NCBI RefSeq assembly: GCF_026712205.1
Contig: NZ_JAPPUW010000011.1
Span: forward strand, 62,001-126,000
DNA length: 64,000 bases
Direction: 5' to 3'
Source of the DNA: Pelomonas aquatica
GTDB taxonomy: Bacteria; Pseudomonadota; Gammaproteobacteria; Burkholderiales; Burkholderiaceae_C
The notes under the pieces were generated by a model. The model had not been told where the DNA came from. It worked only from the letters and a program-made list of their open reading frames with translations, and did not search any database. Numbering within the stretch: the stretch's first letter is position 1; each line of letters opens with the position of its first letter. Below, one piece after another: positions 1 to 64,000 of the stretch. Made by a program: the position numbers and the translations under genes.

Positions 1-1041
1 CTGGGCTCGCAGGGCGAGCGCGCCGAGCGCGTCACGGCCATCGCCCATGCCATCGTCAACCAGCTCAGCATGGCGACCCTGCCCTACACGGTCGACGCCG
101 ACGACGAGTTCAAGGTGCTGGACAGCAAAGTCAGGCAGGCCGCCACGCTGGCCAAGTGCGACCTGCTGACCGACATGGTCGGCGAGTTCCCCGAGCTGCA
201 GGGCATCATGGGCGGCTACTACGCCCGCCACGAGGGCCTGCGCGACGGCGTCGCCATCGCGATCGAGGACCACTACAAGCCCCGCTTCGCCGGCGACGCG
301 CTGCCGCGCAACCACACCGGCACGGTCGTCGCGCTGGCCGACAAGCTGGAGACGCTGGTCGGCCTGTTCGGCATCGGCCAGCTGCCCACCGGCGACAAGG
401 ACCCGTTCGCGCTGCGCCGCCATGCGCTGGGCGTCATCCGCATCCTGGTCGAGAAGAATCTGCCGCTGGAGCTGCCGGCGCTGATCGACACCGCCGTGCC
501 GCCGTTCGGCGAGCTGATCACGAACCCGCGCGAGGCGCTGCTGTCGTTCTTCGCCGACCGCCTGGCCGTGAGCCTGCGCGACCAGGGCTACAGCGCCCAG
601 GAGGTCGACGCCGTGCTGGCGCTGCAGCCCACGCGCCTGGGCGACGTGCCCAAGCGCCTGGAGGCCGTGCGCGCCTTCGCCGCGCTGCCCGAAGCCGCCT
701 CGCTGGCCGCGGCCAACAAGCGCGTCGGCAACATCCTGAAGAAGGTCGAGGGCGAGCTGCCGACCGAGGTCAAGGCCGAGCTGCTGAAGGAAGCCGCCGA
801 GCAGGCCCTGGCCGCGGCGATTGCCGCCGTGCAGCCGCAGGCCGACACCCTCTTCGAGCAGCACGACTACACCGGCTCGCTGCAACGCCTGGCCGCACTC
901 AAGGGCCCGGTCGATGCCTTCTTCGACGGCGTGATGGTCAATGCCGAAGACCCGACCCTGCGCGCCAACCGCCTCGCGCTGCTGGGCCGCCTGCACACGG
1001 CCATGAACCGCGTGGCCGACCTGGCCAAGCTGGCCAGCTGA
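1..1041 (+). CDS. glyS: Glycine--tRNA ligase beta subunit, C-terminal part (5' end outside window)
   Basis: The frame is open from base 1, so only the last 346 codons are present. The beta subunit of the alpha2beta2 bacterial glycyl-tRNA synthetase recognises tRNA-Gly and works with GlyQ in the cytoplasm. Recognisable segments are the LGSQGERAERV stretch at the window edge, DPFALRRHALGV about a third of the way in, and ANKRVGNILKK in the C-terminal anticodon-binding-like region, all characteristic of GlyS. The gene is followed closely by a GmhB-like gene and plsC, an order common in Burkholderiales, and is probably part of that transcription unit. Identification is from motif recall rather than a search. 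Confidence 0.93.
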   Translation: MGSQGERAERVTAIAHAIVNQLSMATLPYTVDADDEFKVLDSKVRQAATLAKCDLLTDMVGEFPELQGIMGGYYARHEGLRDGVAIAIEDHYKPRFAGDALPRNHTGTVVALADKLETLVGLFGIGQLPTGDKDPFALRRHALGVIRILVEKNLPLELPALIDTAVPPFGELITNPREALLSFFADRLAVSLRDQGYSAQEVDAVLALQPTRLGDVPKRLEAVRAFAALPEAASLAAANKRVGNILKKVEGELPTEVKAELLKEAAEQALAAAIAAVQPQADTLFEQHDYTGSLQRLAALKGPVDAFFDGVMVNAEDPTLRANRLALLGRLHTAMNRVADLAKLAS

Positions 1042-1077
1042 ACCATGCCGATGCTGCGCGTCGACCACCCCCACGGC

Positions 1078-1698
1078 ATGAAGCTCGTCATCCTCGGGCG
1101 CGACGGCACGCTCAACCGCTACCGCGACGACCACGTCAAGGCGCCCGAGGAGCTGGACCCGCTGCCGGGCGCGATGGAGGCCGTCGCGCGGCTCAACCAC
1201 GCGGGCTGGCACACGGTGCTGGCCACCAACCAGGCCGGCATCGGCCGCGGCCTGCTCGACATGGCCTCGCTGAACGCGGTGCACCTGCGCCTGAACCAGC
1301 TGCTGGCCGAGAAGGGCGGGCGCCTGGACGCGGCCTTCTTCTGCCCGCACACGCCCGAGGAAGGCTGCGACTGCCGCAAGCCGCTGCCGGGCCTCGTCAA
1401 GCAGATCGGCGAGCGCTTCGACGTCGAGCTGAGCGCGGTGCACATGGTCGGCGCATCGCTGACCGACCTGCTGACGGCCCAGAACGCCGGCTGCATCCCC
1501 CACCTCGTGCTGACCGGCCCCCTGGGCAGCCTCAGCGCCGAGGAGCTCGCCAAGCTGCTCGTGCAGGCGCCCCAGGCCCGCGTGCACGACGACCTGGCGA
1601 GCTTTGCCGAAGCCATCGTCCAGGAAGAGCGCCGCCGCCTCGCCGAGGCCCGCGGCGAGGCCCTCACCCCCGACACCCAGGCCGGAGACCTGAACTGA
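1078..1698 (+). CDS. gmhB: GmhB-like HAD-family protein (histidinol-phosphatase-like), catalytic aspartates altered
   Basis: The protein has 206 residues and resembles D-glycero-beta-D-manno-heptose-1,7-bisphosphate 7-phosphatase, an ADP-heptose/LPS core enzyme. The zinc site is intact in the short form (C89, H91, C97, C99 in CPH...CDCRKP) and the NQAGIGRG segment is present. The HAD nucleophile motif, normally DxDGT, reads GRDGT (G7, D9), and the late VGDxxxD motif reads VGASLTD (A116, D120), so two of the usual acidic residues are missing. I chose the ATG at 1078 because the family begins at this MKLVIL segment; an in-frame ATG at 1045 is possible. Its stop overlaps the plsC start (TGATG). 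It lies between glyS and plsC and is presumably cotranscribed. Confidence 0.8.
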   Translation: MKLVILGRDGTLNRYRDDHVKAPEELDPLPGAMEAVARLNHAGWHTVLATNQAGIGRGLLDMASLNAVHLRLNQLLAEKGGRLDAAFFCPHTPEEGCDCRKPLPGLVKQIGERFDVELSAVHMVGASLTDLLTAQNAGCIPHLVLTGPLGSLSAEELAKLLVQAPQARVHDDLASFAEAIVQEERRRLAEARGEALTPDTQAGDLN

Positions 1699-2552
1699 TG
1701 TCCACCTTGCTGAGCGCCATCCGCTCGCTGATCTTCGTCGTCGTGCTGATCGTGACGGTCATCCCCTGGGCGCTGGGCGTGCTGCTGCTGTCCGTCTTCC
1801 GCCGCGGCGACCCGGTCTACTGGGCCTGCGCCGGCTGGCTCAAGGTCGCGATCTGGAGCGCGCGCTTCATCTGCGGCATCCGCTGGCGCATCTCTGGGGC
1901 TGAGAACCTGCCCTCGGCCTCGGACCGCCGTGCCGGCGTCGTGCTGCTGTCCAAGCACCAGAGCACCTGGGAGACCTTCGCCTACCCGGCCCTGCTCAGC
2001 CATCCGCTGGCCTATGTCTTCAAGCGCGAGCTGCTCTACGTGCCCTTCTTCGGCTGGGCGATGGCGCGCATGGACATGATCCACATCGACCGCGGCCGCC
2101 GCACCGAGGCCTGGAACAAGGTGCTGAAGCAGGGCAAGCGTCTGGGCGGCCAGGGCAACTGGGTCATCATGTTCCCCGAGGGCACGCGCATCCCGCGTGG
2201 CCAGGCCGGCGACTACAAGACCGGCGGCACCCGCCTGGCCATCGAGGCCGGCCTGCCCGTCGTGCCCATCGCCGCCACGGCGGCGCGCTGCTGGCCGCGC
2301 AAGAGCTTCCTGCTGCGGCCCGGCGTGGTGGACATCTCCATCGGCCGCCAGATCCGCCCCGAAGGTCGCAACCCGACCGAGCTGATGCAGGAGGTCAAGG
2401 ACTGGATCGAGGGCGAGATGCACCGCCTCGATCCCGATGGATATAGCCCACCCCCTACCGGCTTCGCCGGCCCCCTCGAAGGGGGCACTGCCAGCGGCCC
2501 GGCAAAGCCGGCTCCGCGGCAGTCACTCGATCAAACCCACGATTCGCACTGA
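1698..2552 (+). CDS. plsC: 1-acyl-sn-glycerol-3-phosphate acyltransferase (PlsC family)
   Basis: A 284-residue membrane acyltransferase that would make phosphatidic acid from lysophosphatidate at the inner membrane. A hydrophobic N-terminal anchor (about residues 10-35) is followed by the acyltransferase block: HQSTWET is the HX4D/E catalytic motif, and FPEGTR is the glycerol-phosphate binding motif. The start overlaps the stop of the preceding gene by one base, suggesting coupled translation. Residues from about 249 onward form a proline/glycine/alanine-rich tail coded by a palindromic repeat-like tract (2446-2534). Family members without it would end near residue 248, so the tail is probably an insertion or a read-through extension rather than part of the fold. 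Confidence 0.88.
   Translation: MSTLLSAIRSLIFVVVLIVTVIPWALGVLLLSVFRRGDPVYWACAGWLKVAIWSARFICGIRWRISGAENLPSASDRRAGVVLLSKHQSTWETFAYPALLSHPLAYVFKRELLYVPFFGWAMARMDMIHIDRGRRTEAWNKVLKQGKRLGGQGNWVIMFPEGTRIPRGQAGDYKTGGTRLAIEAGLPVVPIAATAARCWPRKSFLLRPGVVDISIGRQIRPEGRNPTELMQEVKDWIEGEMHRLDPDGYSPPPTGFAGPLEGGTASGPAKPAPRQSLDQTHDSH
2446..2534. repeat. Palindromic REP-like tract within the 3' end of plsC
   Basis: The tract contains CCGGCTTCGCCGG, a C5-TCGA-G5-like palindrome (CCCCCTCGAAGGGGG) and a CCGGC...GCCGG pair. It is translated as the plsC tail. It resembles the in-frame tract in the icmF gene near 26,968 in its C-run/CGA/G-run core. That both belong to one dispersed Burkholderiales repeat family is inference. 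Confidence 0.5.
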
Positions 2553-2559
2553 CGCCACC

Positions 2560-3369
2560 ATGCCCGCCAAGCGCCCGGCCCCGCTCCTGCAGGACAGCCA
2601 ACTGTCGCTGTTCGACGTGGCGCCGGAGATCGCTCCCGCCGAGCCCGGCGCGGCCCGGGCGCTGCGCGAGCTGTGGCTGGGCCAGCACCGCATCGGCTAC
2701 GAGCTCAAGCGCGCGCGCCGGCGCAGCATCGGCTTCGTCGTCGGGCCGCAGGGCCTGCGCGTCAGCGCACCGCGCTGGGTGCCCATCAACGAGATCGAGC
2801 GCGCGCTGCATCACAAGGGCGAATGGATATTGCGCAAGCTCGTCGAGCAGCGCGAGCGCCAGCAGCGCATGCAGGCCGCGCGCATCGACTGGCTGGACGG
2901 CGGCCAGCTGCCCTATCTCGGCGCGGCGCTGACCCTGGTCGTCGCGCCGGGCGAGCGCGAGGTGGTCTGGGACACGGCCACGCGCGAGCTGCGCCTGCCG
3001 CTGCCCGGCGGCGCCGCGGCCGAGCAGGTTCGCGACCTCGCCCAGGCCTGGCTGAAGGCACGGGCGCGCGAGGACTTCCTGCCGCGCTGCCAGCGCTTTG
3101 CGGCATTGCTGGGCGTGACGATGAGCTCGCTGCGCCTGTCCTCGGCCCAGACCCGATGGGGCAGCGCGAGCGCCGACGGCAGCATCCGGCTGAACTGGCG
3201 CCTCATCCACTTCACGCCGGCCATCATCGACTACGTCGTCGCCCACGAACTCGCCCATCTGCGCGAGATGAACCACAGCCCGGCTTTCTGGGACACGGTG
3301 CGCTCCGTGCTGCCCGACTTTGAGCGCTCGCGCGAGGCGCTGCGCGACGAGTCCATCGTCGTGCAGTGA
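2560..3369 (+). CDS. ygjP: YgjP-type (M48/SprT-like) zinc metallopeptidase domain protein
   Basis: A 269-residue protein with the YgjP/DUF45 architecture. A beta-rich N-terminal half (KRARRRSIGFVV..GLRVSAPRW) precedes the conserved TRWGSASADGSIRLNWRL segment and the zinc-protease motif HELAHLREMNHSPAFW, which carries HExxH with the third ligand His after MN. Substrates of this family are not well defined; a cytoplasmic metallopeptidase role is inferred from the motif. The ATG at 2560 lies 8 bases after the plsC stop, and an upstream in-frame ATG at 2437 would lie inside plsC, so I rejected it. A strong terminator-like hairpin follows at 3541. Confidence 0.85.
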   Translation: MPAKRPAPLLQDSQLSLFDVAPEIAPAEPGAARALRELWLGQHRIGYELKRARRRSIGFVVGPQGLRVSAPRWVPINEIERALHHKGEWILRKLVEQRERQQRMQAARIDWLDGGQLPYLGAALTLVVAPGEREVVWDTATRELRLPLPGGAAAEQVRDLAQAWLKARAREDFLPRCQRFAALLGVTMSSLRLSSAQTRWGSASADGSIRLNWRLIHFTPAIIDYVVAHELAHLREMNHSPAFWDTVRSVLPDFERSREALRDESIVVQ

Positions 3370-3540
3370 GGCGGCACGGTCGCGAGCCGCCTGCAATGGT
3401 TTGCTGGTGAATTTTCCCGGCCGACCGTCATCCGATCGCAGTCGCGCTCCGCAACACTCCCCACGACGCTGTCACACGGGTATCAAGGTCGGCGAGAGCC
3501 GGCAGGGAATGGGAGTGAAGATACCGAGCAAGGCCGAAAC

Positions 3541-3576
3541 GCCGCCGCCGGGCATGCCCGCGGCGGCTTTTCTTTT
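3541..3576 (+). terminator. Rho-independent terminator after the ygjP gene
   Basis: A G/C-only stem (GCCGCCG...CGGCGGC, 3541-3567) with a short loop is followed by TTTTCTTTT. The T tract is on the plus strand, so it terminates the glyS-gmhB-plsC-ygjP unit. It lies immediately before the end of the convergent metallo-hydrolase gene. Confidence 0.8.
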
Positions 3577-3579
3577 GGC

Positions 3580-4638
3580 TCAGGCCGGCACGAAGCGGTA
3601 GACGCCGTCGGCGCCCAGCTCGCGTCTGAGTTCGCCCTTCAGCCACAGCGCGTTCAGGTGGGCGATGGCCTCGCCCATCGCGAAGGTGGTCTGGTGCAGG
3701 TCGAGCTTGCGCTTGAACAGCACGTTAAGCAGGCCGGCCGCATGCGTGGGCTGAGCGGCGCAGGCCGCCGTGACCTCGGCCAGGCGCTCGTCATGGTGCT
3801 CGCGCAGCTGGTCCACGCGCTGGTGCAGGCCGGTGAAGGGCTTGCCGTGCGAGGGCAGCACCAGCGTGTCGGCCGGCAGCTCGAGGTAGCGGGCGAGCGA
3901 GTCCAGATAGAGCGTCAGCGGGTCGGCCTCGGGCTCGACGTCCACGACCGACACATTCGTCGAGATGCGCGGCAGCACCATGTCGCCCGAGATCACCAGC
4001 CGGGCTGCGTCGCAATACAGGCTGATGTGCTCCGGCGCATGGCCGTAGCCGGCGATGCAGCGCCAGGTCCGCCCGCCGATGTCGACCTCGGTGCCGTCCA
4101 TCAGCCGGCGATAGCTGGCCGGCACGACGGGCACCATCTTCGGGTAGTAGTCGGCGCGCGCGCGAATCTTCTCGAGCGATTCGGGATCGGTCAGGCCATG
4201 GCTGCCGAAGAAGGCCGCGGCCGACGCGCCGCCCATGCCCACCGTCGAGCTGCTGGCCAGGCGCGCGAGGTTGAAGTCCGTCGCGCTCATCCACAGGCGG
4301 CAGCCCCAGCGCTCGGTCAGCCAGTGCGCAAGGCCCAGGTGATCGGGGTGGAAATGCGTGGCGATGACGCGCAGCACCGGCAGGCCGTCCAGGCGGCCGG
4401 CGAACACGGTCTCCCAGTTGGCCCGCGTGTCGTCGCTGGCGATGCCGCAGTCGACGATGGTCCAGCCCTCGCGGCCATCGATGCGGTCGCGCAGCAGCCA
4501 CAGGTTGATGTGGTCCAGCGCAAAGGGCAGGCCCATGCGCACCCAGCGCAGGCCGGGCGCGAGATCGAGGGCCTCGCCGGGCTGGGGCAGGGTTTCGCCC
4601 AGGGGATAGTGGAGTTCGGATTCGCGTGCGTTGGCCAT
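3580..4638 (-). CDS. MBL-fold metallo-hydrolase
   Basis: A 352-residue metallo-beta-lactamase-fold hydrolase. The metal-binding motif THFHPDH is followed by a later histidine in GYGHAPEH, an aspartate in SGDMVL and a final histidine in LPSHGKPF, in the expected order for a dinuclear site. A C-terminal extension of about 100 residues is helical and histidine-rich (QLREHHDERL), like MBL enzymes acting on CoA thioesters or glutathione conjugates; the substrate is unknown. It is divergent from the MerR-family gene at 4689, with a TGACGT-N2-ACGTCA palindrome between them. It is therefore probably controlled by that regulator and may belong to branched-chain or acyl-CoA metabolism. Confidence 0.82.
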   Translation of the reverse strand: MANARESELHYPLGETLPQPGEALDLAPGLRWVRMGLPFALDHINLWLLRDRIDGREGWTIVDCGIASDDTRANWETVFAGRLDGLPVLRVIATHFHPDHLGLAHWLTERWGCRLWMSATDFNLARLASSSTVGMGGASAAAFFGSHGLTDPESLEKIRARADYYPKMVPVVPASYRRLMDGTEVDIGGRTWRCIAGYGHAPEHISLYCDAARLVISGDMVLPRISTNVSVVDVEPEADPLTLYLDSLARYLELPADTLVLPSHGKPFTGLHQRVDQLREHHDERLAEVTAACAAQPTHAAGLLNVLFKRKLDLHQTTFAMGEAIAHLNALWLKGELRRELGADGVYRFVPA

Positions 4639-4661
4639 GGTGCAGCTCGGGGGACTTAGAC

Positions 4662-4675
4662 TGACGTTTACGTCA
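4662..4675. promoter_or_regulatory. MerR/LiuR-type operator TGACGT-TT-ACGTCA
   Basis: A palindrome with TGACGT half-sites separated by two bases lies in the 50-base gap between the divergent metallo-hydrolase gene and the MerR-family gene. The same half-sites in the same spacing recur as a longer perfect palindrome upstream of icmF at 26,884-26,903. Autoregulation plus control of the neighbour is inferred. Confidence 0.7.
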
Positions 4676-4688
4676 ACTCAGTTTAGCC

Positions 4689-5096
4689 ATGCCGCCCCGC
4701 CGACCTGTCGCCGCCGCGACCGACAACCCCACGTACACGATCACCGAGCTCGCCGCCGAGTTCGACATCACGCCGCGCGCGATCCGCTTCTACGAGGACA
4801 TGGGCCTGCTGGAGCCCGGCCGCAAGGGCCGCAACCGCGTCTACACGCCGCGCGACCGCACGCGGCTGAAGCTGACGCTGCGCGGCAAGCGCCTGGGCCT
4901 GGCGCTGCAGGAGATCAAGCAGCTCGTCGACATGTACGACAGCCAGGCCAGCGCCGCGCCGCAGCTGCGCGCCTTCCTGGCCATCCTGGCCCAGCACCGC
5001 GAGCAGCTGGAGCAGCAGCGCCACGACATCGAGGTCACGCTGGGCGAGATCCAGCAGCACGAGAAGCGCTGCCGCATGCTGCTCGGCCAAGCGTGA
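4689..5096 (+). CDS. liuR: MerR-family transcriptional regulator, LiuR-like
   Basis: A 135-residue regulator with an N-terminal MerR winged helix: YTITELAAEFDITPRAIRFYEDMGLL and the GRNRVYTPRDRTRLKLTLRGKRLGL wing region are close to LiuR, which controls branched-chain amino acid and acyl-CoA degradation in proteobacteria. A dimerisation coiled coil follows (QHREQLEQQRHDIEV). There is no cysteine-rich effector loop of the metal-sensing MerR type. It is divergent from an MBL hydrolase across a TGACGT palindrome. A matching palindrome precedes icmF 22 kb away, which supports a LiuR-like regulon for acyl-CoA conversion. The gene symbol is by family resemblance. Confidence 0.75.
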   Translation: MPPRRPVAAATDNPTYTITELAAEFDITPRAIRFYEDMGLLEPGRKGRNRVYTPRDRTRLKLTLRGKRLGLALQEIKQLVDMYDSQASAAPQLRAFLAILAQHREQLEQQRHDIEVTLGEIQQHEKRCRMLLGQA

Positions 5097-5228
5097 TGTT
5101 TGCCGGGAGATCGCTCTAATTTGCGCGCTTTGCGGGGCAAACCCCGCTGTCACCCCGCCCCGGGCTTGACTAGAGTTCCGCCGCCGGCGTGCACACCACC
5201 GCGCCGGGCCCGTCTCTGTGGAGCAGTC

Positions 5229-5969
5229 ATGACACTCGGACCCCAGCGCCGCCCAAAATTGGCGCTTGCCCTGCCCGCCCTCGCGAGCGCCCTGCTGAGC
5301 CTGAGCCAGGCGGCCGGCGCGCAGGCCGGCGACCCGCCCAAGACCGACGGCAGCCTGGAGCGCGCCCAGAAGGCCGCGGACTCCGTCTTCCACTGGATCA
5401 AGCTCAACGCCGACAAGGGCGCCAGCCGCCAGGCGCCTGCGCCGGCACCCGCCCCTGCGCCGGCCCCCGTCGCACGCAAGCCCGCCGCCGCCGCGGCACC
5501 GCGGCCCGCACCGACGCCGGCTCCTGCGCAGACCGCCTCCAGCCCGGCACCCGAGCCCGTCGTCGCGCAGGCCGCCGCGCCCGTCGCCTCCGAGCCCGAG
5601 GAGGCGCCGCGGGTGCTGCTGGCCTCGGCGCAGCCCACGCTCGTGCCGGCCGCGCCGCTGGCCGCCGCGGCCCAGGCCGTCGAGCCCCCGCCGCCGCCCG
5701 CCGAGGACGAGCTGCCGCTGAAGCTGCTGTCCAAGGTGAACCCAGAAATCCCGCGCCAGTTGCGGGGGCAGAGTCTCCACAACGGCTTTGCCCAGGTGCA
5801 GTTCACGGTCCAGCCCGACGGCAAGGTCGGCCAGGTGCAGGTCATCAAGGCCAGCCACGCCCGCCTGGGCAGCGCGGCCGTCGAGGCCGTGCGGCAGTGG
5901 CGCTTCGCGCCGATCCCGAAGCCGCGCGAGGCCGGCGTCGAGATCGCCTTCAACAGCGACGAGGGCTGA
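5229..5969 (+). CDS. TonB C-terminal-domain protein (energy-transducer-like), secreted/periplasmic
   Basis: A 246-residue protein with an N-terminal signal-like segment (ALPALASALLSLSQAAGAQA), then a long Ala/Pro-rich linker (about residues 60-150, with APAPAPAP tracts) and a C-terminal TonB-type domain of about 80 residues (VNPEIPRQLRG...GKVGQVQVIKASH...AAVEAVRQWRFAPIP). The linker suits a periplasm-spanning role, but the N-terminus looks cleavable rather than an obvious TonB anchor, and no ExbBD genes are nearby. TonB-like proteins of this kind are common in Burkholderiales; a specific receptor cannot be named. I chose the ATG at 5229, after a GGAG ribosome-binding site, over upstream in-frame starts. 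Confidence 0.75.
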   Translation: MTLGPQRRPKLALALPALASALLSLSQAAGAQAGDPPKTDGSLERAQKAADSVFHWIKLNADKGASRQAPAPAPAPAPAPVARKPAAAAAPRPAPTPAPAQTASSPAPEPVVAQAAAPVASEPEEAPRVLLASAQPTLVPAAPLAAAAQAVEPPPPPAEDELPLKLLSKVNPEIPRQLRGQSLHNGFAQVQFTVQPDGKVGQVQVIKASHARLGSAAVEAVRQWRFAPIPKPREAGVEIAFNSDEG

Positions 5970-6881
5970 TCAGGCCGGCGTCGGGCAGCCGGCCAGCAGG
6001 GCCGAGATCGCCTCCAGGAACACCCGCGTGCGCAGCGGCATCAGCCGCCGCTCCGGGAACACGGCCCAGGCGGTCGAACCGGGCAGCTGCCATTGCGGCA
6101 TCAGCCGCTGCAGCCGCCCCAGGCGCAGCGCGTCGCTGACGAGCAGGCGGTCGATGCCCGCGATGCCCACGCCGGCCTCGGCCAGCTGGGCCAGCAGGCT
6201 GGGCGCATTGGCCAGCGTGCGCTGCGCGGGCCGCACGACGACGGCCTCGCCACCCTCGCGGCTCAGCCGCCAGGGCAGCGGTTCGCCGCTGCGGCCCAGC
6301 AGCATCAGCGCGTGCATGCTCTCCAGCGCCTGCGGCAGCAGCGGCTCGCCGACGCGCGCCAGATAGGCCGGCGACGCATACAGCCCCCATTGCGTCGTCG
6401 CCAGCCGCCGCGCGGCGAGCTGGCCGTCCTCGCCCAGGTCGCCCATGCGGATGGCGAGGTCGAAGCCCTCGCCGACGATGTCCACGCGCCGCGGCGTCAG
6501 GTCCAGCTCCAGCTGCACCTCGGGGTGCTGGATGGCGAACTCGGCCAGCATGCCCGCCGCCACGTTCTGCGCGACGTCCGCCGGCATGCTGACGCGCAGC
6601 CGCCCGCTGGGCTTGCTCTGGCGGTGCAGGGCCAGGGCCAGCGCGCCGTCCACCTCGGCGGCCACGGCCCGCGCATGCTCCAGCACGCCGGCGCCGAAGT
6701 CCGTCAGCGAGAGCTTGCGCGTCGTGCGCTGCAGCAGCTTCTCGCCCAGGCGCGTCTCCAGCGCCGCGATGCGCCGCGACACCGTGCTCTTGGGCCAGCG
6801 CACGCGCTCGGCGGCGCGGCTGAAGCTGCCGGCGTCCATCACCCGGGCAAACAGCAGCAGATCGTCGGCATCCGATTCCAT
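5970..6881 (-). CDS. LysR-family transcriptional regulator
   Basis: A 303-residue LTTR. The winged HTH occupies residues 1-60 (FARVMDAGSFSRAAERVRWPKSTVSRRIAALE), followed by a linker helix and a periplasmic-binding-protein-like effector domain (GRLRVSMPADVAQNV...). It is divergent from the azoreductase gene at 6999, the typical arrangement for LysR regulators of azoR/quinone-responsive genes, so that gene is its likely target. Its stop abuts the stop of the convergent TonB-like gene with no gap. The effector is unknown. Confidence 0.9.
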   Translation of the reverse strand: MESDADDLLLFARVMDAGSFSRAAERVRWPKSTVSRRIAALETRLGEKLLQRTTRKLSLTDFGAGVLEHARAVAAEVDGALALALHRQSKPSGRLRVSMPADVAQNVAAGMLAEFAIQHPEVQLELDLTPRRVDIVGEGFDLAIRMGDLGEDGQLAARRLATTQWGLYASPAYLARVGEPLLPQALESMHALMLLGRSGEPLPWRLSREGGEAVVVRPAQRTLANAPSLLAQLAEAGVGIAGIDRLLVSDALRLGRLQRLMPQWQLPGSTAWAVFPERRLMPLRTRVFLEAISALLAGCPTPA

Positions 6882-6891
6882 GATTTCGCCT

Positions 6892-6904
6892 CATTGATCC
6901 AATG
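6892..6904. promoter_or_regulatory. Inverted repeat CATTG-ATC-CAATG in the LysR/azoR divergent region
   Basis: A 5+3+5 perfect inverted repeat lies 10 bases before the LysR gene start in the 117-base divergent intergenic region. It is a plausible part of a LysR binding site. No matching second site was identified, so confidence is low. Confidence 0.35.
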
Positions 6905-6998
6905 ACGGAACAATCTTATGCAAAGCGGCGACTTCCGCGGGCGATTGACGAATCCTAGAGTTCAGTCCATCGCAACCGACCTGTTCCAGGAGCCCCAG

Positions 6999-7613
6999 AT
7001 GAACATCCTGCAAATCAACTCCAGCGCCCGCCGCCTGCAAGACGACCAGGGCTCGGTGTCCACCCGCCTGGCCAACGAGATGAGCGCCGGCCTGCGCGCC
7101 GCCAACCCCGGCGCCACGCTCACCGTGCGCGACTTCGCCGCCAACCCGCTGCCCGTGCTCGACGAAGCCGCGCTGGGCGCGCTGTTCACGCCGGCCGAGG
7201 ACCGCACGCCCGAGCAGGCCGAGCGCGTCGCGCTGAACGACGAACTCATCGCCGAGCTGTTCGCCGCCGACACCATCGTCATCGGCGTGCCGATGATCAA
7301 CTTCAACATCAGCGCCCAGCTGAAGAACTGGATCGACGCGGTGGCCCGCGCCGGCGTGACCTTCAAGTACGGCCCGACCGGCCCCGTCGGCCAGCTCACC
7401 GGCAAGAAGGTCTATGTCGTCAACGCCAGCGGCGGCGTGCACCGCAACCAGCCGACCGACCAGGTCACGCCCTATCTGCGCACCGTGCTGGCCTTCCTCG
7501 GCATGACCGATGTGGACTTCGTCTACGCTGAAGGACTGAACATGGGGCCGGAATCCGCCGACCGCGGCCTGTCGCAAGCACGCTCTCAAATCGCTGATCT
7601 GCTCGCCGCCTGA
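6999..7613 (+). CDS. azoR: FMN-dependent NADH:azoreductase / quinone reductase
   Basis: A 204-residue flavodoxin-fold enzyme. [11 protein letters not shown] at the N-terminus is the FMN phosphate-binding loop, P-M-I-N-F-N-I-S in [17 protein letters not shown] is the AzoR signature, and NASGGVH is the second FMN loop. The length matches AzoR (about 200). It would reduce quinones and azo bonds in the cytosol using NADH. The ATG at 6999 has AGGAG seven bases upstream. It is divergently paired with the LysR gene at 5970, its probable regulator. Confidence 0.92.
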
Positions 7614-7640
7614 GCTGGCGCCTCTCGTCCAAGGAGTACC

Positions 7641-7739
7641 TTGGCCGGTCTCCCGAGGAGACGGCGATGCTTGCCGGTTCGACCGGCAAGCACATCGCCC
7701 AAGCGGGCCGGCTTGGGAGCGGCCCGGCGCTCGGCCCGG
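7641..7739 (+). repeat. Intergenic repeat, copy 1: hairpin plus 37-bp conserved block
   Basis: Between azoR and the pirin gene there is a stem-loop (TTGCCGGT-TCG-ACCGGCAA, 7671-7689). After 13 bases comes a 37-bp block (7703-7739) that recurs with one mismatch at 42,020-42,056, where a 19-base hairpin also precedes it by 10 bases. The shared architecture at two distant loci marks a small dispersed repeat. Confidence 0.7.
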
Positions 7740-7760
7740 GAACCATTGAAAGGATCAACC

Positions 7761-8630
7761 GTGAACACCGTCGTCACATCCCTTCTGACCCAACCGCGCG
7801 AGGTCGAACGCCTCGTCGCCGGCCAGCCGACCAGCGACGGTGCCGGCGTCAAGCTCAACCGCGTGCTGACGCAGAACCTGCAGCGCCGGCTCGACCCCTT
7901 CCTGATGCTGGACGCCTTCGGCACGGACAACCCCGACGACTACATCGCCGGCTTCCCCGACCACCCGCACCGCGGCTTCGAGACCATCACCTATATGCTC
8001 AACGGCCGCATGCGCCACCGTGATTCGGCCGGGCACGAAGGCCTGATCAGCGACGGCGGCGTGCAGTGGATGACCGCCGGCCGCGGCGTCATCCACAGCG
8101 AGACGCCCGAGCAGAACGAGGGCCGCATGGCCGGCTTCCAGCTCTGGCTCAACCTGCCCGCCAAGGACAAGATGCGCGAGCCCTGGTACCGCGACATCGC
8201 GAGCAGCGAGGTGCCCGAGTTCGAGCAGGGCGGCGCCAAGGTGCGCGTCATCGCCGGCGCGAGCCATGGCGTGGCCGGCGCCGTGCAGCGCGAGCACACC
8301 GAGCCGCTGTACCTCGACGTGCGGCTCGCGCCCGGCGCCCGCTTCGAGCAGCCGCTGCCGCTCGAGTTCAACGCCTTCGTCTACGTCTACGAGGGCGCGC
8401 TGAAGTACGACGGCGGCTGCCTGCAGCCCGCCGGCCGCATGGCCATCCTGGCCAACGCGCCGGGCAGCGACGGCGTGCGCCTGCAGGCCGGCGACGCGCC
8501 GGCCAAGGCGCTGCTGATTGCCGGCCGGCCGCTGGGCGAGCCCATCGCGCAGTACGGCCCCTTCGTGATGAACACCGAGGCCGAGCTGGTGCAGGCGGTG
8601 CGGGACTTCCAGGCCGGCCGGCTGGCCTGA
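7761..8630 (+). CDS. Pirin family protein (cupin, putative quercetin 2,3-dioxygenase-like)
   Basis: A 289-residue bicupin. The N-terminal cupin carries the metal ligands in DHPHRGFETITYML, RHRDSAG and WMTAGRGVIHSE, as in pirin/YhhW. The C-terminal cupin is followed by the pirin C-terminal block (PFVMNTEAELVQAVRDFQAGRL). Bacterial pirins have quercetinase activity or bind metabolic enzymes; the role here is unknown. The likely start is the GTG at 7761, with AAAGGA nine bases upstream. The methyltransferase gene begins two bases after its stop, so the two are probably cotranscribed. Confidence 0.9.
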   Translation: MNTVVTSLLTQPREVERLVAGQPTSDGAGVKLNRVLTQNLQRRLDPFLMLDAFGTDNPDDYIAGFPDHPHRGFETITYMLNGRMRHRDSAGHEGLISDGGVQWMTAGRGVIHSETPEQNEGRMAGFQLWLNLPAKDKMREPWYRDIASSEVPEFEQGGAKVRVIAGASHGVAGAVQREHTEPLYLDVRLAPGARFEQPLPLEFNAFVYVYEGALKYDGGCLQPAGRMAILANAPGSDGVRLQAGDAPAKALLIAGRPLGEPIAQYGPFVMNTEAELVQAVRDFQAGRLA

Positions 8631-8632
8631 CC

Positions 8633-9235
8633 ATGAGCGAGCGCCGCCACAGCCCCGCCGCCGAGCGCAACGGGCCGCCCATCCTGGCGGCCCTGCAGCG
8701 CCTGCTGCCGCCCACGGGCCTGCTGCTGGAGATCGCCAGCGGCACGGGCCAGCATGCCGCCTTCTGCGGCGTGGGCCTGCCCGGCTGGCAATGGCAGCCG
8801 AGCGACGTGGCGGCCGAATCGCTGCCCTCCATCGCCGCCTGGTGCGAGGGCCTCGCGAACCTGCGCCCGCCCGTCGTGCTGAACGTGCTCGACGCGAGCT
8901 GGCCCGCCGCGCCGGCCGTGGTCGACGCGATCTACTGCGCCAACATGATCCACATCGCGCCCTGGGCCTGCACGGCCGCGCTGATGCAGGGCGCCGCGCG
9001 CCACCTCGCGCCGCAGGGCCTGCTGCTCACCTACGGCCCCTATCTGCTGGACGACGAGCCGACGGCGCCGAGCAACCTGGCCTTCGACGCCGACCTGCGG
9101 GCGCGCAACCCGGCCTGGGGCCTGAGGCGGCTGGCCGATGTCGGCGGGCAGGCCGCAGCCGCGGGCCTCGCGCTGCGGGAGCGGCTGGACATGCCGGCCA
9201 ACAACAAGCTGCTGATCTGGGTGCGCGCGGGCTGA
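8633..9235 (+). CDS. DUF938 family SAM-dependent methyltransferase-like protein
   Basis: A 200-residue class-I methyltransferase-like protein. HSPAAERNGPPIL near the N-terminus and LLEIASGTGQHAAFC (motif I, SAM binding) are diagnostic of DUF938. CANMIHIAPW occupies the motif IV region, and NLAFDADLRARNPAWGLR followed by MPANNKLLIW closes the family signature. The substrate is unknown. It starts two bases after the pirin stop. About 200 bases without clear features follow. Confidence 0.88.
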   Translation: MSERRHSPAAERNGPPILAALQRLLPPTGLLLEIASGTGQHAAFCGVGLPGWQWQPSDVAAESLPSIAAWCEGLANLRPPVVLNVLDASWPAAPAVVDAIYCANMIHIAPWACTAALMQGAARHLAPQGLLLTYGPYLLDDEPTAPSNLAFDADLRARNPAWGLRRLADVGGQAAAAGLALRERLDMPANNKLLIWVRAG

Positions 9236-9436
9236 TCCTCAGCTAGCTGCCTCCAAGCCAGCACCGCCACCAGCCGCATTGGCCATGCCGAGGCTGGTCA
9301 AGCACTTTGCTCAGTCGACGAGACCGGCGCTCACCGTCTTCGGCCTAGTACACAACAAGACTTGGTGTGGGACGCAGCGGACGATGACGATGCATAGCGC
9401 CTGGGTTAGCGAAGACCGCCAGTGAACCGCTAAGCA

Positions 9437-9814
9437 CTATTGCTCCGGGGGCCAGCAGTGAGTACCGCCGCTGGTATCCCCAAATGCTCGGCGCCAGACT
9501 TTTTCCGGAAACAAATTTCGTTTGGCGAGTTCGCCGATCAAGACTGGAGCACCTCTGGCTTCCATCAGAACGACCACCGGCTTTGAGCGTCCAACAACGG
9601 TGATGAAGAGCACGTCAGACCGGTAGAGTCCCGCATCCTTGAAGCAGACTCGCAGAACGTCCTGCCAAGCAAAGGCTTGGTTCCAATCCGGTTCGAGTCT
9701 ATCGAGCACGATCACTCGGGCGCCGACGTCATCAAATTCGATAGCCAAGAGGTCGCCAAGCGGCTTGGGTCTGAAGCGCCCAAGCCAAGAACAGAAGCGT
9801 CGAATCGAGTTCAT
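9437..9814 (-). CDS. Hypothetical protein, 125 aa
   Basis: I do not recognise this protein. It begins with a basic segment (MNSIRRFCSWLGRFRPKP), then a soluble alpha/beta-looking domain with FDDVGARVIVLDRLEP, FAWQDVLRVCFKD and LFITVVGRSKPVVVLMEARG, and it ends SGGTHCWPPEQ. Base composition is visibly lower in G+C, with less third-position bias than its neighbours, which suggests acquisition from elsewhere. The frame stays open upstream into livF, but that region is the shadow of livF, so I start at the ATG at 9814. It lies 23 bases downstream of livF on the same strand. Confidence 0.6.
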   Translation of the reverse strand: MNSIRRFCSWLGRFRPKPLGDLLAIEFDDVGARVIVLDRLEPDWNQAFAWQDVLRVCFKDAGLYRSDVLFITVVGRSKPVVVLMEARGAPVLIGELAKRNLFPEKVWRRAFGDTSGGTHCWPPEQ

Positions 9815-9837
9815 CGGTATGTGACGCCCCCTGCCGG

Positions 9838-10569
9838 TTAGCCTTTCCGCCCCGCCCCCAGATACGTCTCGATCACCCGCGGGTCTTGCGCGAGCTGATC
9901 TGCCGGCCCACTCAAGCCCAACTCCCCGGTTTCCAGCACATGCCCGTGATCCGCCACGCGCAGCGCGGCGCGGGCGTTCTGCTCGACGAGCAGGATGCTG
10001 ACGCCGGTGGCGCGCAGGTCTTCGACGATGGTGAAGATCTCGCGCACGATCAGCGGCGCGAGGCCCAGGCTGGGTTCGTCCAGCATCAGGAGCTTGGGCT
10101 GGCCCATCAGCGCGCGGCCCAGGGCCAGCATCTGGCGCTCGCCGCCGGACAGCGTGCCGGCCGCCTGCTGGCGGCGCTCCTTCAGCCGCGGGAAGCGGGC
10201 ATAGACGCTCTCCAGCCCGTCGCGCCACTTGCCGTCGCCCAGCTTCCTGGGCCGCCAGCCGCCGAGCAGCAGGTTGTCCTCGACGCTCATGGTGCCGAAC
10301 AGCTCGCGCTTCTCGGGCACCAGCGCGAGGCCGGCCAGGACGCGCTCTTCGAGCGTCAGCCGGGCGATGTCCTCGCCCGCGAAGCGAAGGGCCGAACTGC
10401 GCGACGGGATCAGGCCCATCAGCGCGCCGAGCAGCGTCGACTTGCCCGCGCCGTTGGGACCGATGACGGTGACGACGCTTTTCTCGGCCGCCGTGAAACT
10501 CAGGCCATGCAGAACCTCGGCGCGGCCGTAGCCAGCGTGCAGGTCCACAACCTCCAGCAAGGCGCTCAT
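9838..10569 (-). CDS. livF: Branched-chain amino acid ABC transporter ATP-binding protein LivF
   Basis: A 243-residue ATPase. Walker A is GPNGAGKST (about residue 38), the signature is LSGGERQM, Walker B is LLMLDEPSLGL, and the H-loop glutamine variant ILLVEQN is typical of LivF. The N-terminal LEVVDLHAGYGRAEVLHGLSF also fits LivF. The ATG overlaps the stop of livMG (ATGA). It is the last gene of livH-livMG-livF; with the fused LivG domain it would energise uptake of branched-chain amino acids or related amides. No binding protein is encoded in the cluster, so the true substrate is uncertain. Confidence 0.93.
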   Translation of the reverse strand: MSALLEVVDLHAGYGRAEVLHGLSFTAAEKSVVTVIGPNGAGKSTLLGALMGLIPSRSSALRFAGEDIARLTLEERVLAGLALVPEKRELFGTMSVEDNLLLGGWRPRKLGDGKWRDGLESVYARFPRLKERRQQAAGTLSGGERQMLALGRALMGQPKLLMLDEPSLGLAPLIVREIFTIVEDLRATGVSILLVEQNARAALRVADHGHVLETGELGLSGPADQLAQDPRVIETYLGAGRKG

Positions 10570-12353
10570 TCGTCCGCTCCCAGGTAGGCCGCGCGCACGG
10601 CCGGGCTGGCCTGCACCTCGGCCGGCGTGCCGTCCATCAGGTAGCGGCCGAACTCCATGACGACGATGCGGTCGGTCAGCTTCATGACGAAGTCCATGTC
10701 GTGCTCGACGAGCAGCAGCGACAGGCCCTCGGCCTTGAGCTGCTTCAGCACCTCGGAGAGCGCGGCCTTCTCCTTGTGGCGCAGGCCGGCGGCGGGCTCG
10801 TCCAGCAGCAGCAGCGACGGGTCGCTGGCCAGCGCGCGGGCGATCTCGACGAGGCGCTGCGGGCCCAGGGCCAGGTTGCCGGCCAGCTCGTGGGCTTGCT
10901 CGGCCAGGCCGATGCGGCGCAGCTGGCGCAGCGCCTCGGCGCGGGCCTGGATCTCCTCGGCACGGTCCAGGCCCAGCATCGCGGCCGCCGTGCCGCTGCG
11001 GGTGCGCAGATAGCAGCCCAGCGCGACGTTCTCCAGCACCGTCATGTCGGGCACCAGCTTCACATGCTGGAAGGTGCGGCTGAGGCCGGCGCGGGCGATG
11101 TCGCGGCTGCCGCGGCCGTCGACGCGCTGGCCGAGCAGCTCGACCTCGCCGCTGGTGAGCGGCAGCACGCCGGAAACGAGGTTGAAGGTCGTGCTCTTGC
11201 CGGCGCCGTTGGGGCCGATGAGGCCGACGATGTCGCCGGCGCGGATCGCGAAGCTGATGTCGTTGACGGCCACCAGCCCGCCGAACTGCTTGCGGATCCG
11301 GCGCACGTCCAGCAGCGGCGCGCCGCGCTCGGGGTGGCTGCGCGAGCTTAAGCGCGGCGCGTTCTCGTCCACCGCGCGCGCGCTGCGCGCCGGCAGCCGG
11401 CGTGCAATGGCGCGTGAGATCAAGGGCCACAGGCCGTCCGGCGCAAAGCGCAGCACCAGCACCAGCGCGATGCCGAAGACGATGATTTCGTAGTTGCCCG
11501 AGCCGCCGAAGACGAGCGGCAGCCAGACCTGCAGCTGGTCCTCCGCCAGCTTCACGAGCGCCGCGCCGGTGAAGGCGCCGCCCACGGTGGCGATGCCGCC
11601 CAGCACGGCCATGAACAGGTATTCGATGCCGAACTTGATGCCGAAGGGCGAGGGGTTCACGCTGCGCTGCATATGGGCGTACAGCCAGCCCGACACGCAG
11701 GCCAGCAGCGCCGCGACGACGAACATGACCAGCTTGTAGCGGAAGGTGGAGGCGCCCATGGCCTCGGGCATGGTCGCGCCGCCGCCGCGGTTAGTGTTGA
11801 GGGCGCGCATGATGCGGCCCGGCCGCGAGTCCAGCAGCCGCGTGACGGCCACGGCCGCGAGCAGCGCCGCCAGCCAGATCAGCAGATAGATGCGGCGCTC
11901 GCTCTGGAAGCTGAAGTCGCCGAGCTGGATGGCCGGCAGGCCGAGCAGGCCGTCGTACTTGCCCAGGGCCTCCAGGTTGCCGACGAGGTAGTACAGCGCC
12001 AGGCACCAGCAGATGGTGGCCAGCGGCAGGTAGTGGCCCGACATGCGCAGCGTCAGCGCGCCGATGACCAGGGCCAGCACCAGCGTGATGCCCAGCCCCG
12101 CGGCCAGGCCCAGCCAGGGCGACAGGCCCAGCACCGTGGTCAGATAGGCCGTGGCATAGGCGCCGATGCCGGCGAAGGCCGCCTGGCCGAAGGAGGTGAG
12201 CCCGCCGACGCCCGTCAGCAGCACCAGGCCCAGCACGACGAGGGAGAACAGGCCGATGTAGTTGAGCTGCGTGATCCAGAAGTCCGGCACCGGCACGAAG
12301 GGCAGGACAAGCAGCAGGACGGCGGCGACGGCCGCGAGATGGGAGCGCTTCAT
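10566..12353 (-). CDS. livMG: Fused branched-chain amino acid ABC transporter permease-ATPase (LivM-LivG)
   Basis: A 595-residue fusion. Residues about 1-320 are the LivM permease with several hydrophobic segments and the TSFGQAAFAGIGAYATAYL motif, plus GGIATVGGAFTGA near its end. A linker rich in Arg/Ala/Ser (about 325-350) leads to a LivG ATPase: VGLIGPNGAGKST (Walker A), a family-typical degenerate signature (NLALGPQRLVEIARAL) and LLLLDEPAAGL (Walker B). LivM-LivG fusions occur in Burkholderiales, so this is not a frameshift artefact. The start is the ATG at 12353, five bases after the livH stop. Confidence 0.92.
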   Translation of the reverse strand: MKRSHLAAVAAVLLLVLPFVPVPDFWITQLNYIGLFSLVVLGLVLLTGVGGLTSFGQAAFAGIGAYATAYLTTVLGLSPWLGLAAGLGITLVLALVIGALTLRMSGHYLPLATICWCLALYYLVGNLEALGKYDGLLGLPAIQLGDFSFQSERRIYLLIWLAALLAAVAVTRLLDSRPGRIMRALNTNRGGGATMPEAMGASTFRYKLVMFVVAALLACVSGWLYAHMQRSVNPSPFGIKFGIEYLFMAVLGGIATVGGAFTGAALVKLAEDQLQVWLPLVFGGSGNYEIIVFGIALVLVLRFAPDGLWPLISRAIARRLPARSARAVDENAPRLSSRSHPERGAPLLDVRRIRKQFGGLVAVNDISFAIRAGDIVGLIGPNGAGKSTTFNLVSGVLPLTSGEVELLGQRVDGRGSRDIARAGLSRTFQHVKLVPDMTVLENVALGCYLRTRSGTAAAMLGLDRAEEIQARAEALRQLRRIGLAEQAHELAGNLALGPQRLVEIARALASDPSLLLLDEPAAGLRHKEKAALSEVLKQLKAEGLSLLLVEHDMDFVMKLTDRIVVMEFGRYLMDGTPAEVQASPAVRAAYLGADE

Positions 12354-12358
12354 CAAGT

Positions 12359-13396
12359 TCAATGCTCCTCGTGATGCGGGTCCACGAAGGACCGCCACAG
12401 CAGCACCGGCAGGATCACCGTGAACACGATGACCTCCTTGAACGCACTGGCCCAGAAGCTGCCGAAGCTCTCGACCAGGCCCACGCCGATCGCGCCGCCC
12501 AGCGCCATCGGGAAGCTGGCCAGGCCGCCGAACACCGCGGCGACAAAGCCCTTCAGGCCGATCAGGAAGCCGGTGTCGTAATAGATGGTCGTGGACGGCG
12601 AGATCAGCAGGCCCGACAGCGCGCCGATGAAGGCCGCCAGCGTGAACGTGAGCGCACCGGCCGCGTCGCCCGAGATGCCCATCAGCCGCGCGCCGGTGCG
12701 GTTGACCGAGGTGGCCCGCAGCGCCTTGCCGGTCAGCGTGCGCTCGAAGAACAGCCACATGCCTACCAGCAGCGCAACGGACGCGCCGAAGATGATCAGC
12801 GTCTGCCCGCTGAAACCCAGCGGCCCGACGTCGAAGCGCACCTCCCAGAAGGCCGGCGTGCGATAGCCCTCGGCGCCGAAGAAGACGAGGCCGACGCCGG
12901 TCAGCGCGAAGTGCACGCCGACCGACACGATGAGCAGCGTCAGCACGCTGGCGGCCGACAGCGCGCGAAAGGCCAGGCGGTAGAGCAGCGGCCCCATCGC
13001 GGTGACGACGGCCAGCGCCAGCGCCACCTGCACCAGCAGCGGGGGCTGCTGCGGCGCCAGCCCGTACGTCAGGCCCGCGGCCGCGAGCGGGAAGCCCAGC
13101 GTGGCCAGCAGCTTGCGTGCGAGGCGCGCCGCGGGCCAGCGCTCGCGCAGGCCCGCGGCCAGGTCGAGCAGCGCCGCGGCGACGGCCATCATCAGCAGCA
13201 GCCACACCGTGCCCGGCACCTTGGCCGATTGCAGCGCGGCCAGCGTCAGCGCGCCGAAGGCGACGAACTCGCCCTGCGGGATGAAGATGACGCGGGTGAC
13301 CGAGAAGACGAGCACCAGGGCCAGCGCCACGAGGGCGTAGATGGCTCCGTTGGTCAGGCCGTCGAGGCCGAGGATGGCGGCAATCGTGAGGTCCAT
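12359..13396 (-). CDS. livH: Branched-chain amino acid ABC transporter permease LivH
   Basis: A 345-residue inner-membrane permease, slightly longer than the usual 290-310. The first helix contains [25 protein letters not shown], and [16 protein letters not shown] is the LivH signature. The second half has [25 protein letters not shown], the EAA-like loop. The extra length lies in the region after helix 2 ([18 protein letters not shown]). It is the first gene of livH-livMG-livF. Two palindromes lie upstream, in the divergent region shared with the MFS gene. Confidence 0.92.
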
Positions 13397-13433
13397 GGCG
13401 GCGCGGGGTGGAAGGGCATTCGATGGTATCGGC

Positions 13434-13461
13434 GATATCTCGACCGTGCGGTCGGGATATC
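13434..13461. promoter_or_regulatory. Candidate operator: 12+4+12 inverted repeat upstream of livH
   Basis: GATATCTCGACC and GGTCGGGATATC flank GTGC with 11 of 12 positions paired, 38 bases before the livH start. Neither arm is followed by a T tract, so it looks like an operator rather than a terminator. No regulator gene is adjacent. Confidence 0.45.
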
Positions 13462-13501
13462 ACCCAGGCGCGGCGCGCTCCACGGCGGGCTGCTTTCTCC
13501 G

Positions 13502-13524
13502 TTGGCAAAGCCAGGCTTGGCCAA
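13502..13524. promoter_or_regulatory. Second inverted repeat in the livH/MFS divergent region
   Basis: TTGGCAAAGCC and GGCTTGGCCAA face each other across a single A, with 10 of 11 positions paired. CCAATCCTG occurs at its right end and again about 25 bases further on. It lies 77 bases upstream of the MFS gene start and could serve either promoter. Confidence 0.4.
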
Positions 13525-13600
13525 TCCTGCGCCGCGGGATGCTGCCAATCCTGGACCGGCGCTCGCGGACACTGGGCGGCTACCGACCAGCCGCCACGTT

Positions 13601-14980
13601 ATGCCCAAGCCCGAAGCCCCCGCCTCCTCCGGCCCGCCACCGGCCTTCAGCCCCTACCAGCGCTTCGCGACGGCGCTGCTGACGCTGCTGCAGTTCGCCG
13701 TCATCCTCGACTTCATGATCATGTCGCCGCTGGGCGCGCTGATCATGCCGGCGCTGTCCATGAGCGCGCAGCAGTTCGGCCTCGTCGTGTCGGCCTATGC
13801 CTTCAGCGCCGGCATCTCGGGCCTGCTGACGGCCGGCTTCGCCGACCGCTTCGACCGCAAGAAGCTGTTGCTGTTCTTCTACACCGGCTTCCTGCTCGGC
13901 ACCGTCTGGTGCGGCCTGGCCACCAGCTTCGAGATGCTGCTGCTGGCGCGCGTCGTGACCGGCCTGTTCGGCGGCGTCATCGGCTCCATCGTCATGGCCA
14001 TCACGGCCGACCTGTTCGAGCCGGCGCTGCGCGGCCGCGTGATGGGCCTGCTGCAGGGCGGCTTCGCGGCCAGCCAGGTGCTGGGCCTGCCCTTCGGCCT
14101 GTTCCTGGCCACGCACTGGGACTGGCATGCGCCCTTCATCGCGCTGGCCGCCTTCGGCGCGCTCGGCGGCCTGCTGATCGCCTGGCGCATGAAGCCGGTG
14201 GACGCCCACCTGGCCCTGCCCAACGACCGCAGCGCCTTCAAGCACCTGCTGCACACGGTCGCCAACGGCCGCCACCTGCAGGCCTTCGCGATCACGGCGC
14301 TGCTGACGACGGGCGGCTTCATGATCATGCCCTTCGCCAGCGCGTTCTCGGTGCATAACGTCGGCATCGCGCTGGACCACCTGCCCATGGTCTACCTCGT
14401 CACCGGCATCAGCACGCTGTTCGTCGCGCCGGCCGTCGGCCGCCTGACTGACCGCATCGGCCCGCTGCCGGTGTTCTACGCCGGCAGCGGGCTCACCATC
14501 GCCATGGTGGCGGTCTACACGCGGCTCGGCCCCTCGCCGCTGGCCCTGCTGATCCTCGTCAACGTGGTGCTGTTCGCCGGCATCTTCTCGCGCATGGTGC
14601 CCTGGCAGGTCATCGTCGCCGGCATCCCGGCGCCCGAGCAGCGCGGCTCGTTCAGCGCGATCAACGCGGCGCTGCAGCAACTGGCCGGCGGCCTGGCGGC
14701 GCTGGTGTCCGGCCACATCGTGCACATCGCGGCGGACGGCCGGCTGGAGCACTTCCCCTGGGTGGGCAATGTGCTGATCGGCACGACGCTGGTCGTCGGC
14801 GTGCTGATCTGGCGCCTGCAGCGCGGCGCGGCGCAGCCTGGAGACGGCAGTTGGGCACGCCCGAGGGACAGCCGAGGCGGGCAGCCGGCAAGGCGCGACG
14901 ACGAAGTGGGCTCATGCCCACGAGAAGGAGCAACGCCGCCGGCGGCCCGAAGCGGCGGGCCAGCGGGCGCGCAGCGTTGA
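13601..14980 (+). CDS. MFS transporter
   Basis: A 459-residue major facilitator permease. The cytoplasmic N-terminus (PKPEAPASSGPPPAFSPYQRF) is followed by about 12 hydrophobic helices. The loop 2-3 motif is GFADRFDRKKLLLFF, LARVVTGLFGGVIGSIVMA follows, and GRLTDRIGP is the matching loop in the second half. It resembles drug/arabinose-efflux type permeases; the substrate is unknown. The last helix ends near LIWRLQRG. The remaining 40-odd residues are hydrophilic and coded by an intergenic repeat (14,841 on), so the native stop was probably lost or displaced by the repeat. It is divergent from livH. Confidence 0.82.
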   Translation: MPKPEAPASSGPPPAFSPYQRFATALLTLLQFAVILDFMIMSPLGALIMPALSMSAQQFGLVVSAYAFSAGISGLLTAGFADRFDRKKLLLFFYTGFLLGTVWCGLATSFEMLLLARVVTGLFGGVIGSIVMAITADLFEPALRGRVMGLLQGGFAASQVLGLPFGLFLATHWDWHAPFIALAAFGALGGLLIAWRMKPVDAHLALPNDRSAFKHLLHTVANGRHLQAFAITALLTTGGFMIMPFASAFSVHNVGIALDHLPMVYLVTGISTLFVAPAVGRLTDRIGPLPVFYAGSGLTIAMVAVYTRLGPSPLALLILVNVVLFAGIFSRMVPWQVIVAGIPAPEQRGSFSAINAALQQLAGGLAALVSGHIVHIAADGRLEHFPWVGNVLIGTTLVVGVLIWRLQRGAAQPGDGSWARPRDSRGGQPARRDDEVGSCPREGATPPAARSGGPAGAQR

Positions 14981-15062
14981 TCATCGGAGTGGTGAACATC
15001 GCGCCAGGCGAATGGCATTGATGCACAGAGACTTCGATGAGTAGGGAGCGGTCAACTGCCGT
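14841..15062. repeat. Repeat element bounded by 10-bp inverted ends, containing an AAGGCGCGA...GCAACGCCGC module
   Basis: ACGGCAGTTG at 14,844-14,853 and its complement at 15,053-15,062 bound the element. Inside, 14,887-14,940 has GGCAAGGCGCGA, an AGTGGG/CCCAC hairpin, then GAGCAACGCCGC; the same order occurs at 33,927-33,980 in the larger element after the lactonase gene. It overlaps the 3' end of the MFS gene and separates it from the convergent OPT gene. Confidence 0.65.
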
Positions 15063-15070
15063 TTCTAGGC

Positions 15071-17059
15071 TCAGTCGCGGCGCTTAAGCAGCCAGGCGTA
15101 GAGCCCGAAGCCGATGCCGGCGAAGGCCAGCAGGCCCAGCACCTGGCCGGCCGTGGCGAAGCTGTCGCCCACCAGCGCCAGCGGCGCGCCATTGCCCGAG
15201 AACACGACGACGGCGGCGAGGATGACGCCCAGCAGGCTCTCGCCGACGATCAGGCCCGATGCCATCAGCACGCCGAGCTGCTTGGTGGCCTCGGCGTCGC
15301 GCCGGCGCGCGGCGGCGCGCTCGAACAGCCAGCCGGCCACGGCGCCGACGACGATGGTCAGCGTGCTGTTCATCGGCAGGTAGATGCCCAGGCCCACGGC
15401 CAGCGGCGCGAGATGGGCGCGGCCCGAGGTCGAGCGCTTGAGCCCCTCGTCGACGACGATGCAGGCCGCGCCGATGGCGGCGCCGATGCCGATCAGGTTC
15501 CAGTTCAGGTCGCCCTGGATGACGCCCTTGGCCAGCGCCGAGATCAGCGCGGCCTGCGGTGCGGCCAGCGCCGTCTTGGGGTTGGCGCCCGGCACGCCGG
15601 CAAAGCCATAGGCCTGGTTCAGCAGGTCCAGCACCGGCGGGATGACGACGGCGCCGGCCAGCACGCCAATGACGAGGGCGACCTGCTGGCGCCACGGCGT
15701 GGCGTCCACCAGCTGGCCGGTCTTCAGGTCCTGCAGGTTGTCGTTGGAGATGGTGGCCACGGCGAAGACGACGGCCGTGACGAACAGCGCGAAGGCCACC
15801 AGGGCCTGGCCGGTGCCGGCCGGCAGCAGGGGCTTCACGACCAGGGCCAGCAGCAGCGACACGCCGATGACGACGAGGATGCCCACGCCCGACAGCGGGC
15901 TGTTGGACGAGCCGATCAGGCCGGCCATATAGCCGCAGACGGCGGCGACGAAGAAGCTCATCAGCACGACGTAGACGACGCCGCCGACGACCAGCAGGCC
16001 GAGCTGGTCGCCCAGGCCGGCCGAGCCGGCGAAGCTGGACAGCATGAAGCCGATGGGCAGCATGCAGGCCAGCGTGACGAGGCCGACCGTGCCGATGGGG
16101 ATGTCGCGCTCGTTGCGCGGCAGCGTGTCGCCCTTGCCGGCCTTGCGCACGCGCGCCGACATGGCCGCCGAGTGCAGGCCGGCGACGACGGGCTTGGCCA
16201 GCTTGACCAGCGTCCAGATCGCCGCGACGGCGATGCAGCCGGCGCCGATGAAGCGCACCTTCTTGCTCCAGGCGAACATCGCGACGGCCTCGGCCGCGCC
16301 GTCCACGCCCTGGGTCAGCAGCGGCACGCCGCCGAGCCAGCCGATGGCAGCGCCGACGAGGATGGCGATGCCCACCCACAGCCCGACGAGATGGCCCACG
16401 GCCAGCAGCGCGAAGCTGAAGTTCAGGTCGTAGCCCGTTGCCGGTCCATCACCGCTCTTCTCGCCACCGGGCAGCCGGAAATACTGCGCCAGGTTGGCCG
16501 CGAAGACCTGCGTCGCGACGACGATGCTGAAGCCCGCCGACACGACGGCGCCGGTGACGATGGCCGCCAGGCCCTGGCGGCTGCTCTCGCCGCTGTCGGC
16601 CGCATGGCCGACCTTGAGCACCTCGGCGCAGGCCACGCCCTCCGGGTAGGGCAGCGGCGAGTTCGTGACAAGGGCGCGGCGCAGCGGGATGGAATACATG
16701 ACGCCCAGCACGCCGCCTAAAGCGCACAGCGCCGTCGACATCCAGTACGGGAAGCCGCTCCACCAGCCGATCATCACGAGGCCGGGCAGCACGAAGATGA
16801 TGGACGACAGCGTGCCGGCCGACGAGGCGATGGTCTGCACGATATTGGTCTCGCCGATGGAATTGCCCGCCGCGCGGCGCAGCAGGGCCATCGAGATGAC
16901 GGCGGCCGGGATGGAGGTCGCGAAGGTCAGGCCGGCCTTCAGCCCGAAATAGACGTTGGCGGCCGTGAAGACCAGCGTGATGACGATGCCCAGCACGATG
17001 CCGCGCAGCGTCAGTTCGGTGCCCAGTTCGGGCGTGGAGGTGGGCGATGAGGTGCTCAT
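15071..17059 (-). CDS. OPT family (oligopeptide/metal-chelate) transporter
   Basis: A 662-residue polytopic membrane protein of the OPT superfamily. The N-terminal ELTLRGIVLGIVITLVFTAANVYFGLKAGLTF and GNSIGETNIVQTIASSAGTLSS are the family hallmarks, followed by PYPEGVACAEVLK and a dozen or more hydrophobic stretches. ISNDNLQDLKTGQLVDATPWRQQ lies in the second half. Bacterial members are thought to take up peptides or siderophore-like chelates; the substrate here is unknown. It is divergent from the AEP-binding protein gene, with 227 bases between, and convergent with the MFS gene across a repeat. Confidence 0.9.
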   Translation of the reverse strand: MSTSSPTSTPELGTELTLRGIVLGIVITLVFTAANVYFGLKAGLTFATSIPAAVISMALLRRAAGNSIGETNIVQTIASSAGTLSSIIFVLPGLVMIGWWSGFPYWMSTALCALGGVLGVMYSIPLRRALVTNSPLPYPEGVACAEVLKVGHAADSGESSRQGLAAIVTGAVVSAGFSIVVATQVFAANLAQYFRLPGGEKSGDGPATGYDLNFSFALLAVGHLVGLWVGIAILVGAAIGWLGGVPLLTQGVDGAAEAVAMFAWSKKVRFIGAGCIAVAAIWTLVKLAKPVVAGLHSAAMSARVRKAGKGDTLPRNERDIPIGTVGLVTLACMLPIGFMLSSFAGSAGLGDQLGLLVVGGVVYVVLMSFFVAAVCGYMAGLIGSSNSPLSGVGILVVIGVSLLLALVVKPLLPAGTGQALVAFALFVTAVVFAVATISNDNLQDLKTGQLVDATPWRQQVALVIGVLAGAVVIPPVLDLLNQAYGFAGVPGANPKTALAAPQAALISALAKGVIQGDLNWNLIGIGAAIGAACIVVDEGLKRSTSGRAHLAPLAVGLGIYLPMNSTLTIVVGAVAGWLFERAAARRRDAEATKQLGVLMASGLIVGESLLGVILAAVVVFSGNGAPLALVGDSFATAGQVLGLLAFAGIGFGLYAWLLKRRD

Positions 17060-17286
17060 TCGACGATGGATGGGAACGCCGGATCTGGCGAGGTGCGCAT
17101 CATCGTGGCAGACCGGGCCCGGCCCGGGGCCGGATTACCCGGGGGGCGCGGGGGGCGGACCGGCGAAATTTCCAAATAAGGGCATCGCGACGAATGCGTC
17201 GAACGTCAATGGGCTGTCACGGCACATCCATAGAGTGCCGGCCGTTCCGAGGCCATTTCCCATCCACCGTTTTTCTGGAGCCCCCC

Positions 17287-18300
17287 ATGCCCCGCCACGT
17301 CGTGTTTTCACTGCTCGCCGCCTGCGCCCTCGGCGGCGTGGCCCACGCGGACACCACGCTGACCGTCTACACGGCCCTGGAGGCCGACCAGCTCAAGGCC
17401 TACCAGGCCGGCTTCGAGGCCGAGCACCCCGACATCAAGCTCAGGTGGGTGCGCGAGTCCACCGGCATCGTCACGGCCAAGCTGCTGGCCGAGAAGGCCG
17501 CGCCGCAGGCCGACGTCATCACCGGCCTGGCCGCCACGTCGCTGCTCATCCTCGACAAGGAAGGCATGCTGCTGCCCTACGCGCCCAAGGGCGTGGAGAA
17601 GCTGAGCAAGGCCTATGTCGACAACGCCAAGACGCCGGCCTGGGTGGGCATGGACGTCTGGGGCGCGACGATCTGCTTCAACACCGTCGAGGCGGCCAAG
17701 CTGCATCTGCCCAAGCCCGAAAGCTGGAAGGATCTGCTCAAGCCCGAGTACGCCGGCAAGATCGTCATGCCCAACCCGGCGTCCAGCGGCACCGGCTATT
17801 TCGACGTGACGGCCTGGCTGAAGCTGTTCGGCGAGGAAGGCGGCTGGGCCTATATGGACAAGCTGCACGCCAACATCGCGCAGTACACCCACTCGGGCTC
17901 CAAGCCCTGCAAGCAGGCCGCGGCCGGCGAGTTCCCCATCGGCATCGCCTTCGAGTACCGCGCCGCCAAACTCAAGGCCGGCGGCTCGCCCATCGACCTG
18001 GTCTTCCCGAAGGAGGGCCTGGGCTGGGACGTCGAGGCGACGGCCATCGTCAAGGGCACGAAGAACCTGGACGCCGCCAAGGTCTATGCCGACTGGGCCG
18101 CATCCCGCCAGGCCAACGAGCTGTACGAGAAGAACTTCGCCATCGTCGCCTACCCCGGCGTGGCCAGGCCGGATGCCCTCATCCCCGCCAACTACGAGCA
18201 GCTGCTGATCAAGCAGGACCTGAAGTGGTCCGCCGCCCAGCGCGACCGCATCCTGACCGAGTGGACCCGGCGCTACGACGGCAAGTCGGAAAAGAAGTGA
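17287..18300 (+). CDS. Putative 2-aminoethylphosphonate ABC transporter substrate-binding protein
   Basis: A 337-residue periplasmic binding protein with a cleavable signal peptide (about residues 1-21, ending HADTT). It has the iron/thiamine/phosphonate-type fold: LTVYTALEADQLKAYQAGFEAEHP, RVRESTGIVTAKLLAEK-like N-lobe, then VMPNPASSGTGYFDV and a KGTKNLDAAKVYADWAAS stretch. This matches the family associated with AEP operons rather than PhnD. The ATG at 17287 follows CTGGAG. It heads a run of HD oxygenase, ATPase, permease, phnW and phnX genes, which strongly supports AEP as the ligand. Confidence 0.88.
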   Translation: MPRHVVFSLLAACALGGVAHADTTLTVYTALEADQLKAYQAGFEAEHPDIKLRWVRESTGIVTAKLLAEKAAPQADVITGLAATSLLILDKEGMLLPYAPKGVEKLSKAYVDNAKTPAWVGMDVWGATICFNTVEAAKLHLPKPESWKDLLKPEYAGKIVMPNPASSGTGYFDVTAWLKLFGEEGGWAYMDKLHANIAQYTHSGSKPCKQAAAGEFPIGIAFEYRAAKLKAGGSPIDLVFPKEGLGWDVEATAIVKGTKNLDAAKVYADWAASRQANELYEKNFAIVAYPGVARPDALIPANYEQLLIKQDLKWSAAQRDRILTEWTRRYDGKSEKK

Positions 18301-18335
18301 TGCCCCTCGGCCCCGAGGCCTGAGCGGGAGGCCGG

Positions 18336-18880
18336 ATGGCACTCGGCATCGGCGACATCCAGTCCCTGTTCGAGCAGCGCGGCGAGGCGCTCTACGGCGG
18401 CGAGGCCGTCAGCCAGCTGGAGCATGCGCTGCAGGCCGCCTGGCTGGCGGAGCAGGCCGGCGACGACGACGCGACGGTCGCCGCCTGCCTGCTGCACGAC
18501 CTCGGCCATCTGCTGTCCGGCCAGGGCGACGACGACCTGGCCCGGCACGTCGACGACCTGCACCAGCACAAGGTGCTGCCCTTCCTGCGGCCGCTGCTGC
18601 CGACCGCCGTGGTCCAGCCCATCGCGCTGCATGTGGAGGCCAAGCGCTACCTCTGCGCCACCGAACCGGGCTATCGCGCGGCCCTGTCGCCGGCCTCGGC
18701 GCTGAGCCTGGCGCTGCAGGGCGGCGTCATGTCGGCCGCGGACGCGGCCGACTTCCTGGCCCGCCCCCACGCCCAGGCGGCCATCCGCCTGCGCCGGCAT
18801 GACGACGCGGCCAAGGTCGTCGGCCTCGTCACGCCGCCGCTGGCCCATTACCTGTCCCGCCTGCACCGGCTGGCAAACCC

Positions 18881-18884
<4 letters not shown>
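18336..18884 (+). CDS. phnZ: PhnZ-like HD-domain mixed-valence di-iron oxygenase (phosphonate degradation)
   Basis: A 182-residue HD protein of the phosphonate-operon-associated family. Residues matching PhnZ are visible in order: Y20 and E23 (YGGE), H30 (QLEHALQAA), the HD pair in LLHDLGH, a downstream histidine cluster (RHVDDLHQHK), HVEAKRYL, and the late aspartate in RRHDDAAK. PhnZ cleaves the C-P bond of (R)-1-hydroxy-2-aminoethylphosphonate, giving glycine and phosphate. The usual hydroxylase partner PhnY is not in this window, so the substrate may be taken up preformed or the role may differ. It overlaps the start of the ATPase gene by four bases. Confidence 0.83.
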
Positions 18885-20010
<1,126 letters not shown>

Positions 20011-20014
<4 letters not shown>

Positions 20015-21708
20015 ACCTGCTCACGCTGAAACGCCGCGGCCCGGTGCGCGGCGCCGACGACGCCCTCGCCGCCACGCTCGCCTGCGGGCTGGCGCTGCTG
20101 CTCGTCGTCTTCATCGCGCTGCCGCTGGCCGCCATCCTGGCCCAGGCCCTGCAGGACCCGCAGGGCGAGTTCGTCGGCCTGGGCCGGCTGGCCGGCCTGC
20201 TGGCCGAGGCGCGGCTGCGCCAGGCGGCCTGGAACAGCGTCTGGATCGCCGTGGCCACCACCGCGGTCGTGCTGCCGCTGGCCCTGGGCTTCGCCTTCGC
20301 GCTGACCCGCAGCCTGCTGCCGGGCCGGCCGCTGCTGCGCGTGCTGGCGCTGTCGCCGCTGCTCGCGCCCTCGCTGATGCCCGCCATCTCGCTGGTCTAT
20401 CTGTTCGGCAACCAGGGCCTGCTGAAGAGCTGGCTGGCGCCCTGGGGCCTGGGCATCTACGGACCGCTGGGCATCGTGCTCGGCGAGGTCTTCTACACCT
20501 TCCCGCATGCGCTGCTGATCCTGGCCACGGCGCTGGCCGTCGCCGATGCGCGGCTCTACGAGGCGGCCGAGGCGCTCGGCGCGTCCAGGCTGCGGCGCCT
20601 GCTCACCGTCACGCTGCCCAATGCGCGCTACGGGCTGATCTCGGCGGCCCTGGTCGTCTTCACGCTGGTCGTCACCGACTTCGGCGTGCCCAAGGTGATC
20701 GGCGGCCAGTTCAATGTGCTGGCCCTGGAGGCCTACAAGCAGGTGATCGGCCAGCAGAACTTCGCCCAGGGCGCGGCCGTGGGCCTGCTGCTGCTGCTGC
20801 CGGCCGTGCTCAGCTTCGCGGTCGAGCGCTGGCTGGCGCGCGGCCATGCGGCCAGCCTGGGCGGGCGCTCGGTGGCCTACCGCGCCCGGCCCAACGGCTG
20901 GCGCGACGGCCTGCTGGCCCTGCTCTGCGCCGCCGTGCTGGCCGGGCTGCTGGCCCTGCTGGGCGTGGCCGTCGTGGCCTCCTTCATCAAGCTCTGGCCC
21001 TACCAGCTGCAGTTCACGCTGGACCACTACCAGTTCGACCAGTTCGACGGCGGCGGCTGGGCCGCGTTCACGAACAGCCTCAAGCTGGCGCTGTGGACGA
21101 CGGTCATCGGCAGCGGCGTCGTCTTCGCCGGCGCCTACCTCGTCAGCAAGACCCCGGTGCCCGCGCCGGCCGCCGCGACCCTCCACAGCCTGGCCCTGCT
21201 GCCGATGGCCGTGCCGGGCCTGGTGCTGGGCCTGGGCTATATCTTCAGCTTCAACGCCGTCGGCCACCCGCTGCATGCGCTGTACGGCACGCTGGGCCTG
21301 ATGGTGGCGGCGACGGTCGCGCACTTCTACACCACGGCCCACCTGACGCTGCTGACCGCGCTGCGCCAGCTCGACCCCGAGATCGAGGCCGTCAGCCGCA
21401 GCCTGCGCCGGCCCTGGTGGCATGCGCTGCTGCACGTGACGCTGCCGATGTGCCTGCCGGCCCTGCTCGACGTGGCGCGCTACCTCTTCGTGTCGGCCAT
21501 GACGACGGTGAGCGCCGTGATCTTCCTCTACACGCCGTCCAGCATGCTGGCCTCGGTCGCCGTGCTGAGCATGGACGACGCCGGCGACACCGCCCCCGCC
21601 GCCGCCATGGCCACGCTGATCGTGGCCACCTCCCTCGCCGCCACGCTCGCGCTCAACGCGCTGGGTTGGTGGCTGGAGCGCCGCACCCAATCCTGGCGCA
21701 AGCCCTGA
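20011..21708 (+). CDS. AEP ABC transporter permease (two fused membrane domains)
   Basis: A 565-residue double permease. Each half contains several hydrophobic helices and an EAA loop: [20 protein letters not shown] in the first half and [23 protein letters not shown] in the second. The fused layout matches the putative AEP permease family (PhnU-type). It starts at a GTG at 20011 that overlaps the ATPase stop by four bases. It is followed 17 bases later by phnW, so transport and catabolism are in one unit. Confidence 0.9.
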
Positions 21709-21725
21709 CCGCACCGACCCCGACC

Positions 21726-22826
21726 ATGAGAGAACCCATACTGCTGACCCCCGGCCCGCTCACCACCACGCTGAAAACCAAGACCGCCATGCTGCGCGAC
21801 TGGGGATCCTGGGACAGCGACTTCAACGCCCTCACGGCCGGCGTCTGCCAGCGGCTGGTGCGGCTCATCGACGGCGAAGGCCAGTTCGTTTGCGTACCGC
21901 TGCAGGGCTCCGGCACCTTCGCGGTCGAGGCCGCCGTCGGCAGCCTGCTGCCGCGCGACGGCAAGCTGCTCGTGCTCGCCAACGGCGCCTATGGCCAGCG
22001 CATGGCCAGGCTCACCGCGCAGATGGGCCGCGCCCATGCCGTCATCGACTTCGGCGAGACCGCGCCGGTGGACCCGCGCCGCGTGGCCGAGGCGCTCGCG
22101 GCCGACCCGGCCATCACCCATGTCGGCGTCATCCACTGCGAGACCAGCACCGGCATCCTGAACCCGCTGGCCGAGGTGGCCGCCGTGGTCGCCGCCGCCG
22201 GCCGGCGCCTCGTCATCGACGCGATGAGCAGCTTCGGCGCGCTGCCCATCCTGGCCGGCGAATTGGCCTTCGACGCCGTCATCGCCAGCAGCAACAAATG
22301 CCTGGAGGGCGTGCCCGGCATGGGCTTCGTGCTGGTGCGCGAGACGGCCCTGGCCGCCGCCGAGGGCAACAGCCCCTCGCTGTCCCTCGACCTGCTGGAC
22401 CAGTGGCGCTATCTGCAGCGCACCGGCCAGTGGCGCTACACGCCGCCCACCCATGTGGTGGCCGCGCTGGCCGCCGCGCTGCGTCAGTACGACGAACAGG
22501 GCGGCCGCCCGGCGCGGCTGGCGCGCTACCAGGCCAACTGCGCGGCACTGCTCGGCGGCCTGGAGCGTCTGGGCCTCAAGCCCTTCCTGGCGCCCGAGCT
22601 GCAGGCGCCCGTCATCGTCACCGTCCACGCACCGGCCGGCACGGCCTGGGACTTCCAGCGCTTCTACGCCGCCGTGAAGGCGCGCGGCGTCGTGCTCTAC
22701 CCCGGCAAGCTCACCAGCGTCGAGACCTTCCGCGTCGGCTGCATCGGCGCCATCGGCGCCGCCGAGATGGGCCAGGCCATCGACGCCATCGCCCACGCCC
22801 TCAACGAACTCGGACTCCAGCCATGA
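21726..22826 (+). CDS. phnW: 2-aminoethylphosphonate--pyruvate transaminase
   Basis: A 366-residue class-V aminotransferase. [11 protein letters not shown] at the N-terminus, GSWDSDFN and [11 protein letters not shown] are PhnW signatures. [11 protein letters not shown] contains the PLP lysine (about K191), and [10 protein letters not shown] lies near the C-terminus. It converts AEP and pyruvate to phosphonoacetaldehyde and L-alanine. Its stop overlaps the phnX start (ATGA). Length matches the family (about 365). Confidence 0.95.
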
Positions 22827-23632
22827 AGACCACCCTGCAAGCCCTCATCTTCGACTGGGCCGGCACGCTGGTGGACTGGGGCAGCTTCGCGCCCACCCAG
22901 GTGCTGATCGACGCCTTCGCCGGCTTCGGCGTGCCGCTGAGCCTGGCCGAGGCCCGCGGGCCCATGGGCCTGGCCAAGTGGGACCACATCCACGCGCTGG
23001 GCCAGCAGCCGGAGATCGCCGCCCGCTGGCGCGCCGCCCATGGCCGCGACATGGGCCGCGCCGACGTCGACGCCCTCTACGCCGCCTTCATGCCGCTGCA
23101 GATCGCCAAGGTCGCGCGGTATTCCGACCCCATCCACGGCGTGCTGGAACTGCTGGCCGGGCTGCGCGAGCGCGGCCTCAGGATCGGCTCCTGCTCGGGC
23201 TACCCCCGCGCCGTGATGGACCCGCTGCTCGCCCATGCGCGGGGCCTGGGCCTGCGCGTGGACCATGCCGTCGCCACCGACGACCTCGCCGTGGGCGGCC
23301 GCCCCGGCCCCTGGATGGCCCTGGCCAATGTGATCGCGCTCGGCATCGGCGACGTGGCCGCCTGCGTGAAGGTGGACGACACCGCGCCCGGCATCGTCGA
23401 GGGCCGCACGGCCGGCATGTGGACCGTGGGCCTGAGCGCCTCGGGCAACGAGGTGGGCCTGAGCCGCGCGGAATGGCTGGCACTGCCGCCGGCCGAGCAG
23501 GCCCGGCTGCGCGAGCGCGCCGCCGCCAAGCTGGTGGCGGCCGGCGCGCATGTCGTCATCGACAGCGTGGCCGAGCTGCCCGCCGTGCTGGCCGACATCG
23601 ACGCCCGCCTGGCCCGCGGGGAACGGCCTTGA
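22823..23632 (+). CDS. phnX: Phosphonoacetaldehyde hydrolase (phosphonatase)
   Basis: A 269-residue HAD-superfamily phosphonatase. The nucleophile motif is FDWAGT (D11, A13), the Schiff-base lysine is K52 in [24 protein letters not shown] follows, and [13 protein letters not shown] is the Mg-binding end of the active site. It hydrolyses phosphonoacetaldehyde to acetaldehyde and phosphate, completing the PhnW-PhnX pathway. It overlaps phnW by four bases, and the next gene starts at TTG inside its stop (TTGA). Confidence 0.95.
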
Positions 23633-24747
23633 GCTCACGCCGCGTCGCCATCGTCGGCGCCGGCATCCTGGGCCTGGCTCATGCGTGGGCCGCCGCCAAG
23701 CGCGGCCACCGCGTGCAGGTGTTCGAGCGCGACGCCGCGCCGCTGGGCGCCTCCGTGCGCAACTTCGGCCTGTGCCTGCTGCTCGGCCAGCCCGAGGGCG
23801 AGCTGCTGGAGCTGGCACGGCACAGCCGCGGCCTGTGGCTGGAACTGCTGCCCGCGCTGAAGGCCTGGCACAAGGCCGAGGGCAGCCTGACCGTGGCCCG
23901 GGACGCGGCCCAGTGGGCCGTGCTGCAGGCCTTCCAGGCCGCCGCGGGCGAGGCCTATGGCACGGCGCTGGTCGGCGCGCCGGCGCTGCGCACGCTGCCG
24001 GCCGCGCCGGGGCTGGACGGTCTGGGCGCGTTGCTCAGCCCGCACGAGATCGCGCTGGAGTCGCGCCTGGCCATCCCGGCCTTCGCGGCCTGGCTGGCCG
24101 AGCGGCACGGCGTGCAATTCCATTTCGGCACGCTGGTGCGGGCCGTCGAACCTCCGCGGCTGCACACCAGCCGCGGGCGCTTCGAGGCCGACGAGCTCAT
24201 CGTCTGCTCGGGGCACGAATACCAGCAGCTCTATCCCGAGGCCTTCGCACAGCGCCGGCTGCGCCGCTGCAGCCTGCAGATGCTGCGCCTGGCCGCGCCG
24301 GGGCTCAGGCTAGGCCCGGCGCTGCTGACCGGCCTGTCCTGCCTGCACTACCCCTCCTTCACCGAGCGCGCCGAGCTGCGCGCGCCGCTGGACGCGCTGC
24401 GCGAGCATGTGCAGGCGACGACGCCCGCGCTGCTGGAACACGGCATCCACCTCATCGTGCAGCAGGTCGGCGCCGGCGGCGAGCTGATCGTCGGCGACTC
24501 GCACCACTACGGCGAGACGCCGTCGCCCTTCCAGAGCGAGGCCGTGGACACGCTGCTGCTGGCCCAGCTCCGCGCGCTGCTGCCCATGCCGATGACGGTG
24601 CTGGAACGCTGGCAGGGCGTGTACGGCTCGGGACCGGCCGCCTACGAGCGCTTCGAGGCCGAGCCCCGGGTGCATTGCGTGGCCATGGGTTCGGGCGTGG
24701 GCATGAGCATCGGGCTGGCGCTGGGCGAGAGGCATTTCCGGGACTGA
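23629..24747 (+). CDS. FAD-dependent oxidoreductase of phosphonate clusters (amine oxidase-like)
   Basis: A 372-residue DAO/glycine-oxidase-type flavoenzyme. The dinucleotide-binding motif is [29 protein letters not shown] at the very N-terminus, [15 protein letters not shown] is typical of the phosphonate-associated family, and [15 protein letters not shown] closes the FAD site. Family members in AEP gene clusters are reported to oxidise AEP or N-substituted AEP; which applies here cannot be told from sequence. I take TTG at 23629 as the start, in a TTGA overlap with phnX, because the Rossmann motif begins seven codons later and no ATG is closer. Confidence 0.82.
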
Positions 24748-24913
24748 TCGCGCCGTGTGTCAGTCGCGTGTCGCCCCAGGCAATTCGGGCAATACGCGCT
24801 TCAGCGAATCGGCTGCGAATGACAACTTCGTTTCACCGTGCTTTCTTAGAGTTAGCGGCGGTTTCGCACCTCCAACCCGATCGCTCCGATCAAGACAACA
24901 GGATCTCTTTCCG

Positions 24914-25981
24914 ATGAACAAGCACGTTCTGATTCCGGCCGCCCTGGCCCTCGCCGCCACCGCTGGCGCACAGGCCCAGTCGGTGACCCTCTACGGCCTG
25001 ATCGACGCCGCGCTGCAGACCACCGACGGCGTGGCCGGCGGCCACCGCAACAGCCTGATCTCCGGCGGCATCCAGGGCAGCCGCTACGGCTTCAAGGGCA
25101 GCGAGGACCTGGGCGGCGGCCTGAAGGCGGTGTTCGACCTCGAGAACCAGTTCGCCGTGGACACCGGCGCCAACAAGAGCGCGTCGCTGGCCTTCTCGCG
25201 CAAGGCCGACGTCGGCGTCAGCGGCAGCTTCGGGCGCCTCACCGCGGGCCGCCACACCATCTTTTCCTACGACGTGCAGGCCGACCTCGACCCGGTGCAG
25301 TTCGCCAACTTCAGCCCGCTGGGCAACAGCGGCGACGCACCCGTCGTGCAGTTCGCCGATTACCAGGTGGTCAACGCCCGCCGCGACAATTCCATCAAGT
25401 ACAGCTATGAGCAGAACGGCATCACCGCGGGCCTGCTCTATGCCTTCGGCGAAGTCGCCGGCAGCACCTCGGCCGGCAGCACCCTGGGCGCGCGCCTGGG
25501 CTACGGCGCCGCGGGCTTCAATGTTCAGGCCGCCTACGACCAGACCAAGGACGGCACGGGCAGCAACAAGGCCAGCGGCCTGACCCTGGGCGGCACCTAC
25601 ACGCTGGGCGACGTCACCGGCTACCTGGGCTGGGTGGAGGTCAAGAACGACTTCCACGCCGCCGGCGGCTTCGGCCGCAAGAACAGCGTGTGGTGGCTGG
25701 GCGCCCGCTGCCAGGCCTCCAAGGAACTCGCGCTGCACGCCGGCTTCTACGACCAGAAGCAGAGCGGCACGACCGACAAGACCGGCGCCGCCACGCCGGC
25801 CGGCGACGGCACGGCCCATACACTGTCCCTGCTGGCCGACTACAGCCTGTCCAAGCGCACCGACGTGTACGCCAGCCTGCAGCACACCAGCCTGAAGGAC
25901 GGCATGGTCGCCGCGATGTCGCCCTCGGGCGTCTCCAGCGCCGTCACCACGACGATGCTGGGGCTGCGCACCAAGTTCTGA
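24914..25981 (+). CDS. Gram-negative porin (Omp32-like)
   Basis: A 355-residue outer-membrane porin. A signal peptide (residues 1-22, AGAQAQ) is followed by SVTLYGLIDAAL, the Burkholderiales porin start, then GSRYGFKGSEDLGGGLKAVFDLENQF and FSRKADVGVSGSFGRLTAGR. It ends in LGLRTKF, with the terminal Phe needed for BAM insertion. Sixteen strands are expected. It lies between the AEP genes and their probable LysR regulator, so it may admit phosphonates. A GATCTCTTTCC-type leader precedes the ATG. Confidence 0.9.
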   Translation: MNKHVLIPAALALAATAGAQAQSVTLYGLIDAALQTTDGVAGGHRNSLISGGIQGSRYGFKGSEDLGGGLKAVFDLENQFAVDTGANKSASLAFSRKADVGVSGSFGRLTAGRHTIFSYDVQADLDPVQFANFSPLGNSGDAPVVQFADYQVVNARRDNSIKYSYEQNGITAGLLYAFGEVAGSTSAGSTLGARLGYGAAGFNVQAAYDQTKDGTGSNKASGLTLGGTYTLGDVTGYLGWVEVKNDFHAAGGFGRKNSVWWLGARCQASKELALHAGFYDQKQSGTTDKTGAATPAGDGTAHTLSLLADYSLSKRTDVYASLQHTSLKDGMVAAMSPSGVSSAVTTTMLGLRTKF

Positions 25982-25994
25982 TCGGCCAGCGGCC

Positions 25995-26864
25995 ATGTTC
26001 GTCACGCAGCTCAAGTCCTTCTTCACCGTGGCCCGGCTGGGCAGCGTCACGCAGGCCGCGCGCCAGCTGGGCCTGAGCCAGCCCACCGTCACGTCGCAGA
26101 TCCGCGCACTGGAGGAGCACTACGGCATCGAGCTGTTCCGCCGCCAGGGCGGCCGGCTGTGGCTCAGCGACGAGGGCGTGCGCCTGCTGCCGGCGGTGGA
26201 CCGCCTGCTGCAGCAGGAGATCAATGTCGAGTTCGAGCTGCGCCAGGCGGGCGAGGGGCTGCGCGGCAATCTGCGCGTCGGGGCCACCTCGCCCTATTAC
26301 GTGCTGGGCCTGCTGCAGCGCTTCGGCCAGGCCTTCCCGCTGGTGGACGTGGCGATGAGCACCGGCAACTCGCGCCAGATGGTGGATGCGCTGCTGGAGT
26401 TCCGCGTCGACGTGGCGACCTCGTCCAACCTCGAAACCGACAAGCGCCTGCACTGCCAGGTGCTGGGCCAGGACCCGCTGTCCCTGCTGCTGCCGCGCAG
26501 CCATCCGCTGGCCAGCCAGGCCGCGGTGAGCCTGGCCGCACTGCAGGGCCAGGACCTGATCGTGCGCGAGCGCGGCTCGATCACGCGGCGCCTGACCGAG
26601 GAGGCGCTCACCGAGGCCGGCGTGCAGCCGCGGCGCTGGCTGGAGATCGCCGGCCGCGAGGCCATCCGCGAGGCCGTGCTGCGCGGCATGGGGATCAGCG
26701 TCTTCGCCCGCCACGAGGCCGGCTTCCACCCCGACCTGGTGGCCCTGCCCTTCACCGAGACGCTGCCGCAGATCGTCGAATACCTGTACTGCCTGCGCGA
26801 CCGCAGCCAGTCGCTGCTGATCAAGGCGTTTCTGGGGCAGGTCCAGCCGGCTCATGCTGTCTAG
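25995..26864 (+). CDS. LysR-family regulator of the AEP-catabolism type
   Basis: A 289-residue LTTR with HTH at residues 5-60 (FVTQLKSFFTVARLGSVTQAARQLGLSQPTVTSQIRALE). The N-terminal FFTVARLGSVTQAARQL and the effector-domain segment SPYYVLGLLQRF match the LysR family regularly linked with AEP clusters. It starts 13 bases after the porin stop and is co-oriented with the cluster, rather than divergent as most LTTRs are. It probably controls the locus from 17287 onwards; its binding sites were not identified. Confidence 0.87.
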   Translation: MFVTQLKSFFTVARLGSVTQAARQLGLSQPTVTSQIRALEEHYGIELFRRQGGRLWLSDEGVRLLPAVDRLLQQEINVEFELRQAGEGLRGNLRVGATSPYYVLGLLQRFGQAFPLVDVAMSTGNSRQMVDALLEFRVDVATSSNLETDKRLHCQVLGQDPLSLLLPRSHPLASQAAVSLAALQGQDLIVRERGSITRRLTEEALTEAGVQPRRWLEIAGREAIREAVLRGMGISVFARHEAGFHPDLVALPFTETLPQIVEYLYCLRDRSQSLLIKAFLGQVQPAHAV

Positions 26865-26883
26865 GCCGGTGTCGCGAACGGCT

Positions 26884-26916
26884 AATTGACGTTAACGTCA
26901 ATTGGCCGCCTAAAAT
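26884..26916 (+). promoter_or_regulatory. icmF promoter with LiuR/MerR-type operator in a 19-bp spacer
   Basis: AATTGACGTTAACGTCAATT (26,884-26,903) is a perfect 20-base palindrome. It contains a -35-like TTGACG (26,886-26,891); a -10-like TAAAAT lies at 26,911-26,916, giving a 19-base spacer, the hallmark of MerR-family promoters. The half-sites match the operator next to the LiuR-like gene at 4,662-4,675. A GGAGA ribosome-binding site precedes the ATG at 26,941. Confidence 0.75.
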
Positions 26917-26940
26917 CGCGCCCCAGCAAGGAGACAAGCC

Positions 26941-29900
26941 ATGACCGATCTCGCCGCCGAAGTCACTCGGCCCCCACGCACCGCCGGTGGCGGCGCTGCC
27001 CCCCGAGGGGGCTCCGTCGCCTCGGAGCGGTCCAGCGGCGCCGGGGCGCTGGCCGAGTACCGCCCGACCCACAAGGTCCGTTTCGTCACCGCCGCCAGCC
27101 TGTTCGACGGGCATGACGCCGCCATCAACATCATGCGGCGCATCCTGCAGGGCATGGGCGCCGAGGTCATCCACCTCGGGCACAACCGCTCGGTGGACGA
27201 GGTCGTCACCGCGGCGCTGCAGGAGGATGCCCAGGGCATCGCCATCTCGTCCTACCAGGGCGGGCACGTCGAATACTTCAAGTACATGGTGCAGCTGCTC
27301 AAGGAGCGCGGCGGCGCGCACATCCAGGTCTTCGGCGGCGGCGGCGGCGTCATCGTGCCGGCCGAGATCCGCGAGCTGGCCGAGCACGGCGTGCGCATCT
27401 TCAGCCCCGAGGACGGCCAGCGCATGGGCCTGCAAGGCATGATCGGCGAGATGGTCATGAAGGCCGACCAGGACTTCAGCGTCTACGCGCCGCAGAGCCT
27501 GGCCGCCATCACCGGCCACTCGGAAGCCGCCTGGCGCGCGCTGGCCCAGCTGCTGACGGCGCTCGAGAACGAAAAGGCCGACGCGGCGCTGGTGGACGCA
27601 CTGCGCGAGCAGGCCAAGGGCATCAAGACGCCCGTGCTCGGCATCACCGGCACCGGCGGCGCCGGCAAGTCCAGCCTGACCGACGAGCTGATCCGCCGCC
27701 TGCGCCTGGACCAGGGCGACCAGTTGCGCGTCGCGCTGATCTCCATCGACCCGTCGCGCCGCAAGAGCGGCGGCGCGCTGCTCGGCGACCGCATCCGCAT
27801 GAACGCGATCAGCCCCTGGAGCCAGAGCGCGCGCGTCTTCATGCGCTCGCTGGCCACGCGCGACTTCGGCAGCGAGATTTCTCCCGCCCTGCCCGACGTC
27901 ATCGCCGCGGCCAAGGTCGCCGGCTTCGACCTCGTCATCGTCGAGACCTCCGGCATCGGCCAGGGCGACGCGGCCATCGTGCCTCTCGTCGACGTGCCGA
28001 TGTACGTGATGACGCCCGAGTTCGGTGCCGCCAGCCAGCTCGAGAAGATCGACATGCTGGACTTCGCCGAGTTCGTCGCCATCAACAAATTCGACCGCAA
28101 GGGCTCGCTGGACGCGCTGCGCGATGTGTCAAAGCAGGTGCAGCGCAACCGCGAGGCCTTCAACACCTCGCCCGACGCGATGCCCGTGTTCGGCACCATG
28201 GCCAGCCGCTTCAACGACGACGGCGTGACGGCGCTCTACCAGGCGCTCAAGGCCCGCCTCGGCGACCTGGGCCTGCGCCTGACCGAAGGCCGCCTGCCGC
28301 TGGTCGGCACCCGCCACAGCACCCACCAGACGCCCATCGTGCCGGCCGCCCGCGTGCGCTACCTGGCCGACATCAGCGACACCGTGCGCAGCTACAAGGC
28401 CCGCGCCCGCCGCCAGGCCGCGCTGGCCCGCGAGATCCAGCAGCTCGAAGCCAGCCGCGCGATGCTGGAGGCCGCCAACCCCGACAAGAACGGCGCCCGC
28501 ACCGCGCTGGGCGACCTCGCCGAGCAGCGCCGCGCCAGGCTCGACGGCGACGCCCGCCAGCTGCTCGCGCAATGGCCCGACATGGTCAAGGCCTATGCCG
28601 GCGACGAGTACGTCGTGAAGATCCGCGACAAGGAGATCCGCACGGCCCTCGTCACGCAGAGCCTGTCGGGCACCAAGATCCGCAAGGTCGTGCTGCCCGG
28701 CTACGAATGCCACGGCGAGCTGCTGAAGTGGCTGATGCTGGAGAACGTGCCCGGCAGCTTCCCCTACGCGGCCGGCGTGTTCGCCTTCAAGCGCGAGGGC
28801 GAGGACCCGACCCGCATGTTCGCCGGCGAAGGCGACGCCTTCCGCACCAACCGCCGCTTCAAGCTCGTCAGCGAGGGCATGCCCGCCAAGCGCCTGTCCA
28901 CGGCCTTCGACTCGGTCACGCTCTACGGCGCCGACCCCGCGCCGCGGCCCGACATCTACGGCAAGGTCGGCAACTCCGGCGTCAGCATCGCGACGCTGGA
29001 CGACATGAAGGTGCTCTACGACGGCTTCGATCTGTGCAGCCCGAGCACGTCGGTGTCGATGACGATCAACGGCCCGGCACCATCGATCCTGGCCATGTTC
29101 ATGAACACGGCCGTCGACCAGAACCTCGCGAAGTTCAAGACCGACAACGGCCGCGAACCGACGCTGGACGAGGCCGCCAAGATCAGGGACTGGGTGCTGG
29201 CCAATGTGCGCGGCACCGTGCAGGCCGACATCCTGAAGGAAGACCAGGGCCAGAACACCTGCATCTTCTCGACCGAGTTCAGCCTCAAGGTCATGGGCGA
29301 CATCGCCGAGTTCTTCGTGCACCACAACGTGCGCAACTTCTACTCGGTCAGCATCTCGGGCTATCACATCGCCGAGGCCGGCGCGAATCCGATCAGCCAG
29401 CTCGCGCTGACGCTGTCCAACGGCTTCACCTTCGTCGAGGCCTATCTCGCGCGCGGCATGCACATCGACGACTTCGCGCCCAATCTGTCGTTCTTCTTCA
29501 GCAACGGCATGGACCCCGAGTACACCGTGCTGGGCCGCGTCGCGCGCCGCATCTGGGCCGTCGCGATGCGCGACCGCTACGGCGCGAACGAGCGCTCGCA
29601 GAAGCTGAAGTACCACGTGCAGACCTCGGGCCGCAGCCTGCATGCGCAGGAGATCGCCTTCAACGACATCCGCACCACGCTGCAGGCGCTGATCGCCATC
29701 TACGACAACTGCAACTCGCTGCACACCAACGCCTTCGACGAGGCGATCACGACGCCGACCGAGGACAGCGTGCGCCGCGCGATGGCCATCCAGCTCATCA
29801 TCAACCGCGAGTGGGGCCTGGCCAAGAACGAGAACCCGTCGCAGGGCGCCTTCATCATCGACGAGCTGACCGAGCTGGTCGAAGAGGCCGTGCTGCGCGA

Positions 29901-30309
29901 GTTCGAGCGCATCAGCGAACGCGGCGGCGTGCTCGGCGCGATGGAAACCGGCTACCAGCGCGGCCGCATCCAGGAAGAGTCGATGCACTACGAGATGCTG
30001 AAGCACACCGGCGAGTACCCCATCATCGGCGTGAACACCTTCCGCAACCCGCATGGCGAGACGGTGCTGGAACACATCGAGCTGGCGCGCTCGACGGACG
30101 AGGAGAAGCAGTCGCAGCTGACGCGCCTGGCGGACTTCCACGCCCGCCACGCGACCGAGGCCCCGGCCATGCTGGCCCGGCTTCAGCAGGCCGTCATCGA
30201 AAACCGCAATGTGTTCGAGGTGCTGATGGACGCCGTGCGCGTCTGCTCGCTGGGCCAGATCACCGCCGCGCTGTTCGAGGTGGGCGGGCAGTACCGCCGC
30301 AGCATGTGA
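26941..30309 (+). CDS. icmF: Fused isobutyryl-CoA mutase IcmF (B12-binding, MeaI-type GTPase and mutase domains)
   Basis: A 1,122-residue fusion enzyme. Residues about 45-170 are the cobalamin-binding domain ([19 protein letters not shown], with the DGHD lower-ligand motif). About 225-440 is a G3E GTPase chaperone (Walker [10 protein letters not shown] near residue 236, [16 protein letters not shown]). About 560-1,122 is the acyl-CoA mutase barrel ([19 protein letters not shown]). It interconverts isobutyryl- and n-butyryl-CoA and can act on related acyl-CoAs. Domain order separates it from methylmalonyl-CoA mutase. A LiuR-type operator precedes it. Residues 10-37 are an unusual Gly/Pro/Arg/Ser-rich insert. 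Confidence 0.93.
26968..27051. repeat. In-frame repeat-like insert near the icmF 5' end
   Basis: The tract codes for residues 10-37 ([17 protein letters not shown]), between the conserved start MTDL and the start of the B12 domain. Its core CCCCCCGAGGGGGC and the following GTCGCCTCGGAGCGG match the style of dispersed palindromic repeats in Comamonadaceae/Burkholderiales, and it resembles the tract at the plsC 3' end. That it is a mobile repeat is inference. Confidence 0.5.
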
Positions 30310-30313
30310 TCGG

Positions 30314-31294
30314 TCAGCGCGCCTGGATCGCCTGCATCGCCGCCCTCACCCGCTGCAGCATCGGCGACGCCTCCGTCACGCGGGCGTCGAAGGGGTGCAG
30401 GCGCTGGCCACCGGTGGCGGCCATGATCCTGCGCACATAGAGCCGCGTCTCGGCATAGGGCGGCACGCCCAGGTAGCGGTCCACGGCCTTCTCGCCGGCG
30501 TTGTAGGCGGCCAGCGCGAGCTGCACGTCGCCCTCGAAATAGGCCAGCAGCCAGCGCAGATAGGCCATGCCGCCGCGGATGTTCTGCGACGGGTCGCGCA
30601 GCCGCAGCACGTTGAAGCGGGCGCCCGTCTCGGGCAGCAGCTGCATCAGGCCCTGGGCCTTCTTGGGCGACTCGGCCAGCGGGTCGAAGTTGGACTCCTG
30701 GGCCATCACGGCCAGCACCAGGGCCGGCGCGAGCTGGTATTCGGGCGCCACCAGCTTCACGTAGTTCACGATGGCCGGCGGCGCGTTGGCCGGCAGCGGC
30801 AGCGCGGCCCACCGCGAGACCGGCCGGGCACCGCGCGGCGGCACGGGTGCCACGGCGACGGGGTCGGCCTCGGGCGGGCGCAGGCAGGGCGGCGGGTCAC
30901 CCAGCGGCGTGCCGCCCAGCGTGTCCAGCATGTTCTGCGCCTGGGCCATGCCCTGCTCGGCGGCGGCGGCGAACATATGGGCGGCCTCGGCGTCGTTGCG
31001 CTGGATGCCGCGCGCATTCGTCAGCATCCAGCCCAGGCTGTACTGGGCCTCGGCGTCGCCGTAGCGCGCCGCGCGGCAATAGAGCTTGGCCGCGGCCACC
31101 TCGTCGCGCCTGACGCCGTCGCCATACTCCAGCGCCTTGGCCTCCAGCCGCCAACGCTCCACCTGAGCCGGCACGACCGGCCCGCGCTCGCCGGGCGGCA
31201 TGGTCGGGCGCGGCAGTTGCTCCAGCGTCAGCGAAGGAACCTGGGCAACGGCCGCCGAACCGGCAAACAACAGGGGCAGCAGCAGGCGTCGCAA
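30314..31294 (-). CDS. Lytic transglycosylase with Sel1-like repeats
   Basis: About 326 residues. A signal peptide (LRRLLLPLLFAGSAAVAQ) leads to two Sel1/TPR-like repeats (EYGDGVRRDEVAAAKLYCRAA; GDAEAQYSLGWMLTNARG...). A Pro/Ala linker follows, then a goose-lysozyme-type SLT domain: the catalytic Glu is in AVMAQESNFDP, followed by AQGLMQLLPETGARF and ALAAYNAGEKAVDRY. It would cleave peptidoglycan glycan strands in the periplasm. I chose TTG at 31294 because it starts exactly at the signal peptide; an ATG farther upstream (MAVAPSLKAW) is possible. It is convergent with icmF, leaving a four-base gap. Confidence 0.78.
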   Translation of the reverse strand: MRRLLLPLLFAGSAAVAQVPSLTLEQLPRPTMPPGERGPVVPAQVERWRLEAKALEYGDGVRRDEVAAAKLYCRAARYGDAEAQYSLGWMLTNARGIQRNDAEAAHMFAAAAEQGMAQAQNMLDTLGGTPLGDPPPCLRPPEADPVAVAPVPPRGARPVSRWAALPLPANAPPAIVNYVKLVAPEYQLAPALVLAVMAQESNFDPLAESPKKAQGLMQLLPETGARFNVLRLRDPSQNIRGGMAYLRWLLAYFEGDVQLALAAYNAGEKAVDRYLGVPPYAETRLYVRRIMAATGGQRLHPFDARVTEASPMLQRVRAAMQAIQAR

Positions 31295-31335
31295 GGGTCG
31301 GTCCGGGAGGGCGGGCGAGGGGCGAAAGTCTAGAC

Positions 31336-31347
31336 TCGTTCGAACGA
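31336..31347. promoter_or_regulatory. Palindrome TCGTTCGAACGA between divergent genes
   Basis: A perfect 12-base palindrome lies in the 171-base region between the transglycosylase and the deaminase-like gene. It resembles small operator sites, but nothing nearby identifies the binding protein. Confidence 0.3.
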
Positions 31348-31465
31348 ACAAGGCCCGCCTCCAAGCCTTCAGCGACGGCGCCACCGCCATCATCGTCACG
31401 ATCATGGGGGCCATGCGCGGCCAGCGGCGCTCGGCATCGGCCGCCTGCCAGGCGATGATGCCCGC

Positions 31466-32758
31466 ATGGATCACGACGACGACACCCCACGCCCCGGCTG
31501 GCTGGGGCCCTGGCTGAAAGGCTTCCCGGCCACGCAGCCGCCGCTGCCGCTGGCCGATGTCGCCCGGCGCGGCTGGACGCTGCGCGGCGCCGAGCTGCCC
31601 ATGCCGCTGGCCGTCGTGCGCCGGCAGGCGCTGGCCCACAACATCGCCTGGATGCAGGACTTCGCGGCCACGCGCGGCGTGCAGCTCGCGCCGCACGGCA
31701 AGACGACGATGAGCCCGCAGCTGTTCCAGCGCCAGCTGGCCGCCGGCGCCTGGGGCCTGAGCTTCGCCAACGTGCACCAGCTGCGCCTGGGCCTGGGCGC
31801 GGGCGCGCGGCGGGCGCTGATCGCCAACCAGGTCATTGCCGCGGCCGAGCTGGCGGAGCTGCTCGAACTGCGGCGCCGCCACGCCGGCCTGGAGCTGGCC
31901 TTCTTCGTCGACTCGCAGGCCCAGCTCGACCTGATCGCCGGCCACTGGGCAGGGCTCGGCCGCGGCGAGGCCCGCGTCGACGTGCTGATCGAGCTGGGCA
32001 GCTCGCGCTGCGGCCTGCGCGAGCATGCGCCGGCGCTGGCGCTGGCGCGCGCGCTCAAGGCCCACCCGGCGCTGCGGCTGCGCGGCGTCGGCTTCTACGA
32101 GGGCCTGCAGGCCAGCGGCCGGAGCGAGACCGACCGCGCACTGATGCAGCAATGGCAGGCCCGCATCGAGGCCCTGCTGGCCGACATCGAGGCCAAGGGC
32201 CTGATCGACGCCGACGCCCGGCCGCTGTGGCTCAGCGGCGGCGGCTCGGCGCTGTTCGACCTCGTCGCGCCGGTGCTGGCCGGCAGGCCCGGCCGGATCG
32301 GCCTGCTGCGCTCGGGCTGCTATGTCTGCCACGACCGGGAGCATTACGGCCGCTACCTGCGCGCGATGGACGAGCGCCTGGGCACGCCGCTGGGGCAGCC
32401 CAGCCTGCAGCCGGCGCTGGAGGTGTGGACCCAGGTGCTGTCCTGCCCAGAACCGGGCCTGGCCCTGCTGAACGCCGGCCGGCGCGACGTGTCCTTCGAC
32501 CAGGGCTGGCCGCTGCCGGTCTGGCATCTGCGCGATGGCGTGCGGCGCGCCGCGCCGGCGGGCTGGCGCGTGACGGGCCTGAACGACCAGCATGCCTATC
32601 TGTGCTGGGATCCGGCCGAAACCGCTGGCCCGGCCGTCGGCGAGCGCGTCGCGCTGGGCCCGTCCCACCCCTGCACGACCTTCGACAAATGGGCCTGGAT
32701 GGCCGTCGTCGACGAGGACGACCGCGTCGTCGACGCGATCACGACGCACTTCGCCTGA
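31466..32758 (+). CDS. D-serine dehydratase-like / amino-acid deaminase (fold type III PLP enzyme)
   Basis: A 430-residue alanine-racemase-fold enzyme. The PLP lysine is in LAPHGKTTMSPQLF, the barrel carries ELGSSRCGLRE, SGGGSALFDLV binds the phosphate, and the C-terminal GPSHPCTTFDKW supplies the His and Cys zinc ligands of eukaryotic-type D-serine dehydratase and D-threo-3-hydroxyaspartate dehydratase. It probably deaminates a D-hydroxy amino acid to the keto acid; the exact substrate is unknown. The lactonase gene follows three bases after its stop, so the two are cotranscribed. Confidence 0.82.
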   Translation: MDHDDDTPRPGWLGPWLKGFPATQPPLPLADVARRGWTLRGAELPMPLAVVRRQALAHNIAWMQDFAATRGVQLAPHGKTTMSPQLFQRQLAAGAWGLSFANVHQLRLGLGAGARRALIANQVIAAAELAELLELRRRHAGLELAFFVDSQAQLDLIAGHWAGLGRGEARVDVLIELGSSRCGLREHAPALALARALKAHPALRLRGVGFYEGLQASGRSETDRALMQQWQARIEALLADIEAKGLIDADARPLWLSGGGSALFDLVAPVLAGRPGRIGLLRSGCYVCHDREHYGRYLRAMDERLGTPLGQPSLQPALEVWTQVLSCPEPGLALLNAGRRDVSFDQGWPLPVWHLRDGVRRAAPAGWRVTGLNDQHAYLCWDPAETAGPAVGERVALGPSHPCTTFDKWAWMAVVDEDDRVVDAITTHFA

Positions 32759-32761
32759 CGC

Positions 32762-33877
32762 ATGCAGCGCCGCCACCTGCTCGGCCTCTGCGCCGCCGCC
32801 CTGATGCCCGCCACCGCCGCCCCGCCCCTGCCGCCCCGCTTCCTGCACGTCGGCAGCTATGCGCCGCTCGGGCAGGGCCTCTACGGCTTTGCCATCGCGG
32901 CCGACGGCAGTCTCAGGCCGCTGGGCCTGACGCCGAATGCCAACAGCCCGAGCTGGCTGGTGGCCGGCGGCCAGCGCGTCTATGCCGCCGAGGAGGGCGG
33001 CGACCACATCGCCGTCTATGCCCCGGACGGCACCGGCGCGCTGCGGCTGCTGCAGCGCCAGCCCAGCGGCGGCCAGGGCCCCGTGCACCTGAGCCTCGCG
33101 GCGGGCCGCCTCTGGGCCGCGCACTATGGCGACGCCCGCTTCGCGGCGCTGCCGCTGCTGGACGACGGCCGCCTCGGCCCCGCCGAGAGCTGGCCCGGCT
33201 GCGGCGGCACCGACCGCGGCCCCGGCCCGCAGCAGGCGCCGAGCGGGCCGCCCGGCAGCCAGGCCCGCAGCGGCCACGACGCACCGCATGCCCACATGAT
33301 CCAGGCCAGCCCCGACGGCCGCTGGCTGCTCGGCACCGACCTGGGCAGCGACCGCCTGCTCGCGTGGCCGCTCGCGGCCGGCACGCCGCAGGCGGCCGCG
33401 CGCGAACTGGCGCTGAGCCCCGGCTCCGGCCCGCGGCACTTCGCCTTCCACGCCGAGGACCCGCGCTGGGTCTATGTGCTGCAGGAGGAGTCGTCCACGC
33501 TGTCCACGGTCGAGCTCACGGAAGACGGGCCGCGGCTGCGCGGCGAGATCTCGGTGCTGCCGGCCGGCTTCGCGGGCACCAGCTATGCGTCCGACCTGAT
33601 CGTCGCGCCCGACGGCCGGCATCTCTATGCGCTGAACCGTCTGCACGACAGCCTGGCCGTGCTGGCGCTCGCCCGGCCCGCGGCACCGCGCCTGCTGGAC
33701 CATCACTGGGTGCACGGCAGCTACCCGCGCAGCGCCTGCCGCGTGGGCCAGCACCTCTATGTCTGCAACCAGCGCAGCGACCAGCTCAGCCACTTCGACC
33801 TGAGCCGGCCCGAGGCGCCGCGCTTTACCGGCCGGCAAACCAGCGTGCCGAGCCCGGCGGGGGCCTGCGCGCTCTAG
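32762..33877 (+). CDS. Secreted lactonase-family beta-propeller (6-phosphogluconolactonase-like)
   Basis: A 371-residue YbhE/Pgl-type seven-bladed propeller. A signal-like N-terminus (RRHLLGLCAAALMPATAA) is followed by repeated blade motifs: LHVGSYA, SPSWLVAGGQRVYAAEEG, GPVHLSLAAGRLWAAHYGDA, HAHMIQASPDGRWLLGTDLGSDR, GSGPRHFAFHAEDPRWVYVLQE and SDLIVAPDGRHLYALNR. Export suggests a sugar-lactone role outside the cytoplasm, not the pentose pathway. Residues about 150-175 (GPGPQQAPSGPPGSQARSG) are an irregular insert. The stop codon falls inside the inverted-repeat element that follows. Confidence 0.8.
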   Translation: MQRRHLLGLCAAALMPATAAPPLPPRFLHVGSYAPLGQGLYGFAIAADGSLRPLGLTPNANSPSWLVAGGQRVYAAEEGGDHIAVYAPDGTGALRLLQRQPSGGQGPVHLSLAAGRLWAAHYGDARFAALPLLDDGRLGPAESWPGCGGTDRGPGPQQAPSGPPGSQARSGHDAPHAHMIQASPDGRWLLGTDLGSDRLLAWPLAAGTPQAAARELALSPGSGPRHFAFHAEDPRWVYVLQEESSTLSTVELTEDGPRLRGEISVLPAGFAGTSYASDLIVAPDGRHLYALNRLHDSLAVLALARPAAPRLLDHHWVHGSYPRSACRVGQHLYVCNQRSDQLSHFDLSRPEAPRFTGRQTSVPSPAGACAL

Positions 33878-34137
33878 TCCACTGCGTCGGGGAAATGGCA
33901 CCCCCGCCGGGGCGTCTGGGCAGACAGGCAAGGCGCGAGGAGGCAGTGGGTCGGGACCCACAACGACGAGCAACGCCGCATGCCTGCCCAGACGCCCCGG
34001 CCCGCAGGGTGAGGCCCCAAGCCGGCCCACTCGGCGTTGCTCGGACTTGCCGGGGTTGACCCCGGCTGCGCCTCGCGCCTTGATTGGGCCGGCTTGGGGC
34101 CTCACGGGGGTGTCATTTCCCCGACGCAGTGGACTAG
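33874..34137. repeat. 264-bp nested inverted-repeat element between convergent genes
   Basis: The ends (33,874-33,906 and 34,105-34,137) are 33-bp inverted repeats with one mismatch, starting CTAGTCCACTGCGTCGGGG. Inside, 34,009-34,029 and 34,085-34,105 pair perfectly over 21 bases. GGGGCGTCTGGGCAG faces CTGCCCAGACGCCCC, GTGGGTC-GG-GACCCAC forms a hairpin, and AAGGCGCGAGG...GCAACGCCG recurs inverted in the other half. No coding capacity is apparent. Both flanking stop codons touch the repeat ends, so it may also end transcription from both sides. A related module lies at 14,887-14,940. Confidence 0.85.
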
Positions 34138-34716
34138 TCACCCCTCACGATCCCAGACCACCCCCTCCTCGGTCAGCATCGCATCCAGCGCCACGTCCAG
34201 CGGGCCGGGCTTGAGCAGCGGCAGGAAGCCGTGCGCATAGCCGATGCCGACGGCGGCGGGACGGGGCTGCATCTCGGCCAGCGTCTTGTCCATGAAGCCG
34301 CCGCCATAGCCCAGGCGCAGCCCGCAGGGGCCATAGCCCAGGCAGGGCACCAGCATCAGCTGCGGCCGGAACGCCTCGGTGCCCTTGGGCTTGGGGATGT
34401 GGAAGGCGTCCTCCTCCATCGGGCAGCCGGGGTGCCAGACATGGAAGCGCAGCGTGCCGTGGACCTTGTCGACGACGGGCAGGCCGATGCGGCGCTGCTG
34501 GCCGTCGGGGGCGTCCTCGCTCCAGCGGTAGAGCGCGGGCAGCGGGTCAAATTCGCCCTTGATGGGCCAGTAGGCGCCTATCGTCAGCTCCCGGCGCCGC
34601 AGCAGCCACACGCGCAGCACCTCCTGCAGTTCGGCGGCGAGCGCGAGGCGGTCGGGCAGGGCCAGGCGTTGTTCGATCAGCTTGTGCCGGATGGCGGCGC
34701 GGTCGTTCGCATCCAT
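34138..34716 (-). CDS. 5-formyltetrahydrofolate cyclo-ligase, paralogue 1
   Basis: A 192-residue 5-FCL/MTHFS family protein. The fold-defining pieces are an N-terminal helix with LIEQRLALP, YWPIKGEFDPLPAL (folate side), LMLVPCLGYGPCGLRLGYGGGFMDKTL (the ATP/Mg loop) and VGIGYAHGF. It converts 5-formyl-THF to 5,10-methenyl-THF with ATP. A second gene of the same family is at 38482. Relative to that copy, the loop reads GGGFMDK rather than GGGYFDR, and the C-terminus has VALDAMLTEEGVVWD. I took ATG at 34716; an upstream start would overlap the divergent tfoX-like gene. Confidence 0.85.
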   Translation of the reverse strand: MDANDRAAIRHKLIEQRLALPDRLALAAELQEVLRVWLLRRRELTIGAYWPIKGEFDPLPALYRWSEDAPDGQQRRIGLPVVDKVHGTLRFHVWHPGCPMEEDAFHIPKPKGTEAFRPQLMLVPCLGYGPCGLRLGYGGGFMDKTLAEMQPRPAAVGIGYAHGFLPLLKPGPLDVALDAMLTEEGVVWDREG

Positions 34717-34741
34717 GGCGCGCGAGCTTACAGTGGCCGCC

Positions 34742-35146
34742 ATGGATGCCTTCACCGAACTCTGCGTCGAGCTGCTGTCGCCCCTGGGCCCCGTGCGCAC
34801 CCGCGCGATGTTCGGGGGCCGCGGCGTCTATCTGGACGGCCTCTTCATGGCCCTGATCGACGACGGCCAGCTGTTCCTGAAGGCCGACGACGCGACGCGC
34901 GAGCGCTTCGCCGCCGCCGGCTGCCTGCCCTTCACCTACACGACCAAGGACGGCGAGCGCATGGTGATGAGCTACTACCGCCCGCCGGAGGAAGCGCTGG
35001 AGTCGCCGCCGCTGATGCTGCCCTGGGCGCGGCTGGCCCTGGAGGCCGCGCTGCGCGCCGCGAACGCCAAGGCCGCAAAGCCGGCGGCGAAGAAGTCAGC
35101 CGCCAAAAAAACGGCGGCCAAGAAGACCGCGGCCGGCCGCGGCTGA
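34742..35146 (+). CDS. TfoX N-terminal-domain family protein
   Basis: A 134-residue protein with the TfoX_N domain: LSPLGPVRTRAMFGGRGVYLDGLFMALIDDGQLFLKAD, then FTYTTKDGERMVMSYYRPPEEAL. It lacks the C-terminal TfoX domain and instead ends in a lysine/alanine-rich tail (AAKKSAAKKTAAKK), which may bind nucleic acid. TfoX/Sxy proteins regulate competence genes, but short relatives have unknown roles. It is divergent from paralogue 1 of 5-FCL with only 25 bases between start codons. Its last 51 bases overlap the 3' end of the convergent DUF2917 gene. Confidence 0.83.
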   Translation: MDAFTELCVELLSPLGPVRTRAMFGGRGVYLDGLFMALIDDGQLFLKADDATRERFAAAGCLPFTYTTKDGERMVMSYYRPPEEALESPPLMLPWARLALEAALRAANAKAAKPAAKKSAAKKTAAKKTAAGRG

Positions 35147-35392
35147 AACCGGCGGCAGCAGCAGCTGGAAATCCGCGGCCGGCCAGCCTTCCAGCACCGC
35201 CGTCTGGCCGGGTGCCAGGGCCAGGGCCTCGCCGGCCTCCAGCCACTGGTCCTCGGCCGGCGCCTCGGCCGTGCCGGACAGCGTCAGCCAGACCCGGCCG
35301 CGCGCCACCGCCAGCCGGCGCGCCTCGCCGCTGCCGGCCAGCGTCATCGCCCGGCCGCCGTCCAGATGCCATGTGGATTGCGCATCGCTCAT
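35096..35392 (-). CDS. DUF2917 domain protein
   Basis: A 98-residue small protein with the DUF2917 pattern: WHLDGGRAMTLAGSGEARRLAVARGRVWLTLSG, then DQWLEAGEALALAPGQTAVLEGW, a cupin-like fold. A strong AGGAGAG ribosome-binding site precedes the ATG at 35392. In Burkholderiales it is often found next to a divergent LysR gene, as here. Function is unknown. The 3' end overlaps the TfoX-like gene tail-to-tail by 51 bases. Confidence 0.82.
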   Translation of the reverse strand: MSDAQSTWHLDGGRAMTLAGSGEARRLAVARGRVWLTLSGTAEAPAEDQWLEAGEALALAPGQTAVLEGWPAADFQLLLPPVSAAAGRGLLGRRFFGG

Positions 35393-35482
35393 GATGTCTC
35401 TCCTGGGTTGATATCCGGGATTCTGCGTAGACTGCCCAGGGCGGTCCAATGACTCCGCCGCAGGGATTGATACCATCCGCTC

Positions 35483-36442
35483 ATGAATCAGCCCATGCGG
35501 CAGAGGCCGCTTTCGATCGGCCCGCTACGCGCCTTCGAGGCCGTGGCCCGGCTGCTGAGCTTCCGCGCCGCGGCCGAGGAACTGAGCCTGACGCAGTCCG
35601 CGATCAGCCGGCAGATCCAGGCCCTGGAGGAAGAGATCGGCTGCACCCTCTTCCTGCGCGGCACGCGCAAGGTCGAGCTGTCCGGCGACGGCGCCCAGTT
35701 GCTGCCCACCGCCGTGGCCGTGCTGTCGCGGCTGGACCAGACCGTGCGCCAGATCCGCCGCTCGCGCGGCCGCAGCGTCGTCAACGTGACGACCTTCGCC
35801 TCCTTCGCGTCGCTGTGGCTGATCCCGCGGCTGTGCCAGTTCCAGAAGCATTTCCCCGACATCGACATCCGCGTGTCGGCGCTGGACCGCATCGCCGACC
35901 TCGACGACGGCGAGCACGACCTGGCGCTGCGCTATGCCTCGGCCGGCGAACTCGGCATGCCGGCCGAGCTGATGTTCGAGGAGACCGTGTCGCCCGTGAT
36001 CAGCCCCTGGTATGCCGAGAGCACGCAGAGCGGCCGGCTGCCGCCGCTGCGCCGTCCGCCCGACCTCGCCGCCCACGCGCTGACCGAGGAAGACGACCCG
36101 CGCCCCAGCGCCACCTATCTGAGCTGGCGGCGCTGGCTGACCGCCCAGGGGCAGCCGGAGCTGGAGCCGCTGCGCTGGATGTATTTCAACTTCACCTACC
36201 AGCAGATCCAGGCCGCGCTGGCCGGCCAGGGCGTGGCGCTGGCACGGCTGCCGATGGTGCGCGAACAGCTGCAGAGCGGCGAACTCGTCGAACCCTTCGG
36301 CAAGGCCGGGCGGCTGGGCAGCCCTTTCAGCTACTGGCTCATCACGGGGTCGAACGCGGCGCGCCGGCCCGAGGTGAAGCAGTTCGCCGACTGGGTGCGC
36401 GAGCAGGCCGCCCTCACGCGCGACCAACTGGCCGGCGTCTGA
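35483..36442 (+). CDS. LysR-family regulator (GcvA-like), paired with DUF2917 gene
   Basis: A 319-residue LTTR. The HTH is LRAFEAVARLLSFRAAAEELSLTQSAISRQIQALEEEIG, followed by LFLRGTRKVELSGDG. The effector domain begins VVNVTTFASFASLWLIPRLCQFQKHFPDIDIRV, and DLALRYA is typical of the GcvA-type subgroup. It is divergent from the DUF2917 gene across 90 bases containing two TTGATA-like segments (35,416 and 35,467), plausible binding half-sites. The natural effector is unknown. Confidence 0.88.
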   Translation: MNQPMRQRPLSIGPLRAFEAVARLLSFRAAAEELSLTQSAISRQIQALEEEIGCTLFLRGTRKVELSGDGAQLLPTAVAVLSRLDQTVRQIRRSRGRSVVNVTTFASFASLWLIPRLCQFQKHFPDIDIRVSALDRIADLDDGEHDLALRYASAGELGMPAELMFEETVSPVISPWYAESTQSGRLPPLRRPPDLAAHALTEEDDPRPSATYLSWRRWLTAQGQPELEPLRWMYFNFTYQQIQAALAGQGVALARLPMVREQLQSGELVEPFGKAGRLGSPFSYWLITGSNAARRPEVKQFADWVREQAALTRDQLAGV

Positions 36443-36460
36443 CCCTGCCGGACCCGCGCG

Positions 36461-36814
36461 ATGCCAAGGCGCGACTGGCCCGACTACTCGGTCACTGAAT
36501 ACCTGCTCTGCGCGCTGTGCATGGCCGGCGCCGTCGTCTGCCTCATCGCCGCCGGCCGCGACTGGGCCTACGGCGAAGCCTTCGATGCGCTGGAGGATGC
36601 TGGCGCCGGCCTGCTACTGCTCGGCGGCAGCGTGGACCCGGTGCGGTATGTCGTGGACACGCTGACCTTTCCCTGGCACGCCACCGAGCCGGCTGGACGT
36701 GACACCTGGATCACACGCACCGCCGCCGGTCTGGGCCTGCTGCTGCGGTTGAGCGGCGTGGCAGGCAACAACTGGCCGCTCTGCCGCTTCAGCGCGCCTC
36801 TCGCGCAGCGGCTG
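36461..36814 (+). pseudogene. Possible 3'-truncated hypothetical membrane protein gene
   Basis: An ATG 18 bases after the LysR stop opens a frame with coding-like third-position G/C bias for about 110 codons. It includes one membrane segment (EYLLCALCMAGAVVCLIAAG, residues 13-32) and a soluble part (DPVRYVVDTLTFPWHATEPAG). The frame has no stop before it runs into the kefB-like gene in antisense at 36815, and it continues open across that gene. I therefore suspect the 3' end of a real gene was lost at a junction here. The protein is not recognised, and it may equally be a chance reading frame. Confidence 0.35.
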
Positions 36815-38470
36815 TCAAGCCATCACCACCCGCGCCAATGCCTCCGCCAACGCCTGCTGCGAGCGCAGCACATGGCTGACACCAGCGTCGCGCAGCCACT
36901 GCTGCTCTTCGTCGGTATGCGCCAGCACCGCGCAGCGCAGCCCCGGGTTGAGCTGGCGCGCCAGGGCCAGCAGCGCCGGCACGCCGCGCACGTCGGCCAG
37001 CGCGACGACCAGCCAGGCGGCCTGGGCGATGTGGGCCTGCACCAGCGTCATCGCCTCGCCCGCATCGCCGAGCACGGCGGCCTCGCCGGCGGTGCGCAGC
37101 GCCTCGATGACTTCGCGATCGCGGTCGACGACGACGACGGGCCGGCCGCCGAGCTGCTCGCGCAGTGCCGTGCCGAGCGCGCCATGGCCGACGATCACGA
37201 TCTGGCCGGCCAGCGCGCCTGCCGGCGTGTCGGCCGGCAGTTCGGCCAGCGGGTCGTCGCGCGCCTCGAGCCTGCGCGCCCAGGCCGAGCGCTTCAGCAC
37301 CCAGCGCCGCAGCGGCTCGACGCCCGAGAACAGCAGCGGATTCAGCGCGATGGACACGATGGCGCCGGCCACGACCAGGCTGGTCGCGTCGGCCGGCACG
37401 AGCTTGAGGCTTTGGCCCAGGCCGAGCAGGATGAAGCTGAACTCGCCGATCTGCGCGAGGCTGACCGCCACCGTCAGCGCGGTGCTCAGCGGGTAGCGCA
37501 GCAGCAGCACCAGCACGCCGGCGGCCAAGGTCTTGCCCACGAGGATGACGGCCACCGTGGCCAGCACGGCCAGCGGCTCGTCGATGAGCACGCGTGGGTC
37601 GAACAGCATGCCGACGGCGACGAAGAACAGCACCGCGAAGGCGTCGCGCAGCGGCAGGCTCTCGTGGGCCGCGCGCTCGCTGAAGGCCGACTCCCGCAGC
37701 ACCAGGCCGGCAAAGAAGGCGCCGAGCGCGACGCTGACGCCGAACAGCGCCGCCGCGCCCACGGCCAGGCCGACGGCGGCGGCCACGGTGGCCAGCGTGA
37801 ACAGCTCGCGCGAGCCCGTGCGGTTGACCTGCCACAGCAGCCAGGGCAGCAGGCGCCGGCCGGCGATCAGCATGACGGCCACGAAGGCCGCGACGGCCAG
37901 CAGCGTCGTGACGATGGTCAGCGCCAGATTGCCGCCGGTCTGCCCCTTGCCGCCCAGCACCGGCATCAGCACCAGGGCCAGCACCATGGCCAGGTCTTCG
38001 ACCACCAGCCAGCCCACGGCAATGCGGCCATTGCCCGTGTGCAGCAGCTCGCGCGACTCCAGCGCGCGCAGCAGCACGACCGTGCTCGCCACCGACAGCG
38101 CCAGGCCGAACACCAGGGACGCGGCCAGGTCCCAGCCCCACCCCCCATGCGCCAGTGCGGCACCCATCGCCGTGGCCGCCGTCATCTGCACCAGCGCCCC
38201 GGGCAGGGCGATGCCCTTGACCGACACGAGGTCGTGCACCGAGAAGTGCAGGCCCACGCCGAACATCAGCAGCATGACGCCGACCTCCGACAGCTGCTGG
38301 GCCAGGTGCACATCGCCGACGAAGCCCGGCGTGTGCGGCCCGATCAGCACGCCGGCCAGCAGATAGCCCACCAGCGCCGGCAGCCGCGCCCACTGCGCGA
38401 GCAGCCCCAACACCAGGGCCAGGCCGAAGGCGGCGGCCAGCGTGGAGATCAGGGTCATGCCGTCGTGCAT
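36815..38470 (-). CDS. KefB/YbaL-type CPA2 cation:proton antiporter with TrkA-N domain
   Basis: A 551-residue CPA2 antiporter. Residues about 1-380 form 12 or so helices (QWARLPALVGYLLAGVLIGPHTPGFV; GWLVVEDLAMVLALVL with the CPA2 acidic pair; GAFFAGLVLRESAFSERA). A cytoplasmic RCK/TrkA-N domain follows (about 410-520), with IVIVGHGALGTALREQLGGRPVVVVDRD as its nucleotide-binding motif. It may exchange K+ or Na+ for protons. The TrkA-C domain is absent. It lies 11 bases downstream of the second 5-FCL gene on the same strand. Confidence 0.88.
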   Translation of the reverse strand: MHDGMTLISTLAAAFGLALVLGLLAQWARLPALVGYLLAGVLIGPHTPGFVGDVHLAQQLSEVGVMLLMFGVGLHFSVHDLVSVKGIALPGALVQMTAATAMGAALAHGGWGWDLAASLVFGLALSVASTVVLLRALESRELLHTGNGRIAVGWLVVEDLAMVLALVLMPVLGGKGQTGGNLALTIVTTLLAVAAFVAVMLIAGRRLLPWLLWQVNRTGSRELFTLATVAAAVGLAVGAAALFGVSVALGAFFAGLVLRESAFSERAAHESLPLRDAFAVLFFVAVGMLFDPRVLIDEPLAVLATVAVILVGKTLAAGVLVLLLRYPLSTALTVAVSLAQIGEFSFILLGLGQSLKLVPADATSLVVAGAIVSIALNPLLFSGVEPLRRWVLKRSAWARRLEARDDPLAELPADTPAGALAGQIVIVGHGALGTALREQLGGRPVVVVDRDREVIEALRTAGEAAVLGDAGEAMTLVQAHIAQAAWLVVALADVRGVPALLALARQLNPGLRCAVLAHTDEEQQWLRDAGVSHVLRSQQALAEALARVVMA

Positions 38471-38481
38471 GAATGTCCTTT

Positions 38482-39057
38482 TCAGTCAGGGGCGATCAGT
38501 TCGCGTTCGGTGAGGATCAAGGTCAGCGCGTGATCGTGGGCCTCGACGGAGAAATGGGTCTCGGCACCCGACCAGGCCAGGCCGATGGTCGTCACGCCGG
38601 GGTGCTCGGCCAGCCAGCGGTCGAAATAGCCGCCGCCATAGCCGAGGCGGAAGCCCTCGCGCGTGAAGCCCACGCAGGGCACGAGGACGACGTCGGGCAC
38701 GGCGACGGTGCCGGTCGACGCCGCGATGCCGCATTCGTCCTGCGCGGTGGGCGCGGCGCCGTCCCAGCGGCGGAACTGCATCTGCGCCGGATCGCGGCGT
38801 GCGAACGGCAGGGCGCGTGGACAGCGCAAGGCGCCGGGGTCGAACTCGCCCGCCAGCGGCCAGTAGACGCCCAGCAGCTCGGGCTCCAGTTGTTCCAGCA
38901 GCGGTGCCAGCGCCTCGCGCAGCGCATGCTCGGCCGCCCGGAAGGCCGGCGTGGCCGCAAAGGCGCGGCGCGCGGCCAGCAGGCTGCGGCGCAGTTCGGA
39001 ACGGTCGGTGGGGGCGGCAGAGGTCATCGGCGCAGCGGTCGTCGGGGCTGGGCGCAT
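38482..39057 (-). CDS. 5-formyltetrahydrofolate cyclo-ligase, paralogue 2
   Basis: A 191-residue 5-FCL family protein. Visible family segments are ELRRSLLAARRAF, GVYWPLAGEFDPGAL, VVLVPCVGFTREGFRLGYGGGYFDRWL and TIGLAWSGAE. This copy keeps the canonical YGGGYFDR loop and sits divergent from the slt-gst-cca group, the position usual in Burkholderiales, so it is the likelier housekeeping gene. The other copy is 4 kb away. An ATG at 39027 (MTSAAPTDRS) is an alternative start. It is followed 11 bases later by the kefB-like gene. Confidence 0.87.
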   Translation of the reverse strand: MRPAPTTAAPMTSAAPTDRSELRRSLLAARRAFAATPAFRAAEHALREALAPLLEQLEPELLGVYWPLAGEFDPGALRCPRALPFARRDPAQMQFRRWDGAAPTAQDECGIAASTGTVAVPDVVLVPCVGFTREGFRLGYGGGYFDRWLAEHPGVTTIGLAWSGAETHFSVEAHDHALTLILTERELIAPD

Positions 39058-39140
39058 TGGAACTCATCGCAGCAGCCGGCGCGGGCCGCGCCCCTGGGTT
39101 AAATTGCCCTCTGGCGGGTGCAGTCACGGGCCTAGCAGGG

Positions 39141-41153
39141 ATGAGTCGAATGGACGGGAAAGTTTTCAAAGACATGGCGCGCGCGACGCTGGCGCTGCTG
39201 ACGGCAGCGGCTCTCGGCGCCCAGGCCGCACCCACAGCCCCGGACCCGGACGCCGACCTCGCCGTGCAGGCCCGCGAGGCCTGGGCCAAGCGCGACCGCA
39301 GGCGCCTGACCGACCTCGTCGACGCGGCCCGCGCGCAGAACCACCCGCTGGCCGGCTGGGTCGAGTATTTCGACCTCAACGCCCGCCTGAGCGAGCTGCG
39401 CCAGCCGGACCTGGACGGCTTCTACACGCGCCACGCCGGCAGCTATGTCGAGGACAGGCTGCGCAACGACTGGCTGCTGGAGCTGGGCCGGCGCCGCGAC
39501 TGGGCGGGCTTGCGGCGTGACCATGCGGGCTACCAGATGCGCGACGACCGCGAGGTGGCCTGCTATGCACTGCTGGCCGATCACGCCAGCGGCAACAGGA
39601 TCGCCACCGACGCCGCGCAGGCCGCCTGGATGGCGCAGAAAGACGGCGACGACGGCTGCCAGCAGTTGGCCAGCGCGATGGTCGATGCCGGCCGCTTCAA
39701 GCCCGACACGCTGTGGGCCAAGGCCCGCCAGGCCACCGAGCAGGGCCGCCCGCGCGCCGCGCGCCAGGCCGTGGCCCTGCTGGCCGCCAGGCCGCTGGAC
39801 CAGCAGCTCGCCGAGCTGCAGGACAACGCCGGCCGCTACCTGTCCCGCAAGGCCCGCAGCGGCCCGCGCCCCGAGGCCGAGCTGACGGCTCTGGCCCTGG
39901 CCCGCGTGGCCGCCAACGACCCCGGCCAGGCCGGCGACCTGCTGCAGGACAAGTGGAGCCGGCTGCCCAAGGACCTGCAGGCCTGGGTGTGGGTGCAGAT
40001 CGGGCGCCAGTCGGCGCTGCGCCTGCAGGACGACGCCCTGGCCGCCTTCGAGCGCGCCGCCAGGCTCGCACCCGAGCTGGCCTGGAGCGACGACGCACTG
40101 GCCTGGAACGCCCGCGCCGCACTGCGCGCCGGCCAGCCGGCCGCGGCGCTGCGCGCCATCGAGCGCCTGGGCGCCAGCGAGCAGCGCGAGGCGGCCTGGG
40201 CCTACTGGAAGGCGCGCGCCACGCGGCTGCTGGGCGACGCCGCCGGCGCCCGCGCCCAGCTTGCCGCACTCGCGACGGCGCCGCTGAACTACTTCGGCCG
40301 CCTGGCCGCCGAAGAGCTCGGCCTGGCCACGCCGCTGCCCGCCGCCCCGGCGCCGCTGACGGCCGACGAGCGCCGCGCCGCGCGCAGCCAGCCCGGCCTG
40401 GCGCGTGCGCTGCAGCTGATCGCGCTGGGCCTGCGCAGCGAGGGCGTGCGCGAATGGAACTTCTCGCTGCGCGGCATGGGCGACCGCGCGCTGCTGGCCG
40501 CGGCCCAGGAGGCCTGCGACCGCGAGGTCTGGGACCGCTGCATCAACACCAGCGAGCGCACCCGGGCCGAGATCGACATCGCCCAGCGCTACCCGACGCC
40601 CCACCGCGCCGAGCTGATGCGCGAGGCCCAGGCCAGCGGCATCGACCCGGCCTATGTCTACGGACTGGTCCGCCAGGAATCGCGCTTCGTGCTGGATGCG
40701 CGCTCCCATGTCGGCGCGGCCGGGCTGATGCAGGTCATGCCGGCCACGGCCAAATGGACGGCCAGGAAGGTCGGCCTGGCCTACAGCCCCGAGCTGATGC
40801 ACGACCGCGACTTCAACCTGCGCATCGGCACCAGCTATCTGAAGCTGGTGCTGGACCGCTTCGACGGCGCCCAGGCCCTGGCCGCCGCGGCCTACAACGC
40901 CGGCCCCAACCGGCCCGCGCGCTGGCGCGACGGCCCCGTCATCGACGCCGCCGTCTGGGCCGAGAACATCCCCTTCAACGAGACGCGCGACTACGTCCGC
41001 AAGGTGCTGCTGGGCGGTGCGGTCTATGCGCAGATCCTCGGGCTGCCGCTGACCTCGCTGCGCGAGCGCCTGGGCGCGAGCGTCGGCCCGGCCGGCGCCC
41101 GCGAGGCCGGCCTGGCCGACGTGCCTCCGGCCGCCGCGGCGTCAGCGCCCTGA
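39141..41153 (+). CDS. slt: Soluble lytic murein transglycosylase (Slt70-like)
   Basis: A 670-residue periplasmic muramidase. An N-terminal signal-like segment (ATLALLTAAALGAQAA) is followed by a long helical superhelix (residues about 35-480, TPR-like), then the SLT catalytic domain: YVYGLVRQESRFVLDARSHVGAAGLMQVMPATAKW contains the catalytic Glu in RQES, and ALAAAAYNAGPNRPARW and NIPFNETRDYVRKVL follow. The length is close to E. coli Slt70 (645). AGCAGGG precedes the ATG. Gene order slt-gst-cca with divergent 5-FCL is typical of this order. Confidence 0.92.
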   Translation: MSRMDGKVFKDMARATLALLTAAALGAQAAPTAPDPDADLAVQAREAWAKRDRRRLTDLVDAARAQNHPLAGWVEYFDLNARLSELRQPDLDGFYTRHAGSYVEDRLRNDWLLELGRRRDWAGLRRDHAGYQMRDDREVACYALLADHASGNRIATDAAQAAWMAQKDGDDGCQQLASAMVDAGRFKPDTLWAKARQATEQGRPRAARQAVALLAARPLDQQLAELQDNAGRYLSRKARSGPRPEAELTALALARVAANDPGQAGDLLQDKWSRLPKDLQAWVWVQIGRQSALRLQDDALAAFERAARLAPELAWSDDALAWNARAALRAGQPAAALRAIERLGASEQREAAWAYWKARATRLLGDAAGARAQLAALATAPLNYFGRLAAEELGLATPLPAAPAPLTADERRAARSQPGLARALQLIALGLRSEGVREWNFSLRGMGDRALLAAAQEACDREVWDRCINTSERTRAEIDIAQRYPTPHRAELMREAQASGIDPAYVYGLVRQESRFVLDARSHVGAAGLMQVMPATAKWTARKVGLAYSPELMHDRDFNLRIGTSYLKLVLDRFDGAQALAAAAYNAGPNRPARWRDGPVIDAAVWAENIPFNETRDYVRKVLLGGAVYAQILGLPLTSLRERLGASVGPAGAREAGLADVPPAAAASAP

Positions 41154-41231
41154 CATCAATCCCTTGCGGATTGCTCATCCCCGACCGGCGCACCGCCGCC
41201 TAAGCTGCGCGGCACCATCACGGAAGGCCCC

Positions 41232-41912
41232 ATGAAGCTCTATATCGGCAACAAGAACTACTCGTCCTGGTCCATGCGCAGCGGCGTGCTGCTGGCGGCC
41301 CTCGGCATCCCCTTCGAGGAGGTCAGGCTGCGCTTCGACTTCAGCGCGGGCTCGGAGTGGCACCGGGTCATCGCCGGCGTGAGCCCGACCCGGCGCGTGC
41401 CCGTCCTCGTCGAAGCCGACGGCTTCGCGGTCTGGGAGACGCTGGCCATCGCCGAGTACGTCGCCGACCGCCACCCCGAGCACGCCGTCTGGCCGCGCGA
41501 CGTCCAGGCCCGCGCCCGCGCGCGCAGCCTGTGCGCCGAGATGCACGCCGGCTTCACGCGGCTGCGCACGGTCTGCCCGATGAACATCGAGGTCTTCTTC
41601 CCCGACATCGGCCGCCGGCTCTGGGCCGAGGACGCCGCGCTGCGCGCCGACGTCGCGCGGCTGGACGAGGCCTGGAGCGACGCCCTCGGCAACAGCGGCG
41701 GGCCCTTCCTGTTCGGCGCCTTCGGCGCGGCGGACGCCTATTTCGCGCCGGTGGCCGTGCGGCTGAGCCGCTTCGGCCTGCCGCTGTCCGAGGCCGCGGC
41801 GGCTTATCGCGACGCGCTGCTGGCCCACCCCGCCGTCGAGGACTGGGTGGCCGACGCGATGCGCGAGCAGGACTTCGTCGCCGAGGACGAGCCCTACCGC
41901 AAGGCGCGCTGA
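41232..41912 (+). CDS. Glutathione S-transferase family protein
   Basis: A 226-residue GST. The thioredoxin-like N-domain has LYIGNKNYSSWSMRSGVLLAALGIPFEEV; the SSWS serines take the catalytic position, and VPVLVEADGFAVWETLAIAEYVADRHP forms the glutathione-binding part with the WETLAI motif. The all-helical C-domain contains FLFGAFGAADAYFAPV. It is similar to the YfcF/zeta-like group found before cca in Burkholderiales. The substrate is unknown. Confidence 0.9.
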   Translation: MKLYIGNKNYSSWSMRSGVLLAALGIPFEEVRLRFDFSAGSEWHRVIAGVSPTRRVPVLVEADGFAVWETLAIAEYVADRHPEHAVWPRDVQARARARSLCAEMHAGFTRLRTVCPMNIEVFFPDIGRRLWAEDAALRADVARLDEAWSDALGNSGGPFLFGAFGAADAYFAPVAVRLSRFGLPLSEAAAAYRDALLAHPAVEDWVADAMREQDFVAEDEPYRKAR

Positions 41913-41929
41913 AGTGAAACTGCCCCTTG

Positions 41930-42056
41930 CCCGGTCTCGCCGCGCTGAACGCGGGCGAGCCCGGTCGGTCCCCCGCGGGGACGAGGCCGTTTGCGGCGTT
42001 AAGCCGCAATCAGCCTCAGGCGGGCCGGCTCGGGAGCGGCCCGGCGCTCGGCCCGG
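41930..42056 (+). repeat. Intergenic repeat, copy 2: hairpin plus 37-bp conserved block
   Basis: The gap between the GST and DUF1272 genes holds TTGCGGC-GTTAA-GCCGCAA (41,991-42,009) and, after 10 bases, a 37-bp block (42,020-42,056) that matches 7,703-7,739 with one difference (GGCTCGGG for GGCTTGGG). A GGTCGGTCCCCCGCGGGGACG segment upstream also aligns with copy 1. An imperfect CCCGGTCTCGC...GCGAGCCCGG hairpin starts the element. Confidence 0.7.
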
Positions 42057-42109
42057 AATACACGGCTTCATGCGTCGCGGGTGCCGCGAACGCGGAATGG
42101 ATAACTGAC

Positions 42110-42418
42110 ATGCTGGAGCTCAGGCCCTGCTGCGAGCACTGCGCGGCGACGCTCGCACCCGACGCCCTCGAAGCCCGCATCTGCAGCTTCGAATGCACCT
42201 TCTGCGCGCGCTGCGCCGAGGGCCTGCTGGGCAACGTCTGCCCCAACTGCGGCGGCGGCTTCGTGCCGCGGCCGGTGCGGCCGGCGCGCAACTGGAAGGG
42301 CGGAAACCATCTCGGCAACTACCCGGCGAGGGCCGAGCCCAAGCTGAGGCCGGTGGATTTGGAGGCTCACGCGCAGCTGGTCGCCGCGCTGGGAGGACTG
42401 CCGCCGGAGCGCAGATAG
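42110..42418 (+). CDS. DUF1272 zinc-ribbon-like protein
   Basis: A 102-residue protein with the DUF1272 signature: [17 protein letters not shown], then [37 protein letters not shown], giving several CxxC pairs fit for zinc binding. The C-terminal 40 residues are less conserved. Function is unknown. It is preceded by a repeat element and followed 35 bases later by cca on the same strand. Confidence 0.88.
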
Positions 42419-42453
42419 GTTGGCGCCGCGCTGCCGGCAAGCAGAATCCCGCC

Positions 42454-43677
42454 ATGCCTCGCTTCCAGACCTATCTCGTCGGCGGCGCCGTGCGCGACCG
42501 CTTGCTCGGCCTGCCGGTGCAGGACCGCGATTGGGTCGTCGTCGGCGCATCGCCGCAGGCCCTGCTCGACGCCGGCTACCAGCCCGTCGGCAAGGACTTC
42601 CCGGTCTTCCTGCACCCCGAGACCCACGAGGAAGTGGCCCTCGCCCGCACCGAGCGCAAGACCGCGGCGGGCTACCACGGCTTCGCCTTCCACACGGCGC
42701 CCGACGTCACGCTGGAGCAGGACCTCGCCCGCCGCGACCTGACCATCAACGCGATGGCCGAGGACGCCGCCGGCCATGTCGTCGACCCCCACGGCGGCCG
42801 GCGCGACCTGCAGGGCAAGGTGCTGCGCCATGTCTCGCCCGCCTTCGCCGAAGACCCGGTGCGCATCCTGCGGCTGGCGCGCTTCGCCGCGCGCTTCGCG
42901 GACTTCACGGTCGCCCCCGAGACCGTCGCGCTGATGCGCGCGATGGTCGCCGCCGGCGAGGTGGATGCGCTGGTGCCCGAGCGCGTCTGGCAGGAGCTGT
43001 CCCGCGGGCTGATGGAGGCCAGGCCCTCGCGCATGCTCGACGTGCTGCGCGAGGCCGGCGCGTTGGCCCGGCTGCTGCCGGAGGTCGAGGCCCTGTTCGG
43101 CGTGCCCCAGCCCGAGGCCCACCACCCCGAGGTCGACACCGGCCTCCATCTGCTGATGGTGCTGGACCAGTGCGCGCGGCAGGGCGCGCCGCTGACCGTG
43201 CGCTATGCCTGCCTCTGCCACGACCTCGGCAAGGGCACGACGCCCAAGGCCGAGCTGCCGCGCCATATCGCCCACGAGGCCCGCAGCGAGAAGCTGGCGG
43301 CCCGCGTCAGCGCACGCTGGAAGGTGCCGGCCGACTGCCGCGAGCTGGCCGCCCTGGTCGCCCGCGAGCACACCCATGTGCACCAGAGCGGCGGCTTCGG
43401 CGCCGAGGCCCGGCTGCGGCTGATGGAGCGCTGCGACGCCTGGCGCCGCCCCGAGCGCTTTGCCGAACTGCTGTGGGCCTGCGAATGCGACGCCCGCGGC
43501 CGGCTGGGCCTGGAGGACCGACCCTATCCGCAGCGCGAATGCCTGCTCGCCGACCTGGCCGCCACGCAGGCCGTCGACCTCGCCGCCGCCAGCGCCGCGG
43601 CGATCGCGCGCGGCGCCCAGGGGCCGGAGATCGGCCGCGCCGTCCGGCGGGCACGCCTGGCCGCCCTGACCGCCTGA
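42454..43677 (+). CDS. cca: CCA tRNA nucleotidyltransferase
   Basis: A 407-residue class-II CCA-adding enzyme, close to E. coli Cca (412). The nucleotidyltransferase core has [13 protein letters not shown] and DRDWVVVG (the metal-binding DxD), [12 protein letters not shown] follows, then [15 protein letters not shown]. The C-terminal HD phosphohydrolase domain is present ([14 protein letters not shown]...[19 protein letters not shown]). It adds or repairs the 3' CCA of tRNAs. The ATG at 42454 begins directly at the family N-terminus. Confidence 0.94.
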
Positions 43678-43822
43678 ACCCCGGCCGAGACCTTGAGCAG
43701 GCGAGGCCATGCCTTGCTTCACCCGCGTGACAGCGCTTGCATCGCTACAGTCGCTGGTTTTGCTCCAGGCGCCACGGCGGCCCGGGGCGAGCCTCCAAGA
43801 ACGGTCGAACAGGGTCGCGAAG

Positions 43823-45007
43823 ATGAAGTTGGCATGGGGTAGCAGCGCCCGCCTGGGCACGGTGGTCATCCTGGGTGCGGGGCTGGGCAGCCTGCTGGGC
43901 GGCTGCAGCCGGTCCAACGGCCAGACGGCCGCCGCCGCACCGCCGCCGCCCGAGGTGGGCGTCGTCACCGTTGCGCCGGCCCGCGCCGACCTGTCCACCG
44001 AGCTGCCGGGCCGGCTGGAGGCCTACCGCGTCGCCCAGGTGCGCGCGCGTGCCGCCGGCATCCTGAACAAGCGCCTCTTCACCGAGGGCAGCGACGTCAA
44101 GGCCGGCCAGGCCCTGTTCGAGATCGACGCGGCGCCCTACCGCGCGGCGCTGGCCGGCGCCCAGGCCCAGCTCGCCCGCGCCGAGGCCAATCTGCTGCAG
44201 GCTGAAGGGCTGGCGGACCGCTATGCGCCGCTGGCCAGGACCCAGGCCGTCAGCCAGCAGGAGGCGCTGAACGCCCAGGCCGCCGCCGCCCAGGCCAAGG
44301 CCGACGTGGCCGCCGGCAAGGCCGCCGTGCAGACGGCGCAGATCAACCTCGGCCATGCCAGCGTCACATCGCCCATCGCCGGCCGCATCGGCCGCGCGCT
44401 GGTGACCGAAGGCGCGCTGGTGGGCCAGGGCGAGGCCACGCCGCTGGCGCTGGTGCAGCAGATCGACAGGCTCTACGTCAACTTCACGCAGTCGGCCGCC
44501 GAGGTCATGCGGCTGCGCCAGGCCCTGGCCGACGGCAGGCTGCAGGGCGCCGGCAAGGACGCCGCCAAGGTGCAGCTGCTGCTGGAGGACGGTAGCGTCT
44601 ACGCCCAGCCGGGCAAGCTGCTGTTCTCGGACCTGAGCGTGGACCCCGGCACCGGCCAGATCACGCTGCGCGCCGAGCTGCCCAACCCCAAGGGCCTGCT
44701 GTTGCCGGGCCTGTATGTGCGCGTGCGCCTCGCCCAGGCCGAGGTGGACGACGCCGTCTGGCTGCCCCAGCAGGCCGTGGCCCGGGGTGCGACGGGCGAG
44801 AGCGTGCTCGTCGTGGCCGACGACGGCAGCGTCAGCGCGCGGCCGGTCAGGCTGGGCCCGGCCCAGGACGGCAAGGCCCTGGTGCTGGCAGGCCTGAAGG
44901 CGGGCGAGAAGGTCGTCGTCGACGGCCTGCAGAAGACCAGGGCCGGCGGCAAGGCGCGGCCCGTGCCGTGGGCCGCGGCGGCGCCTGCTTCGGCGGCCTC
45001 GCGCTGA
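43823..45007 (+). CDS. RND efflux periplasmic adaptor (membrane-fusion lipoprotein)
   Basis: A 394-residue MexA/AcrA-type adaptor. The N-terminus has a lipoprotein signal with lipobox LLGGC (cysteine about residue 31). Then come PGRLEAYRVAQVRARAAGILNKRLFTEGSDVKAGQALFEID (lipoyl half 1), a helical hairpin (AQAQLARAEANLLQAEGLADRY), SPIAGRIGRALVTEGALVGQGEATPLALVQQID (lipoyl half 2/barrel) and DPGTGQITLRAELPNP. It is first of three efflux genes; the pump gene begins 14 bases after its stop. I took ATG 43823 as the start; a longer upstream frame lacks a sensible signal. Confidence 0.9.
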   Translation: MKLAWGSSARLGTVVILGAGLGSLLGGCSRSNGQTAAAAPPPPEVGVVTVAPARADLSTELPGRLEAYRVAQVRARAAGILNKRLFTEGSDVKAGQALFEIDAAPYRAALAGAQAQLARAEANLLQAEGLADRYAPLARTQAVSQQEALNAQAAAAQAKADVAAGKAAVQTAQINLGHASVTSPIAGRIGRALVTEGALVGQGEATPLALVQQIDRLYVNFTQSAAEVMRLRQALADGRLQGAGKDAAKVQLLLEDGSVYAQPGKLLFSDLSVDPGTGQITLRAELPNPKGLLLPGLYVRVRLAQAEVDDAVWLPQQAVARGATGESVLVVADDGSVSARPVRLGPAQDGKALVLAGLKAGEKVVVDGLQKTRAGGKARPVPWAAAAPASAASR

Positions 45008-45021
45008 GGGGCAGAACCGAC

Positions 45022-48000
45022 ATGGCGCAGTTCTTCATCAACCGGCCCATCTTTGCCTGGGTCATCGCCCTCTTCATCACGGTCATCGGCATCGTTGCGG
45101 TCACGCAGCTGCCGATCTCCCAATACCCACCGGTGGCGCCGCCGTCCATCGTGCTGTCGGTCAGCTACCCCGGCGCGTCCGCGCAGACGCTGGAGGACTC
45201 GGTCATCAGCGTCATCGAACGCGAGATGAACGGCTCGCCCGGCCTCATCTACATGGAGGCCGTGGCACAGGCCGACGGCACCGGCTCGATCACGCTGAGC
45301 TTCGACCCGGCCACCAGCCCCGACCTGGCCCAGGTGGACGTGCAGAACCGCTACGCCCGCGCCCAGCCGCGCCTGCCGCAGGTCGTCATCCAGCAGGGCG
45401 TGCGCATCGACAAGGCCAACCCCAACTTCCTGCTCTTCATCATCATGTCGAGCAGCAACGCTGACTTCGACCCGATCGCGCTGGGCGACTACGCCTCGCG
45501 CACCGTGCTGCCCGAGATCCAGCGCGTGCCCGGCGTCGGCCAGGGCCTGCTGTTCGGCACCGAGCGCGCGATGCGCATCTGGCTGGACCCGGCCAAGCTG
45601 GTCGGCTACAGGCTGCAGCCGGCCGACGTGAACGCGGCCATCGCGGCGCAGAACGCCCAGGTCAGCTCCGGCTCCATCGGCGACCTGCCCAATGTGCCCG
45701 GCCAGCCCATCGCGGCTACGGTCGTCGTGCGCGGCCAGCTCGCCAGCGCCGCGCAGTTCGGCAACATCGTGCTGCGCGCCAACGCCGACGGCTCCACGGT
45801 GCGGCTGCGCGACGTGGCCCGCGTCGAGCTGGGCTCCGACAACTACACCGGCCGCTCCACGCGGCTGAACGGCAAGCCGTCGGTCGGCGTCGGCGTGCAA
45901 CTGGCGCCGTCGGCCAACGCGCTGCAGACGGCCAAGCTCATCAAGCAGCGCCTCAAGCAGCTCGCGCCCTACTTCCCGGCCGGCGTGAAGGCCGACATCC
46001 CCTACGACAGCTCGCTGTTCATCGACATCTCCATCACCCAGGTCGTCGAGACGCTGGTGGAGGCCGTGGCCCTCGTCTTCCTCGTGATGTTCCTGTTCCT
46101 GCAGAACATCCGCTACACCATCATCCCGACGCTGGTCGTGCCCATCGCGCTGCTGGGCAGCTTCGCGACGCTGCTGGCGCTGGGCTTCTCGATCAATGTG
46201 CTGACGATGTTCGGCATGGTGCTGGTCATCGGCATCGTCGTGGACGACGCCATCGTCGTCGTCGAGAACGTCGAGCGCGTGATGAGCGAGGAGGGCCTGT
46301 CGCCGCTCAAGGCCACGCGCAAGGCCATGGGCCAGATCTCGGGCGCCATCGTCGGCGTGACCGTGGTGCTGATCTCGGTGTTCGTGCCGCTGGCCTTCTT
46401 CTCGGGCGCCATCGGCAACATCTACCGCCAGTTCTCGGCGGTGATGGTCTCGGCAATAGCGTTCTCGGCCTTCCTGGCCCTGTCGCTGACGCCGGCCCTG
46501 TGCGCCACGCTGCTCAAGCCCGTCGAGGCCGGCCACCACATCGAGAAGGGTGGCTTCTTCGGCCGCTTCAACCGCGGCTTCGCGCGCACGGCCAAGGGCT
46601 ACGAGGGCTGGGTCGCGAAGTTCATCCGCCGCGCCGGCCGCATGGCCGTCGTCTACGCGGCCGTCATCGGCGCCGACGTGCTGGTGTTCCAGAAGCTGCC
46701 CACCTCCTTCGTGCCGAACGAGGACCAGGGCAACATCCTCGTCAACGTGCAGCTGCCGCCGGGCGCCACGCAGCAGCGCACGCTGGAGGTCATGAAGCAG
46801 ACCGAGGCCTACATGCTCGCGCAGCCCGAGGTCGAGAGCATGGTCAGCGTCATCGGCTTCAGCTTCTCGGGCTCGGGCCAGAACGCCGGCCTGGGCTTCA
46901 TCACGCTCAAGCCCTGGGACGAGCGCCACGGCACCGCGCATTCCGCGCAGGGCCTGGTGGCGCGCGCCTTTCCGGCGCTTGGCAAGATCCGCGACGCCAT
47001 CATCTTCCCGGTCAGCCCGCCGCCCATCCGCGACCTGGGCCGAGCCAACGGCTTCGCCTTCCGCCTGCAGGACCGCAGCGGCCACACGCGCGCCGAACTG
47101 CTGGCCGCGCGCAACCAGCTGCTGGCCGCCGCCGCCAAGAACCCGCTGCTGACGGCCGTGCGCCCCGACGGCCTGGAAGACGCCGCCCAGCTGCAGCTCG
47201 ACATCGACCGCGACCGCGCCCAGGCCCTGGGGCTGAACATCGGCGCCGTCAACGCGGTGCTGGGCACCTCGCTGGGCTCGACCTACGTCAACGACTTCCC
47301 CAACGCCGGCCGGCTGCAGCGCGTCATCGTGCAGGCCGACGCCCCGGCCCGCATGCAGCCCGAGGACCTGCTCAGGCTCCATGTGCTGAACGCCACCGGC
47401 CAGCCGGTGCCGCTGTCCGCCTTCGCCACCAGCAAGTGGATCACCGGCGCGATGCAGACCGTGCGCTACAACGGCTACCCGGCCATGCGCATCCTCGGCG
47501 AGCCGGCCAAGGGCGTGTCCACCGGCACGGCCATGGCCGAGATGGAGAAGCTCGCGGCCCAGCTGCCCGAGGGCTTCGGCTACGAGTGGACCGGCCAGTC
47601 GCGCGAGGAAAAGCTCTCCGGCTCCACGGCCTTCATCCTGTTCGGCTTCTCGCTGCTGGCGGTCTTCCTGTGCCTGGCCGCGCTCTACGAGAGCTGGAGC
47701 ATCCCGCTGTCCGTGCTGCTCGTCGTGCCGCTGGGCGTGCTCGGCGTCGTGCTGGGCGCCACCTTCCGCGGGCTGGAGAACGACGTCTACTTCAAGGTCG
47801 GCATGATCACCATCATCGGCCTGTCGGCCAAGAACGCCGTGCTCATCATCGAGTTCGCCAAGGAGCTGCAGGCCCGTGGCCGCAGCGTCTTCGACGCGGT
47901 GCGCGAGGCGGCCCATCTGCGCTTCCGCCCCATCATCATGACCTCGCTGGCCTTCATCCTTGGCGTGCTGCCGCTGGTGCTGGCCAGCGGCGCCGGCTCG

Positions 48001-48177
48001 GCCAGCCAGCGCGCCATCGGCACCGGCGTGATGGGCGGCATGCTGTCGGCGACGCTGCTGGCGGTGTTCTTCGTGCCGGTGTTCTTCGTCGCCGTGCGCC
48101 GCTTCTTCCCCGGCAGCGAACGCCAGCGGCGGCGCGACGCCCACGAGGCCGAAGAGGCCTCGGGAGGCCAGGCATGA
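45022..48177 (+). CDS. RND multidrug efflux permease (HAE1, AcrB/MexB-like)
   Basis: A 1,051-residue inner-membrane proton/drug antiporter, the usual AcrB length. It opens AQFFINRPIFAWVIALFITVIG, has PISQYP, the TM4 acid pair in GIVVDDAIVVVENVERVM, and GPLSPVK-type porter sequences on both sides; the second half has LFGFSLLAVFLCLAALYESWSIP and ENDVYFKVGMITIIGLSAKNAVLIIEFA. It exports hydrophobic drugs or solvents from the periplasm/inner leaflet. Its stop overlaps the start of the outer-membrane factor gene (ATGA). No regulator gene is adjacent. Confidence 0.94.
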   Translation: MAQFFINRPIFAWVIALFITVIGIVAVTQLPISQYPPVAPPSIVLSVSYPGASAQTLEDSVISVIEREMNGSPGLIYMEAVAQADGTGSITLSFDPATSPDLAQVDVQNRYARAQPRLPQVVIQQGVRIDKANPNFLLFIIMSSSNADFDPIALGDYASRTVLPEIQRVPGVGQGLLFGTERAMRIWLDPAKLVGYRLQPADVNAAIAAQNAQVSSGSIGDLPNVPGQPIAATVVVRGQLASAAQFGNIVLRANADGSTVRLRDVARVELGSDNYTGRSTRLNGKPSVGVGVQLAPSANALQTAKLIKQRLKQLAPYFPAGVKADIPYDSSLFIDISITQVVETLVEAVALVFLVMFLFLQNIRYTIIPTLVVPIALLGSFATLLALGFSINVLTMFGMVLVIGIVVDDAIVVVENVERVMSEEGLSPLKATRKAMGQISGAIVGVTVVLISVFVPLAFFSGAIGNIYRQFSAVMVSAIAFSAFLALSLTPALCATLLKPVEAGHHIEKGGFFGRFNRGFARTAKGYEGWVAKFIRRAGRMAVVYAAVIGADVLVFQKLPTSFVPNEDQGNILVNVQLPPGATQQRTLEVMKQTEAYMLAQPEVESMVSVIGFSFSGSGQNAGLGFITLKPWDERHGTAHSAQGLVARAFPALGKIRDAIIFPVSPPPIRDLGRANGFAFRLQDRSGHTRAELLAARNQLLAAAAKNPLLTAVRPDGLEDAAQLQLDIDRDRAQALGLNIGAVNAVLGTSLGSTYVNDFPNAGRLQRVIVQADAPARMQPEDLLRLHVLNATGQPVPLSAFATSKWITGAMQTVRYNGYPAMRILGEPAKGVSTGTAMAEMEKLAAQLPEGFGYEWTGQSREEKLSGSTAFILFGFSLLAVFLCLAALYESWSIPLSVLLVVPLGVLGVVLGATFRGLENDVYFKVGMITIIGLSAKNAVLIIEFAKELQARGRSVFDAVREAAHLRFRPIIMTSLAFILGVLPLVLASGAGSASQRAIGTGVMGGMLSATLLAVFFVPVFFVAVRRFFPGSERQRRRDAHEAEEASGGQA

Positions 48178-49577
48178 AGGCCGCGCCGACCCTGCTCGCC
48201 GCCGCCGCGCTGCTCGCGGCCTGCGCCGGCCCCGAGCCCGGGCGCCCCAGCGCGCCCGAGGCCGCCGCCGCGGCCGTGCCCGCGGCCTTCCCGCAGGCCG
48301 GCGGTGCCGGCACGGCCGCCGCCGAGCTGCCCTGGGCCCTGGCCTTCAAGGGCGAGAGGCTGCAGCGCCTCATCCCGCTGGCCCTGGCCAACAACCGCGA
48401 CCTGCGCGTCGCCGCCCTCAACATCGAGGCCGCGCGCGCCACGGCCGGCGCGCGCGACGCCGACCTCTGGCCCACCGTCAGCGCCGGCATCAGCGGCTCG
48501 CGCACGCCGACGGCGGCCGGCGGCATCAACAGCCTCTACACGGCCGGCCTGCAGGTGTCGGCCTACGAGCTGGACCTGTTCGGCCGCCTGCGCGGCCTGA
48601 GCGCCGCGGCCGCGGCCCAGCTGCTGGCGGCCCAGGCCAACCAGCAGGCCGTGCGCACGGCGCTGGTCGCCGGCGTGGCCAATGCCGAGATCGCGCTGCA
48701 GGCCGACGAGGCGCTGCTGAAGCTCACGCGCGACACGGTGGCGACGCGGGAACAGTCCCTGGACCTGACGCGCCAGCGCTTCGACGGCGGCGTCGCCAAC
48801 GAGCTGGACCTGCGCTCGGCCGAGTCCTCGCTGCAGACCGCGCGCGCCGCGCTGGCCCAGGCCCAGCGCCAGCGCACGCTGGACGAGAACGCACTGGCCC
48901 TGCTGCTCGGCGGCCCGCTGCCCGCCGACCTGCCCGCGCCCAGCGGCGACCTCGCCGATTTCGAACCGCTGGCGGAACTGCCCGCCGGCCTGCCCAGCGA
49001 CGTGCTGACGCGCCGGCCCGACATCCGCCAGGCCGAGTTCACGCTGGCCGCCGCGGACGCCGACATCGACGCGGCCCGCGCCGCCTTCTGGCCGCGCATC
49101 ACGCTGACGGGCCAGTTCGGCACGGCCAGCAGCCAGCTGTCGGGCCTGTTCAGGCACACGGCCTGGAGCTTTGCGCCGTCGCTGGTGCAGCCCATCTTCG
49201 ACGCCGGCCGCAACCGCGCCAACCTCGCCGGTGCGCGGGCGGCGCGCGACATCGCGCTGGCCCTGTACGAGAAGGCCATCCAGACCGCCTTCCGCGAGGT
49301 GGCCGACGGCCTCGCCGGCCGCGCCACGCTGGCCGAACAGCGCGCCGCGCTGGCCGCCCAGGCGGACGCCGAGACGCGCCGCCTCGCCGCGGCCGAGCAG
49401 CGCTACGCGGCCGGCGTCGCCAGCGCGCTGGACCGCCTGGACGCGCAGCGCTCGCTGTTCGCGGCCCGGCAGTCCCTCGTGCAGCTGCAGAGCCAGCGCG
49501 CGCAGAACCTGGTGGCGCTCTACCGCGCCCTCGGCGGCGGGGCCGACGCCTCCGCCATGACCCCATCGCCCCGTTGA
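48174..49577 (+). CDS. RND efflux outer-membrane factor (OprM/NodT family lipoprotein)
   Basis: A 467-residue TolC-like channel. The signal has lipobox LLAAC (cysteine 17). Two repeats of about 200 residues, each with barrel strands and coiled-coil helices, are seen: PTVSAGISGSRTPT...LQVSAYELDLFGRLRGL and RITLTGQFGTASSQLSGLF...LVQPIFDAGRNRANL. LTRRPDIRQAEFTLAAADADI is the family signature. It completes the adaptor-pump-channel operon, and its start overlaps the pump stop. Confidence 0.92.
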   Translation: MKAAPTLLAAAALLAACAGPEPGRPSAPEAAAAAVPAAFPQAGGAGTAAAELPWALAFKGERLQRLIPLALANNRDLRVAALNIEAARATAGARDADLWPTVSAGISGSRTPTAAGGINSLYTAGLQVSAYELDLFGRLRGLSAAAAAQLLAAQANQQAVRTALVAGVANAEIALQADEALLKLTRDTVATREQSLDLTRQRFDGGVANELDLRSAESSLQTARAALAQAQRQRTLDENALALLLGGPLPADLPAPSGDLADFEPLAELPAGLPSDVLTRRPDIRQAEFTLAAADADIDAARAAFWPRITLTGQFGTASSQLSGLFRHTAWSFAPSLVQPIFDAGRNRANLAGARAARDIALALYEKAIQTAFREVADGLAGRATLAEQRAALAAQADAETRRLAAAEQRYAAGVASALDRLDAQRSLFAARQSLVQLQSQRAQNLVALYRALGGGADASAMTPSPR

Positions 49578-49587
49578 GACCCACGCC

Positions 49588-50046
49588 ATGCGCTTCCTGA
49601 TCGCCTCCCTGCTGCTCGGCGCCGGCCTTGCCGCCCACGCCGGCCCGCCCGCCATCTACGACGAAGGCGCCGACGCCAAGGCCGCCATCCGCGCCACGCT
49701 GGCCGAGGCCGCGCAGGCCCGGCTGCCCGTGCTCGTCGTCTTCGGCGCCAACTGGTGCGGCGACTGCCGCATGCTGGACAACAGCTTCAAGCACGGCGCC
49801 AGCGCGCCGCTGATCGCCAAAAGCTTCAAGGTCGTCAAGGTCGACGTCGGCCGCTTCGACCGCAACGTCGACATCGCCGAGGCCTACCGCGTGCCGCTGA
49901 AGAAGGGCATCCCGGCCGTGGCCGTGCTGTCGCCCGAGGGCCGGCTCATCTACGCCACCGAGGGCGGCGAACTGGCCGACGCGCGCAGGATGGGCGACCA
50001 GGGCGTCTACGACTTCTTCGCCCGCATCACCGCCGACGCCAGGTGA
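49588..50046 (+). CDS. Periplasmic thioredoxin-family protein
   Basis: A 152-residue secreted thioredoxin-fold protein. A signal peptide (RFLIASLLLGAGLAAHA, about residues 2-18) precedes the fold. The active site is GANWCGDCRMLD (CxxC), followed by VVKVDVGRFDRNVDIAEAYRVPLKKGIPAVAVLSPEG with the cis-Pro in IPAV. Similar proteins act in disulfide exchange or assembly of envelope components. It begins 10 bases after the efflux channel gene and overlaps the MFS gene (GTGA), so it may be cotranscribed with both. Confidence 0.85.
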   Translation: MRFLIASLLLGAGLAAHAGPPAIYDEGADAKAAIRATLAEAAQARLPVLVVFGANWCGDCRMLDNSFKHGASAPLIAKSFKVVKVDVGRFDRNVDIAEAYRVPLKKGIPAVAVLSPEGRLIYATEGGELADARRMGDQGVYDFFARITADAR

Positions 50047-51176
50047 GCCCCGTCGCCGGCGCGTCGCGTGCGCTGCGCGCGCAGTTCTTCGTCCTCGGCG
50101 TGATGTTCGCGACCTGGGGCGTGCACGTGCCCACCGTCAAGGGCCATTACGGCCTCGGCGAACAGGCCCTCGCCATCGCGATGCTGGCCAGCGGCGCCGG
50201 CGCACTGATGGCCCTGGCCCAGGCGGGCCGCGTCGTCGGCCGCTGGGGGCCGCGCAGCGTGTCCGCCGCGATGGGCGTGCTGTGCTGCGCCGCCATCGCC
50301 TGCCTGCTGGCGGGCGCGGGCTATGCGGGGCTGCTGGCGGTGATGCTGGCCTTCGGCATCACCGGCAGCCTGCTCGACGTGGCCATCAACACCGAGGCCA
50401 CCGAGATCGAGCGCCTCGCGGCCAGGCCCCTGATGAGCGGCTTCCACGGCATGTTCAGCCTCGGCGGCATGGCCGGCGCCAGCCTCGGCAGCGCGGCGCC
50501 CGCGCTGGGCCTGACGCCGCAGGGCCATCTGCTGCTGGCCTCGGGCCTGGGCGCGCTCGTCGTGCTGGCCGCCAGCCGCGCGATGCTGCCCGTGCCCGAC
50601 AAGGCCGCCGAGGAGAAGCACCCGCTGAGCCTGCCGCGCGGGCCCCTCTTGCTGCTCGGCGTGCTGGCCGCGATGGGCCTGATCGCCGAGGGCGCGATGT
50701 ACGACTGGAGCGTGCTCTTCATGACGCAGGAGCGCGCCAGCCATGCCAGCACGGCCGCGCTGGCCTATGCCAGCTTCAGCGGCGCGATGGCGGCCGGCCG
50801 CTTCGGCGGCGACTGGGTGCGCGCCCGCCTGGCGCCGCGCCGGCTGATGCGCGCCAGCGGCGTGCTCGCCGCGCTGGGCATGGCGCTCGCGCTGGCCCTG
50901 CCCTCGCCCGTGGCGGCGCTGGCCGGCTTCGCGCTGGTCGGCATCGGCTTGTCCAACGTCGTGCCCGTGCTGTTCAGCGCCGCGTCGCAGGCGCCCGGCG
51001 TGTCGCCGGCCCACGGCATCGCGGCCGTGTCGGGCGTCGGCTACCTCGGCATGATGGCCGGCCCGCCGCTGATCGGCCTCGTCGCCGAACATTCATCGCT
51101 CGGCGCCGGCCTGGTCGTCGTCATCGTGTTCGCCGTCTTCATGGCGCTGTCGGCCAAACGCGCGATGCGGAGCTGA
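50043..51176 (+). CDS. MFS transporter (YbjJ/FucP-like)
   Basis: A 377-residue 12-helix permease. FVLGVMFATWGVHVPTVKGHYGLGEQALAIAML near the N-terminus and the loop QAGRVVGRWGPRSVS are typical of the YbjJ-like MFS group, as are NTEATEIERLAARPLMSGFHGMFSLGGMAGA and RFGGDWVRARLAPRRLMR. The substrate is unknown. It starts at a GTG at 50043 overlapping the thioredoxin gene by four bases. The hydrolase gene begins two bases after its stop. Confidence 0.88.
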   Translation: MSPVAGASRALRAQFFVLGVMFATWGVHVPTVKGHYGLGEQALAIAMLASGAGALMALAQAGRVVGRWGPRSVSAAMGVLCCAAIACLLAGAGYAGLLAVMLAFGITGSLLDVAINTEATEIERLAARPLMSGFHGMFSLGGMAGASLGSAAPALGLTPQGHLLLASGLGALVVLAASRAMLPVPDKAAEEKHPLSLPRGPLLLLGVLAAMGLIAEGAMYDWSVLFMTQERASHASTAALAYASFSGAMAAGRFGGDWVRARLAPRRLMRASGVLAALGMALALALPSPVAALAGFALVGIGLSNVVPVLFSAASQAPGVSPAHGIAAVSGVGYLGMMAGPPLIGLVAEHSSLGAGLVVVIVFAVFMALSAKRAMRS

Positions 51177-51177
51177 T

Positions 51178-51975
51178 GTGGCAACACCCTTGCAGGTCGA
51201 AGACCACCGGATCGCCCATCCGCGCGGCCGGCTGTTCGCGCGCTCCTGGGCGGCGGCCGGCGCTGCGGCGCGCCGGGCGCCCATCGTGCTGCTGCACGAT
51301 TCGCTGGGCTGCGTCGAGCTGTGGCGCGACTTCCCCGCCGCGCTGTGCGAGGCCACCGGCCGGCGCGTCGTCGCCTACGACCGGCTGGGCTTCGGCCGCT
51401 CGGACGTGCGCGACGGCCCGATGCCGCCGGACTTCATCGCCGACGAGGCGAGCCGCTTTTTCCCCGTCGTGCTGCAGGCCTTGGGCATGCGGCGCTTCGT
51501 CGCCTTCGGCCACAGCGTCGGCGGCGGCATGGCGGTGAACTGCGCGGCACGGTGGGCCGACGACTGCGAGGCGCTGGTCACCGTGTCGGCCCAGGCCTTC
51601 GTCGAAGACCGCACCGTGCAGGGGCTGCGGGTCGCCCGGGAGCAGTTCAAGGAGCCAGCGCAGATGCAGCGGCTGGCCAGGTACCACGGCGACAAGGCCG
51701 CGTGGGTACTGGAGGCCTGGCTGGGGACCTGGCTCAGCGCCGAGTTCGCGGGGTGGTCGCTGGAGGGCGTGCTGCCGCGCGTGAGATGCCCGGCACTGGC
51801 GATTCACGGCGCGGACGACGAGTACGGGTCACCGGCGCATCCGGCCCTGATCGCTGCCCGGGCCGGCGCTCCGGTCCGGATCGAACTGCTGGCGCAGACC
51901 GGGCATGTGCCGCATCGCGAACGGCCCGAAGCGGTGCTCGAAGCGGTCGCGGCGTTGCTGGCGTCGGCCGGCTGA
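51178..51975 (+). CDS. Alpha/beta-fold hydrolase
   Basis: A 265-residue alpha/beta hydrolase. APIVLLHDSLGCVELWRDFPAAL contains the oxyanion region (LLHDSLG), YDRLGFGRSD lies in the N-terminal core, the nucleophile elbow is GHSVGGG, the acid is in IHGADDEYGSP, and the catalytic His is in TGHVPHRERPEAVL. It may hydrolyse an ester or lactone; the substrate is unknown. It starts at GTG (51178), just after the MFS stop. It is the last core gene before the tRNA fragment and island. Confidence 0.85.
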   Translation: MATPLQVEDHRIAHPRGRLFARSWAAAGAAARRAPIVLLHDSLGCVELWRDFPAALCEATGRRVVAYDRLGFGRSDVRDGPMPPDFIADEASRFFPVVLQALGMRRFVAFGHSVGGGMAVNCAARWADDCEALVTVSAQAFVEDRTVQGLRVAREQFKEPAQMQRLARYHGDKAAWVLEAWLGTWLSAEFAGWSLEGVLPRVRCPALAIHGADDEYGSPAHPALIAARAGAPVRIELLAQTGHVPHRERPEAVLEAVAALLASAG

Positions 51976-52002
51976 AGCGGCCAAGGGAGATGCCTCAAGC
52001 GA

Positions 52003-52033
52003 CAACGGCTCCCCGAGGGGAGCCGTTGCGTTT
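52003..52033. terminator. Perfect 26-base hairpin between the hydrolase gene and the tRNA-Phe fragment
   Basis: CAACGGCTCCCC and GGGGAGCCGTTG flank GA (52,003-52,028) and are followed on the plus strand by CGTTT. On the minus strand the hairpin lies just past the CCA end of the tRNA fragment, the place of a tRNA terminator. It may serve either direction; T tracts are short. Confidence 0.6.
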
Positions 52034-52077
52034 GGTGGCCTGGGGCGGAATCGAACCACCGACACGCGGATTTTCAA
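52033..52077 (-). other. tRNA-Phe 3' fragment: likely att site at the left end of an integrative island
   Basis: Read on the minus strand, this is the 3' half of a tRNA-Phe gene: TGAAAATCCGCG (anticodon GAA and 3' anticodon stem), variable loop, GGTTCGATTCC (T arm), then the acceptor strand ending CCA at 52,033. The 5' half (D arm and 5' acceptor strand) is missing; upstream sequence does not restore it. This is what a duplicated 3' end left by tRNA-targeted integration looks like. The orientation predicts the intact gene at the far, right-hand end of the island, outside the window. Confidence 0.8.
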
Positions 52078-52309
52078 TGGGAATCCGCGTGCGCGGCAGG
52101 AACGAACCCACACGCAACAATTAACAAAATCAAGCACTTAGAGCGCACTCGACCGCAGTCAAACGCATCCCCGCGCACTCGAATCCCGTCGTGACTGCCA
52201 GACCAGCGCCAGAAATTTCTATACCTCTAGCCCCTGGCCGTCACACGCCTGAGAAGTGTAGCAACCGCCTGTTCGCCGCGACACCGTGGCCGCCCCGGAC
52301 CGGGCGGGC

Positions 52310-53413
52310 TCAAGGAGGAGGCAGCACCGCGCTGTTGAACAGGTTCATCCTCAGGGTCTTCTCCCGGCGCAGCAGCTCGCGCATCGGCGCCGTCAGGTAA
52401 ATCGCCGTCTTCAGCTTGGCCGAAGGCAGGTGGCCATACTTGGTCGCCACCTCCGCCAGGGTGCGCCTGGCGGCCGCGCTGAGCACATCGACCTGCGACG
52501 CGCCTCCGAGCAGGTCCTCCTGGCCGAGCGACACCATCAGGTGCTTGCCGATGGTGCGCGTGTAGCAGCCCGGGATGAGCGCGGCCAACCGGCTGGCGTG
52601 CAGCTCGACGCAGTAGGGGCCATCTTTCTGGCGCACGTAGTAGCCCTCCGTGAGGCGCTCCGAGGCGGCCTCGAGGTGCCGGACCTCGGCCATGAACAGC
52701 AGCTTGTGCAGGGCGAAGTAGCTCAGCTCCCCGCTTTCCTCGAGCAGCACCCGCGCTGCAGCACCGACCTTCTCCGACGCCCGGCTCAGCTTGGCCGAGG
52801 GCTTGCGCCGCACTGCACCGCTGCCGCGGCGCACGGCCTCGGCAATGAACTGGTAGTCCGCCAGCTGGTTGGCGAAGCTGCGATGCACCATCGCGCGCTG
52901 GCCCGGGTGGTAGGCCGGAATGAGCTGGCGCCCCGCCCAGGGGTGAGCCTTGCGCACGCTGTCCTTGAGGGTGAGCGTGTGAGCCGTGACCAGTGCTGTG
53001 GCTCGCAGGGCGACTGCGCCCAGCGTCACGACCACCGGGGCGCCCACCAGCTCCAGCTGCTCCTTCAGGAACGGGGCGCAGTTGGCCACCTCCGAGTGAG
53101 ACGGCGTGGCGTTGTTGCCGTTCTCGTCCTTCGGATTGCACAGCACGGCGTTGGTCACGAAGGCGTCGTAGCGGCTCAGCCCCACCTGCTCCAAGAGCGA
53201 CTCGAAGTTGTGGCCGGATTTATCGCCATGGAACGGCAGCTCCGAGGCGTCGGCGCCGAGCCGTCCCGGGGCTTCGCCGATGAACATCACTTTGGCGCTG
53301 AGCGAGCCGCAGCCCGCGCCCAGAACCCGCGCGCTGTCCGCCATGCGCGGGCAGCGCTGGCATGCCTTCACGCGGCGCACAAGGTCAACAAATTGCTGTT
53401 CTTTATCCGCCAT
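52310..53413 (-). CDS. Family-4-like uracil-DNA glycosylase fused to a Panacea/DUF4065-like domain
   Basis: A 367-residue two-domain protein. Residues about 1-195 are a UDG fold with cysteines placed for an Fe-S cluster (CxxC at 18 and 21; later ones in TNAVLCNP and EVANCAPF). Family motifs are MFIGEAPGRLGADASELPFHGDKSG (motif 1) and AYHPGQRA (motif 3). Residues about 215-340 resemble the Panacea/SocA-like antitoxin domain: LHKLLFMAEVRHLE, LTEGYYVRQKDGPYC and LAEVATKYGHLPSAKLK. The domain pairing is unusual. It is the last gene of a three-gene operon, starting seven bases after the ThyA-like stop; the GTG just before this ATG is an alternative start. The domain calls are from motif recall. 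Confidence 0.75.
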   Translation of the reverse strand: MADKEQQFVDLVRRVKACQRCPRMADSARVLGAGCGSLSAKVMFIGEAPGRLGADASELPFHGDKSGHNFESLLEQVGLSRYDAFVTNAVLCNPKDENGNNATPSHSEVANCAPFLKEQLELVGAPVVVTLGAVALRATALVTAHTLTLKDSVRKAHPWAGRQLIPAYHPGQRAMVHRSFANQLADYQFIAEAVRRGSGAVRRKPSAKLSRASEKVGAAARVLLEESGELSYFALHKLLFMAEVRHLEAASERLTEGYYVRQKDGPYCVELHASRLAALIPGCYTRTIGKHLMVSLGQEDLLGGASQVDVLSAAARRTLAEVATKYGHLPSAKLKTAIYLTAPMRELLRREKTLRMNLFNSAVLPPP

Positions 53414-53419
53414 CACCGT

Positions 53420-54127
53420 TCAAGCCGCCAGGGCGCGCAATGCTTCGACCTTGCCGCCGTTGTAGGCGTGCACCGAGTGGCACAGCAAGCGACCGGGCGT
53501 CTTGCCCGATGCGGCGCATATGAAGTTCAGGAGCTGGCCCAGGCCGATGAAGTTGCCCAGCGCCTTGTTGAAGAAGTCGTGGTTGCGGTAGACCACCACC
53601 AGGTCGAGCCGGTCGCCTGGATGCCAGACGATTTCGCCGAACTGCCAGCAGGGCCCGCCGCGAGTGCGGGGAGTATCGCGGGCCGGCGTCGACAGATGGA
53701 ACACCAGGCTCGTCCCGCTGCGCTTCGGCCAAGTGCTGAGCTTGCTGATGACAGTCTCGAGCTGGTTGGTGTCGGGATGGTCGGGAAAACGGACGAGCCG
53801 CTCGAAGTAGGTTCCCCAGGTCCCGCGGTTGCGAACGAACCGCATAGCGCGGTCGTGCCGCCGCAGGTATTCGCGGTACAGCTCTGGCCGGTCAGCGATG
53901 CGTTGGGCCAGGTCGTACGGAAAGATGGTCTTGATGACCTCGCGCAGGTCGTCCCCGACGAATCCCCTGCGTCGCGGCGAATGGGCCTGAAGCCAGTTCA
54001 GGTCGAAAAAGATGGGCTGCTCGATGGTCGTGAACAAGTTGAAGACCTCGGTCTCCGTCAGCACGGCTTGCACGCCCTGGCGCCAGCCATCCAGCGGCGT
54101 GGTACCGGCCACATTGCGGGCAGTCAC
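53420..54127 (-). CDS. Thymidylate-synthase-fold protein (ThyA-like)
   Basis: About 235 residues, shorter than ThyA (264). The C-terminal half matches the ThyA dUMP site: a GPCWQF segment carries the candidate nucleophile Cys, RLDLVVVYRNHDFFNKALGNFIGLGQLLNF aligns with the ThyA QRSxD...PFN region (Arg, Asp and Asn +8 after Asp all kept), and LCHSVHAYN supplies the His/Tyr pair. The N-terminal half (NRGTWGTYFERLVRFPDHPDTNQLETVISKL) looks like ThyA's YGxxxR region. It could methylate or hydroxymethylate a dNMP, or only bind one. It starts at GTG 54127, overlapping the upstream stop (GTGA), so expression is coupled to the MazG-like gene. Confidence 0.72.
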   Translation of the reverse strand: MTARNVAGTTPLDGWRQGVQAVLTETEVFNLFTTIEQPIFFDLNWLQAHSPRRRGFVGDDLREVIKTIFPYDLAQRIADRPELYREYLRRHDRAMRFVRNRGTWGTYFERLVRFPDHPDTNQLETVISKLSTWPKRSGTSLVFHLSTPARDTPRTRGGPCWQFGEIVWHPGDRLDLVVVYRNHDFFNKALGNFIGLGQLLNFICAASGKTPGRLLCHSVHAYNGGKVEALRALAA

Positions 54128-55035
54128 AGCGCGTCCCCGGCTACCGGCGGCGGGTGGTAGGTCAGGGTCTGGCGGTCCAGGTCCACGTCGACCGTGCCGC
54201 CACGGTGTTGCTGCAGTTGCTTGAACGCCGAGTAGCCCTGGAGGATTGCGGCCTTCCACTGCTTTGCGGTACAGCTGTGGACTTCCAGCCCCGCGGTCAG
54301 GCGGATGATGGTCTTGAGCAGTCCGATGTCGACCGAGCTCTCCTCGCTGTACCAAGCTCGCTGCGGCGCTTCATTGAAGACAAGCACCGAGATGGCCTCC
54401 TCGACCACTGCCGCACGGCCACCGTCCTCGATTTCGTCGATGCGCGAATTACTCTTGCGCTTGCGCCGCAAGAGGCTGCGGATGACCGGTGACCAGCCGA
54501 GCACGGCGGCGTAGGCCAGGTGAAAGACGTCGTGATAGCGGTAGCCATCCCCCTTGTGGGCGTTGTCGGTCAGGGTGTCGCCGACGATGACGCCACTGAC
54601 CATGATGCGGACCAGCACTTGCTTGGCGTTGCGCTTCTCCGAGAACGTGACGCTGAACTGCCGAGGCAGGCGCTCCTCCTCATCAAAGCCGTCATCGAAG
54701 TGGTTCACCTCACCTTGAGAATAAAGACGCTCGGCCTTGCGCGCACTCTCCCGTGCCACCTCCTGCAGCGGAATCTTGTGTAGGACCGCGAGACTGGTCA
54801 GGTACCAGAGGATGTCGCCGATGTCTTCGCGAAGGTCGCCGCGAAGCGTTCGGCTGTCGCGTTGCAGCACCAGCTTCTTGAAGGTCGAATTGAGGTCGCC
54901 GAGCTCACCCGCCAGTCCGAGCAAGGACACGATGACTTTCTTGCGCTCGTCAGTTCGCTCGACCATGGCCTGGTACTCGGCGAACGTACGAATCGGCTTC
55001 GGGCCGCTGTCCTTGCGGCCTGTTGGGCTTGGCAT
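54124..55035 (-). CDS. MazG-like nucleotide pyrophosphohydrolase with extra C-terminal domain
   Basis: A 303-residue protein, first gene of the operon. Residues about 30-95 are an all-alpha NTP pyrophosphatase domain: LLGLAGELGDLNSTFKK and LREDIGDILWYLTSLAVL give the ExxxD/ExxD acidic metal-binding pattern of MazG. A separate C-terminal half has DGYRYHDVFHLAYAAVLGWSPVIRSLL and EIEDGGRAAVVEEAISVLVFN, rich in His/Asp/Glu and conserved-looking; I do not know its function. MazG enzymes hydrolyse NTPs or modified dNTPs. The next gene overlaps by four bases. Confidence 0.75.
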   Translation of the reverse strand: MPSPTGRKDSGPKPIRTFAEYQAMVERTDERKKVIVSLLGLAGELGDLNSTFKKLVLQRDSRTLRGDLREDIGDILWYLTSLAVLHKIPLQEVARESARKAERLYSQGEVNHFDDGFDEEERLPRQFSVTFSEKRNAKQVLVRIMVSGVIVGDTLTDNAHKGDGYRYHDVFHLAYAAVLGWSPVIRSLLRRKRKSNSRIDEIEDGGRAAVVEEAISVLVFNEAPQRAWYSEESSVDIGLLKTIIRLTAGLEVHSCTAKQWKAAILQGYSAFKQLQQHRGGTVDVDLDRQTLTYHPPPVAGDAL

Positions 55036-55206
55036 CCGCTCCCTCCATCGCGCCTTGAGCGCATTTGGCGGGAACTTAACGCAATTTGTGAGCTGACAGC
55101 GTCAGATTTTCCCCAGTCTCCAAACAGGAACCGACGCAGCCAGTCCATTCGTATAAAGATGCCCCAGCGCTCGCCGGGGCATCGAATCAAGTCAGCGGTG
55201 CTCAGC

Positions 55207-55470
55207 TCATCGGTAGCCCGTGCGCTTGACCCGCGCGGCTTCGCCCAGCTCGTCATGCTCTGAACCGCGGTCGGTCCGCCCGGTGCGCTTGCGCGGAGGC
55301 CGGAGCGCCACATGTCGCAACGCCAGTGCATTCAGATGCTTGGCGATGGTGGTGTAGCTCCCCGCCGACAGTTCCAACCGCAGGTTACGCGGTCCCGGAA
55401 TGCGCCCTTGCCGGAGCAGCGCAACGTATGCACGCACGACGTCCACGCTCGTTATGCCTGGTCTTCCCAT
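55207..55470 (-). CDS. KfrA N-terminal-like DNA-binding protein
   Basis: An 87-residue protein whose GITSVDVVRAYVALLRQGRIPGPRNLRLELSAGSYTTIAKHLNAL segment matches the helix-turn-helix of plasmid KfrA proteins. The coiled coil that normally follows is missing; a basic tail (RPPRKRTGRTDRG) takes its place. KfrA binds its own promoter on plasmids. The ATG at 55470 is the first Met of the conserved domain. A hypothetical gene is divergent at 55643. Confidence 0.6.
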   Translation of the reverse strand: MGRPGITSVDVVRAYVALLRQGRIPGPRNLRLELSAGSYTTIAKHLNALALRHVALRPPRKRTGRTDRGSEHDELGEAARVKRTGYR

Positions 55471-55642
55471 TGATGTCCTCGCTTGGTTGCGGCAGCGCGG
55501 AAGTGCGCTGCCTGCAGCGTGTAGCGAGGGTTCAAGGCTGCCCTGCAAAGGGCCGCACACCGCCGTTACGTAACCGGAATCGCTGGCGCGTTTAAAGCTC
55601 GCCCCGCAGGATTAGCGGCACCACAACTCTGGGAGCTGCGAC

Positions 55643-56482
55643 TTGCACACCCTCATCAAACCTGCCCATCAATCGGTACGCACGGTGCTGCACCTGAGCC
55701 CCGCGGTCACGAGCGCCGCACTCACCGAGGCGCAGCGTCATCAACAAGGTCTGGCCGAATGGGTCGAGCGCCTCGTCGTGGATTCCTGCGCCGCTGGCGA
55801 CGGCCATTTGGAGCGCCGACTCAGCGAGCTGATGTCCGTAGAGCTCTTCGCCCACGTGGCAAGCAACTGTCCCGGCGCGCTCGTCGGCCGTTGGCGGCTG
55901 CTGTATGACAGGTGCCTGCTGGAGCCGGCGCTGTGGCGCTACCCGGTGGTGACGCTCGAGGAGGCGGAAACTGCGGGCACGGACCTCCAGCCTACGCTAG
56001 ACGCCGCCGAGCTGCTACGCCGCTGGCCGGCACTGGTAGGCCCGCATTTCTTCAAAAAGGTCGTCCGGGATATGGAAATGACCCCAGCCGCCAGTGAATC
56101 CGATGGAGCTGAAGTAGCTCTTGCCATCGAGCTTCAGGCGGTTGTAGAGCGAAGAACGCCCCATCGAAGAAGAGGTCGTGACAGCAACCAATCTGGCGTT
56201 CTTGGCTTCCCCAGATATGACGCCCTCAGTCCCGCCGTACCGCTCCTTGAAATCGTTGTAGACGTCGCGCGTTCGAATCAGGCTGGCTATGAGCTTTCCG
56301 CCGAGCAGCATGTTGTAGGGCGGCACCGCCCCCAGCACGTACGCGTCCATCAGATTGACCAAGCGGTGCTCACGGTCGGCGAAGGTCCATCCGATGTGGT
56401 TGTCCCGCGCGCTCATGTTGTAGACCGGGTCGCCAATCGCGAAGATGCCAATCAGCTTTCCGTTGGACTTGTCCCAAACTAG
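55643..56482 (+). CDS. Hypothetical gene, 5' part only; fused by a junction to antisense DruA-like sequence
   Basis: Not recognised. The first 130-odd codons (HTLIKPAHQSVRTVLHLSPAVTSAALTEAQRHQQGLAEW..., DAAELLRRWPALVGPHFF) have normal coding bias. From about base 56,040 onward the frame only reads the complement of the DruA-like gene on the other strand. The simplest view is that recombination joined the 5' part of this gene to the 3'-truncated DruA-like gene, so the stop at 56,482 is accidental. It is divergent from the KfrA-like gene, which may regulate it. Confidence 0.4.
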   Translation: MHTLIKPAHQSVRTVLHLSPAVTSAALTEAQRHQQGLAEWVERLVVDSCAAGDGHLERRLSELMSVELFAHVASNCPGALVGRWRLLYDRCLLEPALWRYPVVTLEEAETAGTDLQPTLDAAELLRRWPALVGPHFFKKVVRDMEMTPAASESDGAEVALAIELQAVVERRTPHRRRGRDSNQSGVLGFPRYDALSPAVPLLEIVVDVARSNQAGYELSAEQHVVGRHRPQHVRVHQIDQAVLTVGEGPSDVVVPRAHVVDRVANREDANQLSVGLVPN

Positions 56483-56899
56483 GTAGCGCAGACGTCGTCC
56501 AAAGCCAGCGGAGACGGGAACAGACCAGGTCAGCGAGGCCAGTCGGAAGAGCTTTGCCTCAAGACCAGCACCAGTCACGAGCTGGAGGACCGGCCGAATC
56601 GCCTCGGGGCGTACGTCACTGCCAGAGGCGAAGTACTTCTTTAGCGTTGACAGGTTGGCCGCGACGAAAGCAGCGTTCTCAGCAAGCTTGTCCTCGCGCT
56701 GCTTTCGGTGCAATGTCCGGACGGTGTCCTTGGACGCGTCAGGCAGCACCAGCGCACCGGTTTCGTCCTTGCTAAAACCTAGGTCAGCAAGATGCTGTCT
56801 GAGGTGACGCTTGATGCGCGCCTCAGGCGTAAAGGCCTCCGCAGCTTTCTTGACGGTCATCGTTGTGTTTGCCAGCGCCTCCCGAGCGCGGAGCAACAT
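56015..56899 (-). CDS. DruA-like (DUF4338) protein, C-terminally truncated
   Basis: A 294-residue protein of the Druantia DruA/DUF4338 family. Matching blocks are LASLTWSVPVSAGFGRRLRYLVWD, GIFAIGDPVYNMSARDNHIGW, LVNLMDAYVLGAVPPYNMLLGGKLIASL, VAVTTSSSMGRSSLYNRLK and SIGFTGGWGHFHI. Druantia is an anti-phage system, but single DruA-like genes also occur in mobile elements. The family usually continues about 100 residues past GHFHI; here it ends soon after DDLFEEMR at a junction with an oppositely oriented gene, so activity is doubtful. No DruE helicase gene is in the window. Confidence 0.68.
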   Translation of the reverse strand: MLLRAREALANTTMTVKKAAEAFTPEARIKRHLRQHLADLGFSKDETGALVLPDASKDTVRTLHRKQREDKLAENAAFVAANLSTLKKYFASGSDVRPEAIRPVLQLVTGAGLEAKLFRLASLTWSVPVSAGFGRRLRYLVWDKSNGKLIGIFAIGDPVYNMSARDNHIGWTFADREHRLVNLMDAYVLGAVPPYNMLLGGKLIASLIRTRDVYNDFKERYGGTEGVISGEAKNARLVAVTTSSSMGRSSLYNRLKLDGKSYFSSIGFTGGWGHFHIPDDLFEEMRAYQCRPAA

Positions 56900-57015
56900 G
56901 GTAAACCTTTGTTAACCGCCCAGCCGAGGGGTCCCCGCCTGCGGCAGCCTCCCCGAAGAATGCCATGCGGCGAGCACCCTGACGCGGCCTTTGGTCGACT
57001 GCACCGGAGCAGCAC

Positions 57016-59109
57016 TCACATTCGCCGCAACGTCGCCCCTAGCAACTCGGTCATGCGGTTCGCCCCCTCCGAAGACCGTAGGTGCGCATAGTTCTTCTCC
57101 ACAGTGCTCATCCGGTCGTTCAAGACGAGCGCAGCCGTCTTGAAGTCCGACAGGTCTGAAGCCTTGATGATGGCGGTCGCCACGAGGTGCCGGAAAGCGT
57201 GCGTGCCGATGCCTGCGCATCGCCATAGGTATTTGGCGGTCAAGTGCTCCACCCGCCTGGAAAGGTCGGTCCACGGCAGTGCCGGGTCTCTCACGGTGCT
57301 TCCATGACTCCCAGCCAGGAACACGTAGTCGGAATCGCAGCGCAGCATTCGGGGGCGATAGACCTTCAAGTACCGCTCGAGGTCTGACCAAGCCATCTGC
57401 TGCACAGGCATGTCGTATTCGTTGTCGCCCGCGGCACCACGCGTGTTTTTGAAGTGCCCTCGCTCAATTCGAAGCCACCAGGAGCCGTCCCCACGCTGAT
57501 AGAGCTCCCCAGTGTTGTCTGCCCGCCAGGTCATTACCGCCAGATTGCGAAGGCGCAGCGGATTAGAGACCAGGAGCTTGATGAGCGCGACGTCACGCGC
57601 CCAAATGGCCTCTCTCATCGGAGCGCCACCGATGGGCCGGTCCGCTCGCAGGCGCTGCACCATGTCTGCAACCATCTCCAAAGGCTTCTCCAGGTCCAGG
57701 ATGTGTCGCATCGGCGCGCGAGGGTCACGGGTTTGGACGCGTGAGCTTTGCGTCTTAACGGACATCGCGTTGAGAAGCTGGTATGTCTCCTCGCACATGC
57801 GTTGCCAGTCCCGCTCACGAAACTCGGGCGGCAGCGTGTCCTTCATGCTCGGGAGCTGCCAGAGGTAGCCAACGCTCGCCCGAAGCATGGAATTCGCTTT
57901 GGCGAAAAATTCAAACGCTGAGCCGTTGTACTTGCCTCCGCTACGTCGCACCATCCACCGGACATAAGCGTCGACCTTCTCCCTGACGGCGAGCCAGGCG
58001 AGGGTTTCAGACTGCTCCTTTGGCATGCCCAGGCCGCCGTGCTCGGGAGAAAGCGAAAGCCAGCCCAAATAAGCCGCGACTTTGGCCCAGGTCATGCGCG
58101 CGCTCGGAATTTCCACGCCATCAAGGTACTCAGCCCAAGAGCTCGGCGTCTCAGGACGGAACTCGAACGGCGCAGGCCGCCAACTTCCCCGGTTGCTTCT
58201 CAGCAAGACCGGATGGAAGTCTGTCTTGTATCGCACGAACTCCTGCCACTGGGCTCGCAACGGCGACTCAGGTTCGGGCTTGGCGAAGTAATGCAGGCTG
58301 GTGCGCTCGGACAGTTCGTCTCGGTATGAGACTGCCGGTGGCTGGCCAATGGGAACCACCCGCTCGCGGACACCGCGTCGGAATCCTGCCAAGGTCGCCA
58401 ATTCGCCTTCGCTGATGCCGAAATGCCGCTCCACCTTGTAGATGTGCTTGAGGCTGCTGATGCGCGGCTTTTTCCCCTTCAGCCAACCGTAGACCATGTC
58501 GCGAGGGATGGTGAGCAGCTTGGCCAGCCGGTCGGCAGGGATGTCTTTCAGCAGGGCTTTGAATGCCTGGCTATAGGGCGGCAGGTTCTCGCCCGCCATG
58601 GCGCGCTCGGTATCGAGGCGGACGAGGATGTCCCGCCAGGGCCGAAGCGCGGCCAACGTGTTGGTGACGTTCCGGGGAGTCGTCCCTCGTTCGGCGAGGC
58701 CCTCGGCAAATTCTCGAAGCTTCTCGCTGAAGCTCACGCGGAATTCCGTTCCCACGGGGTCGTTCACCTCCAGGTGATTGTGGCGAAGGAACGAGCGCAG
58801 CGCTGCCGCCCGGTTCGCTGCGGTCTGCTGCTTGACGATGTCTTGTTGGACGAGGCGCTCCTGAATGTCCAGGAGGTCTTGGTAGGTGATGGGCTGAGCC
58901 ACGGGCTTTCTCCGCGCCCGCACCCCTGAAGCTGTCGCCCGCGAAGCAGGAATTGGCGACGGCTCGAAATACCTGCGAACTTCGTAACCCAATGATTTTT
59001 CATAACTTTTCCTCACTTTGATATCCCACCCTTCTGATTTAAGGGAGGGACAAATGCAGGTAGTCAGATATTGGGTGCTCGCAGCGACAAGGGCTGGGCG
59101 AAATTTCAC
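57016..59109 (-). CDS. Tyrosine site-specific recombinase with internal HTH-like domain
   Basis: A 697-residue phage-integrase-type protein, longer than typical (about 400). The C-terminal catalytic domain shows Arg in NPLRLRNLAVMTW, HxxR in GIGTHAFRHLVATAI, and the tyrosine in VEKNYAHLRS. The N-terminal part has a core-binding-like helical region (QDLLDIQERLVQQDIVKQQTAANRAAALRSF). Around residues 185-235 lies a Cro-like HTH (RLAKLLTIPRDMVYGWLKGKKPRISSLKHIYKVERHFGISEGEL). Composition is lower in G+C than the core. It is divergent from the gene at 59227. It could drive island integration at tRNA-Phe, though its distance from the att site weakens that. Confidence 0.8.
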   Translation of the reverse strand: MKFRPALVAASTQYLTTCICPSLKSEGWDIKVRKSYEKSLGYEVRRYFEPSPIPASRATASGVRARRKPVAQPITYQDLLDIQERLVQQDIVKQQTAANRAAALRSFLRHNHLEVNDPVGTEFRVSFSEKLREFAEGLAERGTTPRNVTNTLAALRPWRDILVRLDTERAMAGENLPPYSQAFKALLKDIPADRLAKLLTIPRDMVYGWLKGKKPRISSLKHIYKVERHFGISEGELATLAGFRRGVRERVVPIGQPPAVSYRDELSERTSLHYFAKPEPESPLRAQWQEFVRYKTDFHPVLLRSNRGSWRPAPFEFRPETPSSWAEYLDGVEIPSARMTWAKVAAYLGWLSLSPEHGGLGMPKEQSETLAWLAVREKVDAYVRWMVRRSGGKYNGSAFEFFAKANSMLRASVGYLWQLPSMKDTLPPEFRERDWQRMCEETYQLLNAMSVKTQSSRVQTRDPRAPMRHILDLEKPLEMVADMVQRLRADRPIGGAPMREAIWARDVALIKLLVSNPLRLRNLAVMTWRADNTGELYQRGDGSWWLRIERGHFKNTRGAAGDNEYDMPVQQMAWSDLERYLKVYRPRMLRCDSDYVFLAGSHGSTVRDPALPWTDLSRRVEHLTAKYLWRCAGIGTHAFRHLVATAIIKASDLSDFKTAALVLNDRMSTVEKNYAHLRSSEGANRMTELLGATLRRM

Positions 59110-59226
59110 TTCGCCAAGCGTGTAGCGCGGACTTTTTAAATTCTCGTCAGCATCGACGAAAAATTCTCAGGGCGTCTGTTTCGCTGTCTATACGAAGTCC
59201 CTAGGCCATTTTTTTAAAAGGAAACC

Positions 59227-59865
59227 ATGGATTTCGTAGACGAAATAGATGCAGTTAGCCGCGTGCGCGTAGGCGAGGTACTCGGACCGGAGGCTGTGCG
59301 TGCGCAAGGTGCTCAGTTCTTACCGCCGCTCGAAATGGAGTGCTTCAGTCTCGGTGTGAGCGTGCCGAACTGGCTCGTGTGCGCGCTTGAAGGCAATGCC
59401 GGTCGACTCACGCAGTTCGGCGTCATCCGCGCCAACGGTAGCTCGGACCTTTTTGGGTTCTGTGTCGCTCAATCGAAGGGAACGCAGCTGCGGGTATTGA
59501 TGTCGCTGCATGCGGCGGACGTCCGGAAATATCTGCAGGACTGCTCACATCGTGGACGCTTGCATATGCTTCTCACGCCGGAAAACACCTCGCAAGTCTT
59601 GGCGCTTGAAATGCCGGGAAGATTCTCAAGCCCGGCGCTCTTGGCGAAGATTTTTGAAGATTGCCCGCTGGGGAAGACGAGTGCGGAGGCAGTCACCGAG
59701 CTCACGCGGTTGATAGCCGACGTCAACGCCGTGCCGTCGCTCTTTGAGGGCGTTCAGGTGACAGATGCAATCGCTGTTGTCATCGCTGACGTTGACCTCT
59801 TGCGAGCGCTACGGGCACTGCGAGACGCGGCTCTGGGGCAAGCTGGCTCGTCAGCCTGCCATTGA
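59227..59865 (+). CDS. Hypothetical protein, 212 aa, divergent from the recombinase
   Basis: I do not recognise this protein. It has alternating hydrophobic strands (FSLGVSVPNWLVCALEG, LFGFCVAQSKGTQLRVLMSLHA, RLHMLLTPENTSQVLALEM) and a helical C-terminus with SAEAVTELTRLIADVNAV. An AT-rich 117-base divergent region with T7 and A4 tracts precedes it, and AAAAGGAAACC gives a good ribosome-binding site. It ends at a rho-independent terminator, so it is a single-gene unit. Codon use is much less G+C-rich than the core. Confidence 0.7.
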   Translation: MDFVDEIDAVSRVRVGEVLGPEAVRAQGAQFLPPLEMECFSLGVSVPNWLVCALEGNAGRLTQFGVIRANGSSDLFGFCVAQSKGTQLRVLMSLHAADVRKYLQDCSHRGRLHMLLTPENTSQVLALEMPGRFSSPALLAKIFEDCPLGKTSAEAVTELTRLIADVNAVPSLFEGVQVTDAIAVVIADVDLLRALRALRDAALGQAGSSACH

Positions 59866-59895
59866 CGGCGTCGCCGGGAGACTGCGTCATTCATA

Positions 59896-59929
59896 GGGAG
59901 CGCGGCCGCAGGCCTCGCTCCCTTTTCTT
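59896..59929 (+). terminator. Rho-independent terminator after the 59227 gene
   Basis: GGGAGCG (59,896-59,902) pairs with CGCTCCC (59,916-59,922) around a GC-rich loop and is followed by TTTTCTT. It lies 31 bases after the hypothetical gene and isolates it from the AbiE pair. Confidence 0.75.
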
Positions 59930-59972
59930 GCCCCGCCATCGGCAGCGGCTCCCGCGCCAGAGACGAGCCCAC

Positions 59973-60067
59973 GAATGAAAAATTCCTGTTTGTTGGCGTT
60001 TGGAGCCAACTTCTCGGTCTACATCATTCATGCGATTTGCCACTGAATGAAAAATCCTCTAATGTTG
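59973..60067 (+). promoter_or_regulatory. Two 23-nt direct repeats upstream of abiEi
   Basis: GAATGAAAAAT begins both 23-base units (59,973-59,995 and 60,045-60,067); each ends TGTTG and 17 of 23 positions agree. TTGGC...GCCAA forms a small hairpin between them. The second ends just before the abiEi start. AbiEi antitoxins repress their own operon by binding repeats of about this size, so these are likely operators. Confidence 0.6.
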
Positions 60068-60071
60068 CGAC

Positions 60072-60818
60072 ATGTCGTCAACAACCGACACCGTTTCATT
60101 CAAAGAGGTTCTCCGGGCCCACCCGAGAGGCGAGCCCCTCGGTACCGCCGCGCTCAAACGCCTTGGTGTCACCCCATTCCGCGCCTCGGCGCTGGCCCGC
60201 AGCGGCTGGCTCGACCACCTCGCCCGCGGCGTCTACATGTTGCCCGGAGACACCCTCAGCAGAGACGGCTCCCTGGCCTTCCTGGCCGAGCAGATTCCCG
60301 GACTTCATGTTGGCAGCAAGACGGCCCTCTCCTGGCGAGGCGTGCGGCAGAACATCGCCTTTCGCGAGACCTTGACCCTCTGGGGCGACCGCGCCAAACC
60401 CCTCCCCGCCTGGTTCACCCAGCGTTTTCAGGCGCGCTACCAAGCGACCCAGCTCTTCGACGACACGCTGCCCGTCGGGCTCGGCCTGCAACCGCTACCG
60501 AACGGCGACACCCGCGTCTTGGTGTCCGTACCCGAGCGGGCCCTCCTGGAGCTGCTGAGCGACCTTGGCAAAACCCAATCCCTGAGCGAAGCACGCGAGC
60601 TCGTCGAGGGCCTGCCCAACTTACGCCTCCAGGTACTGGATGAGCTGCTCTCGCACACCCTCCGCATCAAAGTGGTCCGAGCAGCAGCCAGCTTGGCCGC
60701 TGAGCTGAACCTTCCCTGGGCCGCCATGGCCAAACAGCACAGCCTGCGCATCGGCGGCGGCACCCGCTGGATTGCGGTGTCCAAGACCGGTGAGCGCCTG
60801 GACTTCAAAAAACCATGA
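60072..60818 (+). CDS. abiEi: AbiEi-family antitoxin (type IV toxin-antitoxin)
   Basis: A 248-residue protein with an N-terminal winged-helix AbiEi domain (LGTAALKRLGVTPFRASALARSGWLDHLARGVYMLP) and a second C-terminal domain (LVSVPERALLELLSDLGKTQSLSEARELVEG). AbiEi represses the operon and neutralises the AbiEii nucleotidyltransferase. The gene overlaps abiEii by four bases (ATGA). Direct repeats upstream fit autorepression. Length is typical. Confidence 0.85.
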   Translation: MSSTTDTVSFKEVLRAHPRGEPLGTAALKRLGVTPFRASALARSGWLDHLARGVYMLPGDTLSRDGSLAFLAEQIPGLHVGSKTALSWRGVRQNIAFRETLTLWGDRAKPLPAWFTQRFQARYQATQLFDDTLPVGLGLQPLPNGDTRVLVSVPERALLELLSDLGKTQSLSEARELVEGLPNLRLQVLDELLSHTLRIKVVRAAASLAAELNLPWAAMAKQHSLRIGGGTRWIAVSKTGERLDFKKP

Positions 60819-61735
60819 CCGACGACTACATCGCCACCGTCCGCTTGCTGCTGGACATCGCCCCCACCGTGTTTCGTTCGGGCCTCTTCGCGATGAAGGG
60901 CGGCACGGCCCTGAACCTGTTCGTGCAGGACATGCCTCGCCTCTCGGTCGACATCGACGTCGTCTTTGTCGACCACGCGCCGGACCGCGAGGCCGCGCTG
61001 GCCGCCATTGGTGCCGAACTTCGCAATGTTCAGCAAGCGCTCCAAGACCGTGGGCTGGTCGTGCGTTTGCCGGGCAACGCGCAAGGCGACGAGGTGCGGT
61101 TGTCGGTCAATGGCCCCAACGCCCAGGTCAAAGTGGAGGTGAACTTCGTCTTCCGGGGCACGGTGTTGCCCGTCCAATCTCAACCCTTGGCACTCAGCGC
61201 GCAGGACTTGTTCACAACGAATGTGTCGCTGCCCGTCCTCGCCCCCGCGGAGCTCTATGGCAGCAAGCTCGTGGCAGCCATGGACCGCCAACACCCCCGC
61301 GACATCTTCGATGTGATGCACATGTTGCAGCGCTTCGGATGGACGGCCGAGGTGGTCGACTGCTTTGTCGCCTACCTGGCCGGCCACAACCGGCCCGTGC
61401 ACGAAGTTCTCTTTGGCCCCGCGAAGTCTTTGGAGCCCGCGTTCACGAACGAGTTCGTTGGCATGACGCGAGACGAAGTGCCCCTTGCGATGCTTGCAGA
61501 GACCCAAGCCCAGCTGCGCCACGAGCTGCCTCGGCAACTCGCCCCTCGTCATCGCGAGTTCCTGCTGTCGTTGGTGCGCGGCGCCCCCGATTGGCCCTTG
61601 ATGCCCTTCGAGCAGCTCCAGGACCTGCCCGCCATTCGCTGGAAGCTGCAGAACCTCGCCACCCTCAAGAAACGCAACGCCGCCCGGTTCGGAGAGCAAG
61701 AAAGCCTGCTGGCCCATGGCTTTGACACGCTGTAG
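60815..61735 (+). CDS. abiEii: AbiEii/AbiGii-family nucleotidyltransferase toxin
   Basis: A 306-residue MNT-fold toxin. The nucleotidyltransferase motif is KGGTALNLFVQDMPRLSVDIDVVF (GG plus DxD), with KVEVNFVFRG as the third acidic strand and YGSKLVAAMDRQHPRDIFDVM as the typical second motif (K and RDxxD). AbiEii-type toxins transfer nucleotides to tRNA or other targets and cause growth arrest during phage infection. It is translationally coupled to the antitoxin gene. All the usual catalytic residues are present, so it is probably active. Confidence 0.88.
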   Translation: MTDDYIATVRLLLDIAPTVFRSGLFAMKGGTALNLFVQDMPRLSVDIDVVFVDHAPDREAALAAIGAELRNVQQALQDRGLVVRLPGNAQGDEVRLSVNGPNAQVKVEVNFVFRGTVLPVQSQPLALSAQDLFTTNVSLPVLAPAELYGSKLVAAMDRQHPRDIFDVMHMLQRFGWTAEVVDCFVAYLAGHNRPVHEVLFGPAKSLEPAFTNEFVGMTRDEVPLAMLAETQAQLRHELPRQLAPRHREFLLSLVRGAPDWPLMPFEQLQDLPAIRWKLQNLATLKKRNAARFGEQESLLAHGFDTL

Positions 61736-61781
61736 TGCGCCAGTGCACCCTATCGCAGGCCACAAAGCGCCAGCCCAACCC

Positions 61782-62897
61782 TTACACGACGGGCTTAACG
61801 AAGGGCCCCAACCACGAGCACGATTCGGGCGGCTCTCGCAGCGCTGAGACGCGTCTGTCCATCGGATTCATCTCCGCCACGAGTTCCGTCGCCAGGTCCA
61901 ACCATGCCCGGGCCTCCGGCGGGAGCTCGGTGTCACCGATGGCCACCGACAACGCCTGCAGATAGCCTCCAAGGTCAACAGCGTGTCGCCAAGCCTGAGC
62001 CTCCTTGGCGAGTCCTTCCGCAAAGTTCTTGCGTTGCTGGCGGCGCCGCTCGGCGGCTTCTCGGATGGCTCGCTGCTCCGCCCAGTGTCGGGCTTGGGCC
62101 TCACGCTCCTGACGCAAGCGCACGGTGGCCTCGCCCGCCGCGACGATGCCGTGAGCGATGGCCGCAAGCTTGTTCTCCAGCCGGTCACGCGTGCCGTCGC
62201 CCCAGCTCTTACGCCCGGCGTAGTGCCCTTCCAAGCTGAGCCTCAACTGTCCATTGAACTTGTAGTCGTATTCGCGCCTGTCGAAGTAGCTGTGCGGCGA
62301 CGGTTTGACCGGCCTCTCAATGCGTCGATGGCCCTCCGTCAGGCTCACCCCGAGCAGCTCGCCCTGGACGCGGATGGCGACCCGCTTGCCTTCCTTGTCA
62401 TGGACCAGCGCAGCACCGACTTGAGGCAAGACGCGTTCGAGGGCATCCAAACTAAGCGCGGCGCGACGAACCGTCTGCGCCGACAGACTGCAGCGCACCA
62501 CCTGGGCTGAGCCGCAGCCCAAAAAGCCACTGGCCGTCGGTTTCGCTTTCGAGAGCGCAGCAAGCGTCGCAGCGGCCACGGGCGCCAAGACCTCGGCCTC
62601 CGAATCGCGCACGGTGACGGCCACCGCTGGCGCAGGAACTGATGCCTCCGCCACGGCGGGGAGCCGGTGCTGCTGAGCGTTCAGCGTCACCATCTCATCG
62701 CCCGAACCAGACAGCGGTGGACGCGACACGGTTTGTCCATGCCGCACCTTGGCCCAGTAGCCCACGGGCGGAGTCGGAACGCCGTGCTTTCGGCAGGCCT
62801 TCGACAACCCGACGTCCGAGATATCAAACTCCTTCGCCAAGATGCGAATCGGTGTGTGCCACACGCGTTGATAGAGGTCCCTGCGAGAAATTTGCAT
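61782..62897 (-). CDS. Hypothetical protein, 371 aa, with N-terminal HTH-like segment and coiled coil
   Basis: Function unknown. The N-terminal ISRRDLYQRVWHTPIRILAKEFDISDVGLSKACRKHGVPTPPVGYWAKV is a conserved HTH-like block seen in many proteobacterial hypothetical proteins. A middle region follows (RKSWGDGTRDRLENKLAAIAHGI), then a charged coiled coil (RQEREAQARHWAEQRAIREAAERR) and a compact C-terminus ending SWLGPFVKP. I took ATG 62897 because it starts the conserved block; the longer upstream frame is less well conserved in style. It lies on the strand opposite the abiE genes. Confidence 0.72.
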   Translation of the reverse strand: MQISRRDLYQRVWHTPIRILAKEFDISDVGLSKACRKHGVPTPPVGYWAKVRHGQTVSRPPLSGSGDEMVTLNAQQHRLPAVAEASVPAPAVAVTVRDSEAEVLAPVAAATLAALSKAKPTASGFLGCGSAQVVRCSLSAQTVRRAALSLDALERVLPQVGAALVHDKEGKRVAIRVQGELLGVSLTEGHRRIERPVKPSPHSYFDRREYDYKFNGQLRLSLEGHYAGRKSWGDGTRDRLENKLAAIAHGIVAAGEATVRLRQEREAQARHWAEQRAIREAAERRRQQRKNFAEGLAKEAQAWRHAVDLGGYLQALSVAIGDTELPPEARAWLDLATELVAEMNPMDRRVSALREPPESCSWLGPFVKPVV

Positions 62898-63114
62898 CCA
62901 CGGCTCCGCGCTGAAAGCACCCTGGCACGGGATGAAATCCATTCGGCCGCACCCGCCCGTCCCTGGGGCTGACGGCATTTTCGTGAAGAGCCCTTCGACC
63001 CTCACCAATGGCACGCAGCCCAGACTGGATGCGGCAACACGGCTCAAGACGAACGGCGGGATAAACATCAGCGCCTAAACGGGACATCACCTGTTTTTCA
63101 TGAGGCCACCCGCG

Positions 63115-63324
63115 ATGTCCACTGCTACTTCCCCCATCCTGCTTAAAAAGGCCGAGGTCTGCCAACGCCTGTCGATGTCTGTCCGTGCCCTGGAAGGCAA
63201 GGTCAAGGAGGGCGCATTCCCTCCCCCAGTTCGCCTAGGCAAGCACGTCTACTGGAGTGAACTTGCGGTCAACGCGTGGAAGGCGCGCATGTTTGGGCCG
63301 CAGGAGGCATGGCGCCCCCGCTAA
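63115..63324 (+). CDS. AlpA-like small regulatory protein
   Basis: A 69-residue protein with a single winged-helix of the AlpA/MerR-like type: ILLKKAEVCQRLSMSVRALEGKVKEGAFPPPVRLGKHVYWSELAVNAWKARM. Such proteins control integrase or excision genes in islands and prophages. An in-frame ATG at 63100 is an alternative start. The gene is flanked by two minus-strand genes. Confidence 0.78.
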   Translation: MSTATSPILLKKAEVCQRLSMSVRALEGKVKEGAFPPPVRLGKHVYWSELAVNAWKARMFGPQEAWRPR

Positions 63325-63345
63325 GGCACGTGTTGGCTGGCGCTC

Positions 63346-64000
63346 TCAGCGAGCCCAGCCTAAGTCACGCAGAAGGAAGGCAAACGCTTCGAGCGCAAAC
63401 AAGCCGTCCGCTTCCGTCACCGGCGGCGTGCCCAGCCGGACCTGCTCGTTCGGCTTCCCACGTGGATGCAGCATGCGGATGATGTCGGCCGCGCTGCGCC
63501 GAAGCTTGGCTTGCTCGGGCAAAGCGGCAACGACCTCCCCCAGGTCCTTCTCAAGCAGGTCCCGGGCCTTCCCCTGCTCGACCAGCATTTCCGCCAGCAC
63601 CACCGTCGCCGCCGCCCGGCACAAGTCCACCAAAGCAATGCCACTCTGACGATGGGCGGCGTCCACCACTTTGGCGACCGCCTCGGTCACTCGCTTGCGA
63701 GCAGCGGCCGGGATGGCCTCGGTCAGCAACTCCGGCAAGAAGCCAAAGTTCAAGCGCGCCTTCAGGGTCACGACATCGTGGTCATGGTCCGCGCGCTCCA
63801 CCGCGACGACGCTCCATGCCGTCACAGCAGGTTGGGCGCCAAGAACCACCACAGGTTCCGGCGAGGGCCCCAGCCGCTCCACGAGCCGCGTCATCGGCAC
63901 GAACGTCAGCAGCGACAGGTTCACTTGGCCCGCGCCGTTTTTCGTCTTGCTCGCATCGCTGGCCGTCGGATGTGGATGGACCCACCACAGCGCCGGTTGG
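63346..64000 (-). CDS. Hypothetical protein, C-terminal part (5' end outside window)
   Basis: The frame is open to the window edge, so the N-terminus is missing; a GTG at 63924 looks internal because coding continues upstream (PALWWVHPHPTASDASKTKNGAGQ). I do not recognise it. It contains VNLSLLTFVPMTRLVERLGPSPEPVVVLGAQPAVTAWSVVAVE and a helical C-terminus (RKRVTEAVAKVVDAAHRQSGIALVDLCRAAATVVLAEML, DIIRMLHPRGKP). It is convergent with the AlpA-like gene. Its position suggests island replication or maintenance, but that is a guess. Confidence 0.6.
   Translation of the reverse strand, partial: QPALWWVHPHPTASDASKTKNGAGQVNLSLLTFVPMTRLVERLGPSPEPVVVLGAQPAVTAWSVVAVERADHDHDVVTLKARLNFGFLPELLTEAIPAAARKRVTEAVAKVVDAAHRQSGIALVDLCRAAATVVLAEMLVEQGKARDLLEKDLGEVVAALPEQAKLRRSAADIIRMLHPRGKPNEQVRLGTPPVTEADGLFALEAFAFLLRDLGWAR

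Follow-up and report, generated by a model that had tools for sequence, protein, structure and literature searches.

A genomic island bounded by an intact tRNA-Phe gene and a displaced 3′ fragment of that gene in Pelomonas aquatica

What is the 3′ half of a tRNA-Phe gene doing on its own in the Pelomonas aquatica genome, at the point where core genes stop and genes of an apparent island begin? The locus lies in a window, by which we mean the whole 64,000-nucleotide stretch that was analysed (C3:62001-126000, in a genome of 5.12 Mb and 56 contigs); positions prefixed with C3 refer to the contig and all others to the window. An earlier note, made from the sequence alone, had described a minus-strand stretch of 44-45 bases at 52033-52077 with the anticodon, T arm and CCA end of tRNA-Phe and without a 5′ half. 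Alignment to the tRNA bears this description out and fixes the exact extent at 46 bp:

52033-52078, minus strand: displaced tRNA-Phe 3′ fragment (attL core), a 46-bp direct repeat of C3:128090-128135

The fragment is an exact copy of tRNA positions 31-76, running from the last base on the 5′ side of the anticodon stem through the anticodon loop, variable region and T arm to the acceptor strand and CCA, and the sequence at the expected position of the 5′ half differs. ARAGORN calls no tRNA at 52033-52078, and Rfam reports no family at gathering score anywhere in the 64-kb window. ARAGORN does return a "tRNA-???" with an undefined anticodon at 19934-20010 on the plus strand, which is absent from both the RF00005 matches of the genome and the Rfam matches of the window and was rejected as a false call.

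The 44-base core of the fragment occurs exactly twice in the whole genome at up to three mismatches, both times on the minus strand of C3, and the same pattern read backwards has no occurrence at all. Since the genome contains 53 tRNA matches (RF00005) but the core sequence only twice, the fragment does not reflect general tRNA similarity. The second copy, C3:128090-128135, lies inside an intact tRNA-Phe (GAA) gene on the same contig and strand (C3:128090-128165, window coordinate 66090-66165), to the right of the fragment and about 2.1 kb beyond the end of the window. An intact gene with a matching 3′ end had been predicted for just this side, beyond base 64,000, and the same 46-base end is indeed found there. 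The gene is the sole tRNA-Phe among the tRNAs called by ARAGORN in 30 fetched loci of the 53 matches. With both copies extended, the repeat is 46 bp long, exact and in the same orientation, at a spacing of 14,057 bp.

On its left the fragment is separated by 57 bp from the last core gene, an alpha/beta hydrolase ending at 51975, and on its right by 231 bp from the first cargo gene. The GC content of the enclosed segment is 63.5%, against 71.8% in the left flank and 72.0% in the right flank. The features of its ends are as follows:

52033-64000, no strand: part of the island inside the window; the remainder extends to C3:128135 (window coordinate 66135), with the integrase at C3:126314-127699 (minus strand)
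52003-52028, no strand: hairpin with 12-bp perfect arms and a 2-nt loop
52063-52091, no strand: inverted repeat with 10-bp arms and a 9-bp spacer, spanning the attL boundary, with one arm in the tRNA fragment and the other on the island side
52131-52140, plus strand: CAAGSACTTA motif, with an inward-facing partner copy at the other end (C3:128060-128069)

The Islander survey uses a regenerated tRNA gene and a displaced fragment as marks of island ends, and according to its available text the fragment is a 3′ one in 3,760 of 3,919 islands and the site is anticodon-centred in 2,083 (PMC4383910). Measured against the Islander criteria, the intact gene and the fragment stand on one contig with a tyrosine integrase between them, the length of 14,057 bp falls within the limits of 2-200 kb, and the fragment reaches the end of the tRNA gene (CCA), has the same orientation and lies on the 3′ side of the gene. 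The fragment also overlaps no conserved protein domain among the genes scanned, the nearest ones with a family match having their ends at 51975 and 52310 (unnamed ORFs overlapping the fragment lay outside the scan). No relaxase or conjugation gene was recognised by Pfam in 10 ORFs of the window (small ORFs and C3:125925-126313 lay outside the scan).

A sequence closely similar to the inverted repeat at 52063-52091 is seen by eye at the left ends of the related islands in genomes G052, G266 and G140. The CAAGSACTTA motif, which was picked after inspection of the island ends, is present in one inward-facing copy at each end and has no further copy in either the 64-kb window or the 17.5-kb island region, and it may be regarded as a candidate integrase arm site.

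The tyrosine integrase of the island (C3:126314-127699, minus strand) is 461 aa long from its ATG, matches PF00589 (E 3.4e-20, 73 bits) and starts 390 bp from the 3′ end of the tRNA, and it appears to carry the catalytic set R, K, HxxRH and Y. Its relatives at E 1e-40 or better are found in 10 of 299 genomes of the family, representing 10 of 141 genera and including our own, and in all ten a tRNA-Phe lies within 2 kb of the integrase match. The tRNA was called within the 1.5-kb flanks of the integrase in nine of the ten; the exception is G193, with a partial integrase match (43%, residues 4-227), a tRNA-Phe 1.9 kb away and another ORF between. A 3′ tRNA-Phe fragment without the 5′ half is present in six of the ten genomes, on the same contig in our own genome (G000), G052, G313 and G260 and on another contig in G140 and G266. 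With the pattern used, a displaced fragment was not found in G075, G282, G193 and G243, of which G075 and G282 have contigs that end near the integrase or were read over only 1.5 kb. In G313 and G260 the displaced fragments appear by eye to be followed by further attP-like sequence, which suggests tandem elements at tRNA-Phe. Searches with the integrase gave no match in genome_contigs, in plasmids (E 1e-30) or in 50,697 phage records (E 1e-20), and no excisionase was recognised in the island.

The site without the island was sought in relatives with a query made of the two island flanks joined together, run on 20 genomes of the genus including our own. The tRNA-Phe and ntrX side is matched in 20 of 20, and in three of the 19 others (G006, G008 and G011) the match runs unbroken from inside the terminator through the tRNA into ntrX; the terminator part of the query is unmatched in the remaining 16. 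Fourteen of the 19 loci were read further. The hydrolase is missing from G011, where its neighbour in our genome, the MFS gene, ends no more than 70 bp from the tRNA. The thioredoxin-like and MFS genes likewise stand near the tRNA in G005, which has the hydrolase, and in G016, which lacks it, with 1.4 and 0.6 kb between; in G005, the closest relative, about 1.4 kb separates the hydrolase from the tRNA. These three genomes thus have the left-hand neighbours near tRNA-Phe, ntrX and ntrY without the island, and a look at island-free relatives, as the earlier note had proposed, shows either the tRNA followed by a similar terminator (G006, G008, G011) or the same left neighbours close by (G005, G011, G016). 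None of the cargo genes of the island was found in the 14 stretches, and the only integrase match among them is a distant one in G004 (30%, about 4.5 kb from the tRNA). All the empty sites come from other species, and they differ among the relatives. G007 and G013 carry integrase-like genes 134 and 173 bp from the same tRNA-Phe, which look different from the integrase of the island and which we take to be of the P4/DUF4102 type, and this indicates that the site has been reused.

The hairpin at 52003-52028 can be read as a terminator which once stood 3′ of tRNA-Phe before integration and has ended up 14 kb away from the intact gene. If the original 3′ flank was displaced, a similar hairpin should follow the tRNA in relatives, and one is found directly 3′ of it in G006, G008 and G011, with 25 identities in alignments of 35, 35 and 36 positions, respectively, compared with 18 of 37 for the sequence now 3′ of the tRNA in our own genome and 16 of 38 for G005. 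The sequence 3′ of tRNA-Phe is variable within the genus. Just past the terminator hairpin in G006 and G008, a degenerate inverted stretch resembling the tRNA-Phe 3′ end can be seen by eye, perhaps a trace of an old rearrangement at the same site.

The locus is best explained by a 14,057-bp integrative genomic island that entered tRNA-Phe (GAA), with the fragment being the displaced original 3′ half of the gene, and we put the probability of this reading at about 97%. It builds on what was observed of the repeat and its orientation, on the integrase and the preference of its lineage for one site, and on the relatives in which that site is contiguous. The proposal that the fragment marks an island integration site between core and island genes is thereby upheld, with the integrase standing beside the intact tRNA and the sites contiguous in relatives without the island. 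In the likely course of events, the tyrosine integrase of the island would have recombined its attP with the attB within the tRNA gene, most likely in the anticodon loop, where the exact crossover would then lie. The island would have brought its own copy of tRNA positions 31-76, so that the chromosomal 5′ half became joined to the island copy and a whole tRNA gene was formed at the right end, and the original 3′ half together with its terminator would have been displaced to the left end as the present fragment. The element may also be able to excise.

The cargo between the two ends includes the following genes:

52310-53416, minus strand: uracil-DNA glycosylase (family 4-like) fused to a SocA/Panacea-like domain (PF03167 E 2.6e-25; PF13274 E 4.5e-5, just under the cut-off)
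53420-54160, minus strand: thymidylate-synthase-like protein (TIGR03283 E 3.4e-12, below the curated cut-off; no Pfam match)
54124-55035, minus strand: MazG / MazG_C protein (PF18722 E 1.4e-81; PF03819 E 0.0016, under the cut-off)
56015-56899, minus strand: DruA (DUF4338) protein (PF14236 E 4.6e-73; PADLOC DruA E 1.7e-138)
57016-59109, minus strand: 697-aa tyrosine-recombinase-like protein, rec697 (TIGR02224, XerC, E 1.4e-6, below the curated cut-off)
59227-59865, plus strand: 212-aa protein adjoining rec697 (26% identical homologue beside rec697 in the G052 island; no Pfam or PHROG match)
60072-60818, plus strand: AbiEi antitoxin (PF11459, PF17194; PADLOC E 5.6e-56)
60815-61735, plus strand: AbiEii nucleotidyltransferase toxin (PF08843 E 3.7e-40; PADLOC E 3.6e-106)
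61782-63068, minus strand: 428-aa protein with no family match above cut-off (41% identical protein in the G140 island)
63346-63924, minus strand: ORF left of the integrase in its 192-aa reading; a longer 328-aa reading starts beyond the window end

The adjacent AbiEi and AbiEii genes, overlapping by 4 bp, have the arrangement of an AbiE type IV toxin-antitoxin system. A Druantia system combines DruA with the further genes of its type, among them the DruE helicase, and with DruA alone among the scanned cargo the island does not hold one by this definition. The matches suggest that a large part of the cargo would function in defence. The 192-aa reading of 63346-63924 has no family match in Pfam, PADLOC or PHROG. 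A small ORF at 55207-55473 (minus strand) has no NCBIfam or PADLOC match, and it may resemble the N-terminal DNA-binding domain of KfrA.

The rec697 protein itself has no match in Pfam, PADLOC or PHROG, and its kinship with tyrosine recombinases is suggested by an alignment of seven homologues, where an NPLR arginine, a lysine, an RH pair and a C-terminal tyrosine are present in all seven and the histidine of the HxxRH motif in six, with a glutamine in its place in G312. The same alignment points to a possible internal helix-turn-helix-like region. Relatives at E 1e-60 occur in six of 299 genomes of the family, our own included, and the match in G234 contains one in-frame stop. Four of the seven inspected tRNA-Phe islands carry rec697 (those of our genome, G052, G260 and G313); G266 has only a 49-residue match, and none was detected in the stretches read in G140 (14.5 kb) and G243 (19 kb). 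G312, G234 and G285 also have rec697, and the 12 kb read there contains neither a repeat nor a tRNA. As a guess, the protein may have an accessory part in movement.

The cargo of related islands was sampled by a PADLOC scan of 19 mostly large ORFs from crude gene lists of five other islands. Six ORFs in G052 include a DruE-like helicase, a type IIG restriction-modification protein, a SIR2/ThsA-like protein and a UvrD-type helicase, with two unmatched, the three in G260 are the M, S and R genes of a type I restriction-modification system, and the two in G313 are a type I methyltransferase and a protein matching both methyltransferase and specificity models (a 1041-aa gene of G313 lay outside the PADLOC scan). 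Four ORFs in G266 encode HerA, SIR2, a helicase and an HmaB-like methyltransferase, and four in G140 encode a type II methyltransferase, a helicase, an LmuA-like protein and one unmatched product; in both genomes this cargo is on the left-end contig and not on the integrase contig, and it would belong to one island with the integrase. The six ORFs of G243, scanned with Pfam only, are mixed and include an AbiEi domain, a resolvase, ParB/RepB, a tape-measure protein, PIN and a DDE transposase. Altogether, defence-type genes occur in six of the seven inspected islands, a count taken with no control regions alongside and with the cargo of G075, G282 and G193 outside the scan.

Could the fragment have arisen without any island? 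Fragments of tRNA genes do arise by decay, and the degenerate inverted tRNA-like stretch seen by eye near the terminator in G006 and G008 might be taken as a local example, but a decayed pseudogene or local duplication unrelated to the island would hardly be 100% identical over 46 bp, end exactly at the CCA, keep the orientation of the intact gene and face it on the same contig across an integrase-bearing segment of low GC. We therefore rejected a pseudogene or chance copy, and its probability appears negligible. A composite origin, in which at least two elements were inserted successively at the same tRNA and the last integrase is the only one still recognised as an integrase, draws on the two tyrosine-recombinase-like genes (C3:126314-127699 and 57016-59109) and on the left ends in G313 and G260, which by eye abut more attP-like sequence suggestive of tandem elements there. 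However, our genome has only two copies of the repeat, the left-end sequence is by eye close to that of G052, so that the two ends would fit a single element, and the second recombinase recurs in three other islands of the same kind, which makes successive insertion quite improbable.

Somewhat more credible, albeit still unlikely, is that the segment is a cryptic prophage or phage satellite and not a phage-free genomic island. The integrase does resemble phage integrases (PHROG 1, E 2.9e-41), and a tape-measure protein is found in the G243 region beside a related integrase; on the other hand, the scanned cargo ORFs showed no recognisable gene for phage structure or replication (Pfam and NCBIfam, with PHROGs on five proteins), and the integrase has no relative among the phage records searched.

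Among the cargo, the three genes next to the left end appear to form a conserved operon. In the thymidylate-synthase-like protein, C171, R192, D195, N203 and H231 are invariant in six sequences and presumably match the active-site residues of thymidylate synthase. All three genes are found together in five of six other loci that contain a relative of this protein (G099, Roseateles, Mitsuaria, Pigmentiphaga and an alphaproteobacterial MAG), at protein identities of 48-90%; the sixth, in Rheinheimera, has thymidylate-synthase-like and MazG matches and no uracil-DNA glycosylase match. The thymidylate-synthase-like gene is rare in the family sample (two of 299 genomes at E 1e-15), its plasmid relatives are distant (15 records, all below 60% identity, and 27-35% among the matches listed), and it has no match in viral contigs, phages or PDB sequences. 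PADLOC 2023 has no match for the MazG, thymidylate-synthase-like or glycosylase-Panacea protein, and in the literature as indexed and available no description was found of a MazG, thymidylate synthase, uracil-DNA glycosylase and Panacea operon. The available text of the DefensePredictor study counts thymidylate synthase among the domains whose part in defence is newly validated and places MazG, MazG-C and uracil-DNA glycosylase among predicted defence systems, so the idea of a defence role is not wholly new; the combination of MazG, thymidylate synthase and glycosylase-Panacea was not found in that text, and Panacea is absent from its main text (PMC13092281). Judged by sequence, the conserved module could be an uncharacterised, possibly nucleotide-based defence system.

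As far as the available text of the Islander paper goes, nothing essential sets the present island apart from the islands collected there, which have an intact tRNA gene at one end, a 3′ fragment at the other, a tyrosine integrase between and, in class A, an anticodon-centred site (PMC4383910). A further parallel is offered by E. coli mobile elements at tRNA-Phe, which, in the available part of their description, carry Zorya, Druantia and ARMADA and share with our island the tRNA-Phe target, direct repeats, a site-specific integrase and defence cargo including a Druantia-type gene (PMC12458937). Those elements have repeats of 16-20 nt, excisionases and HUH endonucleases, whereas the present island has a repeat of 46 bp, no recognised excisionase or HUH gene and a second large tyrosine recombinase. 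The element is thus a tRNA-targeted genomic island of an ordinary kind, and less usual are the second large recombinase in four of seven islands and the conserved MazG, thymidylate synthase and glycosylase module. We tentatively raise a further idea, which at present we consider rather doubtful, that these islands represent an undescribed family of tRNA-Phe-specific defence carriers, often with a second recombinase of some 700 aa, and that the MazG, thymidylate-synthase-like and glycosylase-Panacea proteins would form an anti-phage module whose targets are uracil or modified thymidine nucleotides of phage DNA.

A fragment first seen by eye has in this way led to a mobile element with exact boundaries. 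Its integrase lineage is linked to tRNA-Phe across ten genera of a single family, with the cargo changing from island to island. The exact ends show which genes arrived together, among them a nucleotide-metabolism operon that makes a testable defence candidate.
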